From an uncultured bacterium (lineage in GTDB: Bacteria; Verrucomicrobiota; Lentisphaeria; Victivallales; UBA1829): DNA of 64,000 nt. Of the stretch, positions 1 to 64,000 are shown in pieces. The translations under genes and the position numbers were made by a program. The notes beneath the pieces were generated by a model that worked only from the letters and a program-made list of their open reading frames with translations, searched no databases and had not been told where the DNA came from. The stretch covers positions 62,001-126,000 of the forward strand of contig CACYZF010000002.1 in the NCBI GenBank assembly GCA_902778895.1, in the 5' to 3' direction. Numbering within the stretch: position 1 is the stretch's first letter; every line of letters starts with the position of its first letter.

Positions 1-573
1 GACCGGAAGATCGGCGGCATCTCCCTCGCCGAAGTGCGCGAATCGCGTTTCCAGGACCTCGGCGCGTACCCGACCATGAGCGCGGAGTACGGCGCGATCG
101 AAATGATGTTCAAAAAGTTCCCGATGGACGAAAACGACGTCTTCGTGGACGTCGGCTGCGGATTCGGGCGCGTCATCAGCTGGCTCCTGCTCAAAAAGTC
201 GCCATGTAGGAAATACTACGGCGTCGAGCTGGACCCGGACGTTGCCGCGGTCACCCAAAAGAGGTTCAAAGACTATCCGCAGGTTTCCATTCTGAACGGG
301 AACATCCTCGACGTCTTGCCACACGACGGCACGGTCTTCTGGCTCTACAACCCGTTCGACGTCTGCGTGCTGGACGCGTTCCTCTCCAAGCTCGAATCCC
401 GCCGCGAAACGAAAGCCTACGTGATGTATTACTGCGACTACCGAGCGTTCGCGCTGGAAGGCCGCCGCAACTGGAACCGCCTGCTGAAGGATTCCTGGTG
501 CTGTCCCCCGGAAAAGCCGCTCCCATGGTCAATCTGGCTGTATCAGCCCGACTGGAACCGGTGTCGGGGCTGA
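1..573 (+). CDS. SAM-dependent methyltransferase, class I fold (5' end outside window)
   Basis: Predicted to transfer a methyl group from S-adenosylmethionine to an unknown acceptor in the cytoplasm. The visible protein carries the class I SAM-binding glycine motif DVGCGFGRV, then an acidic residue at the end of strand 2 (YGVELD) and NGNILDV. A later NPFD stretch sits where many methyltransferases have a substrate-side NPP-type loop. The frame is open from base 1; a GTG at 34 could be read as a start, but the coding pattern continues upstream of it, so I treat the gene as truncated by the window. It converges on the membrane-protein gene ending at 596. The family is clear; the substrate is not. 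Confidence 0.75.
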   Translation, partial: DRKIGGISLAEVRESRFQDLGAYPTMSAEYGAIEMMFKKFPMDENDVFVDVGCGFGRVISWLLLKKSPCRKYYGVELDPDVAAVTQKRFKDYPQVSILNGNILDVLPHDGTVFWLYNPFDVCVLDAFLSKLESRRETKAYVMYYCDYRAFALEGRRNWNRLLKDSWCCPPEKPLPWSIWLYQPDWNRCRG

Positions 574-574
574 C

Positions 575-601
575 CGTTGATTTCCCGACAGCCAATCAAC
601 G
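575..601. terminator. Short hairpin between convergent genes
   Basis: CGTTGATT and AATCAACG form a perfect 8-bp stem, positioned between two converging stop codons. It could end transcription from both sides, but the T-tracts are poor (GTTGAGTTTTG on the plus side), so it is a weak call. Confidence 0.3.
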
Positions 602-1279
602 TTGAGTTTTGTCTTTCAGGTACTCGGTGCCGACGGTTCCCTCTCTTCTCAAAAAGAGCAGACGGTCGTCATAGCTTTCGTACAGATGCCATTTGACGTG
701 CATCGTGATCAGTCTGTCCTCGGGATCGTTCGAATCCTCGGCCGGAGCATGATATTCCGCGGAATAGAGGTCAAAGAAAAAAGTCGGTCGGAGATCGCTT
801 TTCTTAATCCCCAGCGTTTCCAGCAGGGACTTCATATCCTGCTGAGGCGGATAAGTCCCGTGTTCCTCCTTGTACGCTTCCAGGCGTATCGAAACGACCC
901 GGACCAGGTTTTCCGTCGTGAGCGCGTTATCCGATTTCAACTGAACGTCTCCGAACCAGTTGATAAAGTATAACAGGAAAACGATGTCCATTGCAATCAG
1001 AAACAGAAGGATGAGGATTTGCTTCAGTTTCCTCTCCCTGACGTCCCGGACGATCCGGCATATCGCGATGATCAAGCAGACGGCCAGAGATCCCAGGATC
1101 ACGAACAGGAGGTGCATCGGTTCAGGCGTCAGCCTGACGATCATCGCATCGGGAAGCATCCGCAGGAAATTCACCAACAATATGATAATGCCAATCCAGG
1201 CAGGGACGAAAAGCCATATGATGATGGTAATATGGTCCTCCAGATAATACAATGTTCTCGTCAGGATATTGTTCTTCAT
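596..1279 (-). CDS. Multi-pass membrane protein, third member of a tandem paralogous trio
   Basis: Function unknown. The protein has about four N-terminal membrane helices, then a soluble C-terminal region with a heptad-like stretch and the signature EEHGTYPPQQD, followed by a conserved SAEYHAPAEDSNDPED block. That signature resembles the D.G.YP...GL core of GspG-type pseudopilins but lacks the rest of the fold. I start at the MKNNIL codon shared with both upstream paralogues, behind GAGG; an ATG at 1294 overlaps the previous stop by 4 bases and would add five residues. It is last in a three-gene operon, so the copies probably arose by tandem duplication. Confidence 0.68.
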   Translation of the reverse strand: MKNNILTRTLYYLEDHITIIIWLFVPAWIGIIILLVNFLRMLPDAMIVRLTPEPMHLLFVILGSLAVCLIIAICRIVRDVRERKLKQILILLFLIAMDIVFLLYFINWFGDVQLKSDNALTTENLVRVVSIRLEAYKEEHGTYPPQQDMKSLLETLGIKKSDLRPTFFFDLYSAEYHAPAEDSNDPEDRLITMHVKWHLYESYDDRLLFLRREGTVGTEYLKDKTQR

Positions 1280-1290
1280 ATTGCTGCGCC

Positions 1291-1941
1291 TCAATGGGTG
1301 TTTTTCAGGTATTCGCAGCCGACGGATCCGTCTCTTCTCACGAAACGCAGATGGTCTTTGGCGCGCAGCGTGACAAGTCTGTCCTCAGGATCGTTCGAAT
1401 CCTCGGCCGGGGCATGGTATTCCGCGGAATGAATGTTAAAGTAATAAGTCCTGTAAAAATCGCTTTCCTGAATTCCCAGAGTCTCCAGCAGGGATTCGAG
1501 ATCCTGCTGAGGCGGATAACCCCCGTGTTCCTCCTGATACGCGTACAGCCGTTTCGAAATAAGAGACAGGTTTGACGTGATGTAGGCGTTGTCCTGTTTC
1601 AACTGTACGGCTCCAAACCAAACGAAAAAGAGTGACATGAAAATGAGGTCCAGTGCAATAAGAAACATATAGAGGAAGATTTGCTTCGGTTTCCTGTCCC
1701 TGACATCCCGGACCATTCGCAGGATCGCGATGATTGCGATGATGACCAGAGATCCCAGGATCACGAACGGGACATGCATCAGTCGGAGCGTCAGCCTATG
1801 GCTTATCTCGAACGGAAGCAGATTCAGAACAACTCCAAGTGCGATTAAGATGCCAAGCCAGACGGGGAAGAAAAGCCCCAGGATGAGGGCAATATGGTTC
1901 TCCAGAAAACAAAACGTTTTCGTCAGGATATTGTTCTTCAT
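1291..1941 (-). CDS. Multi-pass membrane protein, second member of the paralogous trio
   Basis: Same architecture as its neighbours: MKNNIL start, an amphipathic FLENHIALI stretch, several membrane helices, a basic cytoplasmic loop (RMVRDVRDRK), then a soluble tail with EEHGGYPPQQDLESLLETL and SAEYHAPAEDSNDPEDR. The start is well supported by GGAG at the right spacing and by a 4-base ATGA overlap with the upstream gene's stop, implying translational coupling. The tail ends in a FVRRDGSVGCEYLK motif also seen in both paralogues. No catalytic motif is visible. An envelope sensor or assembly role is possible but not shown. Confidence 0.7.
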   Translation of the reverse strand: MKNNILTKTFCFLENHIALILGLFFPVWLGILIALGVVLNLLPFEISHRLTLRLMHVPFVILGSLVIIAIIAILRMVRDVRDRKPKQIFLYMFLIALDLIFMSLFFVWFGAVQLKQDNAYITSNLSLISKRLYAYQEEHGGYPPQQDLESLLETLGIQESDFYRTYYFNIHSAEYHAPAEDSNDPEDRLVTLRAKDHLRFVRRDGSVGCEYLKNTH

Positions 1942-2618
1942 TTTGCCGCTCCTTCACAGATGTCTTTCAGGCGTTCGATGCCAACGGATCCGTCTCTTCT
2001 CAAAAACCGCAGCTGGGCATCGCTTTCAGGAACAAACCATTTGGGACGTATCGTTATGATCGTTTCATTGGGATTATACGAATCAACGGCCGGAGCATGA
2101 TATTCCGCGGAATAGATGTCATAGAACCGGGTTTTGACGAAATCGCTGTCATTCATCTCCAGCGTCTCCAGCAGGGATTCCATATCCTGCTGAAGCGGAT
2201 AACTCCCGTGTTCTTCTTCATACACGTACAGATATTTTGAAATTTGAGACAAGTTCGACGTAATGTTGGCGTCATCTATTTTCCACTGCATTGCCACGGA
2301 TGTCTTAAAAATGTAAAACGTGATGATGATGTCCATCGCAAGCAGAAAGATGATAGGCCACCTCAAGGATCCTTCCGTGATGTCCCGGATCATTCGCAGG
2401 ATCGCGATAATCGCAAAGACGACCAGAGATGCCAGGATCGCTAACGCGGTATCCATCCATTGAGGTCTCACTTTCTCGGCGATCTCATCCGGAAGCAAAA
2501 CCAGGATACCCCCCAGCGCGAACAAGATGCCAAACCATGCGGGTATGAAGAGCCCCAGGATGAGGTCAATATGGTCCTCCAGAAAATACAGCGTTCTCGT
2601 CAGGATATTGTTCTTCAT
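1938..2618 (-). CDS. Multi-pass membrane protein, first member of the paralogous trio
   Basis: First gene of the operon. The start at 2618 is chosen because it aligns with the MKNNIL starts of the other two copies and lies downstream of a good promoter; the frame remains open for another 49 codons upstream, but these run across the promoter. The protein has the same plan: about four hydrophobic helices, then EEEHGSYPLQQDMESLLETL and SAEYHAPAVDSYNPNE. It is somewhat more diverged in the third helix (MDIIITFYIF). Function unknown. Confidence 0.68.
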   Translation of the reverse strand: MKNNILTRTLYFLEDHIDLILGLFIPAWFGILFALGGILVLLPDEIAEKVRPQWMDTALAILASLVVFAIIAILRMIRDITEGSLRWPIIFLLAMDIIITFYIFKTSVAMQWKIDDANITSNLSQISKYLYVYEEEHGSYPLQQDMESLLETLEMNDSDFVKTRFYDIYSAEYHAPAVDSYNPNETIITIRPKWFVPESDAQLRFLRRDGSVGIERLKDICEGAAK

Positions 2619-2658
2619 TCGTCTTCCCGTATTGAGGTGGTTCATATTTTCAAGGACA

Positions 2659-2687
2659 AATATACCATGCAACCGGGGCAAAGTCAA
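2659..2687 (-). promoter_or_regulatory. Promoter of the membrane-protein trio
   Basis: Reading the minus strand, TTGACT (2682-2687), a 17-bp spacer and TATATT (2659-2664), with TGG just before the -10. It sits about 40 bp upstream of the first MKNNIL start. Confidence 0.65.
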
Positions 2688-2779
2688 GAAAGAAGACGGC
2701 GGATCATAAAAACGCCGAAACGGCGCAGACCCGCGGGCTGTCCGGGTCAGACGGCACGGGGGCAAGCCGTTGATCCCAC

Positions 2780-2959
2780 TTAATTCCAGTCTACCAGAAT
2801 ATATTTAGCCAAAAACATGATAAACGGAATCAGGAACACGAGAATGCACAGAATAACCAAAATGATCCGAAGCGCTATCGAGTATTCATCCAGGAGCGTT
2901 ATGATTACCGTGATCGGGATGCTCAGCAGAAGTAAGCCAACAAGAACTCCTATATTCAT
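2780..2959 (-). CDS. Small 59-residue membrane protein
   Basis: A short gene with its own signals. From ATG at 2957-2959 it runs 59 codons to TAA. The product is almost entirely two hydrophobic helices (about residues 2-23 and 31-51) joined by a short polar turn (LLDEYS), ending KYILVDWN. AGGACAGGTG lies upstream of the start and a consensus promoter lies a further 40 bp up. It is transcribed on its own, between the trio operon and the GspG-peroxidase gene. Two-helix proteins of this size can be regulators of larger membrane proteins or toxins of type I systems; no antisense RNA promoter was recognised, so I assign no role. Confidence 0.6.
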   Translation of the reverse strand: MNIGVLVGLLLLSIPITVIITLLDEYSIALRIILVILCILVFLIPFIMFLAKYILVDWN

Positions 2960-3003
2960 AAATCACCTGTCCTGATCGTCATTGCGTTTGTTTCAACCAG
3001 GAT

Positions 3004-3031
3004 AATATATCACATAAAAGAAGGATTTCAA
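3004..3031 (-). promoter_or_regulatory. Promoter of the small membrane protein
   Basis: Minus strand TTGAAA (3026-3031), 16-bp spacer, TATATT (3004-3009) preceded by TGA. It lies 44 bp upstream of the 59-codon gene. Confidence 0.65.
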
Positions 3032-3091
3032 GAGGACAGAAAAAAATGCTCTCAAAAAAAAATAAATCAATGTATTTTAGATCGGATCAGC

Positions 3092-4120
3092 TTATCGTCT
3101 TCCTCCATGGGCGGGAACGTCCAGCAGAGACCGGATGCAGCGTTCGAGTTCGTCCATGGTGTCGGCGGGATCAAAGGTCTCGTCCGGCCCGAAACACCTC
3201 ACGACCTTGCCGTCACGGCCGACGACGTATTTCGTGAAATACCATTTGACCGGACCGAGCGCCGAATAGATCGCAGGCCAGTCCAAACCGGATTTCGGTT
3301 TCGCCATCTGGGGGAACGTCACGCCGTATTCGGACGTGCGGAAAGCATGGATCTCCTCATCGGAGCGCGAGGCATCCTGATTCGATAGGAACGGGCTGTC
3401 CGTGCTGTATGGATTCCCCGGACTCGCCCTCAAATCCGGAAAATCAAGTATCTCAAAGCCGCGGTCGTGGTATTTCCGGTAAATCTCTTCGAGGCGGGCA
3501 TACTGCGGGGTGAAAAGATCGTCCGTGGCAGTATTCACCACGAGCACGACCCTCCCCCGGAGATCGGCGGTCCGGATGATCTGTCCGTCCCATGTGACAA
3601 GCTCGAAATCGTAAAAAGACGGATCCGGTTCTTTCCTCCGTTCCACAACATCCCAGTTGCCGAGATCGCCCGCCAGATTCCGGGGTTCCATTCTTTCGCC
3701 TTTTCTCCCGTCGCCTTCTTTTCCGTCGGAGCCGAGCGAGTAAATGTCGAATTCACCGTGTTTGCCTGGGAAGACGTAATGAAATTCGTTGCCCCACGGG
3801 TCACGCGGAAGCGCCGGTTTGAGGTAGGGGCCGTCCCATTTTTCGGCGTGGTCGATATTCTCCAGCAGTCCCTGGAGTGAGGACGGGCATGTCCCGACAT
3901 CCTTCTCATATAACCGGACCGCCTCATCAAGGATCGTAATCAAATGATAGGTGTCGACAAAATTGAGGTTGCGTTTGTGGCTGGCGTGGAAACTGTAAAA
4001 CAGGAAAAAACCGCTTGCAAGGCAGAAAAAGAGCCAAGCCGCAACGACAATGATTATCACGCGGTTGCCGCCGCGCTTCTTCTTTGCGGGACTTGTATCC
4101 TTGTCGGGATTATTGTTCAT
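3092..4120 (-). CDS. Membrane-anchored GspG-like domain fused to a degenerate glutathione-peroxidase domain
   Basis: Three parts are visible. A cytoplasmic basic segment leads into one membrane helix (about residues 20-42). Residues about 50-155 match the globular C-terminal domain of type II secretion pseudopilins (LYEKDVGTCPSSLQGL, GPYL, DPWGNEF, SLGSDG), but there is no prepilin-peptidase cleavage motif. Residues about 168-330 match the glutathione-peroxidase fold (FYDFELVTWDG, VVLVVN, FTPQY, GFEILDFP, WYFTKY). The peroxidatic Cys/Sec position is Asp201, the usual FPCNQ is FPDLR, and the Asn after the catalytic Trp293 is Tyr. So the peroxidase chemistry is probably lost. It is monocistronic; the start has no strong ribosome binding site. 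A close copy of the peroxidase part occurs at 39478-40596. Confidence 0.75.
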   Translation of the reverse strand: MNNNPDKDTSPAKKKRGGNRVIIIVVAAWLFFCLASGFFLFYSFHASHKRNLNFVDTYHLITILDEAVRLYEKDVGTCPSSLQGLLENIDHAEKWDGPYLKPALPRDPWGNEFHYVFPGKHGEFDIYSLGSDGKEGDGRKGERMEPRNLAGDLGNWDVVERRKEPDPSFYDFELVTWDGQIIRTADLRGRVVLVVNTATDDLFTPQYARLEEIYRKYHDRGFEILDFPDLRASPGNPYSTDSPFLSNQDASRSDEEIHAFRTSEYGVTFPQMAKPKSGLDWPAIYSALGPVKWYFTKYVVGRDGKVVRCFGPDETFDPADTMDELERCIRSLLDVPAHGGRR

Positions 4121-4163
4121 AATAAGCGGTTTTTCAGATATTGACGATTCTCAGGAACAAGTA

Positions 4164-4192
4164 AACATATCACAAAAACGGCACAAAATCAA
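4164..4192 (-). promoter_or_regulatory. Promoter of the GspG-peroxidase fusion gene
   Basis: Minus strand TTGATT (4187-4192), 17-bp spacer, TATGTT (4164-4169) preceded by TGA. Confidence 0.55.
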
Positions 4193-4231
4193 GAAAAGGA
4201 TGAATCATTTCACCCAAAAAGGATGCAGACC

Positions 4232-6835
4232 TCAGAACAGCGTGGGCTGTTCTGGCTCATCGTCCTCGGTTTCCGGGGCGGCGTTTTTGCGCGTCTTTTT
4301 CGTGTTCGCGTGGAATTTCGCGTGGCGTTCGCGGAGGATGGGGCGCGTGTAGGAGGGCATGCCGGCGTCGGCGATGGCGTTTTCCTCGAGATTTTCGAGG
4401 ATTTCGCGGGCGCGGACGATCACGTCGTTCGGGAGCCCGGCGAGCTTGGCGACGTGGATGCCGTAGCTCTTGTCGGCGGCTCCGGGGACGATCTGGCGCA
4501 GGAAGATGATCTGGTCGCCGTACTCGCGGACCGCGACGTTGTAGTTCTTCACGCCCTTCCGCGTGAGGGCGAGTTCGGTCATCTCGTGGTAATGCGTGGC
4601 GAACTGGGTGCGTGCGCGCGCGGCGGGGTGGTCGAGGAGGTATTCGGCGACGGAGAGCGCGATGGAGAGTCCGTCGAACGTGCTGGTGCCGCGTCCGATC
4701 TCGTCGAGGATCACGAGGCTCTTGCTGGTGGCGTGGTTCAGGATGTTCGCGGTCTCGATCATTTCGACCATGAACGTGCTCTGTCCGCGCGCGAGGTCGT
4801 CCATGGCGCCGACGCGGGTGAAGACGCGGTCCACGAGCCCGACGTGCGCCTCGTCCGCGGGGATGAAGGAGCCCATCTGCGCCATGATGACAAGCAGGGC
4901 GGTCTGGCGGATATAGGTGGATTTCCCCGCCATGTTCGGCCCGGTGATGATCATCATGCGGTTTTCGCCGCCGTCCAGCAGCGTGTCGTTCGGCACGAAT
5001 CGTTCGTTCTCCATCTTCGCATCAAGCACGGGATGGCGTCCGGCGGTGATGCTGAGGACGTCGTCGTCCGCGACGTGCGGGCGGCAGTAGCGGTATTTGG
5101 AGGCGCATTCGCCGAGGGCGGTCAGGACGTCGAGGCGGGCGACGGAGAACGCGGCTTTCTGGATTTCGCCGGTGAAGGTGCGCGCGTAGGTGCGGAGCTC
5201 GTCGAAGAGCTGTTTTTCGAGCGCGACCGCCTTGTCGGACGCACCGAGGATCCTGCTCTCCATCTCCTTGAGCTCGGGCGTGATGAAGCGTTCGGCGTTG
5301 ACGAGCGTCTGCTTGCGGACGTAGTCGTCCGGGACGCGCGCGAGGTTGCTCTTCGAGATTTCGATGTAGTAGCCGAAGACGCCGTTGAAATGCACCTTCA
5401 GGCTCTTGATCCCGGTGCGCTCCTGTTCCTTCGCCTGAAGCGCGGCGATCCAGGATTTGCCGTCGGTGATGGCGGAACGGAAGACGTCGAGGTCGTGGTT
5501 GAAGCCCTCGCGGATGAATCCGCCCTCGGCCATGTCCGCCGGGGGATCGTCGGCGAGGGCGGCGAAGATGCGCGAGGTGAGTTCGGGGAAGTCGCCGAGG
5601 CCGTCGCGGATGCGTTCCACGAGCGGCAGGTCGTAGGCGTTCAGGATCATCTTGAGGCCGGGCAGGACGGAGAGGCTGTGGCCGAGCGCGAGCAGGTCGC
5701 GCGGGTTCAGCGCGCCCGCGTTGAGCTTGGCGGTGAGGCGTTCCATGTCGCGGATGGAGACGAGCGTCTCACGGATTTCCTGTCGGGTCAGCACTTCGTC
5801 CTTCATGAGGCCGACGACGTCCTGGCGCTCCACAATCGCGTCGACGTCGCGGAGCGGTTTCAGGAGCCAGCTGCGCATGAGGCGGGAGCCCATGGCGGTC
5901 GAGGTGCGGTCGAGGACCTGCAGAAGCGTGCCCTCGCGGCCGCCGCCGTGAAGCGCGTCGACCAGCTCCAGGTTACGCTGGCAGACGGGGTCGAGCCCGA
6001 GGTATTTTTCGCTGTAGTTTCGGCGGATGGAAACGATGTGCCCGGTGCTGCGGCGGAGGTTTTCGGTCGCGTAGTGCAGCACGGCTCCGGCGGCGCGGAC
6101 GCCGCACGCGCAGTCCTTCAGGCCGAAGCCGTCGAGCACGGCCACGGAGAACTGGCGTTTCAGGAGCTCGGAGGTGTGTTCGAAAGAGAAGATCCAGTCG
6201 TCGAGCGGGGTCCAGAGAATGGGGCGGATGAGCATGGGACGTCCGCCGGTCTGCTCCCACTGGTCGTGGAGGGAACGCGGCAGGAGGCATTCGCGGGGCT
6301 GGAGGCGCTGGAGCTCGCTTTCGAAGGCCTCGCGGGTGTCGAGGCGTTCGGTCTGGAATTCGGCGGTGCTGATGTCGAGCCAGGCGAGCCCGTAGACGTC
6401 CCTGTCCTCCGCCACGACCGCACAGAGGAAATTGTTGTCGCCGGGCTTCAGGAACGACGCGTCGAGGATGGTGCCGGGCGTGATGATGCGGGTGATGGCG
6501 CGTTCGACCAGGCCCTTCGCGAGCGCCGGGTCCTCCATCTGTTCCGCCACCGCCACTTTCAGCCCGGCGTCGAGCAGTTTCGGGATGTAGGCGTCGACGG
6601 CGCGGTACGGCACGCCGCACATGGGGTTGCCCGCACGGTGGGTCAGCACCAGGTCCAGCACCGGGGCGGCGCGCAGGGCGTCCTCGAAGAACATCTCGTA
6701 GAAATCGCCGGCGCGAAAGAGCAGGATGGAGTCGGCGGGGGATTCCGCCTTCGCCTGAAGGTACTGCTTCATCATCGGCGTGATGTTCTTCTCGCCGAAG
6801 TCCTCGGGAGATCGCTGTTTCGGGGTCCTGCTCAT
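4232..6835 (-). CDS. mutS: DNA mismatch repair protein MutS
   Basis: MutS recognises base mismatches and small loops and recruits MutL. At 867 residues it has normal length. The N-terminal mismatch-reading motif is present (GDFYEMF, with the Phe and Glu that contact the mismatch). The C-terminal ATPase has Walker A GPNMAGKST near residue 630 and Walker B VILDEIGRGTSTFDG near 710, followed by the ATH(Y) signature. The protein ends EQPTLF, a good match to the sliding-clamp binding peptide (Q..LF), placed at the very C-terminus. It lies 23 bp downstream of xseB and is probably co-transcribed with it. Confidence 0.97.
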   Translation of the reverse strand: MSRTPKQRSPEDFGEKNITPMMKQYLQAKAESPADSILLFRAGDFYEMFFEDALRAAPVLDLVLTHRAGNPMCGVPYRAVDAYIPKLLDAGLKVAVAEQMEDPALAKGLVERAITRIITPGTILDASFLKPGDNNFLCAVVAEDRDVYGLAWLDISTAEFQTERLDTREAFESELQRLQPRECLLPRSLHDQWEQTGGRPMLIRPILWTPLDDWIFSFEHTSELLKRQFSVAVLDGFGLKDCACGVRAAGAVLHYATENLRRSTGHIVSIRRNYSEKYLGLDPVCQRNLELVDALHGGGREGTLLQVLDRTSTAMGSRLMRSWLLKPLRDVDAIVERQDVVGLMKDEVLTRQEIRETLVSIRDMERLTAKLNAGALNPRDLLALGHSLSVLPGLKMILNAYDLPLVERIRDGLGDFPELTSRIFAALADDPPADMAEGGFIREGFNHDLDVFRSAITDGKSWIAALQAKEQERTGIKSLKVHFNGVFGYYIEISKSNLARVPDDYVRKQTLVNAERFITPELKEMESRILGASDKAVALEKQLFDELRTYARTFTGEIQKAAFSVARLDVLTALGECASKYRYCRPHVADDDVLSITAGRHPVLDAKMENERFVPNDTLLDGGENRMMIITGPNMAGKSTYIRQTALLVIMAQMGSFIPADEAHVGLVDRVFTRVGAMDDLARGQSTFMVEMIETANILNHATSKSLVILDEIGRGTSTFDGLSIALSVAEYLLDHPAARARTQFATHYHEMTELALTRKGVKNYNVAVREYGDQIIFLRQIVPGAADKSYGIHVAKLAGLPNDVIVRAREILENLEENAIADAGMPSYTRPILRERHAKFHANTKKTRKNAAPETEDDEPEQPTLF

Positions 6836-6858
6836 GGTCGCCGCGTGTCCGTGCCGCC

Positions 6859-7212
6859 TCAGAAGGGAACGTTGTCCAGGTCGCCGTCGTCATCCGGTTC
6901 CGGGGCGCGGGACGGTGCGTTGTCGCGGGCGGGCGGGATGAAGGTGTCGCCGCCGTCGGCCTCGGGCTGGAAGGGCGCCCAGGTCTGGCCTTCGGGGCCG
7001 TCCTTCGTGAGGATCTCAATCTTGCGCTTGAGCGTTTCGAGCTTCTGCTGGCAGTAGACGGAAAGGCGTTTCGCCTCCTCGAACGACGCGATCACGTCCT
7101 CCAGACGCGTGTTGCCGTTCTCCATGGACCGGACAAGCGATTCAAGCTTGGCCATGGCCTCTTCGAACGACATCTCCCGGTCGGGCGCGGAATCCTTTTC
7201 TGTCTGCGGCAT
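6859..7212 (-). CDS. xseB: Exodeoxyribonuclease VII small subunit with an SSB-like acidic tail
   Basis: Small subunit of exonuclease VII, which degrades single-stranded DNA. The conserved domain is at residues about 15-70 (MSFEEAMAKLESLV, LEDVIASFEEA, LSVYCQQKLETLKRKI). At 117 residues it is longer than the usual 70-90: a proline-rich linker leads to a terminal DDDGDLDNVPF, strongly reminiscent of the acidic tip of single-strand binding protein. GGAG precedes the ATG and a consensus promoter lies upstream. The large subunit gene xseA is not in this window. First gene of an operon with mutS. Confidence 0.92.
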   Translation of the reverse strand: MPQTEKDSAPDREMSFEEAMAKLESLVRSMENGNTRLEDVIASFEEAKRLSVYCQQKLETLKRKIEILTKDGPEGQTWAPFQPEADGGDTFIPPARDNAPSRAPEPDDDGDLDNVPF

Positions 7213-7261
7213 CGCGGTAATCTCCCCGTAAAAAACGATCTGAACAAAAAACGTATCAGGA

Positions 7262-7289
7262 ATTATACATCCGAAAACGGAATAGTCAA
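7262..7289 (-). promoter_or_regulatory. Promoter of xseB-mutS
   Basis: Minus strand TTGACT (7284-7289), 16-bp spacer, TATAAT (7262-7267), about 50 bp upstream of xseB. Confidence 0.65.
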
Positions 7290-7350
7290 ATGGAAAGCAC
7301 CGGAAAGGCGTTTTTTTTCCGAAAAAAGAGGGAAAGAGAGAAAAAAGGAC

Positions 7351-7378
7351 TTGATAAAAAGCAACGGAATGCTATATT
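7351..7378 (+). promoter_or_regulatory. Promoter of the zinc-ribbon membrane protein
   Basis: TTGATA (7351-7356), 16-bp spacer, TATATT (7373-7378) preceded by TGC. It is divergent from the xseB promoter about 60 bp away. Confidence 0.65.
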
Positions 7379-7431
7379 ATCGGGTTATCAGTTTCCTATC
7401 ACTACCACATACAAGAAAGGCACCCCCTACC

Positions 7432-8601
7432 ATGATGATCAAATGCCAGAAGTGCGGCTTCGAGAACCAGATGGGCAGCATTTTCTGCCGCGAATGCGGC
7501 GAGAAGCTGAATATGGATGCGATCGATCCGAACAAGCTTCAGAAGGACGTCAACAAAGAGAAAAACATCAAGCGCGCCAAGAAACGCATCAAAGAGGCGA
7601 TCTCCACCGGACTCGGTCTGCTCGTCGTCGCGGCGTTCCTGGGCGTGGTATTCTACAACGGCGGCCTCCGCAAATATGAAGAACCGACCGTGACGGAAGC
7701 GGCCGCCAACCAGAAGTTCAACGCCGCCGTCACGGGGACCTCGGCCGGCAAGGTGAAATACACGTATCCGGAACTCACACGGATGTTCAACACCCGTGTC
7801 GTGGCTCCGCTCCTCGAGCAGGATACCTTCGCCAAGGTCACGAACGCCGAGATCACGTACGACGCGGAAAAGAACCAGCCGGTGATCTACCTCTGGATCA
7901 CCCTCAAGGACAAAGTGCCGGTGATCTACACGATCCACGGCAACCTCGTCTTCAACGCCTCCGACGATCCGACCTCGGGCGTCGCGCCGCTGACGCTCGA
8001 CGTGAAGCGCCTCGACATCGGCCGTCTCCCGGTTTTCGTGAGCACGAACTCCTTCCTCGACGGATTCGCCACCCTGATCGACAACGGAGAAGTCGGAAAC
8101 TTCTTCTCCCGCGCCAAGAACGTGGAATTCGACGGCGACGGCATGACCGTCGAATTCGGCAAGGGCAGCGGCGCTGCGCCGTCGTCCTCCTATGTTCCGA
8201 AGGCCTCCGCCTCCGCCGGCGTGGCCGCCCTCAAGGGCGGTTCCACCGCCGCTCTGTCCGAAAAGGACCAGGAAGCCGCCGAACGCAAGAGACAGCAGGC
8301 GGAAGAAAAGAAGCAGAAAGCCGCGGAAGAAGCCGAGAAGAAGAAAGCGCTGGAAGAGGAACGCAAGCGCAAAGCCGAAGAGTACCGGCAGCAGCAGAAG
8401 GAGAAGGAAGAGGAGCGCAAGCGCAAACTCGAAGAGGAAAAGGAACGCAAACAGCAGGAGAAGGAGGAACGGGAACGCCAGATCCGCGAAGAGAACGAGA
8501 GAAGAAGACAGGAGCGCGAGGACCGTCGTCGCGACCGTGAGAACAACAACTACAACTCCCGCAACTCCCGCAGCAGCAGAAGCTCCCGCAACCGCTACTG
8601 A
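7432..8601 (+). CDS. Zinc-ribbon, single-helix membrane protein with a long charged coiled coil
   Basis: Function unknown. The N-terminus is a four-cysteine zinc ribbon (CQKCGFEN, then CRECGEKL). A basic stretch leads into one membrane helix near residues 58-75. About 180 residues of soluble domain follow, then, from residue ~280, a very long Lys/Glu/Arg-rich helix (repeated EEERKRK and EREQ-type units) and a Ser/Asn/Arg tail. The frame is open from the TTG at 7351, but that lies in the promoter; I use the ATG at 7432 behind AAGAAAGG. The zinc ribbon is predicted cytoplasmic and the coiled coil would then be outside. Similar N-terminal ribbons occur on the kinase at 24622 and the small protein at 35716. 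Confidence 0.75.
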   Translation: MMIKCQKCGFENQMGSIFCRECGEKLNMDAIDPNKLQKDVNKEKNIKRAKKRIKEAISTGLGLLVVAAFLGVVFYNGGLRKYEEPTVTEAAANQKFNAAVTGTSAGKVKYTYPELTRMFNTRVVAPLLEQDTFAKVTNAEITYDAEKNQPVIYLWITLKDKVPVIYTIHGNLVFNASDDPTSGVAPLTLDVKRLDIGRLPVFVSTNSFLDGFATLIDNGEVGNFFSRAKNVEFDGDGMTVEFGKGSGAAPSSSYVPKASASAGVAALKGGSTAALSEKDQEAAERKRQQAEEKKQKAAEEAEKKKALEEERKRKAEEYRQQQKEKEEERKRKLEEEKERKQQEKEERERQIREENERRRQEREDRRRDRENNNYNSRNSRSSRSSRNRY

Positions 8602-8629
8602 TTGATTCCTTAAAGGCCGTCGGCTCGCC

Positions 8630-9511
8630 ATGTCTGCTTCAAGTGAACAGGACAGGGAAAGGTTCCGCGAGATATTCCCGTTCGAACCGAAATTCCTCGA
8701 AGTCGACGGCCAGAATTTGTGTTATTTCGATGAAGGGACTGGCCCCGCGCTGGTCCTGATTCATTCCTGCCCGATGTCGGCGTTCGCCTTCCGCAGCGTG
8801 ATCCGCGAATTCCGCACGACCATGCGCGTGATCGCCTACGACCAGCTCGGGTTCGGGCAGTCGGACAAGCCGCTGAACTTCGACTACCGCATCGAGAACC
8901 ACATCGAGCACCTGGAGCGCCTGCTCAACCACCTCGGGATCAGCGACCATATCACGCTCGTGATGCACGGACGCGGCGCGGCCATCGGCATGGGCTACGC
9001 GGCCCGCCACCCGGAAAGCGTCGAGAGCTTCATCATCATGAACGCCATGTCGTTCTCCGATTTCTCGCTGCCGTTCCGCCTCCGCCTCTGCAAGCTCCCC
9101 ATCCTCGGCAACATCCTCGTCAACAAGTTCAATTTCTTCCTCCGTCCCCCGTACCGGTACCCGAAGATTGTCCGCGACGCCTATCTGATGCCGTTCCCTC
9201 AGAAGGAGGACCGCTGCGCCCTCATGGAATTCATCAACTCTCTGCCTTGCGCACCGGAGGACAAATCGGCGCAGTCCATGATCGAGATCGAAACGGAAAT
9301 CTGGCAGCTCCGGGAAAAACGCGCGCTGATCCTGTGGGGCGGAAAAGACTGGCTCTACACGAAGCGTGCGCTGCGGAAATGGACGGAGTATTTCCCGTCC
9401 GCGAAAGTCGTGATCCTGCCTCTCGCCGGGCGGTTCCTCATGGAGGACGATCCGGCGGAGTTCATCACCAATGTCAGGGAATTTTTTGAAGAAGGAAAGA
9501 CAAAGCCATGA
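8630..9511 (+). CDS. Alpha/beta-hydrolase-fold protein with lost catalytic residues
   Basis: The protein follows the haloalkane dehalogenase/OleB-like branch of alpha/beta hydrolases along its whole length: GPALVLIHSCPMS, VIAYDQLGFGQSDKP, the nucleophile-elbow region LVMHGRGAAIG, a cap, ILWGGKDW, and the C-terminal LAGRFLMEDDP. In active members the elbow reads HDWGG or HSMGG and the end reads AGHF. Here the nucleophile is Gly114 and the histidine is Arg268, so I predict no classical hydrolase activity. Its last codons overlap the ATG of the next gene (ATGA), tying its synthesis to a methylenetetrahydrofolate reductase. It may be a binding or scaffold subunit. Confidence 0.8.
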   Translation: MSASSEQDRERFREIFPFEPKFLEVDGQNLCYFDEGTGPALVLIHSCPMSAFAFRSVIREFRTTMRVIAYDQLGFGQSDKPLNFDYRIENHIEHLERLLNHLGISDHITLVMHGRGAAIGMGYAARHPESVESFIIMNAMSFSDFSLPFRLRLCKLPILGNILVNKFNFFLRPPYRYPKIVRDAYLMPFPQKEDRCALMEFINSLPCAPEDKSAQSMIEIETEIWQLREKRALILWGGKDWLYTKRALRKWTEYFPSAKVVILPLAGRFLMEDDPAEFITNVREFFEEGKTKP

Positions 9512-10947
9512 CCCGGGAATCCATCCAGCTGGAAATGAATTTCGACGGAACCAACGAGAACCGGTTCAAACAGAGGTTCGACCTCGGCGAATTCCAGCTC
9601 ATCGCCGAACTCCCCGTCCCCTCCGCCGATACGCCACTGGCCGACGCCGTGCGCCGCGCCTCCGATTTCGAATACCTAGTCCATTCGCAGGAAGGTCCGA
9701 AAGCATCCATCGCGTTCGTAAACGAAGCGCCCGCGGGCTATGCGCTCGACATGGTGCAGTTCGCAACGGAGCTGTGCAAATACTCCCGCGACCGGCACAT
9801 CCTCTATCTGCACGGCCGCGACAATACGCTCAAGGACATCCTGGAATCGGTCCGCCACGCCCATTCCGAGGGATTCAAGAATTTCTGCGCCGTAACCGGA
9901 TCGGCAGTTCCCGGCGAAGGCGAAGCCGAAACCCGGAAGCATGTGTTCCTGGAAAGCGTCAGCATCCTCGGCGCGCTCCGCGAAGCCGGACTGCCTTCGA
10001 CCTCCATCGGCGCGACGGTCAATCCGTACCAGTACACGCCGGAATCCGCCCTAGCGCAGTCGTTCAAGATGTTCCGCAAGCTCGCGAACGGCGCGGACTA
10101 CCTGGTCGCCCAGTACGGCTGGGACATGAGGAAACTCCAGGAAATGATTTGGAATCTCTTCCGCCGCGAGATCAACATCCCGACCGTGGCGCGCCTGATG
10201 TTCCTGACACCCGACAATGCCGAACAGGTCTGCGCGGGCGGGTTCCACGGAGTGAACATCTCGCCCGACTTCGAAAAACTCCTGAAGATCGAACGCGCCC
10301 ACTCGTTCGCGCAGTTCGAGGCCGCCCAGCTCCGCCGCATCCAGATCCACGCCGCCGGAGCGCGTCTGCTCGGATTCAGTGCCGTCCAGATCGCGGGCAT
10401 CACGAACGTACCTCTCCTCGAAACGGTCTTCCAGAAAGTCCGCGAGGCGTTCCAGGAATTCCAGTCCTTCGAGGAATGGCGCACTGCCTACCGGGAGTAT
10501 TACGACCGTCTCGACATGGCCCCCTACCCGAACGAATTCTACCTCTTCGACAAGCTGCTGGAAACCGATCTTCCGTCCGAACCGCTTTCCTTCGAATCGG
10601 GCATACGCCCGCCGACCGGATCGGAAAAGTTCTGCCGCAAGCTCGCAGGGGCGCTTTTCGCGAACGCGGACAAGCTGCCCGCGCGGGAACGCCGCTTGAC
10701 CAAGAAGCTCCTCGTCTCCTGCCGCGGATGCAATCTGTGCAGACTGCCCCTGACCGACTACGTCTGCCCGGAAACATGCCCGAAAGGCCTCGCAAACGGA
10801 TCCTGCGGCTGCAACCGGGCAAACAACGGCTGCGAACTCATGGATGCGGAATGCGTCTATGCGAAGCGCGTCAGGCTCGCGACCAGCCGCGTCGACTATT
10901 CCTCGCTGGAAGACGGCGTTGTCCCGTCCATCGAGGAACGCCCCTGA
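9508..10947 (+). CDS. Methylenetetrahydrofolate reductase with MetV-like cysteine-rich C-terminal domain
   Basis: Residues about 25-310 match the MetF TIM barrel that reduces 5,10-methylene- to 5-methyl-tetrahydrofolate: early Glu (IAELPVP), a glycine-rich TGS strand, GATVNPY, GADYLVAQYGWD. Residues about 395-470 form a cysteine-rich domain (SCRGCNLC, VCPETCPKGLANGSCGC, GCELMDAEC) like MetV, the zinc or iron-sulphur partner of reductases in acetogens and related bacteria. The two are one polypeptide here. It overlaps the degenerate hydrolase gene by 4 bases. The product feeds methionine synthesis or C1 metabolism; which electron donor is used cannot be told from sequence. Confidence 0.82.
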   Translation: MTRESIQLEMNFDGTNENRFKQRFDLGEFQLIAELPVPSADTPLADAVRRASDFEYLVHSQEGPKASIAFVNEAPAGYALDMVQFATELCKYSRDRHILYLHGRDNTLKDILESVRHAHSEGFKNFCAVTGSAVPGEGEAETRKHVFLESVSILGALREAGLPSTSIGATVNPYQYTPESALAQSFKMFRKLANGADYLVAQYGWDMRKLQEMIWNLFRREINIPTVARLMFLTPDNAEQVCAGGFHGVNISPDFEKLLKIERAHSFAQFEAAQLRRIQIHAAGARLLGFSAVQIAGITNVPLLETVFQKVREAFQEFQSFEEWRTAYREYYDRLDMAPYPNEFYLFDKLLETDLPSEPLSFESGIRPPTGSEKFCRKLAGALFANADKLPARERRLTKKLLVSCRGCNLCRLPLTDYVCPETCPKGLANGSCGCNRANNGCELMDAECVYAKRVRLATSRVDYSSLEDGVVPSIEERP

Positions 10948-10968
10948 GTTTTTACCTTTTTCCCCGTT

Positions 10969-11003
10969 AAAAACAAAGGCCGCCGTTCGTGAAAACGGCG
11001 GCC
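10969..11003 (-). terminator. Terminator of the TRAP transporter operon
   Basis: GGCCGCCGTT and AACGGCGGCC pair perfectly over 10 bp (10978-11003). On the minus strand the stem is followed by TTTGTTTTT, so it ends transcripts coming from dctM; the plus side has no T-tract. Confidence 0.8.
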
Positions 11004-11027
11004 TCCAGGACAAGTCCCGACTGAGGC

Positions 11028-11050
11028 AGTGCGCGGCTACGCTCGCGCAC
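11028..11050 (-). repeat. REP-like palindromic repeat, copy 1
   Basis: GTGCGCG and CGCGCAC arms around AGCGTAGC (minus-strand reading). The same unit, with one extra base, occurs twice near 40.65 kb and in a decayed form at 63.72 kb, always just outside a gene's 3' end. Confidence 0.65.
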
Positions 11051-11062
11051 GGATAAAACCTG

Positions 11063-12358
11063 TTATTTTCCAAGCAGCGAGGGCAGCCAGTCGGAAAGCC
11101 ACGGGATGTATGTGATTAGCATCACCGAAACGACCATCGCGATCCAGAACGGGATCATGGCCGGGGTGACTTTCGCGATCGATGTCTTGCCGATGCCGCA
11201 GCCGATGAAGAGGCAGGTGCCGACCGGCGGTGTGCAGAGGCCGATGCACAGGTTCGCGATCATCATGATGCCGAACTGGATGTCTGTCATGCCGAATTCG
11301 CGCACGATCGGGAGGAAGATCGGGGTGAAGATCAGGACGGCGGGCGTCATATCCATGAAGGCGCCGACGACCAGAAGCAGGATGTTGATGAAGATCAGGA
11401 TGACGACCGGACTGGACGAGAGCGACATCATCCACGCGCTCACGGTGCCGGGGATGTTCGCGACGGTCATGATCCAGCTCATGGAGGAGCTGACGCCGAT
11501 CAGGAACATCACGACGGCGGTCGTAATGCCGGTTTCCTTCAGGATGCCGGGGAGGTCCCCGAACTTGACTTCGCGGTACAGGAACACGCTCAGGATGAAC
11601 GCGTATGCGACGGCGACGGCGGCAGCCTCCGTGGCGGTGAAGATGCCCTTCAGGATACCGCCGATGATGATAACCATCAGGAAGAGACTCAGGAACGCCT
11701 GGCGGAACGTGGTCCAGAGGACGGAGAACGGCACGCGTTTCTCGAACTTGGCGCCGGAACGCGCCGCATGGATGATGCAAGCCGCGATGATGCACAGGCC
11801 CATCACGATGCCCGGCACGACGCCGGCAAGGAACATCGCCGCGATCGAAACGGAGCCGCAGGCCACGGCATAGACGATCATGATGTTGGACGGCGGGATG
11901 ATGAGGCCGGTCGTGGCGGAGGTCGTGGTCAGGGCCGTCGAGAAGTCGCGGTCATAACCTTTTTCGACCATTTCCGGGATCATGAAGCCGCCAACGCTGG
12001 CGACCGCTGCGCCAGCCGAACCGGAGATCGATCCGAAAAGCATGCATGTGATCGTGTTCGCATACGCCAGCCCGCCGGGCAGATGCCCGACCAGCGCCGA
12101 AGCGAAGTTGATCAGGCGGCGCGCCATGCCGCCGCGTCCCATCAGGATGCCCGAAAGCACGAAGAACGGGATGGCGAGCAGCGGGAACGAGTTGATGCCG
12201 AACATCATGCGTTCCGGGACGATGATCTCGGGACGGAACGAACCGCCCGCGACTGCCACGCCGAGCATAGTGGCGGAGCCGATCGCCACGGCGACTGGGA
12301 CATTCAGGAAGAGCAGCGAGAAGAAGATCAGCGCGAGAACAAAGCCTACACTCTCCAT
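11063..12358 (-). CDS. dctM: TRAP transporter large permease (DctM family)
   Basis: Large membrane subunit of a tripartite ATP-independent periplasmic transporter, which uses the sodium or proton gradient to import organic acids delivered by the binding protein. At 431 residues with 12 or so hydrophobic segments it has the family length. Typical stretches are visible: IPFFVLSGILMGRGGMARR, GGLAYANTITCMLFGSISGSA, IIPPSNIMIVYA, and PPVGTCLF near the end. It is the last gene of the operon, 2 bp after dctQ, and is followed by a strong terminator. Confidence 0.94.
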   Translation of the reverse strand: MESVGFVLALIFFSLLFLNVPVAVAIGSATMLGVAVAGGSFRPEIIVPERMMFGINSFPLLAIPFFVLSGILMGRGGMARRLINFASALVGHLPGGLAYANTITCMLFGSISGSAGAAVASVGGFMIPEMVEKGYDRDFSTALTTTSATTGLIIPPSNIMIVYAVACGSVSIAAMFLAGVVPGIVMGLCIIAACIIHAARSGAKFEKRVPFSVLWTTFRQAFLSLFLMVIIIGGILKGIFTATEAAAVAVAYAFILSVFLYREVKFGDLPGILKETGITTAVVMFLIGVSSSMSWIMTVANIPGTVSAWMMSLSSSPVVILIFINILLLVVGAFMDMTPAVLIFTPIFLPIVREFGMTDIQFGIMMIANLCIGLCTPPVGTCLFIGCGIGKTSIAKVTPAMIPFWIAMVVSVMLITYIPWLSDWLPSLLGK

Positions 12359-12360
12359 AG

Positions 12361-12855
12361 TCAGGCCTCCTTCCCATTCCTGCCGAGGACATCCTCGGCG
12401 TAGTTGCAGATCTCGAAATAAAGGATGAACAGCCCGGAGACCGGAATCGGCAGGTACATCACGGCGTCCGGGATCTGAAGCGCGGGCATCACGTTCCGGG
12501 TGACGAACATGGCCTTGTGCAGCAGGAAGCAGCCGCCGTAGAGGAACGCCACGACCGTGAACACGATCGTCACGAGATGGGCGATCGTCGCCGCGGTCTT
12601 GCGCGGCATGTCGGTCATCATGTTCACGATGAGGTCGATGCCGAGGTGGGAACGGCTGTTGAACGCCAGAGCGATGCCGAAGAAGGAGGACCAGACGAGG
12701 AGCAGGCAGGCGAGTTCCTCAGTCCAGGACACCTGTTTGCCCATGACGTAGCGGGAAACGACGCCGAGGAGCACGTCAAGCACCAGAAGCGCCATACTGG
12801 TTTCCAGCAGGAAACTCAGGATTTTGACCATGACGGTATGGATTTTCCGCATCAC
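12361..12855 (-). CDS. dctQ: TRAP transporter small permease (DctQ family)
   Basis: Four membrane helices in 164 residues, as expected for the DctQ subunit that docks with DctM. Visible family features include SWTEELACLLLVWSSFFGIA and RSHLGIDL. Its start overlaps the dctP stop by 4 bases and its stop is 2 bp from dctM, so the three subunits are translated together. Confidence 0.92.
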   Translation of the reverse strand: MMRKIHTVMVKILSFLLETSMALLVLDVLLGVVSRYVMGKQVSWTEELACLLLVWSSFFGIALAFNSRSHLGIDLIVNMMTDMPRKTAATIAHLVTIVFTVVAFLYGGCFLLHKAMFVTRNVMPALQIPDAVMYLPIPVSGLFILYFEICNYAEDVLGRNGKEA

Positions 12856-13880
12856 TTGACCTCCCGGATGCGCTTCGCGAGGTCCTGCAGTTCGGCCGGG
12901 AACGCATCATAGATCGGTTGGGAAAGCTCGATGAACGGAGCACGGTCGACCTTGATGAACTCGACGCCCGCTTCACGCGCAATCTGTTCGTTGAGGATCT
13001 CGGATTCGCGCCACGCCTGCCGCTGGAACACGTTCGCATCAGCGGCGGCCTGTTCGATCCAGCTCTTCTGTTCGGTAGTGAGCTCATCCCAGATCTTCCG
13101 GCTCATCACGAGCACGTCCGGCACACGCTGGTGCTCCGTGAAAGTGAAGTATTTGCAGACCTCGAAATGGCGTCCGGTCACGAAGCTCGGGATGTTGTTC
13201 TCGGCGGCGTCCACGGTGCCCTGAGACAAAGCCGTGTAAAGCTCGCCCCAGGAGATGGGGGTCGGGGAAGCGCCCAGCGCCTCCATCGACTGCATGGCGA
13301 TGGAACTCTTCTGCGTGCGTATCTTCAGGCCCTTCATGTCTTCGGCGGAGCGCACGGGCTTCTTCGTGGTGTACAGGCTGCGGGCGCCCGCGTCAAAATA
13401 GCAGATGCCCATCAGGCCGTCGATCTTCCGCAGGAGGGACTTGCCGATCTCGCCGTTCATCACAGCCCAGAAATGCTCCGAATCGCGGAACAGGAACGGC
13501 GCGCCGACGACCTGGAATTCCGGCACGGAACCGTCCAGCACGGCTGCGGAACATTTCGCGAACTCGATCTGCGCATTCTGCGCCTGCTTGAAGCATTCGT
13601 CCTCGGAACCGATCTGCCCGCCCTCATAGATCCGAAGCACCATCGTGCCGGAGGAAAGCTCGCGAAGGCGTTCCGACATGTGGAGCATGGCCTGATGGAC
13701 CGGGTGGTCGGCGGAGAGGCCGTGTCCGAGGCGGAGTACGCGAATGTTGCCGGAGGCCTTGGCGGACCGGGCCGTGAACGCGCAAATCGCCGTGGCGATG
13801 AAGCACGTCGTCAGGATGTTGAGGACCCACCAGGAGATGGGATTGGAGAACGTCTTATGAGTCTTTTGAAGTTCAGACAT
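12852..13880 (-). CDS. dctP: TRAP transporter substrate-binding protein (DctP family)
   Basis: Periplasmic receptor that captures the substrate and hands it to DctQM. An N-terminal hydrophobic segment (about residues 20-40) ends in a cleavable-looking ARSAKASG. The mature part shows LGHGLSADHPVHQAM, the conserved substrate-carboxylate Arg in KGLKIRTQ, and the Asn pair AAENNIPSF. The Arg suggests a carboxylated substrate such as a sugar acid or C4 acid; the exact ligand cannot be read from sequence. First gene of the operon. Confidence 0.93.
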   Translation of the reverse strand: MSELQKTHKTFSNPISWWVLNILTTCFIATAICAFTARSAKASGNIRVLRLGHGLSADHPVHQAMLHMSERLRELSSGTMVLRIYEGGQIGSEDECFKQAQNAQIEFAKCSAAVLDGSVPEFQVVGAPFLFRDSEHFWAVMNGEIGKSLLRKIDGLMGICYFDAGARSLYTTKKPVRSAEDMKGLKIRTQKSSIAMQSMEALGASPTPISWGELYTALSQGTVDAAENNIPSFVTGRHFEVCKYFTFTEHQRVPDVLVMSRKIWDELTTEQKSWIEQAAADANVFQRQAWRESEILNEQIAREAGVEFIKVDRAPFIELSQPIYDAFPAELQDLAKRIREVK

Positions 13881-13941
13881 GGCGGGAAATCTTGTCCTTT
13901 CGTTATATGAAGGTGAATAAATGACAGATCAGGATTGTTAT

Positions 13942-13969
13942 ATTTTAGCATAAAAACTGAAAAAATCAA
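13942..13969 (-). promoter_or_regulatory. Promoter of dctPQM
   Basis: Minus strand TTGATT (13964-13969), 16-bp spacer, TAAAAT (13942-13947) preceded by TGC, about 60 bp upstream of dctP. Confidence 0.6.
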
Positions 13970-13999
13970 GCAGAAACGTGCGCGCGAAAGCAAATAAAC

Positions 14000-14036
14000 A
14001 AAAGAAAAGCCGCTCCCCCCGTGAAGAGAGAGCGGC
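14000..14036 (-). terminator. Terminator of fba
   Basis: GCCGCTC (minus strand) pairs with GAGCGGC across a 14-base loop, followed by TTTTCTTTTG. It separates the aldolase transcript from the TRAP operon promoter. Confidence 0.7.
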
Positions 14037-14059
14037 GGAAACTGACGCTGATTGAAAGA

Positions 14060-15034
14060 TCAATCGAAGGCGTGGTGGGCGGAACCGAGCACGTTGATGA
14101 CTTTGTGCTTGTAGAGTTCCTTGAGCATATCGCGGGCCGGGCCGAGATACTTGCGGGGGTCGAATTCCGCGGGCTTTTCCATCAGGACCTTGCGGACGCC
14201 GGCGGTCATGGCGAGACGGCCGTCGGAGTCGATGTTGATCTTGCAGACGGCGGACTTGGAAGCTTCGCGGAGCTGGTCTTCGCCGATACCGATGGCGTCC
14301 TTCAGCTGGCCGCCGTACTGGTTGATCATCTGGACGTATTCCTGCGGAACGGAGGAGGAACCGTGGAGGACGATCGGGAATCCGGGGATGCGCTCTTCGA
14401 TCTGTTTGAGGATGTCGAGGCGGATGCGGGGATCCGTACCCGGTTTGAACTTGTAGGCGCCGTGGCTGGTGCCGATGGAGATGGCGAGGGAGTCGACGCC
14501 GGTGCCGTTCAGGAAGGCCTGAACTTCTTCCGGACGCGTGTAGGTGTGCTGCTCGGCCTTGACTTCGTCTTCGACGCCGGCGAGAACGCCGAGTTCGCCT
14601 TCGACAGTCACGTCGAACTTGTGCGCGTATTCGACGACCTTCTTGGTCAGGGCGACATTGTCGTCGAAGGACTTGGAGGAACCGTCGATCATGACGGAGG
14701 AGAAACCGAACTCAATGCAGCTCTGGCAGAGTTCGAAGGAATCGCCGTGGTCGAGGTGGAGGGCAATCGGGATCACCTTGCCGCCACCGATTTCACGGGC
14801 GTATTCGACCGCGCCCTGCGCGAGGTAGCGGAGGAGGGTCTGGTTGGCGTAGTTGCGGGCGCCCTTGGAGACCTGAAGGATCACGGGGGATTCTTCTTCG
14901 GAGCAGGCGGCGATGATCGCCTGGAGCTGTTCCATGTTGTTGAAGTTGAATGCGGGGATCGCATAGTGGCCGGCCATCGCCTTTTTGAACATGTCGCGGG
15001 TGTTGACCAGTCCGAGATCTTTGTAGTTGACCAT
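14060..15034 (-). CDS. fba: Class II fructose-bisphosphate aldolase
   Basis: Zinc-dependent cleavage of fructose-1,6-bisphosphate into dihydroxyacetone phosphate and glyceraldehyde-3-phosphate. All expected signatures are in place: AFNFNNMEQ near the N-terminus, HLDHGDSFE (catalytic Asp and zinc His), VEGELG (zinc Glu), GTSHGAYKF (zinc His) and LHGSSSVP for phosphate binding. At 324 residues it has normal length. AAAGGA precedes the ATG at good spacing. It is monocistronic, with its own promoter and terminator. Confidence 0.96.
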   Translation of the reverse strand: MVNYKDLGLVNTRDMFKKAMAGHYAIPAFNFNNMEQLQAIIAACSEEESPVILQVSKGARNYANQTLLRYLAQGAVEYAREIGGGKVIPIALHLDHGDSFELCQSCIEFGFSSVMIDGSSKSFDDNVALTKKVVEYAHKFDVTVEGELGVLAGVEDEVKAEQHTYTRPEEVQAFLNGTGVDSLAISIGTSHGAYKFKPGTDPRIRLDILKQIEERIPGFPIVLHGSSSVPQEYVQMINQYGGQLKDAIGIGEDQLREASKSAVCKINIDSDGRLAMTAGVRKVLMEKPAEFDPRKYLGPARDMLKELYKHKVINVLGSAHHAFD

Positions 15035-15081
15035 ACGGTTGTCCTTTCCTGTGATTAGGGTTGAAAGAAATGCATCATATC

Positions 15082-15110
15082 AATATAGCACCGCACGGAA
15101 GAAAAAGCAA
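15082..15110 (-). promoter_or_regulatory. Promoter of fba
   Basis: Minus strand TTGCTT (15105-15110), 17-bp spacer, TATATT (15082-15087) preceded by TGC. Confidence 0.6.
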
Positions 15111-15300
15111 TCTTTTTTTCTGGAAAAAAACTTTTTGCGCCCGATTCTTTTTTTTTGCAGGACAGCCGGACCGGACAGACTGCCGCGTTTCCATGTCATG
15201 AAATCAGTCAATGCAAAACTGAGACGAAAAAGGAAAGATGGGGGTGAGAAAAAGAGGGAAGAGAAGGAATGCCGAGGAAAAGAGGAAGCAAATCGGGACT

Positions 15301-15415
15301 GGAAAGCAATGAAAGTTGGAGGGTTAATGAGAGTGGAAAACAATGAAAGCAGGAGAGTATTGAGGACTGGAAAACAATGAAAGAACGAGGGTAATGAGGG
15401 CTGGAACAAGTTTGG
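15301..15415. repeat. 34-bp purine-rich tandem repeat, about 3.3 units
   Basis: Units begin at 15301, 15335, 15369 and (partial) 15403, exactly 34 bp apart, each opening with GGAAA(A/G)CAATGAAAG and ending in a G/A-rich half. The flank from about 15220 is also strongly purine-biased on the plus strand. No convincing gene lies here; the 550-bp spacer between fba and rnhC holds only these repeats, the hairpin at 15424 and the duplication at 15529. Confidence 0.75.
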
Positions 15416-15423
15416 GAAACACT

Positions 15424-15463
15424 CAAGTTTCAGTTAAATGGTATTCGATTTAACTGAAACTTG
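15424..15463. repeat. Perfect 16-bp inverted repeat with an 8-base loop
   Basis: CAAGTTTCAGTTAAAT (15424-15439) is mirrored exactly by ATTTAACTGAAACTTG (15448-15463). There is no T-tract, so it is not an ordinary terminator. It is AT-rich unlike its surroundings and could be a protein binding site or a mobile element scar. Confidence 0.8.
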
Positions 15464-15528
15464 CGCGTGTGCGTGAGAAACGTCAAGCCACCAGTTTTGA
15501 AGAAACTCAGGACAGACCATGAGGACCG

Positions 15529-15596
15529 AATCAGGAAACAAGTATGGGGAATCAGTCGTTCAAATCAGAAAACAAGTATGGGGGATCAGTCGTCCA
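15529..15596. repeat. 34-bp tandem duplication across the 3' end of rnhC
   Basis: 15529-15562 and 15563-15596 match at 31 of 34 positions, directly adjacent. The second copy contains the last codons and stop of rnhC; the first is an extra copy of that 3' end placed downstream. Confidence 0.8.
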
Positions 15597-16515
15597 GCGG
15601 CAATCCCATCGCCTTCCGCGCCGTCCGGAAATGCATCTTCGCGAACTTCCGCAGGAGCGGTTCGCCACCGGAAAGGAAGAGCTGTTTCGCGGTTTTGTCG
15701 ACCTGCGTCCCCGCCCCCTTCGGCAACGGACATCCGGCCTCCTCTTCGAGTTTCGCCAGACGCCGCACGAACTCCGCACGCGCCAGAATGGAGGCCGCCG
15801 CGACAGCGACGTCACGTTCGCCCCTCGGGAACTGTTCCAGCCGGACCGCGCGGCCGTTTTTGAGGAGGGCATTTTCAACGAGACGCTTGTCGCCGAACTG
15901 GTCGGAGATCACATGACGGCATTCCGGCGCGAATTTCAGCATGTTTTCGAGGGCGCGGGCATGCCCCCAGGCAAGGAATCGGTTGAGGTTGCCGATGGAC
16001 TCGTAGGTACGGTTGTACGCCTCCGGGCCGATGACCACGACGCCGAACTTGCCGTGAACCGCGGTCTTGACCTTCCCGGCAAGCGCGGCGATCTTCGTGT
16101 CGTCCTTGATGGACTTGGAGTCCCGCACGCCTTCTTTCGCCAGAGCGTCCGCCGTCTCGCGGTCCGCCACGAACACGCACGCCACGACCAGCGGCCCGAA
16201 GAAATCCCCCTTGCCGCTCTCGTCGATGCCCGCATGCGGATCCTTGAACTCCAGCAGTGGCGGCGGTTCCGATTCGTCCTGCGTCAGTCCGATCAGAGGT
16301 TCCAGCACGAATTCGACGAAATCCTGCGTGCCGGCCCCCTGCACCACTAGCTTGCCGGACCGGTACGCCGCCACCTGCGTTTTCTCCCGGGCTGCCTTGA
16401 AGAACATGTACGGCCCGGAGGAAAACTCCCACGCGGAGATCGTTTCAAGATTGGCCCGGAGGGCGTTCATCTGGTCGGGCGTCAGCGTCGCGACGAAACA
16501 AGTCTTACCACTCAC
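15586..16515 (-). CDS. rnhC: Ribonuclease HIII
   Basis: Endonuclease that cuts the RNA strand of RNA-DNA hybrids. The N-terminal 80 residues form the substrate-binding domain typical of type HIII. The catalytic domain starts at GIDESGKGDFFGP, containing the first Asp and Glu of the active site; the third acid lies in ISDQFG, and AAASILARAEF follows. At 309 residues length is normal. The start codon is GTG, preceded by AGGATG. The 3' end lies inside a 34-bp tandem duplication. Confidence 0.93.
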   Translation of the reverse strand: MSGKTCFVATLTPDQMNALRANLETISAWEFSSGPYMFFKAAREKTQVAAYRSGKLVVQGAGTQDFVEFVLEPLIGLTQDESEPPPLLEFKDPHAGIDESGKGDFFGPLVVACVFVADRETADALAKEGVRDSKSIKDDTKIAALAGKVKTAVHGKFGVVVIGPEAYNRTYESIGNLNRFLAWGHARALENMLKFAPECRHVISDQFGDKRLVENALLKNGRAVRLEQFPRGERDVAVAAASILARAEFVRRLAKLEEEAGCPLPKGAGTQVDKTAKQLFLSGGEPLLRKFAKMHFRTARKAMGLPLDD

Positions 16516-16605
16516 GGCAACATCCTATTTTAGACAGAAAAAGTCAAACAAAGGCGGAAACAGGCTTTTTTTTCAAAAAAAACGCCAAAACTTTTCTATT
16601 ATAGC

Positions 16606-16634
16606 TTGAAAACTCGCAAGAATCAAGTTAAAGT
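16606..16634 (+). promoter_or_regulatory. Promoter of the secreted 649-residue protein
   Basis: TTGAAA (16606-16611), 17-bp spacer, TAAAGT (16629-16634). The -10 is weak, but the spacing and position fit; a TATTAT at 16597-16602 is an alternative -10 without a good -35. Confidence 0.4.
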
Positions 16635-16721
16635 ATGAATGTTTCCCGTGTTTTTTCGGAAAAATGCCCGGGAAACGCATTATCCTCACGATTCATGAAC
16701 CGCATATAAGGAATAACGACG

Positions 16722-18671
16722 ATGAAGAACACTACATGGGTTTTTGGAAGCATGCTTGCCGCAGGCTGCATGCTGCTGTCCGTCCCCGTGGCCGCCCAGG
16801 GCAACTTCCCGCAGGGAATGCCGCAAGGGATGCCGCAAGGCAATTTCCCGCAGGGAATGCCCCAGGGAATGGGACGCGCCCCCGGGTTCCCGCAGCAGGC
16901 GGGCGCGCCGGGCAGAGTCAATCCGGCCGGGACGACCAACCCCGCGACGGCCGACAAGACGAATTCCGCTGCGAAAAACACCGTGAGAAACGAGAAAGCC
17001 GCGCTTGAAGCCGCGAAATACCAGCTTTCCAACCACCGTACCGACCTCATCAAGACCACGATCGACGGCTATGCCTCCTCCGAGGACCTCTCCGATCCGG
17101 CCATCGTCCGCGCCATCAACGCGGATATCGAGAAGCACATGACGCTCGTTCCGTCCGTACCCCTCGAAAATCCCGACCTGCAGGAGCTGAACAAACGGGC
17201 AAAAGACGTTGTCGATCAGGAATTCGGCGTTGACGACAAGAAAACGCGCGAACTCCTGAACGCCGATGCGGAGAAGGAGATTCCCCTTTACAAGGTCGGC
17301 GACAAGGTCGTCGTGAACTACAATATGGGCCCGAAGCACTTCTCCGTCAAAGGCACGCTTTACCGCGTCGGCGACAAAGCCATCACGGTCGAGGACAAGA
17401 TCATCAACCTCGTCGACCTCAACGACGAGACCCGCGCAAAGTTCGATCCGCAGAGGAACAAATACATGCGCACCCAGTTCGTCGAAAAACGTCTCCAGAT
17501 GATCGCCCGCGAAAAGAACGACAAGCTCAATTCCATCTACGACAAGCTCAAAGGCGAGATCTTCAAACGCAACGAGACCGCGGGCTACATCTACGATCCG
17601 CAGACGGGCGAGTGGGCCACCGCGCAGGTGATCTCGAAGAACTACATCGACCGCATCCTGAAGGACAAGGCGAGACAGCCGAAGCCGAGAACGACCGCCC
17701 AGACCAGACCCGACGACGATTTTGACGATTTCGAGGACAACAACGGACAGAGCACTCCCATCACGGACACCCCCGATAACGGCACGAAGCCCGATGCCGC
17801 GCAGACCGCCGCGGTCATCCCGGTCAACGATGCGATCAAGCTCGCGGACAACGCGGAATCCCAGGCGAAATACGAAGCCGTCATCGCCAAGGCGGAAAAC
17901 CAGCAGAAGGACGCGAACGAGAACTATGCCGGCATCGACGCCGACTGCGGCTACAAGAAGGCCTGCTGGGGATTCAATATCGCCGACACCCGCTATGCGC
18001 TCTGGCACGAACCCGAATTCCCGCACATCACACCGGCTCTCGGTCGTGACGTCATCAACTTCCCGCCCGAAGGACTGGATGTCGGCATCGCCGGCGAGCC
18101 CAGCAGCATCGACCTCGTGTACGTCTCCAACAGCCTCTCCAAGGTCGTCTACCTGATGAAGGACTGCTCCAGACAGGATTTCATCCGCTTCAAGGATTCC
18201 CTCACCGAGCAGTACGGCCCCGCCGCGGAAGAACGCGGTGCGAACGCCGCCGCGTTTGCCAACATTTTCACAGGCAAGACCCAGCCGCAGCAGATCGCCG
18301 ACGCCGACGAGGTCGAAGCGGCCCAGGCCGCCGTAAAGGATGCCGAAAAGGCGTTCAATAAAGCCGTGGCCGAACTGAAGAATGCGGACGACGACAACCG
18401 CGACGAACTCCAGGAGGCCCGCGACCAGGCCGCTTCCGCGCTGAAGGAAGCCAATGCGAAAGCGGAAGCATTCGAGAACGCCGTCACCGCCGACAACCTC
18501 CCGTATGTCTTCTCCCGCATCAAGCTCACGAAGGACGAGAAGGGCAAGACCGTGCTCCCCTACACGTTCAACTGGAAGGGACAGAACGTCGCCGGCACGC
18601 TCATCTTCTACTACGACAAGGCGAAGGACAAAGTCACCAGCATCGTTTTCGCCAAGGAGTACAAGAAGTAA
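16722..18671 (+). CDS. Secreted protein with PQGM repeats and helical segments, function unknown
   Basis: A signal peptide (to about residue 25, ending VPVAAQG) is followed by a low-complexity stretch of GNFPQGMPQGM repeats. The rest is a largely helical region (residues ~85-300), an acidic Asp-rich linker (DDDFDDFEDNN), a compact domain with CGYKKACWGFN and DTRYALWHEPEF, and an Ala/Glu/Lys-rich coiled coil near 530-590. A C-terminal beta-rich segment (TFNWKGQNVAGTLIFYY) ends it. I recognise no family. It is monocistronic with a strong terminator, suggesting an abundant periplasmic or surface protein. Confidence 0.75.
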   Translation: MKNTTWVFGSMLAAGCMLLSVPVAAQGNFPQGMPQGMPQGNFPQGMPQGMGRAPGFPQQAGAPGRVNPAGTTNPATADKTNSAAKNTVRNEKAALEAAKYQLSNHRTDLIKTTIDGYASSEDLSDPAIVRAINADIEKHMTLVPSVPLENPDLQELNKRAKDVVDQEFGVDDKKTRELLNADAEKEIPLYKVGDKVVVNYNMGPKHFSVKGTLYRVGDKAITVEDKIINLVDLNDETRAKFDPQRNKYMRTQFVEKRLQMIAREKNDKLNSIYDKLKGEIFKRNETAGYIYDPQTGEWATAQVISKNYIDRILKDKARQPKPRTTAQTRPDDDFDDFEDNNGQSTPITDTPDNGTKPDAAQTAAVIPVNDAIKLADNAESQAKYEAVIAKAENQQKDANENYAGIDADCGYKKACWGFNIADTRYALWHEPEFPHITPALGRDVINFPPEGLDVGIAGEPSSIDLVYVSNSLSKVVYLMKDCSRQDFIRFKDSLTEQYGPAAEERGANAAAFANIFTGKTQPQQIADADEVEAAQAAVKDAEKAFNKAVAELKNADDDNRDELQEARDQAASALKEANAKAEAFENAVTADNLPYVFSRIKLTKDEKGKTVLPYTFNWKGQNVAGTLIFYYDKAKDKVTSIVFAKEYKK

Positions 18672-18699
18672 TCCTCCGTGTTTTCTGACGATCCCGATC

Positions 18700-18734
18700 C
18701 GGACGGGCCGCAAAGGTCCGCCCGGTTTTTTTTA
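18700..18734 (+). terminator. Terminator of the secreted-protein gene
   Basis: CCGGACGGGCC pairs with GGTCCGCCCGG around GCAAA (one mismatch and one G-T pair), followed by eight T. Confidence 0.8.
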
Positions 18735-18830
18735 TGTCTTTTTTTCAAAAACACGGACGGAATATGTCAATCATAATCGATTGATTCATAATCGTATAAT
18801 ACAAATCACGCGTCCGTTTTTTCCCAGTTC

Positions 18831-18871
18831 GGTCCCTTTTTTGAGAGATCAGCTCAAAAAAAGGAGGGACC
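18831..18871 (+). promoter_or_regulatory. Leader hairpin that can sequester the ribosome binding site of the Mu-like cassette
   Basis: GGTCCC-TTTTTTGAG at 18831-18845 pairs with CTCAAAAAA (18853-18861) and GGGACC (18866-18871) across a 7-base loop and a small bulge. The strong ribosome binding site GGAGGG (18863-18868) lies within the 3' arm and the ATG is the next base, so the folded RNA should block translation of the first gene. Confidence 0.6.
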
Positions 18872-19498
18872 ATGGGCTTGCCCCAAAAGAACAAGAAAAC
18901 GAAACCGCCTTCCCAGTTCGGACGCCTCCCGTTCCGGCTCCGTTACCGGATCGCATGCCTGCTTCTGGAGGGTGCGACAAGTCAGGCCGTACTCGATAAT
19001 CCCGAAGTCGCGGGAACCCTGAACGCGCTCGGATTGGCCCTGACCGCCGCGGCTGTTACACGGTTCAAGACCACGCGCGAGTTCAAGACCATCGCCGAGG
19101 AACGGGAGAAGGTGCATCTGGCCTACGAGGAAGTGCGTCTGTCCGCCGCGCTGCTCCGCGACTGCGAGGCGACGAGCGCTATCGCAGAGGAACTCAAGAT
19201 CGATCTGCTGAAGCTCGTCCGCGAATGTACCGACGCCACGACCGACGACCCGAAGACGATCGAACGGCTCGTACGCTCGGCCGTGACGCTTTCGAAATCC
19301 GTTTCGGACGGACAGAACACCGTCCTGCGGAAACGCGTCGCCGCGCTGTCCGAAGAAAACGTCCGCCTGCGCGAAGCGCTCGAACGCGCACGGATGCAGT
19401 ACAACGAACTGCTCGACCGCCGCCGGGATGAATGGTCCCGAGTGGACGGGGCCGAGGTCGCCGACCGGCTGTCCTCGATCCTCGGCATCAAACCGTAA
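18872..19498 (+). CDS. Mu gp27-like (DUF3486-type) small terminase subunit candidate
   Basis: In Mu-like phages this protein recognises DNA for packaging. Residues ~12-75 fit the DUF3486 layout: a basic tail, FGRLPFRLRYRIACLLLEGAT resembling a helix-turn-helix start, then a second helix ending VTRFKTTREFK. The rest is two long helices, including a C-terminal coiled coil (LSEENVRLREALERARMQYNELL). The 208-residue length fits. It is the first gene of the cassette, behind a strong GGAGGG that is part of a hairpin. Assignment is from motif order only. Confidence 0.55.
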   Translation: MGLPQKNKKTKPPSQFGRLPFRLRYRIACLLLEGATSQAVLDNPEVAGTLNALGLALTAAAVTRFKTTREFKTIAEEREKVHLAYEEVRLSAALLRDCEATSAIAEELKIDLLKLVRECTDATTDDPKTIERLVRSAVTLSKSVSDGQNTVLRKRVAALSEENVRLREALERARMQYNELLDRRRDEWSRVDGAEVADRLSSILGIKP

Positions 19499-19536
19499 CG
19501 ATGCTTCATCAACCTCAACCCATAAGGAATCAGAAC

Positions 19537-20769
19537 ATGAAACTGAATCATTCCGACCGGACCGCCGCCCGGAGCGGCGGCATGCCCGTACCGGGCCGCT
19601 GGATCGCCGCCGAACCCGGCGACCGTTCCCGCTGGCTCCAGACCTCCGAATACACGCCCGTGAACGTCTCGCGCATTCTGGAAGCCGCGAACGAGGGCGA
19701 CATCGCGGAACTTGCCGTCGCCGCCCGCGAAATCCAGGAACGCAACTGGGAAGTCATCCTGGCAATGCAGGTACGGAAAAGCGCGCTGACCGGCCTCGAC
19801 TGGGGCGTGGAACCCGGCGACGACCGTCCGGCCTCGAAAGACGCCGCGAAAGCGTTCAAAGCCGCCCTGAAAGAATCCGGCGGCGAATCCGGGCTCGCGT
19901 CGTTTCATGAACTCACCGGCCATCTGATGGACGCGGTCATCGCGCCCCTGTCCGCCGCCGAGATCGTGTGGGGAGCGGGCGGCTCGCTTGCAGGATTCCG
20001 GCCCGTAGGCGCCTGGCATTTCACGTTCCGCGGCTCGGAAACGCCGCTGCTCGTGACGGACGACAATCACACGGGCGTCCCCCTGCCTCCGGCGAAGTTC
20101 ATCGTCCACACGCATGGAGGAGCGGGCGATCCCGCGCGCTCCGGACTCATCCGCACGCTGATCTGGCTGCACGTATTCCAGAACTATCCGGTGAAGGATC
20201 TCGTGTCGTTCGTCGAACGCTACGGCATGCCGTTCGTGGTGGCGAAGGTCGACCGCAGCGCGTGGGAAAACGAACGGGGCGTGATGCGGAACCTGATCCG
20301 GAGCTTCGGCCCGAACGGCGGCGGCGTGTTCACGAAGTCGACCGAACTGGAACTCCTGCAGGCGTCGAACGCGGGCGGCGAAGTCTATTTCAAGCTCCTG
20401 GAGTACACCTCGAAAGCGATCACGAAAGTCATCCTGGGCCAGCTCGCCAGCTCGTCCGAATCCGGCGGTCTTTCCGGCGGCGACGCTCAGTCGCGCGTCC
20501 GGGGAGACCTGCTGGAGGCCGACGCGCGCGCGATCGAATCGACCGTCAGGTCTCAGCTCGCCGTTCCGTGGACCAAGTTCAATTTCGGCGACGCGGCGGC
20601 CGTCCCGGTCCTGCGCTTCCGCAATTCCGCGCAGGAAGACCGCGCCGTCTTCGCGGGCATCGTCGAAACGCTTCACCGTGCCGGTCTCGACGCCGATCCC
20701 GAAGAAATATCCGCTCGGTTCGGGATCTCGCTGAAACGTGCCGAAGCCGCTTCCGAGGTACGTCCATGA
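19537..20769 (+). CDS. Mu gp29-like portal protein (DUF935 family)
   Basis: Portal proteins form the ring through which phage DNA enters the capsid. The 410-residue protein matches DUF935: LAVAAREIQERNWEVILAMQVRKSALTGLDWGV near the start, WHFTFRGSE, HTHGGAGDPARSGLIRTLIWLHVFQNYPVKDLVSFVERYGMPF, and AITKVILGQLASS later. The start at 19537 is chosen because AAGGAAT precedes it and upstream codons overlap the previous gene. It is shorter than Mu gp29 (about 510 residues), missing mainly C-terminal sequence. It overlaps the next gene by 4 bases. Confidence 0.75.
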   Translation: MKLNHSDRTAARSGGMPVPGRWIAAEPGDRSRWLQTSEYTPVNVSRILEAANEGDIAELAVAAREIQERNWEVILAMQVRKSALTGLDWGVEPGDDRPASKDAAKAFKAALKESGGESGLASFHELTGHLMDAVIAPLSAAEIVWGAGGSLAGFRPVGAWHFTFRGSETPLLVTDDNHTGVPLPPAKFIVHTHGGAGDPARSGLIRTLIWLHVFQNYPVKDLVSFVERYGMPFVVAKVDRSAWENERGVMRNLIRSFGPNGGGVFTKSTELELLQASNAGGEVYFKLLEYTSKAITKVILGQLASSSESGGLSGGDAQSRVRGDLLEADARAIESTVRSQLAVPWTKFNFGDAAAVPVLRFRNSAQEDRAVFAGIVETLHRAGLDADPEEISARFGISLKRAEAASEVRP

Positions 20770-21236
20770 CCGCCGCCACGCTCACTGTCGCGAACGCGCT
20801 GAAAACGCTCGTTTCCGCCACGTTTCCCTCGGCCGGATTCGTGACCGCCGCCACGCCGGAGACCGCGGTTCAGACAAGGTCCCTGCCCGCCGGACTTCGG
20901 CCGCCCTGCGTGCTCATCCTCGCGGGAGATGGCGTTTACACGGACAGTACGCTCACGCGCCGCCAGCAGTTTCACCTGATCCTGATCGACGTGCTGGCCG
21001 GGACCAACGACGCCCGCACGGCTGCCGCGCTCGGACGTTTCGACACGCTGCAGGAGATGTTCCCCGCCGAAGGACTCCAGTCGGGCGACATCGTGTTCAT
21101 CCCGGAGTCGTTCCGGCTGCTGGACTGCCCGGACGCCCGCGCTGCGGCATGCCTGACAGTTGCCGCGTTGTCCCCATCGGACACGACGGGCTCCGGCTCT
21201 GCAGGCTCGGCTGAATCTTCCACGATGCCGTCCTGA
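20766..21236 (+). CDS. Phage tail-terminator-like protein
   Basis: A 156-residue protein whose ATG overlaps the portal gene's TGA. The pattern ANALKTLVSATFP, then PPCVLILAGDG, RRQQFHLILIDVLAG, AAALGRFDTLQEMF and a short closing beta segment resembles the tail completion/terminator fold found in Mu gp37 and lambda U-type proteins. The C-terminal 20 residues are Ser/Gly/Thr-rich and disordered. The call rests on predicted secondary-structure order and on context, so it is weak; a head-closure protein is an alternative. Confidence 0.4.
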   Translation: MTAATLTVANALKTLVSATFPSAGFVTAATPETAVQTRSLPAGLRPPCVLILAGDGVYTDSTLTRRQQFHLILIDVLAGTNDARTAAALGRFDTLQEMFPAEGLQSGDIVFIPESFRLLDCPDARAAACLTVAALSPSDTTGSGSAGSAESSTMPS

Positions 21237-21258
21237 GCTTTTTCCACTTCAAAAAAAT

Positions 21259-21302
21259 AACGCACAGTTGTTTGCCAGACAAACAGCCGTGCGTTTTTTT
21301 TT
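21259..21302. terminator. Bidirectional terminator between the Mu-like cassette and a lipoprotein gene
   Basis: AACGCAC and GTGCGTT close a stem that continues as TGTTTG/CAAACA. T-tracts follow on both strands (nine or more T on plus, ATTTTTTT on minus), serving both convergent transcripts. Confidence 0.85.
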
Positions 21303-21318
21303 AACCCTCAAGCGACGC

Positions 21319-21987
21319 TTATTTCGAGTTCAGGATCTCTTCGATCACGCCGATCTGTTCCTGTTCCGCCTGAACCGAGGCCCCGATCGCGGCGGGATCC
21401 TTCGTCCGGGAATGCCGTTCCAGCATGACGCGCGACGATCCGCGGCTCAGCAGCTCGCGGGCGGCAACTCTGAGAGAATCAAGCCGTCCGTCGTCGGGCG
21501 GCAATTCAGAGATACGGTCGGAGAGTTCGGGGTATCGCTTCATGAAAACGCCCAGATTCCACGGTTCGAGGGAATCGGGATTCTCGATCCTGATGTTCCG
21601 TATGGGGTCCGCGTCCTCGCCGAGACCGGATATCACGCTCAGATATACGATCTTCTGCGCAGACTGGATCTCGACGCTTCCGAGCAGCAGACATTCCTGA
21701 CGGCGGATCAGCCGGAAATAACGCGGACGCAGGCTTGACGCGACCACAACGATGCCCGGTTTGCCGCAGTATTCTTCTGCCTCGTCTCTGACCGCTTCCG
21801 GGAGCGTTTCGAGCGTATCCGCCGTCACCAGCATGCACGGCACATCCAGGACACTGTCCCTGATCTCCATGACTTCCGACATGACGACCGTTTCGGCGTC
21901 CGCATCACCGGTGGAACGGCAGGACACGGCTCCGGAACAGAGCATCAGGCAGAAGAGGAAAAGAAAAACGGTCGGTCTCATCGGCAA
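21319..21987 (-). CDS. Putative lipoprotein, function unknown
   Basis: A signal peptide with lipobox GAVSC predicts lipid anchoring near residue 23. The 200-residue mature part has a beta-rich segment (GKPGIVVVASSLRPRYFRLIRR, LLLGSVEIQSAQKIVYLSVISG) and an acidic helical C-terminus. I recognise no family. It is monocistronic, with its own promoter and sharing the bidirectional terminator with the phage cassette. Confidence 0.7.
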   Translation of the reverse strand: MPMRPTVFLFLFCLMLCSGAVSCRSTGDADAETVVMSEVMEIRDSVLDVPCMLVTADTLETLPEAVRDEAEEYCGKPGIVVVASSLRPRYFRLIRRQECLLLGSVEIQSAQKIVYLSVISGLGEDADPIRNIRIENPDSLEPWNLGVFMKRYPELSDRISELPPDDGRLDSLRVAARELLSRGSSRVMLERHSRTKDPAAIGASVQAEQEQIGVIEEILNSK

Positions 21988-22040
21988 ACGAGGTTGTTTT
22001 TGCAGGGAATGACACGGAAAACCGTGAAGGACATGGTAAT

Positions 22041-22069
22041 AATATGGCCCTTCGGAGGCCGGTTTTCAA
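22041..22069 (-). promoter_or_regulatory. Promoter of the lipoprotein gene
   Basis: Minus strand TTGAAA (22064-22069), 17-bp spacer, CATATT (22041-22046). Confidence 0.45.
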
Positions 22070-22220
22070 GCAAAGGAGCCGGATTCCGGAAAAGAATTTT
22101 AAGTTTTTTATAAATTTTTTATAAAAAAAGTCGGTTTTCGGGTTGTACTGCGGCAAAAATGGATTAGGTTATCATATCCGCTTTTTTCCGACCTCTTCAC
22201 GCGTGGTATTTAGATAGCAC

Positions 22221-23447
22221 ATGAAAATCCGTCAGCCCATCAAGCCGCAGCTCGACTCGCAGCCCATCGAACCGCCGAAAAAACCGGCCATGCCCGAGCT
22301 CGCCGTTTTTATTCTGTTCGCGTTCATGATCACGCTTTTCGGCCTTATCATGCTGTATTCCACCTCGTTCGTCATGCAGGGCAGCTCCTACTTCACGAAA
22401 CAGCTGGTGTGGATGATCATCGGCCTTGTCGCGGGCGCAGGCACGGTCATGCTCGGCAGCAAACGCCTCTCCGACTGGAGTCCGGTCATGATCCTCGTGC
22501 TGGACGTGCTTCTGGTTTGGGCGCTTTTCTGCAAGCCGATCAACGGCGCACGGCGCTGGATTCAGCTCGCGGGCTTCACGCTTCAGCCGTCCGAGCTGGG
22601 AAAAGTCATCATCACGCTCTTCATGGCGAAGTTCCTGGCTTCGCGCACGCGCGCACTGGAAAGCGAACCCTTCTGGAAAGTCATGGTCCCGAGCGGGATC
22701 TGGGTCGGTCCGACCATTCTGCTGGTGCTCGCGGGTGAAGACCTCGGCACGACCGTCCTGCTCGGTTCGCTGTACCTGCTGATGCTGTTCGTGGCGGGGA
22801 TGCGCCTGCGGTACATCCTGCCGTTCGCGCTGGTCCTGCCTCCGACGGCGGTCCTTGTCATCCAGAAATTCGATGCCATGCGCTGGAGCCGCCTCACGGT
22901 GTTCATGGACGCCGAATCGTACAAGATGACCTCCGGCTACCAGCTGTGGAATTCCCTGCTGGCGCTCGGGTCCGGCGGCTGGACCGGAGTCGGATTCACC
23001 GAAAGCCGCCTGAAGCTGATGTACCTCCCGGAAAACCACACCGACTTCATCCTGTCCATCGTGGGCGAGGAACTTGGGTTCATCACGCTCCTGACCGTGA
23101 TCGTCGCGTACCTGATCCTCGTCTTCGTCGGGCTTCGCATCAGCGTGAAGGCGCGCACCCGTCAGGGCATGCTGATCGCGTTCGGCATGAGCATCTTCAT
23201 CGGCATGCAGGCGCTGATCAACATCGGCGTCATCACGGCGGCCTTCCCGACCAAGGGCATGCCCGCCCCCATGATCAGCTACGGCGGCAGCAATCTGCTC
23301 GCCTGCCTCATTGCGGCGGCATGCGTCGCGAGCGTGGCGATCGACTCCGCCATCCCGGACTACCAGGACAAACTGCTGGCCTGGGCCGGGAAACGACTCC
23401 ATTTCAGCCGTCCTCCCGCAACCGGGGACGCGCAGCAATCATCTTGA
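22221..23447 (+). CDS. ftsW: Lipid II polymerase/division protein FtsW (SEDS family)
   Basis: A SEDS-family integral membrane glycosyltransferase that polymerises lipid II into peptidoglycan at the division site. About ten helices. Family signatures are present: LMLYSTSF, NGARRWIQLAGFTLQPSELGK, the ENHTDFILSIVGEELGF loop with the catalytic-region Asp, and GMPAPMISYGGSNLL. I choose FtsW rather than RodA because murG follows directly, as in division and cell wall clusters. No clear ribosome binding site precedes the ATG. It probably heads the long plus-strand run to uvrB. Confidence 0.93.
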   Translation: MKIRQPIKPQLDSQPIEPPKKPAMPELAVFILFAFMITLFGLIMLYSTSFVMQGSSYFTKQLVWMIIGLVAGAGTVMLGSKRLSDWSPVMILVLDVLLVWALFCKPINGARRWIQLAGFTLQPSELGKVIITLFMAKFLASRTRALESEPFWKVMVPSGIWVGPTILLVLAGEDLGTTVLLGSLYLLMLFVAGMRLRYILPFALVLPPTAVLVIQKFDAMRWSRLTVFMDAESYKMTSGYQLWNSLLALGSGGWTGVGFTESRLKLMYLPENHTDFILSIVGEELGFITLLTVIVAYLILVFVGLRISVKARTRQGMLIAFGMSIFIGMQALINIGVITAAFPTKGMPAPMISYGGSNLLACLIAAACVASVAIDSAIPDYQDKLLAWAGKRLHFSRPPATGDAQQSS

Positions 23448-23458
23448 AGGGACAAACC

Positions 23459-24598
23459 ATGCAGGAACTGAACCGACTTATCATCAGCTGCGGCGGCACG
23501 GGCGGACACTTCAACCCCGGCCTGAGCACGGCATGCGCATTCCGCGACGCGGGCGGCAAGCCTCTGCTCATACTCGGCGGCAAACACTTCGAGGAACAGT
23601 CGAAGACCGCCGAAAAGAACGGCATCGAATTCCGGCGCGTTTCCTGCGCGCCGCTTTCCAAGAGTCCGTCCGGCGCGCTTCAATTCCTCTCGCAGCAGAT
23701 GAAGGGCGTCCGCGAGGCGAAAGCCATCTTCCGCGAGTTCAAGCCGGACGCCGTTCTCTCCATGGGCGCGTTCCCCTCCATCCCGGCCTCCGTCGCCGCC
23801 TGGCGCACAGGCGTCCCGCTCTTCCTGCACGACGGCAACGCCCGCATCGGCAAATCCAACCGGGTCTTCAGCCGCATCGCCTCCGGCATCGCCCTCTCCT
23901 TCCCCGCCGTCAACGCCGACACCCTGCACTGCCCCTCCGCGGTGACCGGGCTTCCGCTCCGCAAGGCGCTTCTGGAGGACGTCCCGGCGTCCAGAGAAGA
24001 GGCGATCGCCCGCATCAACGCCACGCGCGGCACATCTTTCTCGCCCGACCGACCGGTCGTCCTGGTCTTCGGCGGCTCGCTTGGCGCGGCGGCCATCAAC
24101 GAGAATTTCACGATCCCGATCGACCATCCCGGCGCGAAGTCGCTTCAGGTCATCCACCTCTCCGGGCCCGGCAAGTACGATGCGATCCATGACAAATACT
24201 CCGTGTGCGGCGTCAACGCGCTCACGCTCGAATCCGCCTCGGACATGCAGAACCTCTACACGGCGGCGGACCTCGTGGTCTGCCGGGCCGGAGGAAGCAC
24301 CGTCTCCGAACTCGCCATTTTCGGCCGCTATGCCGTGCTGATCCCGTATCCTTACGCCGCCGAGGGCCACCAGGATGACAACGCGCGTCTGCTGGCACAG
24401 ACCGGAGCCGCCCGGATCGTACCGAACGACGAGTGTTCCCCGTCTCTGTTCCGCGGCATTCTCTCCGAGTTCCTGGATGATCCAGACAAATTCCGCGAAG
24501 CGGGCAAAGGCGCGCTCGCCATGGCCCAGCCGAAAGCCGCGGCAAACGTCATCGGATTCATTGAAAACTCCCTGAAAACCGCTCGTTCCAAAAAATAA
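23459..24598 (+). CDS. murG: UDP-GlcNAc--undecaprenyl-pyrophosphoryl-MurNAc-pentapeptide transferase MurG
   Basis: MurG adds N-acetylglucosamine to lipid I to make lipid II, the substrate of FtsW. The 379-residue protein shows the N-terminal SCGGTGGHFNPG loop, SMGAFPSIPA, VFGGSLGAAAIN, and the donor-binding CRAGGSTVSEL and PYPYAAEGHQDDNA. The GTGGH His is present. I start at the ATG at 23459 behind GAAGGGAC, 11 bp after ftsW; the open frame further upstream overlaps ftsW and is a shadow. Confidence 0.95.
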   Translation: MQELNRLIISCGGTGGHFNPGLSTACAFRDAGGKPLLILGGKHFEEQSKTAEKNGIEFRRVSCAPLSKSPSGALQFLSQQMKGVREAKAIFREFKPDAVLSMGAFPSIPASVAAWRTGVPLFLHDGNARIGKSNRVFSRIASGIALSFPAVNADTLHCPSAVTGLPLRKALLEDVPASREEAIARINATRGTSFSPDRPVVLVFGGSLGAAAINENFTIPIDHPGAKSLQVIHLSGPGKYDAIHDKYSVCGVNALTLESASDMQNLYTAADLVVCRAGGSTVSELAIFGRYAVLIPYPYAAEGHQDDNARLLAQTGAARIVPNDECSPSLFRGILSEFLDDPDKFREAGKGALAMAQPKAAANVIGFIENSLKTARSKK

Positions 24599-24621
24599 AA
24601 ATCCCGCCGTCCAGTCCAGCC

Positions 24622-26379
24622 ATGAAAATACGTTGTCCGCAGTGCCAGAGAATCAGCGAGATCCCCCATGCCAACCATGGCCGGATCGCCGTCTGCGCCT
24701 GCAAGGCGACATTCCGGATCGATGATTCGACCGTCGTGGAGGAGTTTTCCCTGCCCGACCTCCCGCCGCCGGAGTCCATCGGCCGCTACACCGTCGTCCG
24801 CTACCTCGGACGCGGCGCGCTGAACTGTGTTTACGAGGGCATCCACCCGGACCTCGGCATCCCCGTCGCGATCAAGACGCTCCTCCCCGAGTACGCCTCG
24901 GACAGGCCGACCCGCGAAATGTTCCTGCATGCCATCAAGGCTTACGCGAAGGCAGTCCATCCGAACATCGTCAAAGTCCACGAGACGGGCAGAGACACGA
25001 ACGGCGTACCGTACCTTGTCATGGAGTTTCTTCCCGGCGGCACACTCGCGGACAGCCTCCAGAAAAACGGATTCTTCTCCGCGAAGGAGGCGGCCGGGAT
25101 CGGCTTGGACATCTGCCGCGCGCTTGTCGTGACCGCGGGGCTCGGCATCGTCCACCGCGACATCAAGCCGGACAACATCATGCTCTCCGCCGAGGGGCAG
25201 TACAAGCTTACGGATCTCGGACTTGCGAAACTCGACAATTCAACGGCGGCCGGAAACAGCGCGCTCGTTCTGGACGAAAACGATCCGGCGAAATCAGTCC
25301 GCAAATCGAGCTTCGGCACGCTCGAATACATGTCCCCGGAACAGTATATCGACTCCGAATCCTGCGACATCCGTTCGGACATCTACTCGCTTGGCGTGAC
25401 GCTGTACCAGCTCGCGACCGGGCGCCTCCCCTTCGAAACGCAGACACGTTCCGAACTCCGCCACATGCACATCTCCGTCGAACCGCTCGTTCCCAGCACA
25501 TACATGCACGGCATCCCCATCGACTTCGACTACATCGTCATGCACTGCATCCAGAAACGCCCCGAGGACCGTTACAGCACGCCGGAAGAACTGCTCGCCG
25601 ATCTGGAGGCATTCCTCTCGGGTACGCCGCTTCCCTCGACGACATGCGGCGCCATTCCTTTCGTCGGAATACCCGCGCCGATCATCCATCCGGCCGGGGA
25701 AAAGCGTTCCCTGCTGCTTCCGTTTATGGCCACTCTGCTTGTTCTGCTGGTCCTCGCAAGCGCCGGACTGCTGATTCTGAAGGAACGGCCGGGACAGCAG
25801 ATCATACAGCCGCAGCCGGCCGCCGGTTCGGCCGCGGAATCCGTACCCGGATCGAAAACATCCACGTCCCGGACGGAGCCGTCCGTTCTGCCCGGCCGGC
25901 CGTCCTCAAAAGAGCTTGACGCCGAGATTCTGATCGGCGGAGAGAACGCCAACGCGCATGCGTCCGGACTGTTCGAGGAAACCAGGAAAGCGGCGGCTCA
26001 GGCTATGACGGACCGCTTCGGATTCAAAAAGGCCATCGAAGACCTGGAGACCTTCACTTCGTCCGAGGAATACCAGATGGAAGCGCTGGACCTCATTTCC
26101 AAACTCAAAACGGCTTCCAATGCGGCTGTTGCGGACCTCATGAATTCGCTGAACGAAAAAGCCGCCCAGCTCATTGAAGCAGGAAATATCGACGGCGCGA
26201 TCAATGTCTACAGCACCGACATCGGGCCGCTCGCACCGGAATCCCAGATCGAACGCGAACGGAAGATGCTCAATCTTGAACTTGAAAAAATGCGTCGCGC
26301 GCATCCGGATATGGACACATTCGGGAACGCCGCGCCCGGATCCGATGAAACCGCCGCCGGGGAGGAACCGCAACCATGA
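24622..26379 (+). CDS. Hanks-type serine/threonine protein kinase with zinc ribbon and one membrane helix
   Basis: Phosphorylates proteins on Ser/Thr. An N-terminal four-cysteine ribbon (CPQCQ, later CACK) precedes the kinase domain (~54-335): glycine loop LGRGALNCVYEG, VAIK lysine, catalytic HRDIKPDN (~178), DLG in place of DFG, FGTLEYMSPEQY activation segment and DIYSLGVTLYQLATG. A membrane helix lies at about 363-386, and ~200 outer residues follow without PASTA repeats. Placement right after ftsW-murG suggests cell wall signalling. It overlaps the following sugar kinase gene by 4 bases; a PP2C-type phosphatase is at 49762. Confidence 0.92.
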   Translation: MKIRCPQCQRISEIPHANHGRIAVCACKATFRIDDSTVVEEFSLPDLPPPESIGRYTVVRYLGRGALNCVYEGIHPDLGIPVAIKTLLPEYASDRPTREMFLHAIKAYAKAVHPNIVKVHETGRDTNGVPYLVMEFLPGGTLADSLQKNGFFSAKEAAGIGLDICRALVVTAGLGIVHRDIKPDNIMLSAEGQYKLTDLGLAKLDNSTAAGNSALVLDENDPAKSVRKSSFGTLEYMSPEQYIDSESCDIRSDIYSLGVTLYQLATGRLPFETQTRSELRHMHISVEPLVPSTYMHGIPIDFDYIVMHCIQKRPEDRYSTPEELLADLEAFLSGTPLPSTTCGAIPFVGIPAPIIHPAGEKRSLLLPFMATLLVLLVLASAGLLILKERPGQQIIQPQPAAGSAAESVPGSKTSTSRTEPSVLPGRPSSKELDAEILIGGENANAHASGLFEETRKAAAQAMTDRFGFKKAIEDLETFTSSEEYQMEALDLISKLKTASNAAVADLMNSLNEKAAQLIEAGNIDGAINVYSTDIGPLAPESQIERERKMLNLELEKMRRAHPDMDTFGNAAPGSDETAAGEEPQP

Positions 26380-27347
26380 ACCTGAACGAATCCGCGCGAA
26401 AGAAACTCCCGCGCATTCTCGTCTGCGGACCGAATCCCGCCTGGCAAAAGACGCTCGTCTTCGAGGAGTTCCGTCCGCGCGAGGTCAACCGAGCGCTGGA
26501 ACGCGACTGCCGCGCCTCCGGCAAGGGCGTGAACTTCGCCCGCGCCGTCCGGACCTGGGGAACCGCCGTTCCGGTCGTGTTCCAGTTCTCCGGCGGCACG
26601 AACGGACGGAACCTCGAAGCCTGGCTCCGTCGGGAAGGCATTGAATTCGTCAGCCGGGAGATCGGGGACGAAACACGCTGCTGCACAACGGTCCTGTGCA
26701 AAAAAAACGCCTGCATGACCGAGCTGATCGAACCGTCGCCTTCCATCACGCCGGATGATGTGGATTTCCTGAAAAAACAGATCCTTTCGGCTCTCCCGGA
26801 CGCCGATGCGCTGGCGCTCTGCGGCACGCTCCCGAACGGTCCGCTGGACGGTTTCTATGCCACGCTCGTAAAAGAGGCGGTCCGCCTGAACAAATCTGTC
26901 CTGATGGATTCTGTGGCGCATTTCGACGAAACGCTCGCCGCCGGAGTCCAGTATCTGAAGATCAACAGCGGCGAACTCCTGACCGTGACCGGCGCTTCCG
27001 ATCCCGAAGCCGCCGCGCTCGAACTGCTGAACCGTTTCCCGCTTCGATGCGCCGCCATCACGGACGGCCCGGACAAAGCCTTCATCGCCCGGCAGGGCGT
27101 CGTTCACCATATTTCCATCCCCCCGATCTCCTGCGTATGCAATCCGCTTGGCGCGGGCGATGTCTGCTCCGGTGTCATGCTCTCCGAGCTTCTCTCGGGC
27201 GCAACCTCCGTTGAAGCCTTCACCGCCGGACTCGCCGCCGCATGCGCGAGCTGCCTCACGCAGTACGCCGCGGAATTCGACCGGGCGGAAGCACTTCGCA
27301 TCAAAAATGAAATGCGGATCGACCCCGCCACTCCCTGTACAACCTGA
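26376..27347 (+). CDS. PfkB-family sugar-phosphate kinase (1-phosphofructokinase/tagatose-6-phosphate kinase type)
   Basis: Ribokinase-fold kinase of the FruK/LacC branch: VCGPNPAWQKTL at the N-terminus, ASGKGVNFARAVRTWG, SGGTNGRNLEAWL, and the catalytic NPLGAGDVCSGVM with the GAGD anion hole and Asp base. FruK normally forms fructose-1,6-bisphosphate from fructose-1-phosphate; no PTS genes are nearby, so the substrate is uncertain. Its ATG overlaps the stop of the Hanks kinase gene, so the two are translationally coupled, an unusual pairing. Confidence 0.85.
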   Translation: MNLNESARKKLPRILVCGPNPAWQKTLVFEEFRPREVNRALERDCRASGKGVNFARAVRTWGTAVPVVFQFSGGTNGRNLEAWLRREGIEFVSREIGDETRCCTTVLCKKNACMTELIEPSPSITPDDVDFLKKQILSALPDADALALCGTLPNGPLDGFYATLVKEAVRLNKSVLMDSVAHFDETLAAGVQYLKINSGELLTVTGASDPEAAALELLNRFPLRCAAITDGPDKAFIARQGVVHHISIPPISCVCNPLGAGDVCSGVMLSELLSGATSVEAFTAGLAAACASCLTQYAAEFDRAEALRIKNEMRIDPATPCTT

Positions 27348-27401
27348 TACAACAACAAATCTCAAACATATTAAACAAAACAACCTGAAAGGAAACTATC
27401 C

Positions 27402-28433
27402 ATGAGCTCCAATTCTTCCGGCGGTTTTTTCCGCGGCTGCCTGATCGCGGTCGGCGTCTTCGTTGTCGTCTGCTTCCTCGGATTCATCGCCCTCTTCGCG
27501 CTGATCGGCGTCGTCGCAGGCGCAATCAGCGAAAGCGGTACTGCGCTCAAGTCCGGTTCGGCCGAATACACGACCGAATTCATCAGCGGCAATGAGAACG
27601 CCGAAAACCGGATCGCCGTTATCGACGTGAAGGGCGCGATCGCAAGCGAAGGCGAGTCCTTCGGCGAAGTCGTCGCAAACTCAAAACAGATCGTCAAACT
27701 CATCCGCGCCGCGAAGGACGACGAGACCGTGAAGGCGATCATCGTCGACCTCGACACCCCCGGCGGCGAAGTCACCGCCTCCGACGAGATCTACCATGAG
27801 CTCAAACTCTGCGGCAAGCCCGTCGTCGCCATGATGAACACGATGGCGGCCAGCGGCGGCTACTATGTGGCCTGCGGCGCGAACAAGATCGTCGCGAACA
27901 AGTTCACCATGACCGGCAGCATCGGCGTGATCATCTCCACCGTGGACGTCTCCGGCCTGCTCGACTGGGCCAAGGTCAAGCCCGAGTTCTACACCTCCGG
28001 CAAGATGAAAGCCATGCTCAATCCTGCCCTCCCGACCACAGAGGAAGAAGCGAAGGTCGTCCAGGCGCTCGTCATGGACGCCTACAAGGAATTCGCCGGG
28101 ATCGTCTCCGAAGCCCGGAACATCCCGCTTGAGAAGATCACCCAGGGCGAACTCGGCGACGGCCGCGTCTTCGACGGCGAACAGGCGCTCGCGAACGGCC
28201 TCGTCGACCAGATCGGCTACTTCTCGACCGCCGAGGACGCCGCGCTCGAACTCGCCGGACTCACCCGCGACAACTGCCGCATCGAACGCTTCAAGACCAG
28301 CACCTCCCTCGCCGACCTCCTCGGCATGTTCGGCGTGAAGGCGCAGCCCGTCACGTTCAACTCGCTCCTCTCCGGCACGAACGTCGTCCTCCCGAAGGCC
28401 GGCTGCCCCTACTACCTCGCCACGGGTCTCTGA
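27402..28433 (+). CDS. sppA: Signal peptide peptidase SppA (S49 family)
   Basis: Membrane-anchored serine protease that degrades cleaved signal peptides. One helix at about residues 12-40 anchors it. The S49 domain shows IAVIDVKGAI, VDLDTPGGEV, the nucleophile Ser151 in MAASGGYYVACGA, and the general-base Lys203 in SGKMKAM. The 343-residue length matches the short, single-domain form. AAAGGAAA precedes the ATG. It lies in the same-strand run between the sugar kinase and the iron-sulphur protein. Confidence 0.92.
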   Translation: MSSNSSGGFFRGCLIAVGVFVVVCFLGFIALFALIGVVAGAISESGTALKSGSAEYTTEFISGNENAENRIAVIDVKGAIASEGESFGEVVANSKQIVKLIRAAKDDETVKAIIVDLDTPGGEVTASDEIYHELKLCGKPVVAMMNTMAASGGYYVACGANKIVANKFTMTGSIGVIISTVDVSGLLDWAKVKPEFYTSGKMKAMLNPALPTTEEEAKVVQALVMDAYKEFAGIVSEARNIPLEKITQGELGDGRVFDGEQALANGLVDQIGYFSTAEDAALELAGLTRDNCRIERFKTSTSLADLLGMFGVKAQPVTFNSLLSGTNVVLPKAGCPYYLATGL

Positions 28434-28457
28434 TCTCCTCCGTCTTTCGCGTGCGCC

Positions 28458-29462
28458 ATGAGAGATTTTGAACGGGAAGTCAGCAACGCCGCCGGGCCGC
28501 TTCCGCCGATCCGGACGGAAGAGTTCTCCTGGTCCCTCGCCAGGTACTACCTCTTCCGGTTCTGCCGCCGGGCGTATTTCATCCGGTACTACCTCGCGCA
28601 GGGCGGGTGGGACGCCTATTCCCACACGCTCGCCCGCGAAGCGTATTTCAGCAAATACCTGATGCCGTTCGACACCTGGCTCTCGCGCACGCTCCGCGAC
28701 TCCATCCGCGAGGCGTTCGCCAAGATGAGCGCCGGTTCGCCCGGACACAAACGCCGCGGCTTCGGGTTCTACCTGCTGCGCCAGATCGGCAAGGCCACGG
28801 CGGACCTGCAGCTCAGCCTGAAGAACCGCGAATACCTCTACGACGCGAAACGCCCCGCGATCCTGGAATACCACCTCGGGATCGGCGATTTCGCCGACGT
28901 CGACAAGCTTACCGAAATGGCCGTCTCCATTCTCGGCGACGCCTACGCCATGCTCTCCCGCTCCGACATCATCGCCGATCTCGCGAACATCAGTTTCGTC
29001 GACCTCCGCACCGACGACGTCTTCATCAGCGTCGATTACAAGGGCTTCCCCATCTGGCTCGTCCCCGGCCTCATCTACTTCCACGAGGGCGCGGCGTCCG
29101 CCATCAACGCGGAGGTCCGCCTCACCGGCGGCGAAAACACCAGCGACTTCTTCGCGCGCATCGGACGCCTGAACTCGCTTTTCGCCCTCTACTGCGCCAA
29201 CCGCTACCCCGGATTCCCCGTCAGCATCACCACGTTCACCTTCTCGCAGGAACTCTCCAGCGTGGTCTACAACCTCTTCGAGCCCGACATCGAGTCCCTG
29301 ATCGACAAGAGCAGCGGAGAGATGCTCGCGCTCATCGACAAGGACGGTCTCGCCCACCCGGAGGACTTCCCCCCGTGCGAAAACCGCGACGCCTGCCGCA
29401 CCTGCCGTTACCAGTCCGCGTGCAGACTCCTCGAAAGCGCCATGCAGGGCAAACAGGTCTGA
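28458..29462 (+). CDS. Cas4/AddB-like iron-sulphur protein of the PD-(D/E)XK fold, nuclease motifs degraded
   Basis: Cys36 (FRFCRRAYF) plus Cys313, Cys316 and Cys322 (CRTCRYQSAC) reproduce the split four-cysteine 4Fe-4S pattern of Cas4, AddB and related PD-(D/E)XK nucleases. Between them, the hallmark strand pair reads IWLVPGLIYF and SAINAEVRL where active enzymes have a PDL-type Asp and a (D/E)xK such as VDWKTG. The metal-binding residues therefore seem to be lost. The gene ends 9 bp before uvrB and is likely co-translated with it, pointing to a DNA-repair link. The alignment is by eye; the Fe-S pattern is the firmer part. Confidence 0.65.
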   Translation: MRDFEREVSNAAGPLPPIRTEEFSWSLARYYLFRFCRRAYFIRYYLAQGGWDAYSHTLAREAYFSKYLMPFDTWLSRTLRDSIREAFAKMSAGSPGHKRRGFGFYLLRQIGKATADLQLSLKNREYLYDAKRPAILEYHLGIGDFADVDKLTEMAVSILGDAYAMLSRSDIIADLANISFVDLRTDDVFISVDYKGFPIWLVPGLIYFHEGAASAINAEVRLTGGENTSDFFARIGRLNSLFALYCANRYPGFPVSITTFTFSQELSSVVYNLFEPDIESLIDKSSGEMLALIDKDGLAHPEDFPPCENRDACRTCRYQSACRLLESAMQGKQV

Positions 29463-29471
29463 GGTAACGCC

Positions 29472-31619
29472 ATGATCCAGGACTCCGGCGAACTATTCCG
29501 CGTGGTCTCCGACTATGAACCAGCGGGCGACCAGGCCGACGCCATCCGCCAGCTGAAGGAAAACCTCGACCGCGGCATCCGGCATCAGACGCTCCTCGGC
29601 GTCACGGGCAGCGGCAAGACATTCACGCTCGCGAAACTCCTCGAATCCGAACTGAACCGCCCTGCGCTCGTCCTCTCCCATAACAAGACGCTCGCCGCCC
29701 AGCTCTACAGCGAGTTCAAGGCGTTCTTCCCGACCAACGCCGTCGAATACTTCATCAGCTACTACGACTACTATCTGCCCGAATCCTACATCCCGCAGAC
29801 TGACACCTACATTGCGAAGGACGCCAGCATCAACGACAACATCGAGCGCCTCCGCCTCAGCGCCACGGCGTCCCTGCTCGAACGCCGCGACACACTCGTC
29901 GTCGCCAGCGTCTCCTGCATCTACGGCCTGACCTCGCCCGAAGACTACGACTCCATGAGCCTGCGCCTCGCCGCCGGGGACGAGCTCGACCGCGACCTCT
30001 TCCTGCACATGCTCGTCGCCATCCAGTACGAACGCAACGACGTCGCGCCCGAACGCGGCCAGTTCCGCGTGCGCGGCGACTGCGTGGACGTCTTCCTGTC
30101 GCAGAAGGAGGAGTTCCTGCGCGTGGAGTTCTGGGGCGACAACATCGAATCCATCTCCCGGCGCGACCTCGTGACCGGCCACGTGATCGCCCAGTGCCGC
30201 AAGGCGCTCATCTTCCCCGCCCGCCATTTCGTGCTGCCGCAGGAGAAGATCGACGCCGCCATGAACGGCATCCTGGAGGAGATGCGGACCTGCGTCCACA
30301 ATTTCGAGGAACAGGGCAAGCTCGTCGAGGCGCAGCGCCTCTTCCAGCGCGTGAACTACGACGTGGAGATGATGAAGGAGATCGGCTACTGCCCCGGCAT
30401 CGAAAACTACTCGCGCCACCTCTCCGGCCGCGCCCCCGGCTCCCGCCCGTTCTGCCTCGTCGACTTCATGCCGAAGGATTACCTGCTCTTCATCGACGAA
30501 TCCCACGTGACGCTCCCCCAGCTTCAGGCGATGTACAAGGCCGACCGCAGCCGCAAGCAGACGCTCGTCGACTACGGGTTCCGCCTGCCCTCCGCGCTCG
30601 ACAACCGCCCGCTCACCTTCGACGAATTCCTCGGCCTCACCGGCGACACCGTGTACGTCTCCGCCACCCCCGGCGACTACGAGATGAAAATGTGCGGCGA
30701 CGCGGTCGTGGAACTGGTCGTGCGCCCGACCGGGCTGCTCGATCCGCCCGTCGAGGTGCGTCCGCTCGGTTCGCAGATCGACGACGTGATCGCGGAAATC
30801 CGCGCCACGGCGGCGGCCGGGGCGCGTTCCCTCGTCGTCACGCTCACGAAGAAGAGCTCCGAACGCCTCGCCGACTATCTGTCCGACGTCGGCATCCGCG
30901 TGAAATACCTGCACTCCGAGATCGACGCCATCGAACGCGTGAAGATCCTGAACGAACTCCGGCGCGGCGACTTCGACTGCATCGTCGGAATCAACCTCAT
31001 CCGTGAGGGCATCGACCTCCCGGAGATCCGCCTCGTCGCCATCCTCGACGCCGACAAGGAGGGCTTCCTGCGTTCCCGCCGTTCCCTCATCCAGGTCGCC
31101 GGACGCGCCGCGCGAAACGCCGACGGCAAGGTGATCCTGTACGCCGACAACATGACCGACAGCATGAAGGCGCTCATCGAGACCACCGAGGCGCGCCGCG
31201 CCAAGCAGAACGCCTACAACGCCGAACACGGCATCGTCCCCCACACCATCATCAAGCCCCCGCGCGAGACCATCGCCGAAATCATCGGCGCGACCCAGCC
31301 CGAATCCACCCCCGCGCCCGCCGCCTCGAACTCCGGCCGAGCCTACACGTTCCATGAACCCGGCGCGCCCTACAACACCGGCATGAAGACGCGTCCCGCG
31401 AAGGGCCGGAAGGGACGCGGCATGAAGGGCCAGTCTATCGAGCTCAGCGAGACCGAGGAGATCCTGAAGCAGACCGGGGCCGCCAGCATCGACGAACTCG
31501 TGCTCGAACTCGAATCCCAGATGCTCGAAGCCGCGCAGGCGCTCGAATTCGAGCGCGCCGCACAGCTCCGCGACCGCATCCGCTCCCTCTCGAAAGACCT
31601 CGACGCCCCGCCCTTCTGA
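29472..31619 (+). CDS. uvrB: Excinuclease ABC subunit B (UvrB)
   Basis: Damage-verification helicase of nucleotide excision repair, working with UvrA and UvrC. Walker A GVTGSGKT lies near residue 44, followed by ALVLSHNKTLAAQL. The beta-hairpin YYDYYLPESYIPQTDTYI that clamps DNA is intact. Helicase motifs include IDESHVTLPQ and GINLIREGIDLPE, then QVAGRAARN. The C-terminal UVR domain (LESQMLEAAQALEFERAAQLRDRI) binds UvrC. At 715 residues it is slightly longer than usual, owing to an Ala/Pro-rich linker before the UVR domain. Confidence 0.97.
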   Translation: MIQDSGELFRVVSDYEPAGDQADAIRQLKENLDRGIRHQTLLGVTGSGKTFTLAKLLESELNRPALVLSHNKTLAAQLYSEFKAFFPTNAVEYFISYYDYYLPESYIPQTDTYIAKDASINDNIERLRLSATASLLERRDTLVVASVSCIYGLTSPEDYDSMSLRLAAGDELDRDLFLHMLVAIQYERNDVAPERGQFRVRGDCVDVFLSQKEEFLRVEFWGDNIESISRRDLVTGHVIAQCRKALIFPARHFVLPQEKIDAAMNGILEEMRTCVHNFEEQGKLVEAQRLFQRVNYDVEMMKEIGYCPGIENYSRHLSGRAPGSRPFCLVDFMPKDYLLFIDESHVTLPQLQAMYKADRSRKQTLVDYGFRLPSALDNRPLTFDEFLGLTGDTVYVSATPGDYEMKMCGDAVVELVVRPTGLLDPPVEVRPLGSQIDDVIAEIRATAAAGARSLVVTLTKKSSERLADYLSDVGIRVKYLHSEIDAIERVKILNELRRGDFDCIVGINLIREGIDLPEIRLVAILDADKEGFLRSRRSLIQVAGRAARNADGKVILYADNMTDSMKALIETTEARRAKQNAYNAEHGIVPHTIIKPPRETIAEIIGATQPESTPAPAASNSGRAYTFHEPGAPYNTGMKTRPAKGRKGRGMKGQSIELSETEEILKQTGAASIDELVLELESQMLEAAQALEFERAAQLRDRIRSLSKDLDAPPF

Positions 31620-31638
31620 ACAAATCGCCCGTTATCAT

Positions 31639-31667
31639 TTGAAATTGATGCTCCAATATGATATATT
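31639..31667 (+). promoter_or_regulatory. Promoter of the GFFPF-repeat lipoprotein
   Basis: TTGAAA (31639-31644), 17-bp spacer, TATATT (31662-31667) preceded by TGA. Confidence 0.65.
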
Positions 31668-31724
31668 AACCGAAACCCGAATCCTCTCCACCCCATTGAT
31701 CTGATACAAACGGAAAGCTCCACC

Positions 31725-34700
31725 ATGAATCCGCGCCACCTGAAAGCATCCCTCCTCTCCGCATTCGCAATTCTCGCGGCCCTGCTCGTTTCTTCTTGCG
31801 CCTCCAGCGAACGCATGAACCGCATCGGTTGGGATTCCGATTCCTACTCCGCGCCGAAGGCCAGCCGCATTTCCGGCGGCAGATTCGATGACGCCGTCGT
31901 CAATCTCCACACCCCCGTCGGGCTGAAGGACCGCCAGGTCAACATCTGGCCGTTCTGCACCGTGAACAGCCGTTACGTCAGCGTGCTGTGGCCGTTCATC
32001 GACTGGGACGACTTCGGCATGGCGATCCGCCCGTTCTTCAACCAGGAGGGCAACGACTGCTCCATCCTGTTCCCCCTCTCCTCGTGGAACACCGTCGACG
32101 GCGACGGCTGGGCGCTGAACGCGTACTGGGACGAGGACTGCTTCGGCATCGTCCCGGTCATGCACATCGGGGACGGCAAAGGGTGGGCGCTGAATTCCTA
32201 CTGGACCAAAAACTTCTGGGGCGTCTTCCCGCTGATGCATTTCGGGAAGAAGGAAGGCGATTTCTGGTTCGCCGGGCCGGTCTTCGGCAACGAAGGGCGC
32301 GTCGGAGTCATCCCGGTCTGCTATTTCGGCGACAGGCTCGATTTCGTTGGCCCCGTCTGGTGGGTACACCCATCGAAGGATGAAACGGCAAAGAATAAAC
32401 AGGCGGGTCTTAAAGAGGAAGGAACGACTTCGTTCGGCGTCTTCCCGCTTTACTGGCACGAATTCGGGGCGGGGTCCGCACTGATTCCCGTTTATTTCTA
32501 TGCGAAGAACAAGGCCTTCCTTTCGCCGCTCTTCTGGATGACCACGGGGTACGGCGATGAGAGCGACCAATGGGTCAGGGGCCAGTATCTTCTCCTCGGC
32601 TACTGGGATGAAAACTGGATCGAACACGGCTTCTTCCCGTTCTACAGGGTCGACAGGGAGGACGAAGACCTCAACCATGTTCTCCTCTGGTGGTGGAAAA
32701 ACAACTCGCAGAGCCGCGGGCTTTTCCCGTTCGCCTGGTTCAACAAGAACGGCGGGCTCATCCTTCCCTTCGCGAAATGGAACAACCGTTCCGCCACGGG
32801 CATGAACGGCGAGGAGGAGACCTGGACGGAAGGAAATATTCTGCTGCTCGGCTACTGGGGCCGCAACGCATACGGGTTCTTCCCGTTCTTCCGCGGATCG
32901 TCCGCCGTCGAGGACATGAAGTACGTCGGCCCGCTCTGGTGGGCGTACGACGAGGATGAGCGCGAATACGGCTTCTTCCCGTTCTTCCGCGTCGAGCGCA
33001 GTCAGGGCGAGGCGAACAGGAGCTACCTCTTCCCCGTCTACAGCTGGGAGAAAGACCGCTTCGGCTCCGAATTCACGTCCATCCCGTATTTCCGCGAGGA
33101 TTACGATTACCCCGAATACCGCGCGACCACGTCCGTCCACGGCCGCCGGTACCTCATCTACGCCGACCACGAGAAGAAGGGCAACCGGTTCAAGGCGGCG
33201 CACGACCGCGACGACTACATCCCGCGCTGGGGCTATTCGCCCTCCTACATGGACGATGTGAAGGCGCGCATGAAGGAGGACGACCTCACGAGCGAGGAAG
33301 CGCAGACAAAAGTGAACGACGAGATCGCCTCGAAGTGGGAAGTCGGCACGACCGCCCTGCATCCGTTCTTCGAGTGGACCAGCTCGAACGAAGGCGAACG
33401 CGACCTGCGCCTGCTCTTCTACCTCTTCGGATTCGACCGCGACAAAGACTCCACTTCCAACTGGCTGCTCTGGCACATCCTGTTCACCTCCGGCTCCGAC
33501 CGCAGCCGCGACAGCTACGGATTCGAACGGACCTCCAGCTACACCAACATCCTCGGCGTCTTCCCCTACTGGTTCCGCGATACCGAGGTCCCGTATTCTT
33601 ACGAGCAGAGCTGGACGCCGCAGATCTACATCGAGGAAAGCATCGAACGGCTCCTGAGGCGAGCCCTCATGGAGGACGGCTCCGAGGAAAGCGAACAGTG
33701 GAGCAAGGACGTCTACACGGATTACGTCGGGAAGAAGTACATCGCGAACCGGATCGAGGTCCCGCAGCCGGTCGCCGACGGGCCGTTCTCGCCCGCGCCG
33801 GGCAGAGAGCCGAAACCCGTGACCGTCGTCAAGACGGGCGGGCTCAGGCAGATCGTCGCAGGCATCCCGAACGAGGATGTCTTCCGTCTCTGCGGCATGG
33901 ACCGCGCGCTTTCCGGCGAAATGACCGCGCAGGAGGCGGAGGACGCGGCGAAACGCCTCATGGACGTCGAGCTGAAAAGGCACGCTTCCGGCGGCACGGC
34001 AGTCCGGACCCGCTACGGCTTCTTCCCGCTCTTCGGCGTCGACCGGACCGTGCGTGAGAAGGACGGCAAGACGATGCCCGTCTCGACCGAAGTCATCACC
34101 CCGCTCACCTACACCAGCGTCGAGGAGGGCGAGTCCGTCATGCGGATCCTGCTCGGCATCCTCGGCTACAGCTCCAGCGAAGAACACTTCCGCCTCGCCA
34201 ACGGCCATGCATACACGGAGGACGTCCTCTCCACGCTCGGGATTATCCGCACCGAAAGCAAATCCCGTCCGCGAACGAAAGGCAATGTCGAACTGCTCAA
34301 CAGCTTCGCAAATCTCCTCCGCAATCCGCCCGCCGCGGACGACAATCCCCTGCTCGCCGATTTCTGGAATCTCCGGGTCACGGCCACCTGCAACAACGTG
34401 CTGACGAGGTATGCGAGGTTCAAGGACATCGTGTCCGTCGTCACAACCTACCGCGACGGCGCGCGCACGGCCGCCGACACGCAGGCCATGCTCGACAACA
34501 TCGTCCGCTGGGAAAATGATTATTTCTGGGAAGGCGACGAACGTTCCACGTCCAGCGGGTTCTATCCGTTCTTCTTCTGGAGCAAGGACTGCCTCGACCG
34601 CAACGGCGACCTTTCCAGGATCGCCAGATCGTGGTTCGTGCTCCCGCTCCTCTCCGGCGGCAGTTCCAATCCCGAAGGCTCCTCCCTCGGCATCCTCGCC

Positions 34701-35516
34701 CCCCTGCTCTACTACGGCGCGACGCAGCAGCACGACGAGACGGTCCCCGAACCCTTCCGCATCCTCTCCGCGCACGTCAATCCGCTTCAGGCGTCCCACA
34801 CCGGATTCCCGGTCCGCGGCAGCACCGACCACTACGCGCTGTTCCTGGTCAACTCCACCGACGAGACGTTTCTCCAGTGGAAACCCGGCACGCCGGACGT
34901 GCTCGCCGGCCTCTACTACAGCCTGTTCAATCTGTATAACGTCCGCAATGTTTCGGCGATCTCCGCCGCCGAGCTCGAACAGATGACCGTCGCCGACGTG
35001 CTGGCGCTTCCCGAGGACAAGAACGATCCCGAGCTGATGCAGTACAAACACACCCTGATGAACGTGCTTGAACACATGCCGGAAGCCGGCATGAAGCCGT
35101 TCGACGACGGCGCGCGCCTGCTGGAATCCGTCGGCGCCAAACTCCGCGAGATCGCATCCGAACACATCTGGACGCGCACGATCTCCGGCTTCAACACCGG
35201 CGGCGGCATCTTCTCCTCGTCCTTCGAGTGCAAGGAGACCGGCGACTACCAGACCAAGGTCCTCTTCGGCCTCGGCGCGAACAGCCAGAAGCTCGGCGTG
35301 AAAGAACACCGGAGCATCCTCGGATACCTCTACAACATGGATACCGACGGCCTCAACACCCGCAAGTTCATCTTCCCCTTCATCACCACGAAGGACGCCC
35401 CCGGGTTCCATGAGTGGTCCTTCCTCGGCGGCCTCTTCGAACGCTCCGTCGAGGAAGGCAAGACCGGCGGCCGCATCTTCTTCTTCCCCTACGGCAACCG
35501 CCCGGAGAAGGATTGA
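31725..35516 (+). CDS. Large lipoprotein with repeated GFFPF motifs
   Basis: Function unknown. A signal peptide with lipobox VSSC places lipidation near residue 26. The 1263-residue protein contains many degenerate units built around (Y/H/F)G(F/V)FP(F/L) followed by an aromatic-rich strand and an LxPLxW-type strand: FGVFPLYW, HGFFPFYR, RGLFPFAW, YGFFPFFR twice, LGVFPYWF, YGFFPLFG and SGFYPFFF. Spacing is roughly 40-60 residues in the first half and wider in the second. The alternation of aromatic and Gly residues suggests a beta-rich repeat fold at the outer membrane. A longer minus-strand frame covers the same DNA but lacks any start signals. Confidence 0.8.
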   Translation: MNPRHLKASLLSAFAILAALLVSSCASSERMNRIGWDSDSYSAPKASRISGGRFDDAVVNLHTPVGLKDRQVNIWPFCTVNSRYVSVLWPFIDWDDFGMAIRPFFNQEGNDCSILFPLSSWNTVDGDGWALNAYWDEDCFGIVPVMHIGDGKGWALNSYWTKNFWGVFPLMHFGKKEGDFWFAGPVFGNEGRVGVIPVCYFGDRLDFVGPVWWVHPSKDETAKNKQAGLKEEGTTSFGVFPLYWHEFGAGSALIPVYFYAKNKAFLSPLFWMTTGYGDESDQWVRGQYLLLGYWDENWIEHGFFPFYRVDREDEDLNHVLLWWWKNNSQSRGLFPFAWFNKNGGLILPFAKWNNRSATGMNGEEETWTEGNILLLGYWGRNAYGFFPFFRGSSAVEDMKYVGPLWWAYDEDEREYGFFPFFRVERSQGEANRSYLFPVYSWEKDRFGSEFTSIPYFREDYDYPEYRATTSVHGRRYLIYADHEKKGNRFKAAHDRDDYIPRWGYSPSYMDDVKARMKEDDLTSEEAQTKVNDEIASKWEVGTTALHPFFEWTSSNEGERDLRLLFYLFGFDRDKDSTSNWLLWHILFTSGSDRSRDSYGFERTSSYTNILGVFPYWFRDTEVPYSYEQSWTPQIYIEESIERLLRRALMEDGSEESEQWSKDVYTDYVGKKYIANRIEVPQPVADGPFSPAPGREPKPVTVVKTGGLRQIVAGIPNEDVFRLCGMDRALSGEMTAQEAEDAAKRLMDVELKRHASGGTAVRTRYGFFPLFGVDRTVREKDGKTMPVSTEVITPLTYTSVEEGESVMRILLGILGYSSSEEHFRLANGHAYTEDVLSTLGIIRTESKSRPRTKGNVELLNSFANLLRNPPAADDNPLLADFWNLRVTATCNNVLTRYARFKDIVSVVTTYRDGARTAADTQAMLDNIVRWENDYFWEGDERSTSSGFYPFFFWSKDCLDRNGDLSRIARSWFVLPLLSGGSSNPEGSSLGILAPLLYYGATQQHDETVPEPFRILSAHVNPLQASHTGFPVRGSTDHYALFLVNSTDETFLQWKPGTPDVLAGLYYSLFNLYNVRNVSAISAAELEQMTVADVLALPEDKNDPELMQYKHTLMNVLEHMPEAGMKPFDDGARLLESVGAKLREIASEHIWTRTISGFNTGGGIFSSSFECKETGDYQTKVLFGLGANSQKLGVKEHRSILGYLYNMDTDGLNTRKFIFPFITTKDAPGFHEWSFLGGLFERSVEEGKTGGRIFFFPYGNRPEKD

Positions 35517-35586
35517 TGCCGTCTTTCGTCCGCGCGCGTTTCCCGCGTCCGCACCGGGTTTTTTCGGAAAATCCGGCGGGCACGGG

Positions 35587-35614
35587 TTGAAAAAAACGGT
35601 GTGCGCGCTATATT
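35587..35614 (+). promoter_or_regulatory. Promoter of the small zinc-ribbon gene
   Basis: TTGAAA (35587-35592), 16-bp spacer, TATATT (35609-35614). It leaves a leader of roughly 95 bases containing two hairpins. Confidence 0.55.
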
Positions 35615-35638
35615 GATAGTCAGAGTGCAACGTTTTCC

Positions 35639-35683
35639 GTGTCCGGGCGAAAGCCGGACACTACTCGTCACCCCTTTGGGGTG
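35639..35683 (+). promoter_or_regulatory. Two hairpins in the leader of the zinc-ribbon gene
   Basis: GTGTCCGG/CCGGACAC (35639-35661) form a perfect 8-bp stem and CACCCC/GGGGTG (35669-35683) a second with a 3-base loop, just upstream of the start codon. The tail GCTGCGCACTAG resembles the REP-like repeat seen elsewhere. It could be a regulatory leader or a repeat insertion. Confidence 0.4.
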
Positions 35684-35715
35684 CTGCGCACTAGAAGAGA
35701 TGGTTCAATGAAAGG

Positions 35716-35997
35716 ATGAAAGCTAAGATGATCACCCCTGCAATCCATGTTCCGATCGCGCCGGTCCCGCCGGTCGTCGACGACGAACAGCGTTTTCTGA
35801 TATGCCCCGTCTGCGGCGAAATGCTCGCCCAGCCGGACGTCGAGTCGTTCTCCCGCTGCCCGTACTGCGACTACAAGTTCGCGAAAGACCAGGCGCTGGA
35901 GGATTTCCTGCTCGCCCCCACGGTAAAGGCGTGGATCCAGAGCCAGGACATGCTCCCGCTGCAGTTCCGCCCGGACGACATGATCGAACCCGAATAA
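35716..35997 (+). CDS. Small zinc-ribbon protein
   Basis: A 93-residue protein with one zinc ribbon, CPVCGEML and CPYCDYKF, flanked by a proline-rich N-terminus and an acidic helical C-terminus. Two in-frame ATG codons compete: 35716, and 35728, which is better spaced behind AAAGG. It lies 9 bp upstream of the HAD hydrolase gene. Such ribbons often mediate protein or nucleic acid contacts; nothing more specific can be said. Confidence 0.65.
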   Translation: MKAKMITPAIHVPIAPVPPVVDDEQRFLICPVCGEMLAQPDVESFSRCPYCDYKFAKDQALEDFLLAPTVKAWIQSQDMLPLQFRPDDMIEPE

Positions 35998-36006
35998 GCC
36001 GTCCGC

Positions 36007-36843
36007 ATGCGCCCCGACATCCGCCTGATCGCCGTCGACTTGGACGGCACGCTGCTCAACGACCGAAAGGAGATCCCGCCCGATTTCGTGCCCATGGTGG
36101 AGGCGCTGTACCCGCGCGGCGTGCGGTTCGTCCTCGCCAGCGGACGCCAGTATTTCAACCTCGCCGCCATGTTCGAACGCATCGCGGACAAGCTCTTTTT
36201 CTTCTCCGAGAACGGCGGACTCGTGTTCGATGGCGCGGAAAACATCTTCTGCCGTCCGCTGCCCGACGACATTCTGCCGACGCTCTACCGTACCGGATCC
36301 GGCATCCCCGCGACCACGGTCCTGTGCGGCGTGAAGTCGGCGTACATCAGCAGCGCGTGCGATCCCGTCGGACGCGAAAACACCGCGATCTACTACAAAA
36401 AGCGCACGTTCACGGACGATCCGCTCGCCGCCGTCAGGGCCGCGGGCGACTCCGTGGTGAAGGTGGCGGTGTTCGACCCCGTGAGCGCCGCCGAACGCTG
36501 TGAGCCGCATTTCGTGCAGTTCCGCGACCGTCTGAAAGTCACGCTGGCGGGTCAGAGCTGGATCGACATCATGCGCGCCGACGTGAACAAGGGCATCGCA
36601 ATCGAATTCCTGCAAAAACGCCTCGGACTTGCGCCCGATCAGTGCATGGCGTTCGGCGACTACCCGAACGACCTCGAAATGATCCAACAGGTCGGCTGGA
36701 GCTACGGAATGGAGAACGGACACCCCGATCTGCTCGCCGCCGCACGGTTCCGCGCACCGTCCAACGAGGACGACGGCGTGATGCGCGTGCTCCGCGAGAC
36801 CTTCCCCGACGCCCTCGCCGGGCGCGGTTCCCATGCGGTTTGA
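36007..36843 (+). CDS. HAD-superfamily phosphatase (Cof/YidA type)
   Basis: Cytoplasmic sugar-phosphate or related phosphatase. Motif I is AVDLDGTLLND with the nucleophile Asp and the acid/base Asp; motif II is LASGRQ; motif III Lys lies in DVNKGIAIEFL; motif IV is FGDYPNDLEM. The C2-type cap is between motifs II and III. All catalytic residues are present. It is probably co-transcribed with the zinc-ribbon gene just upstream. Substrates of this family are broad and not predictable. Confidence 0.88.
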   Translation: MRPDIRLIAVDLDGTLLNDRKEIPPDFVPMVEALYPRGVRFVLASGRQYFNLAAMFERIADKLFFFSENGGLVFDGAENIFCRPLPDDILPTLYRTGSGIPATTVLCGVKSAYISSACDPVGRENTAIYYKKRTFTDDPLAAVRAAGDSVVKVAVFDPVSAAERCEPHFVQFRDRLKVTLAGQSWIDIMRADVNKGIAIEFLQKRLGLAPDQCMAFGDYPNDLEMIQQVGWSYGMENGHPDLLAAARFRAPSNEDDGVMRVLRETFPDALAGRGSHAV

Positions 36844-36987
36844 TCGACCTGGCGCATACACTGCATATCGATAACTTTTCTTTATCAAACTATGCCGAAT
36901 GATTATTTTTGTTTCTATCATGAGCAGGCTATATTATAGTCTTTTGCTTTCTTTCATGACGATTCCAACACGTCTCCATAACGCCCC

Positions 36988-38253
36988 ATGAAAAAGATCC
37001 CCCTCCCGACTTTGCTCCTGTTCTTCTTCGCCGCCGTCATCTACGCCATCGGAGCCGCCACGCGCGCCGGCGTGCCGGGCATGGTCTACGACCAGATCCG
37101 CGCATCGCTCGACTTCACCGCCGCGCAGACGTCCGCCATCTCCAGCTGGGGCGTCGCCGGGTGCATCGCCTTTCTGGGCATCTCCGGCGTGCTGACCGAC
37201 CGCTTCGGCTGGCGGCCCGTGATCCTCGCCGGGATCGCGCTGCAGGTCTTCGGCGAATGGCTCCTGTACACGTTCACCGCACCCGCCTGGGTCTACGCCG
37301 GGGCGTTCCTGAACGGCGGCGGCCGCACCATCGGCTATCTCACGCTCCTGAAATTCCTCGACTCCGAGTTCGACCGCAAATACTTCTCCGCCCTCATCGG
37401 CGTCTTCTATGTCTTCAGCTACGGCGGCACGCTCCTCGGCTCCTCCCCGTTCGCTTCCCTCGCCGCGGACCATCCCTGGCAGCTGATCCTGCGCTGGTGC
37501 AACCACCTCACGACCGCGTGCGGCGTCGCCGTCGCGGTCTGCCTGCTCTGTTCCGCCCGGACCGCCCGACGCGCCCCCGGCACACCGGCGAAAAAACGCG
37601 AGCCGTTCCCCTGGGGACAGCTGCTGGTCCAGCTGAAGAAACCGCAGTGCGTCGGCGTGTTCTTCTGCGCCGCGTCCGGGATCGTGCTCTACTGGTCCTG
37701 CCTGAGCGGAATCGGCAAAAAATACCTCTCCGACCTCTGCGGCGCCGAAGCCGGGGCGCTCGGCACCATGAACACCGTCGTCATGGTCGAAATGATCTTC
37801 GCCGGGACCGTGAGCCTGTTCCTCGGTAACCGCAGAAAGCTGTTCCAGGCCGCCGGCTGCATCCTGCTCGCCATCGGCTCCGCCGTGCTGTTCGCCGGGA
37901 CGTTCCTGCCCGCTCGCTCCGCCCTCGCCGCCGCCTGGACCGGATTCCTCCTGCTCGGCACGGGCTACGGCTTCACCGGCATTCAGATCACCGCCTGCCG
38001 CGAATTCGTCCCGCCCGTCTTCGCCGCCAGCGCCATCGCGTTCGTCAATTTCTGCGCGAACGTCTTCCTCATCGCGATCGCCCAGCTCGCGGGCCGGCTC
38101 TTCGACCGGTTCGCCGTGGACGGCACCCTTCAGGCGGCCCCGGCGGGATTCCGGATCCTGCTGGGCGTCTATCTGCTGATCGCGGTCCCGGCGGCAGTCG
38201 CCGCGTGCTTCCTGCGCGATTCCAAAGGGCGGAACATCAGCGCGGAAATTTGA
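36988..38253 (+). CDS. Major facilitator superfamily transporter
   Basis: Twelve predicted membrane helices in 421 residues, with a long basic central loop (RTARRAPGTPAKKREPF) between helices 6 and 7, as in MFS carriers. The loop after helix 2 reads GVLTDRFGWRP, matching the MFS GxxxDRxGRR signature. Substrate unknown; no sugar- or drug-specific motif stands out. A TATATT at 36930-36935 could be its -10, but no convincing -35 is found, and no ribosome binding site precedes the ATG. Confidence 0.85.
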   Translation: MKKIPLPTLLLFFFAAVIYAIGAATRAGVPGMVYDQIRASLDFTAAQTSAISSWGVAGCIAFLGISGVLTDRFGWRPVILAGIALQVFGEWLLYTFTAPAWVYAGAFLNGGGRTIGYLTLLKFLDSEFDRKYFSALIGVFYVFSYGGTLLGSSPFASLAADHPWQLILRWCNHLTTACGVAVAVCLLCSARTARRAPGTPAKKREPFPWGQLLVQLKKPQCVGVFFCAASGIVLYWSCLSGIGKKYLSDLCGAEAGALGTMNTVVMVEMIFAGTVSLFLGNRRKLFQAAGCILLAIGSAVLFAGTFLPARSALAAAWTGFLLLGTGYGFTGIQITACREFVPPVFAASAIAFVNFCANVFLIAIAQLAGRLFDRFAVDGTLQAAPAGFRILLGVYLLIAVPAAVAACFLRDSKGRNISAEI

Positions 38254-38318
38254 ACACACAATCTTTTCCTTTCCGCGTTCCTGACTGAGAGTTATTTCAT
38301 TTTTCTTTTGCTGTTTGC

Positions 38319-38347
38319 TTGACATTTCAGATACAGTGCATTATATT
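38319..38347 (+). promoter_or_regulatory. Consensus promoter of the toxin-antitoxin operon, with possible operator
   Basis: TTGACA (38319-38324), 17-bp spacer, TATATT (38342-38347). ATACA (38331-38335) and TGTAT (38346-38350) form an imperfect palindrome overlapping the -10, a likely binding site for the antitoxin. Confidence 0.75.
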
Positions 38348-38379
38348 GTATTCAAAACATATAACATCTGGAGGAAGAT

Positions 38380-38655
38380 ATGAGTACATCCAATCTTTGT
38401 GTTCGGGTCGACTCCGAATTAAAAAGTGCGGTCGAAAGCTGTCTGGCAGATATGGGAATGAATCTTTCCACCGCCATCACGATTTATCTCAAACGGATTG
38501 CCAGGGATCATGAGATTCCCTTCAAGATCACGGCTACTCCGCGCGTCAATCAGGAAACACTGGATGCCATCGAGGAAGGATATCGTATAGCCAATGATCC
38601 CAGCGTACCGGGCTACCGGGATATGAAAAGCTTGATTGAGGCATTGAATTCGTGA
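38380..38655 (+). CDS. RelB/DinJ-family antitoxin
   Basis: A 91-residue protein with the ribbon-helix-helix N-terminus of DinJ (LCVRVDSELKSAVESCLADMGMNLSTAITIYLKRI), which binds DNA and represses the operon. The acidic C-terminal part (YRIANDPSVPGYRDMKSLIEAL) would wrap the toxin. GGAGGA gives a strong ribosome binding site. Its stop overlaps the toxin's GTG start. The pair is AT-richer than its neighbours, in line with horizontal gain. Confidence 0.9.
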   Translation: MSTSNLCVRVDSELKSAVESCLADMGMNLSTAITIYLKRIARDHEIPFKITATPRVNQETLDAIEEGYRIANDPSVPGYRDMKSLIEALNS

Positions 38656-38927
38656 AGTACATAGTAAAATATACGGCCCGTTTTCAAAAGGACTATAAAA
38701 CCCTTGTGAAACGGAAACTTGATGTTTCCAAGGTACATGAGGTCATTGAAATCCTTGCATCCGGCAATGTGCTTCCCAGTAAATATCATGACCATGCATT
38801 GTCTGGAAACTATCAGGGTGCCAGAGAGTGTCATATCCGGCCGGACTGGCTACTGATTTACTCCATTTCGAACGAGACACTTGTTCTTGAGTTGCTCCGA
38901 ACCGGGTCGCACAGCGATTTGTTCTGA
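38652..38927 (+). CDS. YafQ-family (RelE superfamily) mRNA interferase toxin
   Basis: A 91-residue RelE-fold toxin that cleaves mRNA on the ribosome. Family features: YTARFQKDYKTLVKR at the start, then KYHDHALSGNYQGARECHIRPDWLLIYSI, and LELLRTGSHSDLF at the end, giving the catalytic histidines (HDH, ECHI, GSHS) and the terminal Phe of YafQ. The start is a GTG that overlaps the antitoxin's TGA (GTGA), limiting toxin output relative to antitoxin. Confidence 0.9.
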   Translation: MKYIVKYTARFQKDYKTLVKRKLDVSKVHEVIEILASGNVLPSKYHDHALSGNYQGARECHIRPDWLLIYSISNETLVLELLRTGSHSDLF

Positions 38928-38953
38928 TTGCTCACTCTTATGAGGCCGGACCG

Positions 38954-39481
38954 ATGAAACTGAAGTTCAGCAAACCCACGAAATTCGAGTGGATCGTCTT
39001 ATGTGTGGTGCTCGGAGCTGTGGCGTTCATGGCTTTTGTTCTCCACAGCTATATTTGGCAGATTCGGTTCGGCGCCGTCAAATACGGCATGTACCGCGAA
39101 ATCGATGCCGACATCCTCGATGCGATCAAAAGCAAGTACAAGATCGTGAAATGCACGGTCGAACTTCCCCCTGACGACACGATCGAACTCAGCCTCGAAC
39201 TCGATCCGGAAGCCGAAGAGCAGGCGTTCGACATCGCCGGGGACGTGTACGACCTGAAACGGAAGTCGCCCGTCCTGCACAAAAAGCCACTCGAACTGGA
39301 AATACGGGTCCGCGATCCGAAAAACGGCGTCACCCACCGCACTTATATGCCCGGCGTGCCGAATCACAAGAAAAAAAAGAATTATGAGGAGTACCGGGAG
39401 CTGGCCGAAAAATGGTCTGAGATCATCCGGCAGAAAGAGATGGCAGAACGCCGCGCCGCAGAAGGGAACGAGGGACAATGA
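38954..39481 (+). CDS. Single-helix membrane protein with a domain shared with the next gene
   Basis: One membrane helix near residues 13-32, then a ~100-residue alpha/beta domain (REIDADILDAIKSKYKIVKCTVELPPDDTIELSLEL, AFDIAGDVYDLKRKS) and a charged helical tail (HKKKKNYEEYRELAEKW). The following gene repeats this layout almost segment for segment and adds a peroxidase-like domain. Its stop overlaps that gene's ATG by 4 bases. The shared domain is not one I recognise. Duplication followed by fusion or loss is likely. Confidence 0.7.
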   Translation: MKLKFSKPTKFEWIVLCVVLGAVAFMAFVLHSYIWQIRFGAVKYGMYREIDADILDAIKSKYKIVKCTVELPPDDTIELSLELDPEAEEQAFDIAGDVYDLKRKSPVLHKKPLELEIRVRDPKNGVTHRTYMPGVPNHKKKKNYEEYRELAEKWSEIIRQKEMAERRAAEGNEGQ

Positions 39482-40596
39482 AGCTCAGGAAATCCACGAA
39501 GAGAGCGCTGCTGATCGTTACATGCGTGGGGCTTGCGCATGCGGGGTTCGCATCCTACGTTTTTTACAGAATGATTCGCGGCCTTCAATTCGAAGCGGTT
39601 TCGTTCGGCATGCTCGACCAGGTCAGCGCCGATATCATCGACCCGCTTGAAAGCAAGTACAAAATTCGGGAATGCACGGTCGGATTGCCTTCGGACGACA
39701 CGATCGAGCTCAGGATCGAACTCAATTCGATCGATCAGGCGCAGGCGTTCGACATCGCCCGCGAGGTGTACGAGCTGAAAAAGAAGTCGGTCGTCCTGAA
39801 CAGAAAGCCCCTCGATCTGAAGATTTGGGTCTATGATCCGCCGATGGATGGACAGCGCATCGTTTATGTGGACCCGGATTCGAGATACGGCGTCAACATC
39901 CACGTTTCCATACCCGGCGCGCCGGACCACAAGAAAAAACGCGACATGGAAGAGTATCTGGAGCTGGAACGAAAGTGGCGGGAGATCCACTGGCAGAAAG
40001 AACAGGAAGAACGCCGCGCCGCGGCCGGGAATAGTGAAGACGATTCCGGTTCGCCGAAAGAGCCGTCGCGATTTTACGATTTCGAGCTCGAGACATGGGA
40101 CGGGCAGACCCTCCCGACGGCCGATCTCAAAGGAAAGGTCGTACTCGTGGTGAACACCTCCACGGACGATCTTTTCTCCAGGCAGTACGCCCGGCTTGAG
40201 GAGATGTACCGGAAATACCGGGAGAAAGGCTTCGAGATCCTGGACTTCCCCTGCGAACCGTTCCGCTCGGAGAGTCGGACGTTTGCCCCTCGGACGACCC
40301 TCAGCGACGAAGAGATTCATGCGTCACGCAAAACGCTCTACGGGGCGTCGTTCCCGCTGATGAAGAAGTGCGACGTGACCGCCGGAAACGAGATCCCGCT
40401 TTACAGGTTCCTGAAGGCGGGCTCGGGCGAGATCAAATGGTATTTCACAAAATTCGTCATTGACCGCAACGGCAAGGTCGTGCGGCGGTTCCAGCCGGAC
40501 GAGGTCTTCGATCCCGCCGACAGTATGGACGCGCTCGAACAATGCATCCAGTCCCTGCTGGACGTTCCCGTCCCCAAAGCGGAAGAATCCGAATAA
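39478..40596 (+). CDS. Membrane-anchored degenerate glutathione-peroxidase-like protein
   Basis: Residues 8-30 are a membrane helix. Residues ~40-185 repeat the domain of the preceding gene. Residues ~198-365 follow the glutathione-peroxidase fold (RFYDFELETWDGQ, VVLVVN, GFEILDFPCEPF, WYFTKFVIDRNGKVV). The peroxidatic Cys position is Asp231, the FPCNQ glutamine is replaced (FPCEPF), Trp321 is kept and the following Asn is Tyr. The same losses occur in the fusion at 3092-4120, so this is a conserved non-peroxidase branch rather than random decay. Confidence 0.75.
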   Translation: MKLRKSTKRALLIVTCVGLAHAGFASYVFYRMIRGLQFEAVSFGMLDQVSADIIDPLESKYKIRECTVGLPSDDTIELRIELNSIDQAQAFDIAREVYELKKKSVVLNRKPLDLKIWVYDPPMDGQRIVYVDPDSRYGVNIHVSIPGAPDHKKKRDMEEYLELERKWREIHWQKEQEERRAAAGNSEDDSGSPKEPSRFYDFELETWDGQTLPTADLKGKVVLVVNTSTDDLFSRQYARLEEMYRKYREKGFEILDFPCEPFRSESRTFAPRTTLSDEEIHASRKTLYGASFPLMKKCDVTAGNEIPLYRFLKAGSGEIKWYFTKFVIDRNGKVVRRFQPDEVFDPADSMDALEQCIQSLLDVPVPKAEESE

Positions 40597-40637
40597 CTCG
40601 TTCCGAGTTTCCCCCGGCATCGCCTGTTCGCATTCCC

Positions 40638-40726
40638 GTGCGCGAGCGTCAGCCGCGCACTGTTCGGCACACTCCGTGTGTGCGCGAGCGTCAGCCGCGC
40701 ACTACCCAAGTGGAGGCTCTGCCTCC
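40638..40726 (+). repeat. REP-like composite repeat, two palindrome units plus a GGAGGC hairpin
   Basis: Two identical units GTGCGCGAGCGTCAGCCGCG plus CACT at 40638-40661 and 40680-40703, 42 bp apart, then GGAGGC/GCCTCC (40712-40726). The order palindrome, short spacer, GGAGG hairpin recurs at 63.72 kb. Confidence 0.75.
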
Positions 40727-40759
40727 CGTCCATTTTTCCGCATCTTTCGGCGGTGGGAC

Positions 40760-40788
40760 TTGATTTTTGCGGAAAAACATGCTATCTT
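40760..40788 (+). promoter_or_regulatory. Promoter of the 246-residue membrane protein gene
   Basis: TTGATT (40760-40765), 17-bp spacer, TATCTT (40783-40788) preceded by TGC. Confidence 0.55.
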
Positions 40789-40836
40789 TATATTATATAT
40801 CGTTCCCCTCAACACTCACACAAGGAAACAATTAAC

Positions 40837-41577
40837 ATGAAATTCAAAATCGGCGACATCATCGCGGTCGTCTACTTCGCAGCGTTCGTCTGCCTCGTTT
40901 TCTTCTTCCCGCTCGCGTACGGCACGGAGGTGAAGATTGACCTCAACGCCCTGACCGGATCCGCGAAACACGGCCTCTACTGGGCGGGCTTCTCCACGGA
41001 CGGCATCAAGAACTTCGGCGAAGTCGTCGGCCACTATCCCTATATCTCCGGCTTCCTGAAGGTCGGCCTGCTCGCCACGCTCGGTGAAATGATCAAGGTG
41101 CGCGGCAAGACCGGCAGCTGGAAGACCCCCGACCTGATCGCGAAGTTCATCGTCTGGGGCGTGTACGGCATGCTCTTCACCATCGCGTTCGCGATCTTCG
41201 GCAAAGGCATCCACGCGATCATGGGCACCCCGGTCTGGCCGCTCACGTTCGAAAACGACACCGTGCAGAAGATCTGGCAGGGCTTCTCCACCTCCCTGTG
41301 GGCGAACCTCATCTTCTGCTTCCCGATGATGCTCAGCCACGATTACTGGAACACCTGCATCACGAAGAAGCGCTTCCTCGGTGGCGCGGAGTTCCTCGAA
41401 GGCATCGACAAGCACCTCTGGGGCTCCTACCTGCTGAAGACCATCGTCGTCTTCTGGATCCCGGCGCACACGATCACGTTCTCGCTCCCCGCCAACTACC
41501 AGGTCCTCATGAGCGCGTTCCTCAGCCTCGCCCTCGGATTCATCCTCACGATCAAGCCCAAAAAGAAAGCCGAGTGA
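40837..41577 (+). CDS. Integral membrane protein, possibly Mpv17/PMP22-like
   Basis: A 246-residue protein with five or six hydrophobic segments. The ATG at 40837 follows CAAGGAAA and lies correctly behind the promoter; the longer open frame upstream covers the repeats. The C-terminal half (LWGSYLLKTIVVFWIPAHTITFSLPANYQVL) has the spacing of the Mpv17/PMP22 signature (W.x.W.P...NF.xVP...R), but the match is loose. Function unknown. Confidence 0.65.
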   Translation: MKFKIGDIIAVVYFAAFVCLVFFFPLAYGTEVKIDLNALTGSAKHGLYWAGFSTDGIKNFGEVVGHYPYISGFLKVGLLATLGEMIKVRGKTGSWKTPDLIAKFIVWGVYGMLFTIAFAIFGKGIHAIMGTPVWPLTFENDTVQKIWQGFSTSLWANLIFCFPMMLSHDYWNTCITKKRFLGGAEFLEGIDKHLWGSYLLKTIVVFWIPAHTITFSLPANYQVLMSAFLSLALGFILTIKPKKKAE

Positions 41578-41639
41578 CCGCGTTTTTCCGATCCGGCTTT
41601 CTCCCACATATTCAACAATCAACTGAAAGGCACATTACC

Positions 41640-41858
41640 ATGAAAAAAATGCTCTTCACGCTCACCGTCCTCGCCGCAGCCGCCGCAGCACTGACCTTCA
41701 CCTCCTGCGAGAAGAAGGAAACCGCCGGCGAAAAGCTCGACAAGGCGATCGACAAGACCGAATCCGGCGTCAACAAGTTCACCAAGAAGGCCGAAGAGGC
41801 CGCCAAGGACACCAACGACGCCGTCGGCAAAGCCATCGACGACACGTTCAACAAGTAA
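41640..41858 (+). CDS. Small lipoprotein with an amphipathic helix
   Basis: 72 residues. A signal peptide ends in lipobox TFTSC, then about 50 residues of Lys/Glu/Ala-rich helix (KLDKAIDKTESGVNKFTKKAEEAAKD). It resembles entericidin-like or late-embryogenesis-like small lipoproteins that coat membranes, but no firm family can be named. AAAGG lies 8 bp before the ATG. A clear terminator follows. Confidence 0.75.
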   Translation: MKKMLFTLTVLAAAAAALTFTSCEKKETAGEKLDKAIDKTESGVNKFTKKAEEAAKDTNDAVGKAIDDTFNK

Positions 41859-41890
41859 GAGGCCCTTGCCTCCACGAATCGCATGATTCG

Positions 41891-41928
41891 CCCCGGTTCC
41901 GACAAGTTCGGAGCCGGGGATTCTTTTT
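41891..41928 (+). terminator. Terminator of the small lipoprotein gene
   Basis: CCCCGGTTCCGA pairs with TCGGAGCCGGGG, followed by TTCTTTTTG. Confidence 0.8.
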
Positions 41929-41968
41929 GTCGGGGGAAGGCCGTCAGACAAGCGGAACCCGCTGAAAA

Positions 41969-41988
41969 ATAAGACCTATAGGTCTTAT
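41969..41988. repeat. Perfect 20-bp palindrome
   Basis: ATAAGACCTATAGGTCTTAT, followed by a third half-site AAGACCTA at 41990. It lies between the lipoprotein terminator and the 3' end of plsY-gpsA, so an operator role would be odd. Confidence 0.7.
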
Positions 41989-42070
41989 AAGACCTATTTT
42001 GGGGGGCTTTCCGGGGGGGGCGGCATAGTCCGACGCTGCCCCGGTCGGGAAGAGGCGCGGATTGTCCGCC

Positions 42071-43825
42071 TCATTCCTCCTCGTTTTTCGCCTTGCGGGT
42101 CATGAGCTCGCGGACGACTTCGCGCGCGTCGCGGCCGTCGTGGATCGCGGCGTAGATGCCGTGGATCAGCGGCGTGTCGACGTTCCAGCGTTCGGAGAGC
42201 GCGTAGGCGGCCTCGCAGGTCTTCACGCCCTCGGCCACGACCATATTCATGGACTTGATGATCTCGTCGAGTTTGCGGCCCTTGCCCAGCTCCTCGCCGA
42301 CGAACCGGTTGCGGCTGTGCTTGCTGGTGCAGGTCACGATCAGGTCGCCGACGCCGCTCAGACCGCTGAACGTCTCCTTCTTGCCGCCGAGGACCTTGCC
42401 CAGGCGGGACATCTCGGCGATGGCGCGCGTCATCATGGCGGCCTTCGAATTGTCGCCCATGCCGCAGCCATCCACGATGCCCGCCGCGATGGCGTAGATG
42501 TTCTTCAGCGCGCCGCCCAGCTCCACGCCGACCACGTCGTACGACGTGTACACGCGGAAGAATTCGTTCATGAAAATGCGCTGCACGTATTCCGCGATGT
42601 CGCGGTCCTCGCACGCGGTCACGACCAGAGTCGGGATCCGGCGCGCGACCTCCTCGGCGTGGCTCGGGCCGGAGAGCGCCACGTAATGCGTCGGGCCGAG
42701 TTCCTGGCGGCAGAGTTCGCTCATGGTCAGCAGCGAGTTCACCTCGATGCCCTTCACGATGTCCACGATGATCTGCGTGTCGGGGTTCAGGTGCGGCTTG
42801 AATTTCTGAAGCACGCCGCGGAGGTACTGCGACGGCGTCGCGAGCACGATCAGACGCGCGTCCTTCACCGCCGATTCCATGTCGGAGGTATATTCCAGGT
42901 CCGCCGGGATCGGCACGCCCGGCAGGAATTTCCTGTTCTCATGCTCGCGGTTTACGGCGTCGATGTTCTCCTGGAACGCACCCCACACTTTCACCTTGTG
43001 GCCGTTGGCGTGGAGCGTGAGCGCGAGCGCGGTGCCCCAGGCACCGTCGCCCAGCACCGCCGCATTGATGGCGGAATCGTCCTGAAGCGTTGCGATCGAG
43101 AGCGGCGCGACTTTCTTCTTGCGTTCGAACTTGTTCTCCGTCCCCTCGCGCAGACGTTTGATGTTGGAAGCGTGCTTCGTCACGGACAGCGCGGCGAGCA
43201 GGAAGAAAAGGATCATCTCCGGCGGATTCGCATTCGAGAGCCCGGCGATCTTGTAGACCACGCAGAACACCGCGATCGATACGGCCGCCGCGATGCTCGC
43301 CAGCGACACGTAGCGCGAGGCGAAAAACACGATCACCCACACCGCCCCGGCGGACAGCAGAGACAGCGGATTCAGCGCCAGGATCGCGCCCGCCGCCGTC
43401 GAAACGCCCTTCCCGCCCTTGAAGTTCAGGTACACGGGCCAGATGTGCCCGCAGACCGCCGCGAACGCCGCCACGCAGGCCAGCAGTCCGCCCGGATCCG
43501 GCAGGCAGGCTTCCATTTTCAGCCATTCGGGCAGGTGCTCCACCACGAACTGCGAGGATTCGCGGTCGGAGAGCATGGAGGCGGCGATCACGGGTACCGC
43601 GCCCTTCAGGAAGTCGAGGAAGAAGCAGAGGCGTCCCCAGCCTTTGCCGAGCACGCGCGTCACGTTCGTGGCGCCGATGTTGCCGCTGCCGTGCTTCCGG
43701 ATGTCGATGCCCCGGACCGTTTTGCCGAGGAGGAATCCGAACGGGATGGCTCCGACGAGGTAGGAGCCGAGCGCGATCACGGTGATGGAAATACCGATGC
43801 CGACTGGAGTATTGGGAATCGTCAT
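42071..43825 (-). CDS. PlsY-GpsA fusion: acyl-phosphate glycerol-3-phosphate acyltransferase joined to glycerol-3-phosphate dehydrogenase
   Basis: Residues ~1-225 are PlsY, the membrane enzyme that acylates glycerol-3-phosphate from acyl-phosphate: GAIPFGFLLGK, KHGSGNIGATNV, FKGGKGVST, and TKHASNIKRL. A basic linker (~226-250) leads into GpsA: NAD(P) loop AAVLGDGAWGTALA, KGIEVNS, ALSGPSHAEEVA, the catalytic Lys in ELGGALKNIYAIAAGI, and SGVGDLIVTC. GpsA makes glycerol-3-phosphate from dihydroxyacetone phosphate, so one chain carries two successive steps and could hand product directly to PlsY at the membrane. The reading frame is continuous through the junction near 43070. Both domains look complete and active. 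Confidence 0.93.
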   Translation of the reverse strand: MTIPNTPVGIGISITVIALGSYLVGAIPFGFLLGKTVRGIDIRKHGSGNIGATNVTRVLGKGWGRLCFFLDFLKGAVPVIAASMLSDRESSQFVVEHLPEWLKMEACLPDPGGLLACVAAFAAVCGHIWPVYLNFKGGKGVSTAAGAILALNPLSLLSAGAVWVIVFFASRYVSLASIAAAVSIAVFCVVYKIAGLSNANPPEMILFFLLAALSVTKHASNIKRLREGTENKFERKKKVAPLSIATLQDDSAINAAVLGDGAWGTALALTLHANGHKVKVWGAFQENIDAVNREHENRKFLPGVPIPADLEYTSDMESAVKDARLIVLATPSQYLRGVLQKFKPHLNPDTQIIVDIVKGIEVNSLLTMSELCRQELGPTHYVALSGPSHAEEVARRIPTLVVTACEDRDIAEYVQRIFMNEFFRVYTSYDVVGVELGGALKNIYAIAAGIVDGCGMGDNSKAAMMTRAIAEMSRLGKVLGGKKETFSGLSGVGDLIVTCTSKHSRNRFVGEELGKGRKLDEIIKSMNMVVAEGVKTCEAAYALSERWNVDTPLIHGIYAAIHDGRDAREVVRELMTRKAKNEEE

Positions 43826-43833
43826 AAGAATCT

Positions 43834-43862
43834 TTGCTTTTTTCCGCGGTATGTGATATATT
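43834..43862 (+). promoter_or_regulatory. Promoter of the M24 peptidase gene
   Basis: TTGCTT (43834-43839), 17-bp spacer, TATATT (43857-43862) preceded by TGA. Its -35 lies only 9 bp from the divergent plsY-gpsA start, so the two genes share a control region. Confidence 0.55.
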
Positions 43863-43924
43863 AAAGTGTATCATTCAATTTAACTTCATTTGCATCCTTT
43901 TTCAAGTGAGGAGGTCTTTTTTCC

Positions 43925-45055
43925 ATGGAAAAAGTCACGCAGGGACGCCTGATCGCCGCCACCACCGCCGAATCCGCCGACCTGGTCTACGGGTCCGGGT
44001 TCTTCGCCCCCGACGAGTTCATCTACGCCGAGATCGGCGGCAAACGCTACGTATTCGTCTCCGTGCTGGAGATCGCGCGCGCCCGCCGCGAAGTCCGCCC
44101 CGGCATCGAGGTGGTCGACTTCGCCGACGTCCTGAAACAGGCCCCGCAGGACTGCAAGCGCTGCCTCGTCGCCGCCATCAGCAAAGTCTACGGCGTGACC
44201 CGCTGGCAGGTGCCCGAACGCTTCCCCCTCATCTTCGCCGAAAAGCTCCGCGCCGCCGGAGTCGAGGTCGTCATGGCGGACGGCCCCTTCTTCCCCGAAC
44301 GCGCCGTGAAGCGCCCGGACGAGATCGAAAAGCTCCGCGCCGCCGAGGCCGCCACGCAGGATGCCCAGCTCCAGGTGCGCGATTTCATCGCCGAATCCAC
44401 GGTCAATTCCCAGGGCTTCCTCGAATGGCACGGCAAGGTCCTGACCTGCGAATTCATCCGCGCCGAGGTCGAAGCCGAGTTCAAGCGCAAATCCTATTCC
44501 GCCGTCGGCACCATCATCTCCTGCGGCCCGGACTCCGCCCTGCCCCACTGCATCGGCAGCGGCCCGATCAAGGCCGGCGCGCCCGTCGTCTCCGACATCT
44601 TCCCGCGCAGCGACGTCAACGGCTACTGGGGCGACATGACCCGTACGTTCGTGAAGGGCAAGGCGAGCAAGCGCCTCTTCGAGATGTACAAGGCGGTCCG
44701 TTATGTGAACGAAGCCGTCGAGGCGCAGCTGAAGCCCGGCGTCCCGTGCAGCCTCATGCAGGATTTCTGCATCAAGTCGCTCGCCGAAGCCGGATTCAAG
44801 ACCGGCGTCGACGACGAGGGCTACCCCTGCGGATACTTCCACGGGCTCGGACACAGCGTCGGGCTTGAGATCCATGAACAGCCCCGGTTCTCCGCGCGCA
44901 ATTTCGAGCTGCTCCAGCCCGGAAACGTCATCACGGTCGAACCCGGCCTGTACTACCACGACATCGGCGGCGTCCGCATTGAGGACCTCGTGCTCATCAC
45001 CGAGACCGGCATCGAAAACTTCTGCTCCATGCCGAAGGACATCGAAGTCCCGTAA
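43925..45055 (+). CDS. M24-family metallopeptidase (Xaa-Pro aminopeptidase type)
   Basis: Cleaves N-terminal residues, often before proline. The N-terminal ~130 residues form the creatinase-like domain. The C-terminal pita-bread domain has all five metal ligands: Asp in VVSDIFP, Asp in GDMTRTF, His in HGLGHSVGLEIHEQP, Glu in TVEPGLYY and Glu in IEDLVLI. The 376-residue length is normal. It is monocistronic with a strong terminator. Confidence 0.9.
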   Translation: MEKVTQGRLIAATTAESADLVYGSGFFAPDEFIYAEIGGKRYVFVSVLEIARARREVRPGIEVVDFADVLKQAPQDCKRCLVAAISKVYGVTRWQVPERFPLIFAEKLRAAGVEVVMADGPFFPERAVKRPDEIEKLRAAEAATQDAQLQVRDFIAESTVNSQGFLEWHGKVLTCEFIRAEVEAEFKRKSYSAVGTIISCGPDSALPHCIGSGPIKAGAPVVSDIFPRSDVNGYWGDMTRTFVKGKASKRLFEMYKAVRYVNEAVEAQLKPGVPCSLMQDFCIKSLAEAGFKTGVDDEGYPCGYFHGLGHSVGLEIHEQPRFSARNFELLQPGNVITVEPGLYYHDIGGVRIEDLVLITETGIENFCSMPKDIEVP

Positions 45056-45087
45056 AACCGCATCCGATCATAATAATCCGCTTTCCC

Positions 45088-45127
45088 CGCCCCCGCCGGA
45101 CTTCCAAATCCGCCGGGGGCGTTTTTT
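45088..45127 (+). terminator. Terminator of the M24 peptidase gene
   Basis: CGCCCCCGCCGGA pairs with TCCGCCGGGGGCG, followed by six T. Confidence 0.9.
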
Positions 45128-45253
45128 ATGCAGGGGAATATACCGTGTCGCCCCCTGCCCAAGTTCACATCATTGATAACTTTGGTTTATTTGAAAAGCA
45201 AGCTAACAATAAAAGTGTTCTCATCTCCGGCAAGCCATCCTCAACCAATTGAA

Positions 45254-45274
45254 AACTTGCCTTTAAAGCAAGTT
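45254..45274. repeat. Inverted repeat in the AT-rich spacer before the ATPase gene
   Basis: AACTTGC and GCAAGTT, 7-bp arms with a 7-base loop. The rest of the 45128-45327 spacer is AT-rich and holds no gene I can support. Confidence 0.5.
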
Positions 45275-45327
45275 GTCAATGATAATCTTTCTCGGTTCTC
45301 CGTCCAGTAAAAAACTGAGGTGGAGCA

Positions 45328-45375
45328 TTGAACAAAAATGTCATTTTTGACAAAAGTGTTCAATGGTTAAGCTCA
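45328..45375. repeat. 48-bp direct repeat, downstream copy flanking the ATPase gene
   Basis: Matches 46719-46766 at 43 of 48 positions. Each copy is itself an imperfect palindrome (TTGAACA ... TGTTCAA at the ends of its first 36 bases). This copy overlaps the ATPase stop codon. Confidence 0.85.
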
Positions 45376-46626
45376 CTGGTCCATGCTTTCCGGGCCTTTG
45401 AGGAAATCCTTCAGGCCGATTACCAGAATGCCGTCCTCGGTATGATACGGACGCATGGGATCATACATCACAATGATCTTTCGGAAAGAGTCTCCGATCT
45501 TCAGCAGGGAGCGCGTCTCCTGTTCCCGTTTCTCGTCATCGGGTATCTGAAAGGCCGACTGGATATAATACCGCCGATGCCCCTGATTGGCGACGAAATC
45601 GACCTCAAGAGTCTGTCTTGACGCTTTGCCGTCCATGTTCGTTCCGCTCGCGGGGACACATCCGACATCAACGGAAAACCCCCAAATGCGCAGCTCATTA
45701 TAGATCAGGTTCTCCATCAGATGATTCTGTTCCAGCTGACGGAACCCGAGACAGGCGTTCCGGATGCCGAGGTCTTCGAAGTAGTATTTCTGGGGAGAGT
45801 CGATGTATCTGCGCCCTTTGATGTCATACCGGACGGCCTTGCTGACAAGAAACGCATCCTCCAGATGCTTGCTGTAAGCTCCGACGGTATTGACGGAAAG
45901 CGACACTCCTTTTGAGGATTTGAACGTATTGGACAGCTTCCGCATGCTTGACAGGGCGCCAATGGATGAAGCATAGAACTTGAGCAGTTCCTCCATTTCA
46001 GCCGGGTGCTGAATCCGGTTGCGTTCCACAAGGTCCTTGATGTAAACCTCATGGAAAAGATGCTCCAGGTAGCTTTCCTTCTGCCGTTCGGTCCTGCATG
46101 AAAAAAGATACGGCAGTCCACCATAGCGAAGATAATCGCTCAATGCCTGGTCCACAGGCACATCGCATGCAGAAACGTATTCTGCAAAGGAGAGCGGAAA
46201 CACATGGATTTCATCGCCGCGCCCACGGAATTCCGTGATGACATCGGAGGAAAGGAATCGCGAATTGCTTCCGGTAACGTAAACATCCAGATTGTCAATA
46301 TGCAGACAACTGTTCAGGACATCCGCGAAATCGCGAAGGAACTGCACTTCATCCAGGACAAGATAATACTGCCCTTTATCTTTCAAACAACCATCAATCC
46401 AGGAAAGCATTGCATCCGGAGAACGCAGGCCGAGGTTGTGCCGGTCGTCCAGCGCAACTTCCAGAATATGGTCTTCGGGGACGCCTTCCTCGACAAGATG
46501 CTTGTGAAAAAGCTTCAGCAGAAGATATGACTTTCCGGACCGCCTCATGCCGGTAACTACCTTGATCATACCGTTCTGCCTGCGGATAAGCAGCTCGTTT
46601 AAATAATGGTCACGTCGGATTATCAT
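45373..46626 (-). CDS. AAA-family ATPase with DUF4143 C-terminal domain
   Basis: A 417-residue predicted P-loop ATPase of the AAA_14/DUF4143 group, of unknown role. Walker A is VVTGMRRSGKS, Walker B is YYLVLDEVQFL, with a sensor-like TGSNSRFLSSD and the Arg-rich TEFRGRG. The C-terminal DUF4143 region has FYASSIGALSSMRKLSNTFKS and YYFEDLGIRNACLGF, then DFVANQG with a PD-(D/E)XK-like hydrophobic strand (YYIQSAFQI). I start at 46626 because AAGGAGG lies 7 bp upstream, rather than 22 codons earlier. AT-richer than the flanks and bracketed by 48-bp repeats, so probably acquired. Confidence 0.88.
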   Translation of the reverse strand: MIIRRDHYLNELLIRRQNGMIKVVTGMRRSGKSYLLLKLFHKHLVEEGVPEDHILEVALDDRHNLGLRSPDAMLSWIDGCLKDKGQYYLVLDEVQFLRDFADVLNSCLHIDNLDVYVTGSNSRFLSSDVITEFRGRGDEIHVFPLSFAEYVSACDVPVDQALSDYLRYGGLPYLFSCRTERQKESYLEHLFHEVYIKDLVERNRIQHPAEMEELLKFYASSIGALSSMRKLSNTFKSSKGVSLSVNTVGAYSKHLEDAFLVSKAVRYDIKGRRYIDSPQKYYFEDLGIRNACLGFRQLEQNHLMENLIYNELRIWGFSVDVGCVPASGTNMDGKASRQTLEVDFVANQGHRRYYIQSAFQIPDDEKREQETRSLLKIGDSFRKIIVMYDPMRPYHTEDGILVIGLKDFLKGPESMDQ

Positions 46627-46682
46627 CGGTATGCCTCCTTGGAATGGGATTGCCGTTGATTGAATAGCTGGTTCCACATCTA

Positions 46683-46710
46683 AATATATCATGTGTTTTT
46701 ATTTATTCAA
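46683..46710 (-). promoter_or_regulatory. Promoter of the ATPase gene
   Basis: Minus strand TTGAAT (46705-46710), 16-bp spacer, TATATT (46683-46688) preceded by TGA. The 48-bp repeat ends 9 bp upstream of the -35, a position suited to an operator. Confidence 0.65.
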
Positions 46711-46718
46711 GAGAAGTG

Positions 46719-46766
46719 TTGAACAAAACTTTCATTTTTGACAAAAGTGTTCAATGCACAAGCTCA
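46719..46766. repeat. 48-bp direct repeat, upstream copy flanking the ATPase gene
   Basis: Same unit as 45328-45375, five mismatches. From here to 46912 I see no gene, only an AT-rich spacer with T- and G-rich patches. Confidence 0.85.
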
Positions 46767-46912
46767 AATCAACAACGGAAAAGCCATTGTATCTTTTTTC
46801 CGGTCTTGATTCCGTCCCGTGCGGCGTCGAAAAAACTGGCATCTCCCGAATCATTTTTGAGGGGCGGGAGACAGAAAGTTAGAAGTTTTTTTTGCAAAGA
46901 CGTTTTTCCCGC

Positions 46913-46940
46913 TTGCATTTTTACGAATTTATGGTATGGT
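46913..46940 (+). promoter_or_regulatory. Promoter of the 422-residue membrane-anchored protein gene
   Basis: TTGCAT (46913-46918), 16-bp spacer, TATGGT (46935-46940) preceded by TGG. Confidence 0.5.
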
Positions 46941-47005
46941 ATAGAATTGAAACGGCATGCACCGTACGGTTCCCTCGATCTTGAAACACCCCTGGAGGAC
47001 TTGCC

Positions 47006-48274
47006 ATGAAAAAGAAATCTTTCTGGATAACCGCCGCGATCATCGGATTATGCGTCATCGCCGTCATCTTTGCGCTGGCACGAGCATGGACATACAGGCC
47101 GATCCTTATCGAAGGGACGATCACGGACGAGCAGGGAAACGCCATGAACGGGGTTACCGCCTACGTGAGCTTTTTGCAACGGAAAACGATGGTTTGGCAC
47201 CCCGGTTCAAATACACTTGAGGAGACCGTTGATTCCTCTTTCCGTTTCGAGGGGAATGGCGACCGTATTTTCGTCACATTCGCCAGGAAAGGTTACGCAC
47301 CGCGGGGGCTTCTGCTTAACCGCGACGACAGCGATCTGATCCAACGGGACCTCCGCATCGTCATGAAGAAAACAACGCCGGAAGAACTGGAAAAAAATCT
47401 TTTCAGGGCGTTCTACCAATGGAGTTCTTTTGATCATATTGAAATAGGAGAAATACAGCCCACGACCGAGGATCGTCTTGAGCAGTTTCGCAAAGCTTAC
47501 GTGCTTGAAAAAAGCGATATGACGAATGTTTTCACGAAAACAATTCAAGATCACTTTTCAGTGCTGGAAAAGAAGCCGGAAAATAAAAAACCCGAAGATC
47601 TGTTTTATTATGCCATATCATCTCTCAGATATTATCCGCCGCCTCAAAAAGAGTTCATGGAATTGATTCAAAAAACCTCTGAATGGGAACCAGAGCTTGT
47701 TGAAACGGTCATTTCCGGGTATATAAGCGCATACCCTGATTGGTTTTTTGATGACAAACCGATTATCGAAATCATAGATAAAACCAACTCGAAAACAAAC
47801 AGACTCTACAGCGTGTGTGCTGATTTAATAAACCAAATTCGTAAAGAAAAGAATGAGGTTCGTAAAAAGAAGCTTCTTGATAAGGCTTTCGAATGGGCTT
47901 TTCAGGATGACAAGCTTGAACTCTTCTGTTTTTTAGACAGAATTTTGCTTGATCACTACGAAAAGGAATACGCAACGAATCCCGGACGAAAGCTCCAGTT
48001 GGAAAAGGATTTGAAGCGTTATGAGGAAGCCAGGAATTACGACTGGGTTTACCGCCGGACGAAATACGCTCTGGAGCATTTCGGCGAGGAAGACGAATCG
48101 CTTGAAATGCTGTACAAGATGGATACGGATCCAAAGCTGAAAGATGGCGAATGGGAGCGTTCTGAGCGTAAAAGGCGTAATAGAGAGCACATAGAAGAGA
48201 TGAAGAAGGCGGGAAAAGACCCTAGGTCTGTTTATTCCAAAGAGTATCTCGAAGAGCTATACAGAGATGAATAG
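47006..48274 (+). CDS. Membrane-anchored protein with a carboxypeptidase-regulatory-like domain
   Basis: Function unknown. One membrane helix (residues ~7-27) is followed by a ~90-residue Ig-like domain (ILIEGTITDEQGNAMNGVTAYVSF, SFRFEGNGDRIFVTFARKGYAPRG), matching the carboxypeptidase regulatory/CnaB-like pattern. The remaining 300 residues are helical and rich in Lys, Glu and aromatic residues, possibly TPR-like, ending in a charged tail. GGAGGA precedes the ATG. The middle of the gene is clearly AT-richer than the chromosome average, which supports acquisition with the adjoining ATPase region. Confidence 0.7.
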   Translation: MKKKSFWITAAIIGLCVIAVIFALARAWTYRPILIEGTITDEQGNAMNGVTAYVSFLQRKTMVWHPGSNTLEETVDSSFRFEGNGDRIFVTFARKGYAPRGLLLNRDDSDLIQRDLRIVMKKTTPEELEKNLFRAFYQWSSFDHIEIGEIQPTTEDRLEQFRKAYVLEKSDMTNVFTKTIQDHFSVLEKKPENKKPEDLFYYAISSLRYYPPPQKEFMELIQKTSEWEPELVETVISGYISAYPDWFFDDKPIIEIIDKTNSKTNRLYSVCADLINQIRKEKNEVRKKKLLDKAFEWAFQDDKLELFCFLDRILLDHYEKEYATNPGRKLQLEKDLKRYEEARNYDWVYRRTKYALEHFGEEDESLEMLYKMDTDPKLKDGEWERSERKRRNREHIEEMKKAGKDPRSVYSKEYLEELYRDE

Positions 48275-48281
48275 ACTCCTT

Positions 48282-48314
48282 CCCTCACCACCCCCGGCAA
48301 ACTGACCACGACAC
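48282..48314 (+). repeat. 33-bp intergenic direct repeat, copy 1
   Basis: Begins CCCTCACCACCCCCGGCA; matches 48824-48856 at 30 of 33 positions. Both copies sit between a stop codon and the next start. Confidence 0.75.
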
Positions 48315-48329
48315 CTGAAAGAACCTGAT

Positions 48330-48821
48330 ATGGAACTGGACATCACAAAACAGAAAACGAACTGGATACTGGCGGGCAAAATCGCGCTCGGTGCCGTCTG
48401 CGTGCTGGCAACGGTCCTGTCGCTGTCCCGGCTGGGGAGCGACGAGTGGAGGACGCTTTGGGAATGGCTGTCCACCCTTGCCCGCAGAAGTCCGCTGGGC
48501 TTTGCGATCATTACGGCGGGCGTCGTCAACCTCTTCCTCCTCTTCGGGCTCTATCTGTGGGGAGACAAGCGTACGCGGCGTGTCCTGCTGCCGATGTGCA
48601 TCCTGCTGCCGCTGCATCTGACTCTTTTTCTGCATATCACCTTCCTCTTTCCGATTATCAACCTGATCCTGCTCCTGGTGCTGATCCCCTGCGCAATCGA
48701 AGCGGTCGCCCGGAAAAAACCTCTCCTCGGGATTGCGGCGGCGTTTTGGGCGTTCTACCTTCTCGCAGGGGTATATCTATGCTATGATTTCTGGTCGAAG
48801 ATCTCGCACCTTGCCAAATGA
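48330..48821 (+). CDS. Four-helix membrane protein, function unknown
   Basis: 163 residues with four hydrophobic segments (about residues 14-33, 58-77, 88-117 and 129-153) and short basic loops (GDKRTRRVLLP). No motif I recognise. It is bracketed by the two copies of a 33-bp repeat, so the gene-plus-repeat block of about 540 bp looks like a duplicated or inserted unit. GAAAGAACC lies before the ATG as a weak ribosome binding site. Confidence 0.65.
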   Translation: MELDITKQKTNWILAGKIALGAVCVLATVLSLSRLGSDEWRTLWEWLSTLARRSPLGFAIITAGVVNLFLLFGLYLWGDKRTRRVLLPMCILLPLHLTLFLHITFLFPIINLILLLVLIPCAIEAVARKKPLLGIAAAFWAFYLLAGVYLCYDFWSKISHLAK

Positions 48822-48823
48822 TC

Positions 48824-48856
48824 CCCTCACCACCCCCGGCAGACTAACCCCGACAC
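48824..48856 (+). repeat. 33-bp intergenic direct repeat, copy 2
   Basis: Three mismatches from 48282-48314; begins two bases after the previous stop codon. Confidence 0.75.
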
Positions 48857-48872
48857 TCGTGGAGGATTTCAC

Positions 48873-48905
48873 ATGAAACACAAACCAGCAGGGCAGCGCA
48901 CATGA
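48873..48905 (+). CDS. Ten-codon leader peptide overlapping the next gene
   Basis: GGAGG (48861-48865) is well spaced for the ATG at 48873, which opens MKHKPAGQRT and stops at TGA, overlapping the ATG at 48902 by 4 bases. The downstream gene has no ribosome binding site of its own, so it may depend on ribosomes finishing this mini-frame. The alternative is a frameshift remnant of a longer N-terminus. Confidence 0.4.
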   Translation: MKHKPAGQRT

Positions 48906-49708
48906 CGTATATGGATCTGATCGACGAAAACTTCGATACACCGGAACACGAGAGATCGTATGCGGAAGTGAAGCAGATTCCGCACATGAGCAACTGGACG
49001 TATTTCTGTCAGCTGCTCCTCGGCGGATTCCCGCTGTTCATTCTCTTCGAGCTTGCGCGGCTGTCGGGCTGGTATCTCTATCAGAGCTTCAAAAACGGTC
49101 GTCCGTGCCGCCTCTTTTTCCCGAAACGGAGCCCGGACTCAATCCTTTTGCAGCGGATCAAGGCGTCGGTCGGTCTACCCGAACCGCAGCCATGGGAAAC
49201 CGACGAGCAGCGGCAGCTTGCGGAAACCCTCGTGAACAAGTTTGTCTCCCCCGACCTTCGCCCGTATGTGCGCCCGGATACGCCGTTGTGCCTGCTGAAT
49301 ATCAGGGACGTTTTCATGTTCCTCGGCATCAAAGACTATGAATGGGGGACCATAGCGAAGGAACACCGTCTCGGACAGAAGGACCTGAACAAAATCCACC
49401 GGCTGCTGAACGCATCGCCCCACGAAGCGCACACGTTCCGCGAACTCGTTTCCATGATCCAGTCCGCCGGCAAACGAAACGCCCGGAGAAACGACGATTT
49501 CGGCTGTCTGCTGCGTTGTCTGCCAATTCTGTTTTATTTCCCGGATAGCATTTTGATCTATGCCTGTACTCGCTCGTATGTGATACCCTACGGCCCCCCG
49601 ACTTTCGAACACTACATTTCTTCCGCCCAAGTCTGGCTGGGGTTCATCCTGTTCCCGTTTCAATATATCTGGTTCCTCATGTGGGCCGCGATATGGCCGG
49701 GATGCTAG
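48902..49708 (+). CDS. Membrane protein, function unknown
   Basis: 268 residues. A hydrophobic segment near residues 38-58 and two more near 199-217 and 238-262 flank a ~130-residue soluble region. That region has a conserved-looking LVNKFVSPDLRPYVRPDTPL and a helical EHRLGQKDLNKIHRLLN. No family recognised. It appears translationally coupled to a 10-codon leader. Confidence 0.6.
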   Translation: MTYMDLIDENFDTPEHERSYAEVKQIPHMSNWTYFCQLLLGGFPLFILFELARLSGWYLYQSFKNGRPCRLFFPKRSPDSILLQRIKASVGLPEPQPWETDEQRQLAETLVNKFVSPDLRPYVRPDTPLCLLNIRDVFMFLGIKDYEWGTIAKEHRLGQKDLNKIHRLLNASPHEAHTFRELVSMIQSAGKRNARRNDDFGCLLRCLPILFYFPDSILIYACTRSYVIPYGPPTFEHYISSAQVWLGFILFPFQYIWFLMWAAIWPGC

Positions 49709-49726
49709 GAATTTTTCAAAAGTAGA

Positions 49727-49748
49727 CCCGCCCCGACACTGGGCGGGG
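49727..49748 (-). terminator. Terminator at the end of the PP2C run
   Basis: CCCGCCC pairs with GGGCGGG around a 7-base loop; on the minus strand TCTACTTTTG follows. The T-tract is short. Confidence 0.5.
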
Positions 49749-49761
49749 CGGTTCATTCAGG

Positions 49762-50586
49762 TCACGCCTGGTAGTAGCAGGCGACGGTGACGTTGTCGAA
49801 GCCGCCGCGTTTCAGAGCGATGGCAATCAGCTCGCGCACGGCTTCCTGCGCGGAATGGATCCGGTTCATCACGGCGCGGATTTCCGGGTCGGACGCGTGG
49901 CACAGCAGGCCGTCGGAACACACGATGAACTTGTCGCCGTGCTTGCGGTCGAAGATACGGATCTCCGGGTCCAGGGTGCGCTGCTGTCCGATCGACTTGT
50001 AGATCACGTGCGACATCGGATGGGTCTTCGCGTCCGCCTCCGAGATCGCGCCTTCGCGCACCCATTTCTGCACCAGCGAATGATCCTCGGTGAGGCATTC
50101 GATCCCGCCGTCGCGGAACCGGTACACGCGGCTGTCGCCGGCATGCGCGACCACGATCTGGTCCTGAAGCAGCGCGGCGGCGGCGACGGTCGTGCCCATG
50201 GGCGCGGAAAGCGTGCCCTGGTCGGCGTTGATGCCGTACACGGTCCTGTTGATCTCTTCCAGTGCGTCCCGGAAGAACTCGGCGGTCGCCTCCGCGCGGG
50301 GCATCAGCCTCGTGGAGAAACGTTTCCAGTACGCCAGCAGGCTTTTCGCCGTGAACTGGCTGGCGAGTTCGCCGCCGCTGTTCCCGCCCACGCCGTCCGC
50401 CACAAAGAGCAACGCGCAGCCGTTCCCGGAATCGGCGAACGTGCCGAAACTGTCCTCGTTGTGTTCGCGCTGGAATCCCGGATGGGAGTCGGCGGCGACG
50501 CACGACGCGGAGGCCGGGAAAAGCTCGATGACCTGCGTCCGGGATGGCGAATCCAGGAATGTTCCGTCCTGTTTGCGGGTTGACAT
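49762..50586 (-). CDS. PP2C-family protein serine/threonine phosphatase
   Basis: Metal-dependent phosphatase that reverses Ser/Thr phosphorylation. Motifs in order: HPGFQREHNEDSFGTF (metal Asp), LLFVADGVGGNSGGELAS, APMGTTVAAAAL, VVAHAGDSRVYRFRDGGIECLTEDHSLVQ, FIVCSDGLLCHASDPEI and GGFDNVTVAC with the final metal Asp. It is cytoplasmic, with no membrane helix. It is the natural candidate partner for the Hanks kinase at 24622. Last gene of the minus-strand run. Confidence 0.93.
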   Translation of the reverse strand: MSTRKQDGTFLDSPSRTQVIELFPASASCVAADSHPGFQREHNEDSFGTFADSGNGCALLFVADGVGGNSGGELASQFTAKSLLAYWKRFSTRLMPRAEATAEFFRDALEEINRTVYGINADQGTLSAPMGTTVAAAALLQDQIVVAHAGDSRVYRFRDGGIECLTEDHSLVQKWVREGAISEADAKTHPMSHVIYKSIGQQRTLDPEIRIFDRKHGDKFIVCSDGLLCHASDPEIRAVMNRIHSAQEAVRELIAIALKRGGFDNVTVACYYQA

Positions 50587-50684
50587 GTCGGTTCTGCGGT
50601 TGGTGGTTGTATGGCGGGCGTTAAGAAACTGTCGTCTCTAATGTATCACGTTTCCGGCGAAAAGCAAGTATATTTCGGGCAAAA

Positions 50685-51776
50685 TCACGTCTTCGGGGCA
50701 CGTTTTCCCCGGTCGAAGATGAAGAAGACCGAGCAGGACAGCGCCACGAGCAGCGTCACCATCGTGACCAGGATCGGGATCACGCCGCTCTCCGTGTCGG
50801 TGAACCCCATCGCGGTCATCATCTCGGCGCAGGCGATATCGCGCGTGCCAGTGCCGCCGAAGGAACCGGGGATCGCCGCGATCGTCTGGCTCACGTTCGA
50901 GATCATGAGGCACGGCAGGAAACCGCGGTGCGGCGCGCCCTCGAACCCGTTCGCCATCACCCAAACAGGCAGGCTGAGCACAGGGAAGAAGATCAACGTG
51001 GTGGCGATGACCCAGCCGAGCAGGAGTTTCCAGCAGCGGCGGTACAGCGCCACGGCGTCCGCGGCGCGTTTGAACGTGTCTTTCGTGATGCGGTCGGCGA
51101 TGTCGAGGAAGAACCTGAAGAACTTCACCTTGTACAGCAGGTCGCTGAAGAAGACGAAGATCACCACGCACAGCAGAGCCCCGCAAACGGCGCACATCAC
51201 CAGCAGGCCGTGGCGCGCCCCCTCGGGGAACTTCGCGATCGTATCATGGCAGATCAGACACGTCCCGAGCAGGGCGATCAGCAGCGAGCCGAGTCCGCAC
51301 AAACGGTCCACGAAGATCGAAAACACCACGTTGAACTTGCCGCCGGGGGGCGTCCGCGTGGCGAGGATGCCCGCTTTCACCACATCGCCGCCGACCGAAC
51401 CGCCCGGCAGGAACTGCGAGAAGAACATCCCCTGCATCTGGAGGCTGAACGCCTCGCGGAAGGAACATTTCACGCCTGCGGCGCGCAGGAGCGTGAACCA
51501 GCGGACGGCGGTCAGGGAAAGCTGGGTATAGATGGCGAAGAACGCGGCGACGATGCACCACGGTTTCACGAGCTTGAAATCCTGCCACTTGATGTCGCGC
51601 GTGCAGACGATGTATGTGAGGATGCCTGCCGAAACCCCGAATTTGAAGAGGAAATTCAGCGTCTTTTTCCACATCGGCGCCGGCGGCTTCTCCGTTTCCG
51701 CGACGGGGGCGGATTCGACGGCGGATCCGGCAAGTTCGCTCATCGGCTCATTTTTCAGAGATTCAGATTCGTTCAT
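50685..51776 (-). CDS. Lysylphosphatidylglycerol synthase-like (UPF0104) membrane protein
   Basis: Integral membrane protein of 363 residues with about eight helices, matching the membrane domain of MprF/AglD-type flippases and synthases. Signature segments: TYIVCTRDIKWQDF, AVRWFTLLRAAGVKCSFREAFSLQMQGMFFSQFLPGGSVGGDVVKAG, VVFSIFVDRLCGLGSLL, AAIPGSFGGTGTRDI. The cytoplasmic catalytic domain of MprF is absent, so lipid transport rather than aminoacylation is likelier. Its ATG overlaps the trmL stop by 4 bases. Confidence 0.85.
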   Translation of the reverse strand: MNESESLKNEPMSELAGSAVESAPVAETEKPPAPMWKKTLNFLFKFGVSAGILTYIVCTRDIKWQDFKLVKPWCIVAAFFAIYTQLSLTAVRWFTLLRAAGVKCSFREAFSLQMQGMFFSQFLPGGSVGGDVVKAGILATRTPPGGKFNVVFSIFVDRLCGLGSLLIALLGTCLICHDTIAKFPEGARHGLLVMCAVCGALLCVVIFVFFSDLLYKVKFFRFFLDIADRITKDTFKRAADAVALYRRCWKLLLGWVIATTLIFFPVLSLPVWVMANGFEGAPHRGFLPCLMISNVSQTIAAIPGSFGGTGTRDIACAEMMTAMGFTDTESGVIPILVTMVTLLVALSCSVFFIFDRGKRAPKT

Positions 51777-52258
51777 GATACGACTCCCATTCCCGGCAGG
51801 ATCCGGCGCAATCCCTCATACACGGCGATCGCGGTCGAGTTGGCTAGGTTCAGGCTCCGGTTGAAGTTCCCCGGCATGGGGATGGTATAGAATTGAGGTG
51901 CATACGTGTCGTGCAGATATTGCGGCAGGCCCTTGCTCTCGCTGCCGAAGACGAGGAAGGAGCCGCGCTCGAACGGGCAGTCCCAGTAGCACTGTTTCGC
52001 CTTGGTCGAGAAGAAATACATCGGCGCTCCGGCGGCGGTCTTCAGCACGGATTCGAAATCCTCGTGGATGATGCAGTCCACGTGCCGCCAGTAGTCCATC
52101 CCGGCGCGCTTCAGGTGCGCGTCGTCGAACGAAAACGAGATGGGTTTCACCAGGTGCAGTCGGCATTCCGTGCAGCAGGCGATGCGCCCGATGTTCCCCG
52201 TGTTCTGGGGGATCTCGGGGGCATGCAGGACGACATGAAACAGAGGATCGGAGGGCAT
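51773..52258 (-). CDS. trmL: tRNA (cytidine(34)-2'-O)-methyltransferase TrmL
   Basis: SPOUT-fold enzyme that methylates the wobble ribose in leucine tRNAs. The 161-residue length is typical. Signatures: LHAPEIPQNTGNIGRIACCTECRLHL at the start, then the knotted SAM-binding site LVFGSESKGLP, and IPMPGNFNRSLNLANSTAIAVYE at the end. Coupled by a 4-base overlap to the UPF0104 gene. Confidence 0.94.
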   Translation of the reverse strand: MPSDPLFHVVLHAPEIPQNTGNIGRIACCTECRLHLVKPISFSFDDAHLKRAGMDYWRHVDCIIHEDFESVLKTAAGAPMYFFSTKAKQCYWDCPFERGSFLVFGSESKGLPQYLHDTYAPQFYTIPMPGNFNRSLNLANSTAIAVYEGLRRILPGMGVVS

Positions 52259-52282
52259 GGGGGAAAGTTATACTCCAAAAAG

Positions 52283-53563
52283 TTAATAGTTTAAACGCTT
52301 CCGCGCCTCCACGTCGCCGTTCCGCGCAGCCTCGCGGTACAGAGACAGTGCCTTTTCCAGGTCGACGTCGCAACCCGTCCCGTTTTCGTAGCACACGGCG
52401 AGCTGACGCTGGGCGGGGGCGCTGCCTTTGGACGCGGCACGGTTGAACCAGAAGAACGCGGCCTTGTCGTCCTTCGCGATCGGGCCGTCCTTTTTCTGGA
52501 AGAGCATGCCGAGTTCGTACTGGCAGGCCGGGTGTTCGAGCTGGGCGCCGCGGGAAAACAGCTCGGCGGCGAGTTCCGGGTCCTTATCCGTACCTATGCC
52601 GTCGAGGTACCACTTGCCGAGACGGTACAGCGCCTCCGGGCAGTCCTCGGCGGCGGACCGTTTGATCCAGACGAACGCTTCGTCCGAACCTTTGCCCTCG
52701 ACGTCGCCCGCGGCGATCATGTCGCCGTATTTGAGCATGGCGGCGGGCAGTCCGGCCTTCGCGGCGCGTTCGTAGCACGAGACGGCCTTTTTCGGGTCGG
52801 CCTTCACGTTGATGCCGAACTCGTAGCAGTAACCCATGCGGGACAGCGCCTCCAGGTTTCCTTTCTCGACTGCCTTTTCCAGCGCCTCGATCATCTTCCT
52901 GCCGTCCGGCACGGTGCCGAGCCCGGAGAAATAGCAGTCGGCGAGCACGCGCCAAGCGCGCGGCGGAGCGTCCGGGTCCTTCACGACCTTGGAGACCAGC
53001 TCGAATGCCTTTTCCGCGTCCTTCGCAGACACGTCGGCGGGACGGGCGATCAGGATGGCTGCCAGCTCGACCTGAGCAGGCACATAACCGCGGTCGGCGA
53101 GCGACTGGATCATCTTGCGTCCCTTCTCCGGGTCTCGGGCGGGGATGTCGGACTCCCTGAACTTGCTGCTCTCCTCGACGGTGCGGAAAACCACGCCGTT
53201 CAGCAGGATCATGGCGTACTGATATTCGGCGGGTTCGAGCTTCTTCTCGGCGGCCTTGCGGTAGCATTCCGCGGCGGCAACGGGATCGCGGTCCACGCCG
53301 CGGCCGTTTTCCAGGCAGAACCCGTAGTTGTACATCGCCTCGGGGATCTCGTCGGAAGCCTTGCGGAACCAGTGCGCCGCGAGCACGGGATTCGCCTTGC
53401 GCGTCTCCGTGCCGTAGAAATATTCGTTGCCAAGCGCGAACTCGGATTTCGGGTCGCCGAGCAGCGCTTTTTCGCGCAGTTCGTCATCGTCGGCGGAAAC
53501 GCGGGCGCAAAAAACGGCGGCGCACCCGATCAGGAGCAGACAGACTGTGTTGCGTCCAATCAC
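52283..53563 (-). CDS. Secreted Sel1-repeat protein
   Basis: A signal peptide (to about residue 25, ARVSA) is followed by roughly ten Sel1/TPR-like repeats of 36 residues, recognisable by A..WF.KA....P.A.Y..G.C.E.G.GV. spacing (for example AAHWFRKASDEIPEAMYNYGFCLENGRG). Such repeats act as protein-binding scaffolds in the periplasm. It lies 18 bp after secA and is probably co-transcribed; no enzymatic role is expected. Confidence 0.88.
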   Translation of the reverse strand: MIGRNTVCLLLIGCAAVFCARVSADDDELREKALLGDPKSEFALGNEYFYGTETRKANPVLAAHWFRKASDEIPEAMYNYGFCLENGRGVDRDPVAAAECYRKAAEKKLEPAEYQYAMILLNGVVFRTVEESSKFRESDIPARDPEKGRKMIQSLADRGYVPAQVELAAILIARPADVSAKDAEKAFELVSKVVKDPDAPPRAWRVLADCYFSGLGTVPDGRKMIEALEKAVEKGNLEALSRMGYCYEFGINVKADPKKAVSCYERAAKAGLPAAMLKYGDMIAAGDVEGKGSDEAFVWIKRSAAEDCPEALYRLGKWYLDGIGTDKDPELAAELFSRGAQLEHPACQYELGMLFQKKDGPIAKDDKAAFFWFNRAASKGSAPAQRQLAVCYENGTGCDVDLEKALSLYREAARNGDVEARKRLNY

Positions 53564-53581
53564 GATGCACCGCCTATGCGG

Positions 53582-56500
53582 TCACTTACCGCAGCATTTT
53601 TTGAATTTCTTGCCGGATCCGCAGGGACACGGATCGTTCGGACCGACCTTCTCGTCGTCGCGCTGGAACGGCACACCGGGTTCAGCGGGACGCGGCGTCA
53701 CGGATTCCGGTTCGGAATCGCCGGAAGCCTGCGGCGCGGGTGCGGCGTCGACCGGGGCCGGAGCCTCGGCGGAAGCCGTCGTGGAACCAAGCTGGTCGAC
53801 GGTCTGGTGGCTGAGGATGTACTGGCGCGCGGCCGGCACGAACCGTTCGAACGCCGCCAGGCTGGTGGCGGAACGGAATATCTTGCCGATGATCTGCTGG
53901 TCGATGTCGTTCATGAGCTGTTCGAACAGGCGGAACGCCTCGCGTTTGTACTCGACCAGCGGGTCCTTCTGCGCGTAGGCGCGGAGGCCGATGCTGCCGC
54001 GGAGTTCATCCATGCTGCGCAGGTGGTCCTGCCAGCGGTTGTCGATAGCGTCAAGCACGATCTGGCGTTCGAGCCACTTCAGCGCGACCGGGTCCTCGAG
54101 GGAGACCTTCAGGTCGTACATGTCGTGCACCTTCTTCAGGATGCGGTCGACCATCAGTTCAGGGGCGTTTTCCGCGGTCAGGTCCACGGTCAGATCCTGT
54201 TCGAAGAACCCGAACGGGAAGGAGTAGTTCAGCCACGCCAGGAGCAGGTCGCGGTTGTAGGTGATCTTGGAGTCGCCCGTGGTGGCGGCGAACGCCTCTT
54301 CCACGTGACGGCCGACTTCGATCTCGATGATATCGAAAATCGCCTGGCGGCTGTCCTCCTTGAACAGCGTGTCGTGGCGGAATCCGTAGATGACCTCGCG
54401 CTGCTTGTTCATCACGTCGTCGTATTCGAGCGTGCGTTTGCGGATGGAGAAATGGTGCTGCTCCACTCGGCGCTGGGCGGTCTCGATGGAACGGCTCAGG
54501 AGCGGATGCTGGAGCTCCTCGCCCTCCTCCATGCCAAACTTCTCCATGATCGTCACGATGCGGTCGGATCCGAACAGGCGCATCAGGTTGTCTTCCAGTG
54601 ACACGTAGAAATGCGACATGCCGGGGTCACCCTGGCGTCCGCAGCGTCCGCGCAGCTGGCGGTCGATGCGGCGAGAGTCGTGGCGCGAACTGCCGAGGAC
54701 CAGCAGGCCGCCCAGCTCTTCCACGCCGGGTTCGAGCTTGATGTCGGTGCCGCGGCCTGCCATGTTGGTGGCGACCGTCACGGCGCCGCGGCGTCCGGCG
54801 AGCGCCACGATCTCGGATTCGCGGGCGTGGTTCTTCGCGTTCAGCACGTTGTGCGGGATATTCTTCATGAGGAGCATGCGGCTGACCAGCTCGGAATCCT
54901 CGACGGAGATGGTGCCGAGCAGGACGGGCTGTCCGCGCTTGTGCGCAGCCTCGGTCTCCGCCACAATCGCGCGGAATTTCTCGCGCTTGGTCTTGAAGAC
55001 CGTGTCGTTCACGTCCTTGCGGATGCACGGACGGTTCGTCGGGATCACGACAACGTCGAGCTTGTAGATCTGGTGGAACTCGTTGGCCTCAGTCTCCGCC
55101 GTACCGGTCATGCCGGCGAGCTTCTTGTACATGCGGAAGTAGTTCTGGATGGTGATCGTGGCAAGCGTCTGCGTCTCGCTCTCGATCTTCACGTTCTCCT
55201 TCGCCTCGAGCGCCTGGTGCAGGCCGTCGCTGAACCGGCGGCCCGGCAGGATGCGTCCGGTGTGCTCGTCCACGATCAGGACCTTGCCCTCCATCACGAC
55301 GTAGTCCACGTCCTTCTCGAAGAGACAGTAGGCGCGGAGGAGCTGGGAGATGTTCTGGAGGCGTTCGCTCTTCTCGGCGAAGGCTTCCTGGAACGCCCGG
55401 TGGCGCTGAAGCTTGGTCTGGTAGTCCGTCTTCGGATCGTTGTCGATGTCGTGCAGGGAGTTGAGCAGGTCCGGCAGCACGAACGCGTCGGGATCGTTCG
55501 GGGAAATCGTGTTGCGGCCGCGTTCCGTGAGGTCGGCCTCGTGCTGTTTCTCGTCCATGGAGAAGTACAGGTCCTCCTGCACCTCCTGGAGCATGCCGCG
55601 GTTCTGGTCGCTGCGGACGAACGATTCGTAGCGCTCGAGGCGCTTGAGGATGTCGGCGTCCTCGAGGATGCGCGCGAGAAGTTTATGGCGGGGCATGCCG
55701 AACTTGACCTGCAGGAGCTTGCGGATCGCGCCGTCGAACTCCTCGTCGCTTGCCTTGCCTTCGTCGCGGCGGTCGATCACGTCCTTCGCCTCGCGCAGCA
55801 GGCGGTCGCACAGCGATTCCTGCTTGCGGTACAGACCGGCAACGAACGGCTGGAGCTTGTCGAACTGGTGCGTGGAGACGTTCACCGGGCCGGAAATGAT
55901 CAGCGGCGTGCGCGCCTCGTCGATGAGGATGGAGTCGACTTCGTCGACGATCACGTAGTAATAATCGCGCTGGACAAGCTGGTCCTTGCTGGTCGCCATG
56001 CCCATGTCGCGGAGGTAGTCGAACCCGAACTCGCTGTTCGTGCCATAGGTGATGTCGCAGGCGTACTGCGCCTTGCGCTGGGCGGAGTGCATGGAGTTCT
56101 GGATGCAGCCGACCGTGAGACCGAGGAACTCGAACACACGGCCGACCCACTGGGAGTCGCGGCGCGCGAGGTAGTCGTTCACGGTGACGAGCTGGCAGTT
56201 GTGGCCGGAAAGCGCGTTCAGGTACAGCGGCATGGTGGCGACGAGCGTCTTGCCTTCGCCGGTGGCCATTTCCGCGATCTTGCCCTGATGGAGCACGATG
56301 CCGCCGATGATCTGCACGTCGAACGGGATCATGTCCCACACGAGCTCGTGGCCGCAGACCTCGTAGGTGCGACCGACCATGCGGCGGCAGGCGTTCTTCA
56401 CGACGGCGAACGCCTCGCACATCATGGAGTCGAGCGATTCGCCCTTGGCGTAGCGGTCCTTGAACTCCTGCGTTTTGGCTTTCAGCTGCTCGTCGGTGAG

Positions 56501-56611
56501 CGACTGGTACGATTCCTCCAGGGCGTTGATCTTCGCCACCAGGGGACGCAACCGTTTCACGTCGCGCTCCGATTTGCTGCCGAATATCTTCTTAACGATC
56601 GTAGCAAACAT
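53582..56611 (-). CDS. secA: Preprotein translocase ATPase SecA
   Basis: Motor of the Sec export pathway. Walker A MATGEGKT is near residue 115, DEAD-box Walker B VDEVDSILIDEARTPLIISGP near 210. The preprotein cross-linking domain and second motor half follow (LIVDEHTGRILPGRRFSDGLHQALEAKE, ATNMAGRGTDIKL, LGSSRHDSRRIDRQLRGRCGRQGDPG). The C-terminus is an Ala/Pro-rich linker and a zinc-binding SEC-C tail CPCGSGKKFKKCCGK. At 1009 residues it is longer than E. coli SecA, through loops in the first motor half. Confidence 0.97.
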   Translation of the reverse strand: MFATIVKKIFGSKSERDVKRLRPLVAKINALEESYQSLTDEQLKAKTQEFKDRYAKGESLDSMMCEAFAVVKNACRRMVGRTYEVCGHELVWDMIPFDVQIIGGIVLHQGKIAEMATGEGKTLVATMPLYLNALSGHNCQLVTVNDYLARRDSQWVGRVFEFLGLTVGCIQNSMHSAQRKAQYACDITYGTNSEFGFDYLRDMGMATSKDQLVQRDYYYVIVDEVDSILIDEARTPLIISGPVNVSTHQFDKLQPFVAGLYRKQESLCDRLLREAKDVIDRRDEGKASDEEFDGAIRKLLQVKFGMPRHKLLARILEDADILKRLERYESFVRSDQNRGMLQEVQEDLYFSMDEKQHEADLTERGRNTISPNDPDAFVLPDLLNSLHDIDNDPKTDYQTKLQRHRAFQEAFAEKSERLQNISQLLRAYCLFEKDVDYVVMEGKVLIVDEHTGRILPGRRFSDGLHQALEAKENVKIESETQTLATITIQNYFRMYKKLAGMTGTAETEANEFHQIYKLDVVVIPTNRPCIRKDVNDTVFKTKREKFRAIVAETEAAHKRGQPVLLGTISVEDSELVSRMLLMKNIPHNVLNAKNHARESEIVALAGRRGAVTVATNMAGRGTDIKLEPGVEELGGLLVLGSSRHDSRRIDRQLRGRCGRQGDPGMSHFYVSLEDNLMRLFGSDRIVTIMEKFGMEEGEELQHPLLSRSIETAQRRVEQHHFSIRKRTLEYDDVMNKQREVIYGFRHDTLFKEDSRQAIFDIIEIEVGRHVEEAFAATTGDSKITYNRDLLLAWLNYSFPFGFFEQDLTVDLTAENAPELMVDRILKKVHDMYDLKVSLEDPVALKWLERQIVLDAIDNRWQDHLRSMDELRGSIGLRAYAQKDPLVEYKREAFRLFEQLMNDIDQQIIGKIFRSATSLAAFERFVPAARQYILSHQTVDQLGSTTASAEAPAPVDAAPAPQASGDSEPESVTPRPAEPGVPFQRDDEKVGPNDPCPCGSGKKFKKCCGK

Positions 56612-56709
56612 GGATAGTCTTTCTGTGGTTCATCCGCCCGGCCGCCGTCTCGAAACGGGAAAACGAGTCTCCTCCCGTCGAACAGCGGAGCGGAACGGTT
56701 TGATTCGAT

Positions 56710-57288
56710 TCAGGATTTGCTGCCGGGGACGTCGATGGGCTGTCCGGCGCGGCACATGGGGCACTCCTCCGCCGTGTAGGTCGGGAGGGAGAGCTTCAGC
56801 AGGCTGAAGAACGGGATGCCGCCGAACGAGACCTTGCCGCCGCTGCGGTCCGTGATGACCGCGACCGCGACCGGATCGGCGCCGTGCGCGCGGACCAGGT
56901 CGATGGTCTGCTGGACGCGGCCTCCCTCGGTCACGACGTCCTCCGCCACGATGACCTTCTCACCGGGCTTGAGCTGGAAGCCGCGCTTCAGGACGAGCTG
57001 GTCGTTGTCCTTGTCGGCGAAGATGGATTCGATGTGGAGGGCGCGGGCGATCTCCTGCCCGACGAAGAGGCCGCCGACTGCCGGCGAGATCACGGTTTCG
57101 GCATCGATCCCGGCAGCTTTGATGCGTGCGGCGAGCTCCTTGCAGAGTTCCTCCCCGACCCACGGCTTCTTGAAGACGAGCGCGGCCTGGAAGAAACGGT
57201 TGCTGTGCTTCTTGCTGCGAAGCTGGAAATGTCCGGTCAGCAGTGCGCCGGCGGACTCGAATGCGGCGATGATTTCCTGGTCTGTCAT
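56710..57288 (-). CDS. pyrE: Orotate phosphoribosyltransferase
   Basis: Makes orotidine monophosphate from orotate and PRPP in pyrimidine synthesis. The 192-residue protein has an N-terminal substrate loop (GHFQLRSKKHSNRF), a PRPP-binding motif VIVAEDVVTEGGRV and the C-terminal CPMCRAGQPIDVPGSKS seen in the PyrE form common in archaea and thermophilic bacteria. Two cysteines there may bind metal. It is 98 bp upstream of secA. Confidence 0.94.
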   Translation of the reverse strand: MTDQEIIAAFESAGALLTGHFQLRSKKHSNRFFQAALVFKKPWVGEELCKELAARIKAAGIDAETVISPAVGGLFVGQEIARALHIESIFADKDNDQLVLKRGFQLKPGEKVIVAEDVVTEGGRVQQTIDLVRAHGADPVAVAVITDRSGGKVSFGGIPFFSLLKLSLPTYTAEECPMCRAGQPIDVPGSKS

Positions 57289-57313
57289 GATGCGATGTAC
57301 CCTTTTTCGGTGA

Positions 57314-57706
57314 TTAACGGAAGGTGTCGGGGGAAGACGGCTGGATCCAGAGGTGGAAGTCGATGGACTTGCCGCCCACGTGGAGCGTCAGCATGGTGTT
57401 CAGGCGGGTCAGCAGCAGGGCGTAGGGGACCTTCACGTTGCCGCCGGGGACGTCGACGGAGACGCAGCAGTCGCCGAGGATGGGCTCGGCCTCGCGGACG
57501 ACCTCGATCAGCTTCTGGAGCTTGCCGAACTTCGTGCGGAGTTCATGGTCGAACACATAGGGCTTGTGGCATTTGGGGCACAGCACCTGGATATTGCTTT
57601 CGGAGCAGTCCTGAAGGCTGAACTGCACCACGCCGTCGCAGCCTTCTTCGGCGCAAATAAAATCGACCTTTGCCTGGCCGTTCTTACTGGTTTTGTCTTC
57701 CGGCAT
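57314..57706 (-). CDS. Small zinc-binding protein, function unknown
   Basis: 130 residues. Cysteines at FICAEEGCDG and VLCPKCHKPY suggest one zinc site in the first 55 residues. The rest is a beta-rich domain (ILGDCCVSVDVPGGNVKVPYALLLTRLNTMLTLHVGGKSIDFHLWIQP). First gene of the run leading to pyrE and secA, with a promoter just upstream and 25 bp before pyrE. Confidence 0.7.
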   Translation of the reverse strand: MPEDKTSKNGQAKVDFICAEEGCDGVVQFSLQDCSESNIQVLCPKCHKPYVFDHELRTKFGKLQKLIEVVREAEPILGDCCVSVDVPGGNVKVPYALLLTRLNTMLTLHVGGKSIDFHLWIQPSSPDTFR

Positions 57707-57757
57707 TTTGGATTCCTTGCGGTTGATTCGTGTGGGGGATTGAAAATCTTATCTTAT

Positions 57758-57786
57758 AATATAGCACGCCTTTCCCGTTTATGAAA
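57758..57786 (-). promoter_or_regulatory. Promoter of the zinc protein-pyrE-secA run
   Basis: Minus strand TTTCAT (57781-57786), 17-bp spacer, TATATT (57758-57763) preceded by TGC. The -35 is weak. Confidence 0.5.
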
Positions 57787-57820
57787 GCTTTTTTTTAGAA
57801 AAAGGCGCATTTTTAAAGCA

Positions 57821-57858
57821 AACAGCCGTGCCCGGAACGAATACCGGACACGGCTGTT
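57821..57858 (-). terminator. Terminator of the GH127 gene
   Basis: AACAGCCGTG and CACGGCTGTT pair perfectly over 10 bp, extended by CCGG/CCGG; the minus-strand T-tract (TGCTTTAAAAA) is only moderate. Confidence 0.6.
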
Positions 57859-57876
57859 TCCGAGTGAGAAGCCGGT

Positions 57877-60372
57877 TTATTTCCTCATAACACGAATCTT
57901 GGTAAGCTGCGGCGACGCTTTTCCGTTCGCGCCGGAGAACACGAGTTTTGCCGTGCCGTCGGCGGAAATCGCATCGGCGGGAATCGGGATCGTCTTCTCA
58001 ACGCTCTGTCCGCGCTCGGTGTTCACGTCCTCGGAGAATAATTCCTTGCCGCCGCAGACGATCTTCAGCGCGGAATTGCGGCCGGACATCTCCACGGTCA
58101 GCTCAAGCGGTTCGCCGGACGGCAGGTTCGACACGGTGTATTCGAACGAGGTACCGGCGGGCGCGAAACGGAACCGGCGGCCGTCCATCCCGGCGCGTGC
58201 CTGGGTGTTCCCGGTCACGACCTTGTGGTCGATCTCGGACTGCTGGTAGCCGGGCGTGATCTCGTCGACGAGGCGGCGGCTGTTGCCCATTTCGAGGCGG
58301 ACGCGGCTGATGACGTCGGACCCCTCGGCGTCCCACTGCGCCTTGCTGAACCGGTTGAAATACACTGCGTAATGCTCGTCCATGATGTCCATGAGTGGAC
58401 GGAATTCGAGGTCCTTCGGGAAGATCAGGCCGTTGGATTTGAAGTGCGCGAAACCGTCGGCGGGCGTGAGCTTCGAGAGCAGCTCCTCCACGCTCTCCGC
58501 CACCATCACGGGCGGCGTCTCGTAGCTCTGGCCGTCGTTGCGCCACGCGCGGGCTCCGGGATTCGCCGGATCGGGCGGCACGACGCCCGCGAGCACGAAG
58601 GGCCCGTACATGAGGCAGACAGGGTCGCCGGGCTTGTCGGTCATGGGCACGGCGCGCAGGCTGAAATCGAACCCGATGGTCACGGTGTCCTCGTTCTTCC
58701 ACTTGCGGTTGATCGCGATGTAGCCGTCCTTACCCGCCTCGGCGGAAACGGGTTCGCCGTTCACCTTCAGCGTCATATTCGGGCTCCAGTACGGCTTGCG
58801 GATCTTCAGTGTGAAACCGGCTCCGCGGGGATCCTGCAGGACCTTGACCGTCACGTCTTTGGAATATGGGAAACCGCCGGAGACAGACAGCCGTTTCCGG
58901 GGAGTCATGTCATATTTTTTGTAAATGCCTTCGCCCGGAGGATAAGCGCCGATCAAAGTCGCCCACTGGACTCCGTCGAGACCGATCTCCGCGTCCCAGA
59001 ACTGATTGAGATACAGCTCGCCTTTCTTTCCCGCGGCGACCAGCTCGCCGTAGCGGCCGGGATTCTCCAGGCCGGTCCCAACGCAGCACGTCCAGACGTG
59101 CTCGCTGGTGGAGAAGTTCTTCACGGCGACGGATGCAAGCGGCTGGAAGTAGCAGTACGCGCCCTCGCGGTCGAGACGGATCACGGACGCCACATGGTTC
59201 AGCGTGGCGCGTTCGGCGAAATCCATGACGGAGGCTTTCGGCTCCCACTCGAAGACAAGGCGGGCGAGCTTCAGCATGTTGTAGCAGTTGCAGGATTCCG
59301 TGGTGTGGCTGGAAAGATGCTTCGCGTCGTCGCCGACCGGGAAGAAATACTCGCCGTCACCGTGTCCGCCCGTGGCGTAGCTGCGGTGGTTCGCCACACG
59401 GTCGAAGAAGAATTCAGCGATGGTCCGGTATTTCTTATCGCCCGTGAGCTCGTAGATGCGGCCCATGCCGGTCATTTCCGGGATCATGGTGTTGCCGTGG
59501 CGTCCGGTCAGGATGTCCTGCTTCCGGCTCAGCGGATCCATGAGCGCCTCATGGTAGAAATGCTTCTGCGCGCATTCGAGGTACTTCATGTTGTTCGTGA
59601 TGGGCGTAAGGTCGGCAAGCACCTCGTCCATGCCGCCGAACTCGCAGGAGAGCATGCGCTGGTTGTTTTCCGGCGTGAGAGGAGAGACACACGAGATCAC
59701 GAAGTCACCGAGCTTGACATACGATGCGCGCGCTTTCAGGTACAGCTGGAAATCGGCTTTCCGGACCGCATCCGAGAGACAAATGTCGCGCAAGCCCGCC
59801 ATAAGCTTGTGCAGGGAATAGAACGGCGACCAGATGCCGTTCAGCTTGAACGGCTGTGCGTCGACTTTGTTCTCGCGGAGCTGCGTGAACGTCGCTTTCG
59901 GGACGGGGAATGCGTAGCCGTCCGGGTCCGCCTCCTGCATCTTCGCGATCTCGTCCACGACGTATTCCATCTGCTTCAGCGCCTGCGGGTCCTGGGTAAG
60001 CTCGTACACATAAGCGAGCGCGGAGAGGTAATGTCCCATGGCGTGCCCGGAAAGCTCGCCGTCCTCCCAGCCGTCGTAGCGGTCCGCCTTCTTCGGCAGC
60101 CCCGCCTGGATGCGGAACGGTTCCAGCAGGCGGTCCGGCTTGATCGTGTACGCGATGTAGTGGTTGTTGATCTTCTGGCGTTCGGCGAGCGGGCCGCCTG
60201 TGAGACTCACGTATCCGGCAGGAACGCACGCGACCTTTTTTCCTATTTCCATGTAGAACGGGTCCGTTCCCGGATCCGGATACGGGAAGGAAGAGCCCGA
60301 TATCTCGGCGGCTTCACAGACGATCCCGGCGCAGCAGAGCGCGGCGGACAAGACGAGACTGGATTGATTCAT
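57877..60372 (-). CDS. GH127 beta-L-arabinofuranosidase, secreted
   Basis: Releases beta-L-arabinofuranose from plant glycans such as hydroxyproline-linked oligosaccharides. I start at 60372 (MNQSSLVLSAALCC, a signal peptide) behind GAGGATG, not 60 codons upstream. The (alpha/alpha)6 catalytic barrel holds GHAMGHYLSAL, GLRDICLSD and the zinc-thiolate active site: Glu and Cys in TTESCNCYNM (~360) and the CysCys pair in WTCCVGTG (~427), one of which is the nucleophile in characterised GH127 enzymes. Beta domains follow, ending in a carbohydrate-binding-like module. No transporter or other glycosidase is adjacent. Confidence 0.92.
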   Translation of the reverse strand: MNQSSLVLSAALCCAGIVCEAAEISGSSFPYPDPGTDPFYMEIGKKVACVPAGYVSLTGGPLAERQKINNHYIAYTIKPDRLLEPFRIQAGLPKKADRYDGWEDGELSGHAMGHYLSALAYVYELTQDPQALKQMEYVVDEIAKMQEADPDGYAFPVPKATFTQLRENKVDAQPFKLNGIWSPFYSLHKLMAGLRDICLSDAVRKADFQLYLKARASYVKLGDFVISCVSPLTPENNQRMLSCEFGGMDEVLADLTPITNNMKYLECAQKHFYHEALMDPLSRKQDILTGRHGNTMIPEMTGMGRIYELTGDKKYRTIAEFFFDRVANHRSYATGGHGDGEYFFPVGDDAKHLSSHTTESCNCYNMLKLARLVFEWEPKASVMDFAERATLNHVASVIRLDREGAYCYFQPLASVAVKNFSTSEHVWTCCVGTGLENPGRYGELVAAGKKGELYLNQFWDAEIGLDGVQWATLIGAYPPGEGIYKKYDMTPRKRLSVSGGFPYSKDVTVKVLQDPRGAGFTLKIRKPYWSPNMTLKVNGEPVSAEAGKDGYIAINRKWKNEDTVTIGFDFSLRAVPMTDKPGDPVCLMYGPFVLAGVVPPDPANPGARAWRNDGQSYETPPVMVAESVEELLSKLTPADGFAHFKSNGLIFPKDLEFRPLMDIMDEHYAVYFNRFSKAQWDAEGSDVISRVRLEMGNSRRLVDEITPGYQQSEIDHKVVTGNTQARAGMDGRRFRFAPAGTSFEYTVSNLPSGEPLELTVEMSGRNSALKIVCGGKELFSEDVNTERGQSVEKTIPIPADAISADGTAKLVFSGANGKASPQLTKIRVMRK

Positions 60373-60423
60373 GCGGCATCCTCGAAGTTGCAAAATCAAT
60401 ATGTATGAATGAAAACACGCGAT

Positions 60424-60452
60424 ACTATAGCGCATAAAACACCCGAATGCAA
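60424..60452 (-). promoter_or_regulatory. Promoter of the GH127 gene
   Basis: Minus strand TTGCAT (60447-60452), 17-bp spacer, TATAGT (60424-60429). Confidence 0.55.
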
Positions 60453-60554
60453 GAACCCTGCGGCGGTTTTCCTGTTTTTTCTTTTCCTGGCCGCATCGAC
60501 GCCGGCGGAACGGAGAAAAAGAATCTTTTTTGGGGAGGCGGCCTGGGAACATAT

Positions 60555-60583
60555 TTGCATTTTCCGTTGTCTAATGCTATAAT
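60555..60583 (+). promoter_or_regulatory. Promoter of the double-thioredoxin gene
   Basis: TTGCAT (60555-60560), 17-bp spacer, TATAAT (60578-60583) preceded by TGC. Confidence 0.65.
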
Positions 60584-60634
60584 ATTAAGATTCATTTTAT
60601 TTTTGCAAACAACCCCGATGGGAGGTATTGATCC

Positions 60635-62194
60635 ATGAAGCATTTCGAACTGATACTCGCCGCCGCGCTCTGCGGATCGGTCTGCGCCGGATTCACTGTG
60701 AATGCCGCTGACGCGAAGGCCGCCAAGGAAGAGAAAAAGGCTGAAAAGATAGCGGACGCCGCCTGGCTGACCGACCTTGCCGCCGCGAAGAAGCAGGCTG
60801 CCGAAGAAAATAAGCCGATCCTGATGTTCTTCACCGGCTCCGACTGGTGCGGCTGGTGCAAGAAGCTCCACGAGGACGTCCTCGACAAGAAGGATTTCCA
60901 GGATTTCGCCAAGGAGAGCGTGATCCTGCTCGAGCTCGACTTCCCGAACTCCAAGCCGCAGTCCGACGCGCTGAAGAAGCAGAACAAGGCGCTCGGCGAG
61001 AAGTTCGACGTCAACGGCTATCCGACCATGGTCCTGGTCGAATCCGACGGAGAGAAGGAGATCACCCGTTCGGTCGGCTACGACAAGGAACTCGTGAGCA
61101 AACTGAAGAAAGCGGTGAAAAAGAACGCCGCCGTCGCAAAAAAAAAATCAGGGGAAGATCCCGAAACTGAACAAGCCGGCGCGGCAGGTGAAAAGCCCAC
61201 TTGGCTGACCGATTTCGCCTCGGCGAAGAAACAGGCCGCCGCCGACAAGAAGCCGATCCTGATGTTCTTCACCGGGTCCGACTGGTGCATCTGGTGCCAG
61301 CGGCTCCATGAGGGCGTGCTCGACAAGCCCGAGTTCGCGGATTTCTCGAAGAAGCTCGTGCTGGTCGAACTCGACTTCCCGCAGGAGAAGGAACTCCCCG
61401 CCGAACTCAAGAAGCAGAACGCCGAGCTCGCCGAGAAGTTCAAAGTCGACGGCTATCCCTGCACGGTCGTGCTCGCCGCCGACGGCGAAACGGTGCTCGG
61501 CCGCCTCTCCGGCTACTCCGCCGAATACATTGACAAGATCCAGGACATCCTCGACGGCAAAGGCAAGCCCGTCACGATGGAAGAGCTCAAGAAGCAGTTC
61601 GACTACCTGCCGGACATGCTCGTGGAATACGAGGAGCTGAAGCTGACGAAGGCCGAACTCCTGCAGGAGATCTTCGATCAGGAGCCGACCGCCAGCGACT
61701 GCGCGCGCATCACGAAGGAATCCATCGGCGAGATGATTCAGGCGAACCTCGACAACGCGATCCTGCTCTACCTCGCGCAGAAGGCAGGGTTCAAGCCCTC
61801 CGCCCAGCTCGTGAAGGAGTCCGTGATGAAGGAGCTCGACGAGCTCCCCGCCGAACAAAGAAAGGAACTCGAAGACGCGCTGAAGGCGCAGGGCGCTTCG
61901 CTGGAAGACCAGATCGCGAAACTCGCTGACATCGAAGCCATCCAGAAGCAGACCGCCATGCAGCTCTTCGTGAACCAGCACGCGGAGGCCGCCGCGAAGA
62001 AGGAGATCGACGAGGACGCGCTGAAGGACCACTACGAGGCCAACCGTTCGCAGTACCCCGGCACGTACGACGCCGAAAAGGCGAAGATCATGGACGACCT
62101 CGTGAAGGCAAAAGCCCCGTCCAAGGCAAACGAACTCGACAAGGAGATCGCGAACATCCGCAAGACCGTCAAATACTGGAAACCGGAAAAATAA
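60635..62194 (+). CDS. Secreted double-thioredoxin protein with a SurA-like chaperone domain
   Basis: Likely acts on disulphides and folding in the periplasm. After a signal peptide (cleavage near VNAADA), two thioredoxin-like domains of the Thioredoxin_7 type follow: DWCGWC at ~70 and DWCIWC at ~222, each ending in a cis-Pro GYP loop. Residues ~330-500 are not thioredoxin but resemble the N-terminal SurA/PpiC chaperone region of the next gene (AGFKPSAQLVKESVMKEL versus AGFKPSPEFVAKEMKEEF). No prolyl isomerase domain is present. GGGAGG precedes the ATG. Confidence 0.85.
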   Translation: MKHFELILAAALCGSVCAGFTVNAADAKAAKEEKKAEKIADAAWLTDLAAAKKQAAEENKPILMFFTGSDWCGWCKKLHEDVLDKKDFQDFAKESVILLELDFPNSKPQSDALKKQNKALGEKFDVNGYPTMVLVESDGEKEITRSVGYDKELVSKLKKAVKKNAAVAKKKSGEDPETEQAGAAGEKPTWLTDFASAKKQAAADKKPILMFFTGSDWCIWCQRLHEGVLDKPEFADFSKKLVLVELDFPQEKELPAELKKQNAELAEKFKVDGYPCTVVLAADGETVLGRLSGYSAEYIDKIQDILDGKGKPVTMEELKKQFDYLPDMLVEYEELKLTKAELLQEIFDQEPTASDCARITKESIGEMIQANLDNAILLYLAQKAGFKPSAQLVKESVMKELDELPAEQRKELEDALKAQGASLEDQIAKLADIEAIQKQTAMQLFVNQHAEAAAKKEIDEDALKDHYEANRSQYPGTYDAEKAKIMDDLVKAKAPSKANELDKEIANIRKTVKYWKPEK

Positions 62195-62411
62195 CGCGTT
62201 GCAACCGCCGTCCCGCCGCCCGGCCGGAATCGAAACTTTCCCGAAAAAAGTCATGTTTCCGGTTTGAAAACGCGGGAATCGGTGCTAATGGTATATATCC
62301 GTTTTTGCGGAAGGGACCGCGGACGCCCCGTCCGGCGGGTTCCGGAAGCAGAACCCCGGCACAACATACAATCATACAATAACAAACAATAACACTGAAC
62401 CAGGAGTGAAC

Positions 62412-63626
62412 ATGAACGTCATGAAATTCACCGGAAAAGCCGCTGCGATCTGCTTCGCGGCGGGCATCGCGGCCGCCGCGCTCAGCGCCTGCGGCGACAA
62501 GAAGACCGAAGAACCGGCGCAGAACGCCGCGGCAGACCAGACTCAGACGCAGTCCCAGACGCAGGGTCTGGAAATGCAGGATCTGGATATGAAACCCGCC
62601 TCCGAGGCCGAAATCCTCGAAGTCCTCGCCTTCCTCCCCGATCCCGTCGCCACGGTCTACGGCGAACCCATCGCCAGAAAAGAGATCATCGACGAGCTCG
62701 TCTCGCAGGAAGTCCCGCTCGAAATCTACAAGAGCATCGGCGAGGAACGCCTCCGCCAGGCGATGTCCAAGCAGATCGAAGACATGGTGAAAGACCAGAT
62801 CATGCTGAAGCAGGCCGAAAAGGCCGGATTCAAGCCCTCCCCCGAATTCGTCGCCAAGGAAATGAAGGAAGAATTCGCCGAGCTGCCGAAGGAAGAACAG
62901 GAAGAGATCGAAGAGGCGCTGAAGGACCGCGGACTCACGATCGAAACGCACATGAAGGAGACCTCCGAGAATCCCGAAATTCAGAAGAAGGCCGCCCTCT
63001 CCAAGTTCGTCCACACCGAGTTCCTCGACAAGGCGAAGAAGAACGTTTCCGACGAAGACGTGAAGAAGCTCTACGATGAAAACATTGAAGGCTTCAAGAA
63101 GCCCGAAGGCGTGACCGTCGCGCACATTCTCATCCAGCTCGACGAGGAAAAGGAAGCCACCGACGCCGAAGCCGCCGACAAGGAAGCCAAGGCCAAGATC
63201 GACGCCATCTACGACGAACTCCTGAAGGATCCCGCCAGCTTTGACAAGCTCGCGCAGGAAAAGAGCGACTGCCCCTCCGGCAAGCGCGACAACGGCAAGC
63301 TCCCGGCCTTCGACAAGGACGGCACCCTGCTTGACGGCGGCGGAGCCATGGACCAGACGTTCGCCTCCGCGGCATTCGGCATCGAAAAGGCCGGACAGAT
63401 CACGAAGCCCGTCAAGACGCAGTTCGGCTACCACATCATCAAGCTGATCGAAAAGACTCCGGAAGAAGTCACCCCGATCGAAAAGGTCAAGGACAAACTC
63501 ACCGAGTACCTCGCCGCGGAAAAGGCCCAGGCCGACCTCAACAAGATGCTTGACGACGAGATCGCGAAGAACGCGAAGATCAACGATTTCGCGCCCGCGA
63601 AGGAAGCTCCGGCCGAAACGAAGTAA
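62412..63626 (+). CDS. SurA/PpiC-type peptidyl-prolyl isomerase lipoprotein
   Basis: Envelope folding factor. The signal peptide ends in lipobox LSAC, so the protein is lipid anchored. A Gln/Thr linker leads to a SurA-like helical chaperone domain (~60-215). A single parvulin domain follows (VAHILIQLDEEK, DCPSGKRDNGKLPAFDK, AFGIEKAGQITKPVKTQFGYHIIKLI). A Lys/Ala helical tail closes it. I use ATG at 62412 behind AGGAG; a GTG two codons earlier overlaps that site. It pairs with the upstream thioredoxin protein. Confidence 0.9.
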   Translation: MNVMKFTGKAAAICFAAGIAAAALSACGDKKTEEPAQNAAADQTQTQSQTQGLEMQDLDMKPASEAEILEVLAFLPDPVATVYGEPIARKEIIDELVSQEVPLEIYKSIGEERLRQAMSKQIEDMVKDQIMLKQAEKAGFKPSPEFVAKEMKEEFAELPKEEQEEIEEALKDRGLTIETHMKETSENPEIQKKAALSKFVHTEFLDKAKKNVSDEDVKKLYDENIEGFKKPEGVTVAHILIQLDEEKEATDAEAADKEAKAKIDAIYDELLKDPASFDKLAQEKSDCPSGKRDNGKLPAFDKDGTLLDGGGAMDQTFASAAFGIEKAGQITKPVKTQFGYHIIKLIEKTPEEVTPIEKVKDKLTEYLAAEKAQADLNKMLDDEIAKNAKINDFAPAKEAPAETK

Positions 63627-63655
63627 GATCCCGTTCGGACACAGAAGCATTCATC

Positions 63656-63689
63656 GGGACATCCGGTTCATCCGGGTGTCCCTTTTTTT
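63656..63689 (+). terminator. Terminator of the PpiC gene
   Basis: GGGACA-CCGG pairs with CCGG-TGTCCC (one unpaired base on each side), followed by seven T. Confidence 0.9.
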
Positions 63690-63718
63690 ATGCAAAGGGG
63701 AAACAAGTCTTATCCTTG

Positions 63719-63765
63719 TTTGCGAGCATTAGCCGCGCACTGTTTTAGTGGAGAGCTTGTCCTCC
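63719..63765 (+). repeat. REP-like composite repeat, decayed copy
   Basis: TGCGAGCATTAGCCGCGCAC, a short spacer ending AGT, then GGAGAGC/GTCCTCC. Same order of elements as at 40.68 kb. Confidence 0.65.
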
Positions 63766-63801
63766 CCGTTTTTTTGTGCAGGGAAAACAGGTCTTATTTC
63801 G

Positions 63802-63847
63802 TGCCGTTGCGAAGCAAGGCACTACCGCACTGGAGGACTTGTCCTCC
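63802..63847. repeat. REP-like variant ending in a perfect GGAGGAC/GTCCTCC hairpin
   Basis: GGAGGAC (63832-63838) pairs with GTCCTCC (63841-63847). The preceding CGTTGCGAAGCAAGGCACTA is a diverged palindrome half. It overlaps the 3' coding end of the gene that follows on the minus strand. Confidence 0.55.
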
Positions 63848-64000
63848 TGATGCGGACCGCGCGGACGGCCTTTTCGAAGGCTTCGACATCCTCCTGTGTC
63901 GGGACACTCCCGGCGTAACGGATGCGTTCATAAAGTGCAACGCATTCGTTCAGGACGGGGTCGTCGAATTTCGCCGCCCATGCGCCGTAGGTCTGCCACG
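63822..64000 (-). CDS. C-terminal end of an unidentified protein (5' part outside window)
   Basis: A minus-strand frame open from the window edge for 58 codons to TAG. It reads WQTYGAWAAKFDDPVLNEC, then LYERIRYAGSVPTQEDVEAF and a basic end. The spacing of Trp, Tyr and the RYAG...T.EDV segment resembles the C-terminus of DUF4129-type membrane proteins, but the piece is too short to decide. The last codons (RRTSPPVR) are encoded by the REP-like hairpin, so the repeat has become part of the gene. Confidence 0.5.
   Translation of the reverse strand, partial: WQTYGAWAAKFDDPVLNECVALYERIRYAGSVPTQEDVEAFEKAVRAVRIRRTSPPVR

Follow-up and report, generated by a model that had tools for sequence, protein, structure and literature searches.

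Whether One Gene Encodes Both PlsY and GpsA

PlsY and GpsA are textbook enzymes known as separate proteins, PlsY being the membrane acyltransferase of the PlsX/PlsY/PlsC route. The locus described here raises the question of whether the two are made as a single polypeptide and, if so, how such a protein arose and what it would do in the cell. The initial annotation of the window (the whole stretch of DNA analysed, 64,000 nucleotides) had placed PlsY and GpsA, in this order, in a single uninterrupted frame, and this was confirmed: the frame on the reverse strand comprises 584 codons, from an ATG at 43825 to a stop codon at 42073-42071 (Table 1). In the PlsY part, Pfam PF02660 matches residues 21-225 with 184.5 bits (cut-off 24.1) and NCBIfam TIGR00023 scores 180.6 bits (cut-off 137.2). 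The N and C domains of GpsA follow, both above the curated Pfam cut-offs (PF01210 at residues 256-410, 167.1 bits; PF07479 at residues 430-571, 188.2 bits), together with PF20618 (73.5 bits) and the NCBIfam subfamily NF000942 (419.2 bits, cut-off 257). As the strand opposite the fused gene is also open, with a frame of 600 aa, open frames alone carry little weight in this GC-rich DNA, and the case for a fusion therefore rests on homology and conservation.

Table 1. Positions in the window of the fused gene, its parts and its divergent neighbour.
Feature	Position	Strand	Extent and basis
Fused plsY-gpsA gene	42071..43825	-	584 aa, single frame; open likewise in genus relatives
PlsY (acyl-phosphate:glycerol-3-phosphate acyltransferase) domain	43124..43825	-	Residues 1-234; PF02660, TIGR00023, alignment to 5xj5, fold match to 5xj6
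Interdomain linker	43067..43123	-	Residues 235-253, about 19; in-frame comparison with sister genera, dN/dS, pLDDT
GpsA (NAD(P)H glycerol-3-phosphate dehydrogenase) domain	42074..43066	-	Residues 254-584, complete; PF01210, PF07479, PF20618, fold match to 3k96
M24 peptidase, divergent neighbour	43925..45055	+	Flanks plsY-gpsA in all members of the genus; no component of the enzyme

Both Halves Retain Their Catalytic Motifs and Folds

We then examined whether the signature motifs of the two enzymes are intact, as had been claimed from the sequence, and found that they are. Alignment to 5xj5 showed that the glycerol-3-phosphate (G3P)-binding residues of Aquifex aeolicus PlsY (aaPlsY) are kept, within GSGNIGATNVTR, FKGGKG, RYVSLAS and HASN; aaPlsY Ser35, Arg45, Lys104, Ser142, His177 and Asn180 correspond here to Ser47, Arg57, Lys139, Ser174, His218 and Asn221. 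The roles of the aaPlsY residues in the G3P clamp and in hydroxyl contacts have been described (PMC5700162). All six are invariant in our alignment A2, in which the single stop codon of the in-frame sister sequences was entered as Q solely for alignment depth, and so are K358 and K441 of the GpsA part. The GpsA motifs are found at residues 259 (GDGAWG), 358 (KGIE), 438 (GALKN), 457 (GDNSK) and 504 (SRNR).

In the AlphaFold2 model (mean pLDDT 87), both domains are confidently predicted; confidence is low in the linker (pLDDT <50 at residues 235-240), and with a pTM of 0.59 the mutual orientation of the domains is uncertain. Foldseek matched the PlsY half to A. aeolicus PlsY (5xj6, TM-score 0.87 by target length) and the GpsA half to Coxiella burnetii GpsA (3k96, TM-score 0.96 by target length). 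By every sequence test applied, both halves are thus ordinary members of known families.

The Fused Frame Is Conserved throughout the Genus

The genus to which the window's genome belongs comprises 13 genomes. The whole fused frame is free of stop codons in 12 of them, with 70-100% identity to the window protein, and in the remaining one (G023) the frame crosses the junction and is interrupted only at residue 461, by the end of the contig. No stop codon interrupts the junction itself (residues 235-253, nt 43123-43067) in any of the 13. An error of sequencing or assembly at the junction had been named at the outset as a way in which the fusion could prove false; more broadly, an artefact of sequencing, assembly or gene calling could have merged two genes through a missed stop codon or a frameshift. 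This explanation draws some force from the nature of the matching public records, which are metagenome assemblies labelled Lentisphaeria, Lentisphaerae or Victivallales, and from assembly-type breaks in some relatives (G004, G001). However, separately assembled genomes with 70-98% protein identity, including those from goat, sheep and yak rumen, share the same open frame, the sequences have diverged at synonymous positions, and linker lengths differ between members of the genus by multiples of three. The dN/dS of the linker is 0.28 in 11 close sequences and 0.36 when the 70% outlier is added, compared with 0.13-0.20 for the PlsY and GpsA parts; the linker thus evolves faster than the domains, and its value of about 0.3 indicates that it is translated and mildly constrained by purifying selection. 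Given the open junction in 13/13 genomes, the dN/dS values and the linker indels, we rejected an artefact, whose probability we regard as negligible.

The Fusion Arose Once from Adjacent Genes

Elsewhere in the family, in its other genera, plsY and gpsA are neighbouring genes on one strand that overlap or are parted by a short spacer. The arrangement in G006 is informative: plsY ends in ENRFEKKCKK, which is followed by TAA GAG TTG ATA AGC and then by the ATG of gpsA (MKICILGDG), all in one frame, and in G008 a lone TAA in the spacer likewise separates two genes of one frame. At the positions matching the plsY end, spacer and gpsA start of G006, the fused genus reads ENKFERKKKVAPLSIATLQDDSAINAAVLGDG. 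The fusion can therefore be explained without any rearrangement, by the loss of the plsY stop codon and of the start codon of the adjacent gpsA, the linker being the former spacer. The fused sequences are monophyletic in the PlsY tree as well as in the GpsA tree (SH-aLRT 99 each), which implies a single fusion event followed by vertical inheritance.

Two irregular copies of gpsA were seen in these comparisons. In a genome of genus g2 of the same family (L065, G001:C65:300-3300), an in-frame TAG at about 1941 breaks a separate gpsA, reflecting either a metagenome error or a broken gene, and at L068 (G004:C71:500-3300) gpsA is divided over two frames at about 1645-1655, probably by an assembly frameshift.

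Mapping of the fusion over the PVC group had been suggested in the initial annotation. Among the matches listed, no stop-free match across both domains was found outside the genus in 198 genomes of the class, nor any among 388 genomes sampled from the phylum. As far as these sequence searches reach, and a highly diverged fusion might escape them, the fusion appears confined to one genus. This restriction, together with its origin from adjacent genes, marks it as a local innovation and not a trait of the PVC group. The gene order, judged from annotated sequences, is itself old, as a clostridium and a coriobacterium both have annotated der-plsY-gpsA clusters. Tandem pairs outside the phylum, in Monoglobus, Acetoanaerobium and Collinsella, were considered as further fusions and rejected, being separate genes.

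The Fused Gene Is the Sole Copy of Both Enzymes

Separate plsY and gpsA genes elsewhere in the genome, with the fused copy unexpressed, had also been named at the outset as grounds for rejecting the fusion; profile searches of the 13 genomes of the genus found no second copy of PlsY or GpsA in any of them. Each genome has exactly one PF02660 protein and exactly one PF07479 protein, in both cases always the fused gene (13/13); in G023, a second PF07479 row comes from the remaining half of the interrupted fused gene. PlsX, the source of the acyl-phosphate donor, occurs in 13/13 genomes (in G000, plsX lies at L081 2290-3354). PlsB was rejected as an alternative acyltransferase, its C-domain (PF19277) being found in 0/13 genomes with a positive E. 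coli control, and glycerol kinase was rejected as an alternative source of G3P, as nothing exceeded the family cut-off in the 13 genomes and the controls were positive. The fused gene therefore encodes the only G3P acyltransferase, and provides the only path from DHAP to G3P, that was identified by these searches for PlsY, PlsB, GpsA and glycerol kinase. Having replaced both separate genes, it must carry both functions in this genus.

Two large PF01553 proteins were also observed in the window's genome (L079 583-2859 and L080 729-4373). They combine an acyltransferase with an AMP-binding-like part and, from a reading of their sequence, appear Aas-like, one of them also having an N-terminal transporter-like part; a role in lysophospholipid or fatty-acid salvage is possible.

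A Probable Membrane-Anchored Bifunctional Enzyme

Taken together, the fusion product is very probably a bifunctional membrane-anchored enzyme with GpsA on the cytoplasmic face, which arose once in the ancestor of the genus. The N-terminal PlsY domain would lie in the inner membrane with its C-terminus leaving on the cytoplasmic side, where a short flexible linker would bear the complete GpsA domain. This domain would reduce DHAP to sn-glycerol-3-phosphate beside the PlsY site, which would acylate it with PlsX-supplied acyl-phosphate to give lysophosphatidate. A. aeolicus PlsY has seven TM helices and a G3P site open to the cytoplasm (PMC5700162). In the fused protein, Lys and Arg are enriched in the predicted cytoplasmic segments of PlsY, and the extension after the HxxN motif is Lys/Arg-rich. 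The cytoplasmic placement of GpsA proposed from the sequence is therefore likely, from the aaPlsY topology and the Lys/Arg-rich C-terminal extension, and an extension that emerges in the cytoplasm would bring GpsA into the compartment that holds NAD(P)H and DHAP. We presume expression as one uncleaved chain, which would fix the dosage of the two activities; the 1:1 ratio and the membrane tethering put forward earlier hold for an uncleaved polypeptide.

The chain could instead be cut in the linker, or GpsA could also be made from an internal start, giving two ordinary separate enzymes; the fusion would then matter only for coupled expression. The linker is compatible with this, as it is predicted to be disordered (pLDDT <50 at 235-240) and evolves faster than the domains, and linker cleavage is possible. 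As for an internal start, there is a conserved GTG at the start of GpsA, and in-frame ATG codons occur within the linker of three species (L008, L011, L069). However, these ATGs lie at differing places and none is preceded by a Shine-Dalgarno-like motif. The GTG specifies the Val of VLGDG, within the first Rossmann strand (modelled 254-258), and GTG accounts for 35 of the 55 Val codons of the fused gene, more than any other codon. A Shine-Dalgarno-like sequence is absent upstream of every candidate start, although this is modest evidence, since the fused gene's own start codon also lacks a clear one. In the window gene, the GTG of VLGDG is the sole start codon near the GpsA start, and its position within the first Rossmann strand, with no Shine-Dalgarno-like sequence, makes internal initiation unlikely in this species. 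The frame across the junction is also kept open genus-wide; this is compatible with cleavage, but would not be needed if GpsA came from internal initiation alone. Overall, we consider two separate products improbable.

The initial annotation had further proposed that the fusion channels its intermediate, and nothing in the sequence was found to support this. On this account, the fusion would have evolved for the direct passage of G3P between the active sites, or for its shielding from competing use, with a kinetic gain beyond co-localisation. PlsY and GpsA do catalyse consecutive steps of the pathway, the GpsA domain is the only identified source of G3P (no glycerol kinase being above the cut-off), and the G3P clamp of PlsY opens to the cytoplasm (PMC5700162). 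Against this, the linker is predicted to be disordered and shows no strong conservation, the model gives no confident arrangement of the domains relative to each other (pTM 0.59), and G3P itself is soluble and stable. In vitro, PlsY works without any other protein, and channelling has been raised for acyl-phosphate and lysoPA only (PMC5700162). With a disordered linker and neither a tunnel nor a rigid interface in the data, the data allow no claim beyond proximity, and we regard channelling as unlikely. The tethered bifunctional enzyme at a forced 1:1 ratio most likely provides the simplest working model, in which G3P would be supplied locally through proximity and not through a tunnel.

A more elaborate version of the tethered enzyme, which we hold to be rather doubtful, would make it a dedicated enzyme of phospholipid entry: dimerisation of GpsA would pair two PlsY subunits on the membrane, and locally made G3P would be preferentially acylated. 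If true, the committed step of phospholipid synthesis would be tied to DHAP and NAD(P)H at the membrane.

Comparison with Known Enzymes and Fusions

The fused PlsY resembles separate PlsY (TIGR00023/PF02660; 5xj5-5xj9) in fold, motifs and G3P-binding residues, and differs in bearing a C-terminal GpsA and in a predicted extracytoplasmic loop (about residues 86-112) that is longer. Similarly, the fused GpsA is complete like separate GpsA (PF01210/PF07479; 3k96, 1z82), has all the signature motifs and is predicted to be NAD(P)H-dependent; in contrast to the normally soluble, stand-alone enzyme, it is carried on a polytopic membrane protein and has no start codon of its own. The plsY-gpsA pairs of Clostridia and Coriobacteriia (der-plsY-gpsA) and of Lentisphaeria have the order and strand of the fusion and represent its direct precursor arrangement, but they encode two polypeptides, parted by a stop codon or overlapping in different frames.

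Other fusions of PlsY have been sought previously, and none with PlsX or PlsC was reported, only one with a C-terminal FakB-like fatty-acid-binding partner (PMC5700162). In this PlsY-FakB-like protein (DagV in that paper; A0A0P6X7I7, A0A0P6XUK7), a pathway protein likewise sits on the PlsY C-terminus, but the FakB-like partner concerns the acyl-phosphate substrate, whereas the GpsA partner makes the G3P substrate. In the algal bidomain phosphoserine phosphatase-GPDH (6iuy; PMC7468427), a GPDH is also fused to an enzyme thought to use its product; this protein makes glycerol, however, and its partner is a phosphatase unrelated to PlsY. As the initial annotation had supposed, the PlsY-GpsA fusion seems not to be a described enzyme: no description was found in full-text searches of open-access literature. 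The novelty lies in the combination of PlsY and GpsA and not in either half; the fusion is real, conserved and of single origin, but mechanistically conservative. It is a natural joining of two consecutive steps of phospholipid synthesis that has replaced both separate genes genus-wide, and, being encoded by one gene, it offers a ready means of asking whether flux changes when the enzyme that makes G3P is tethered to PlsY. It also serves as "Rosetta stone" evidence for PlsY and GpsA possibly acting next to each other where they are separate proteins; their genes are neighbours in distant phyla as well.

Neighbouring Genes

Next to the M24 peptidase gene lies a gene for an AAA_14/DUF4143 ATPase (window 45373-46692, reverse strand). 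Relatives with 45-49% identity occur near the same place in just two related loci (L040, L042), so this gene looks like a variable insertion. On the other side of the fused gene, two tandem related ORFs (38954-40596; 175 and 372 aa) have a common N-terminal membrane-anchored region, and the 372-aa ORF also has a glutathione-peroxidase-like domain (PF00255). Short proteins resembling these two ORFs adjoin plsX (L081 605-1680).
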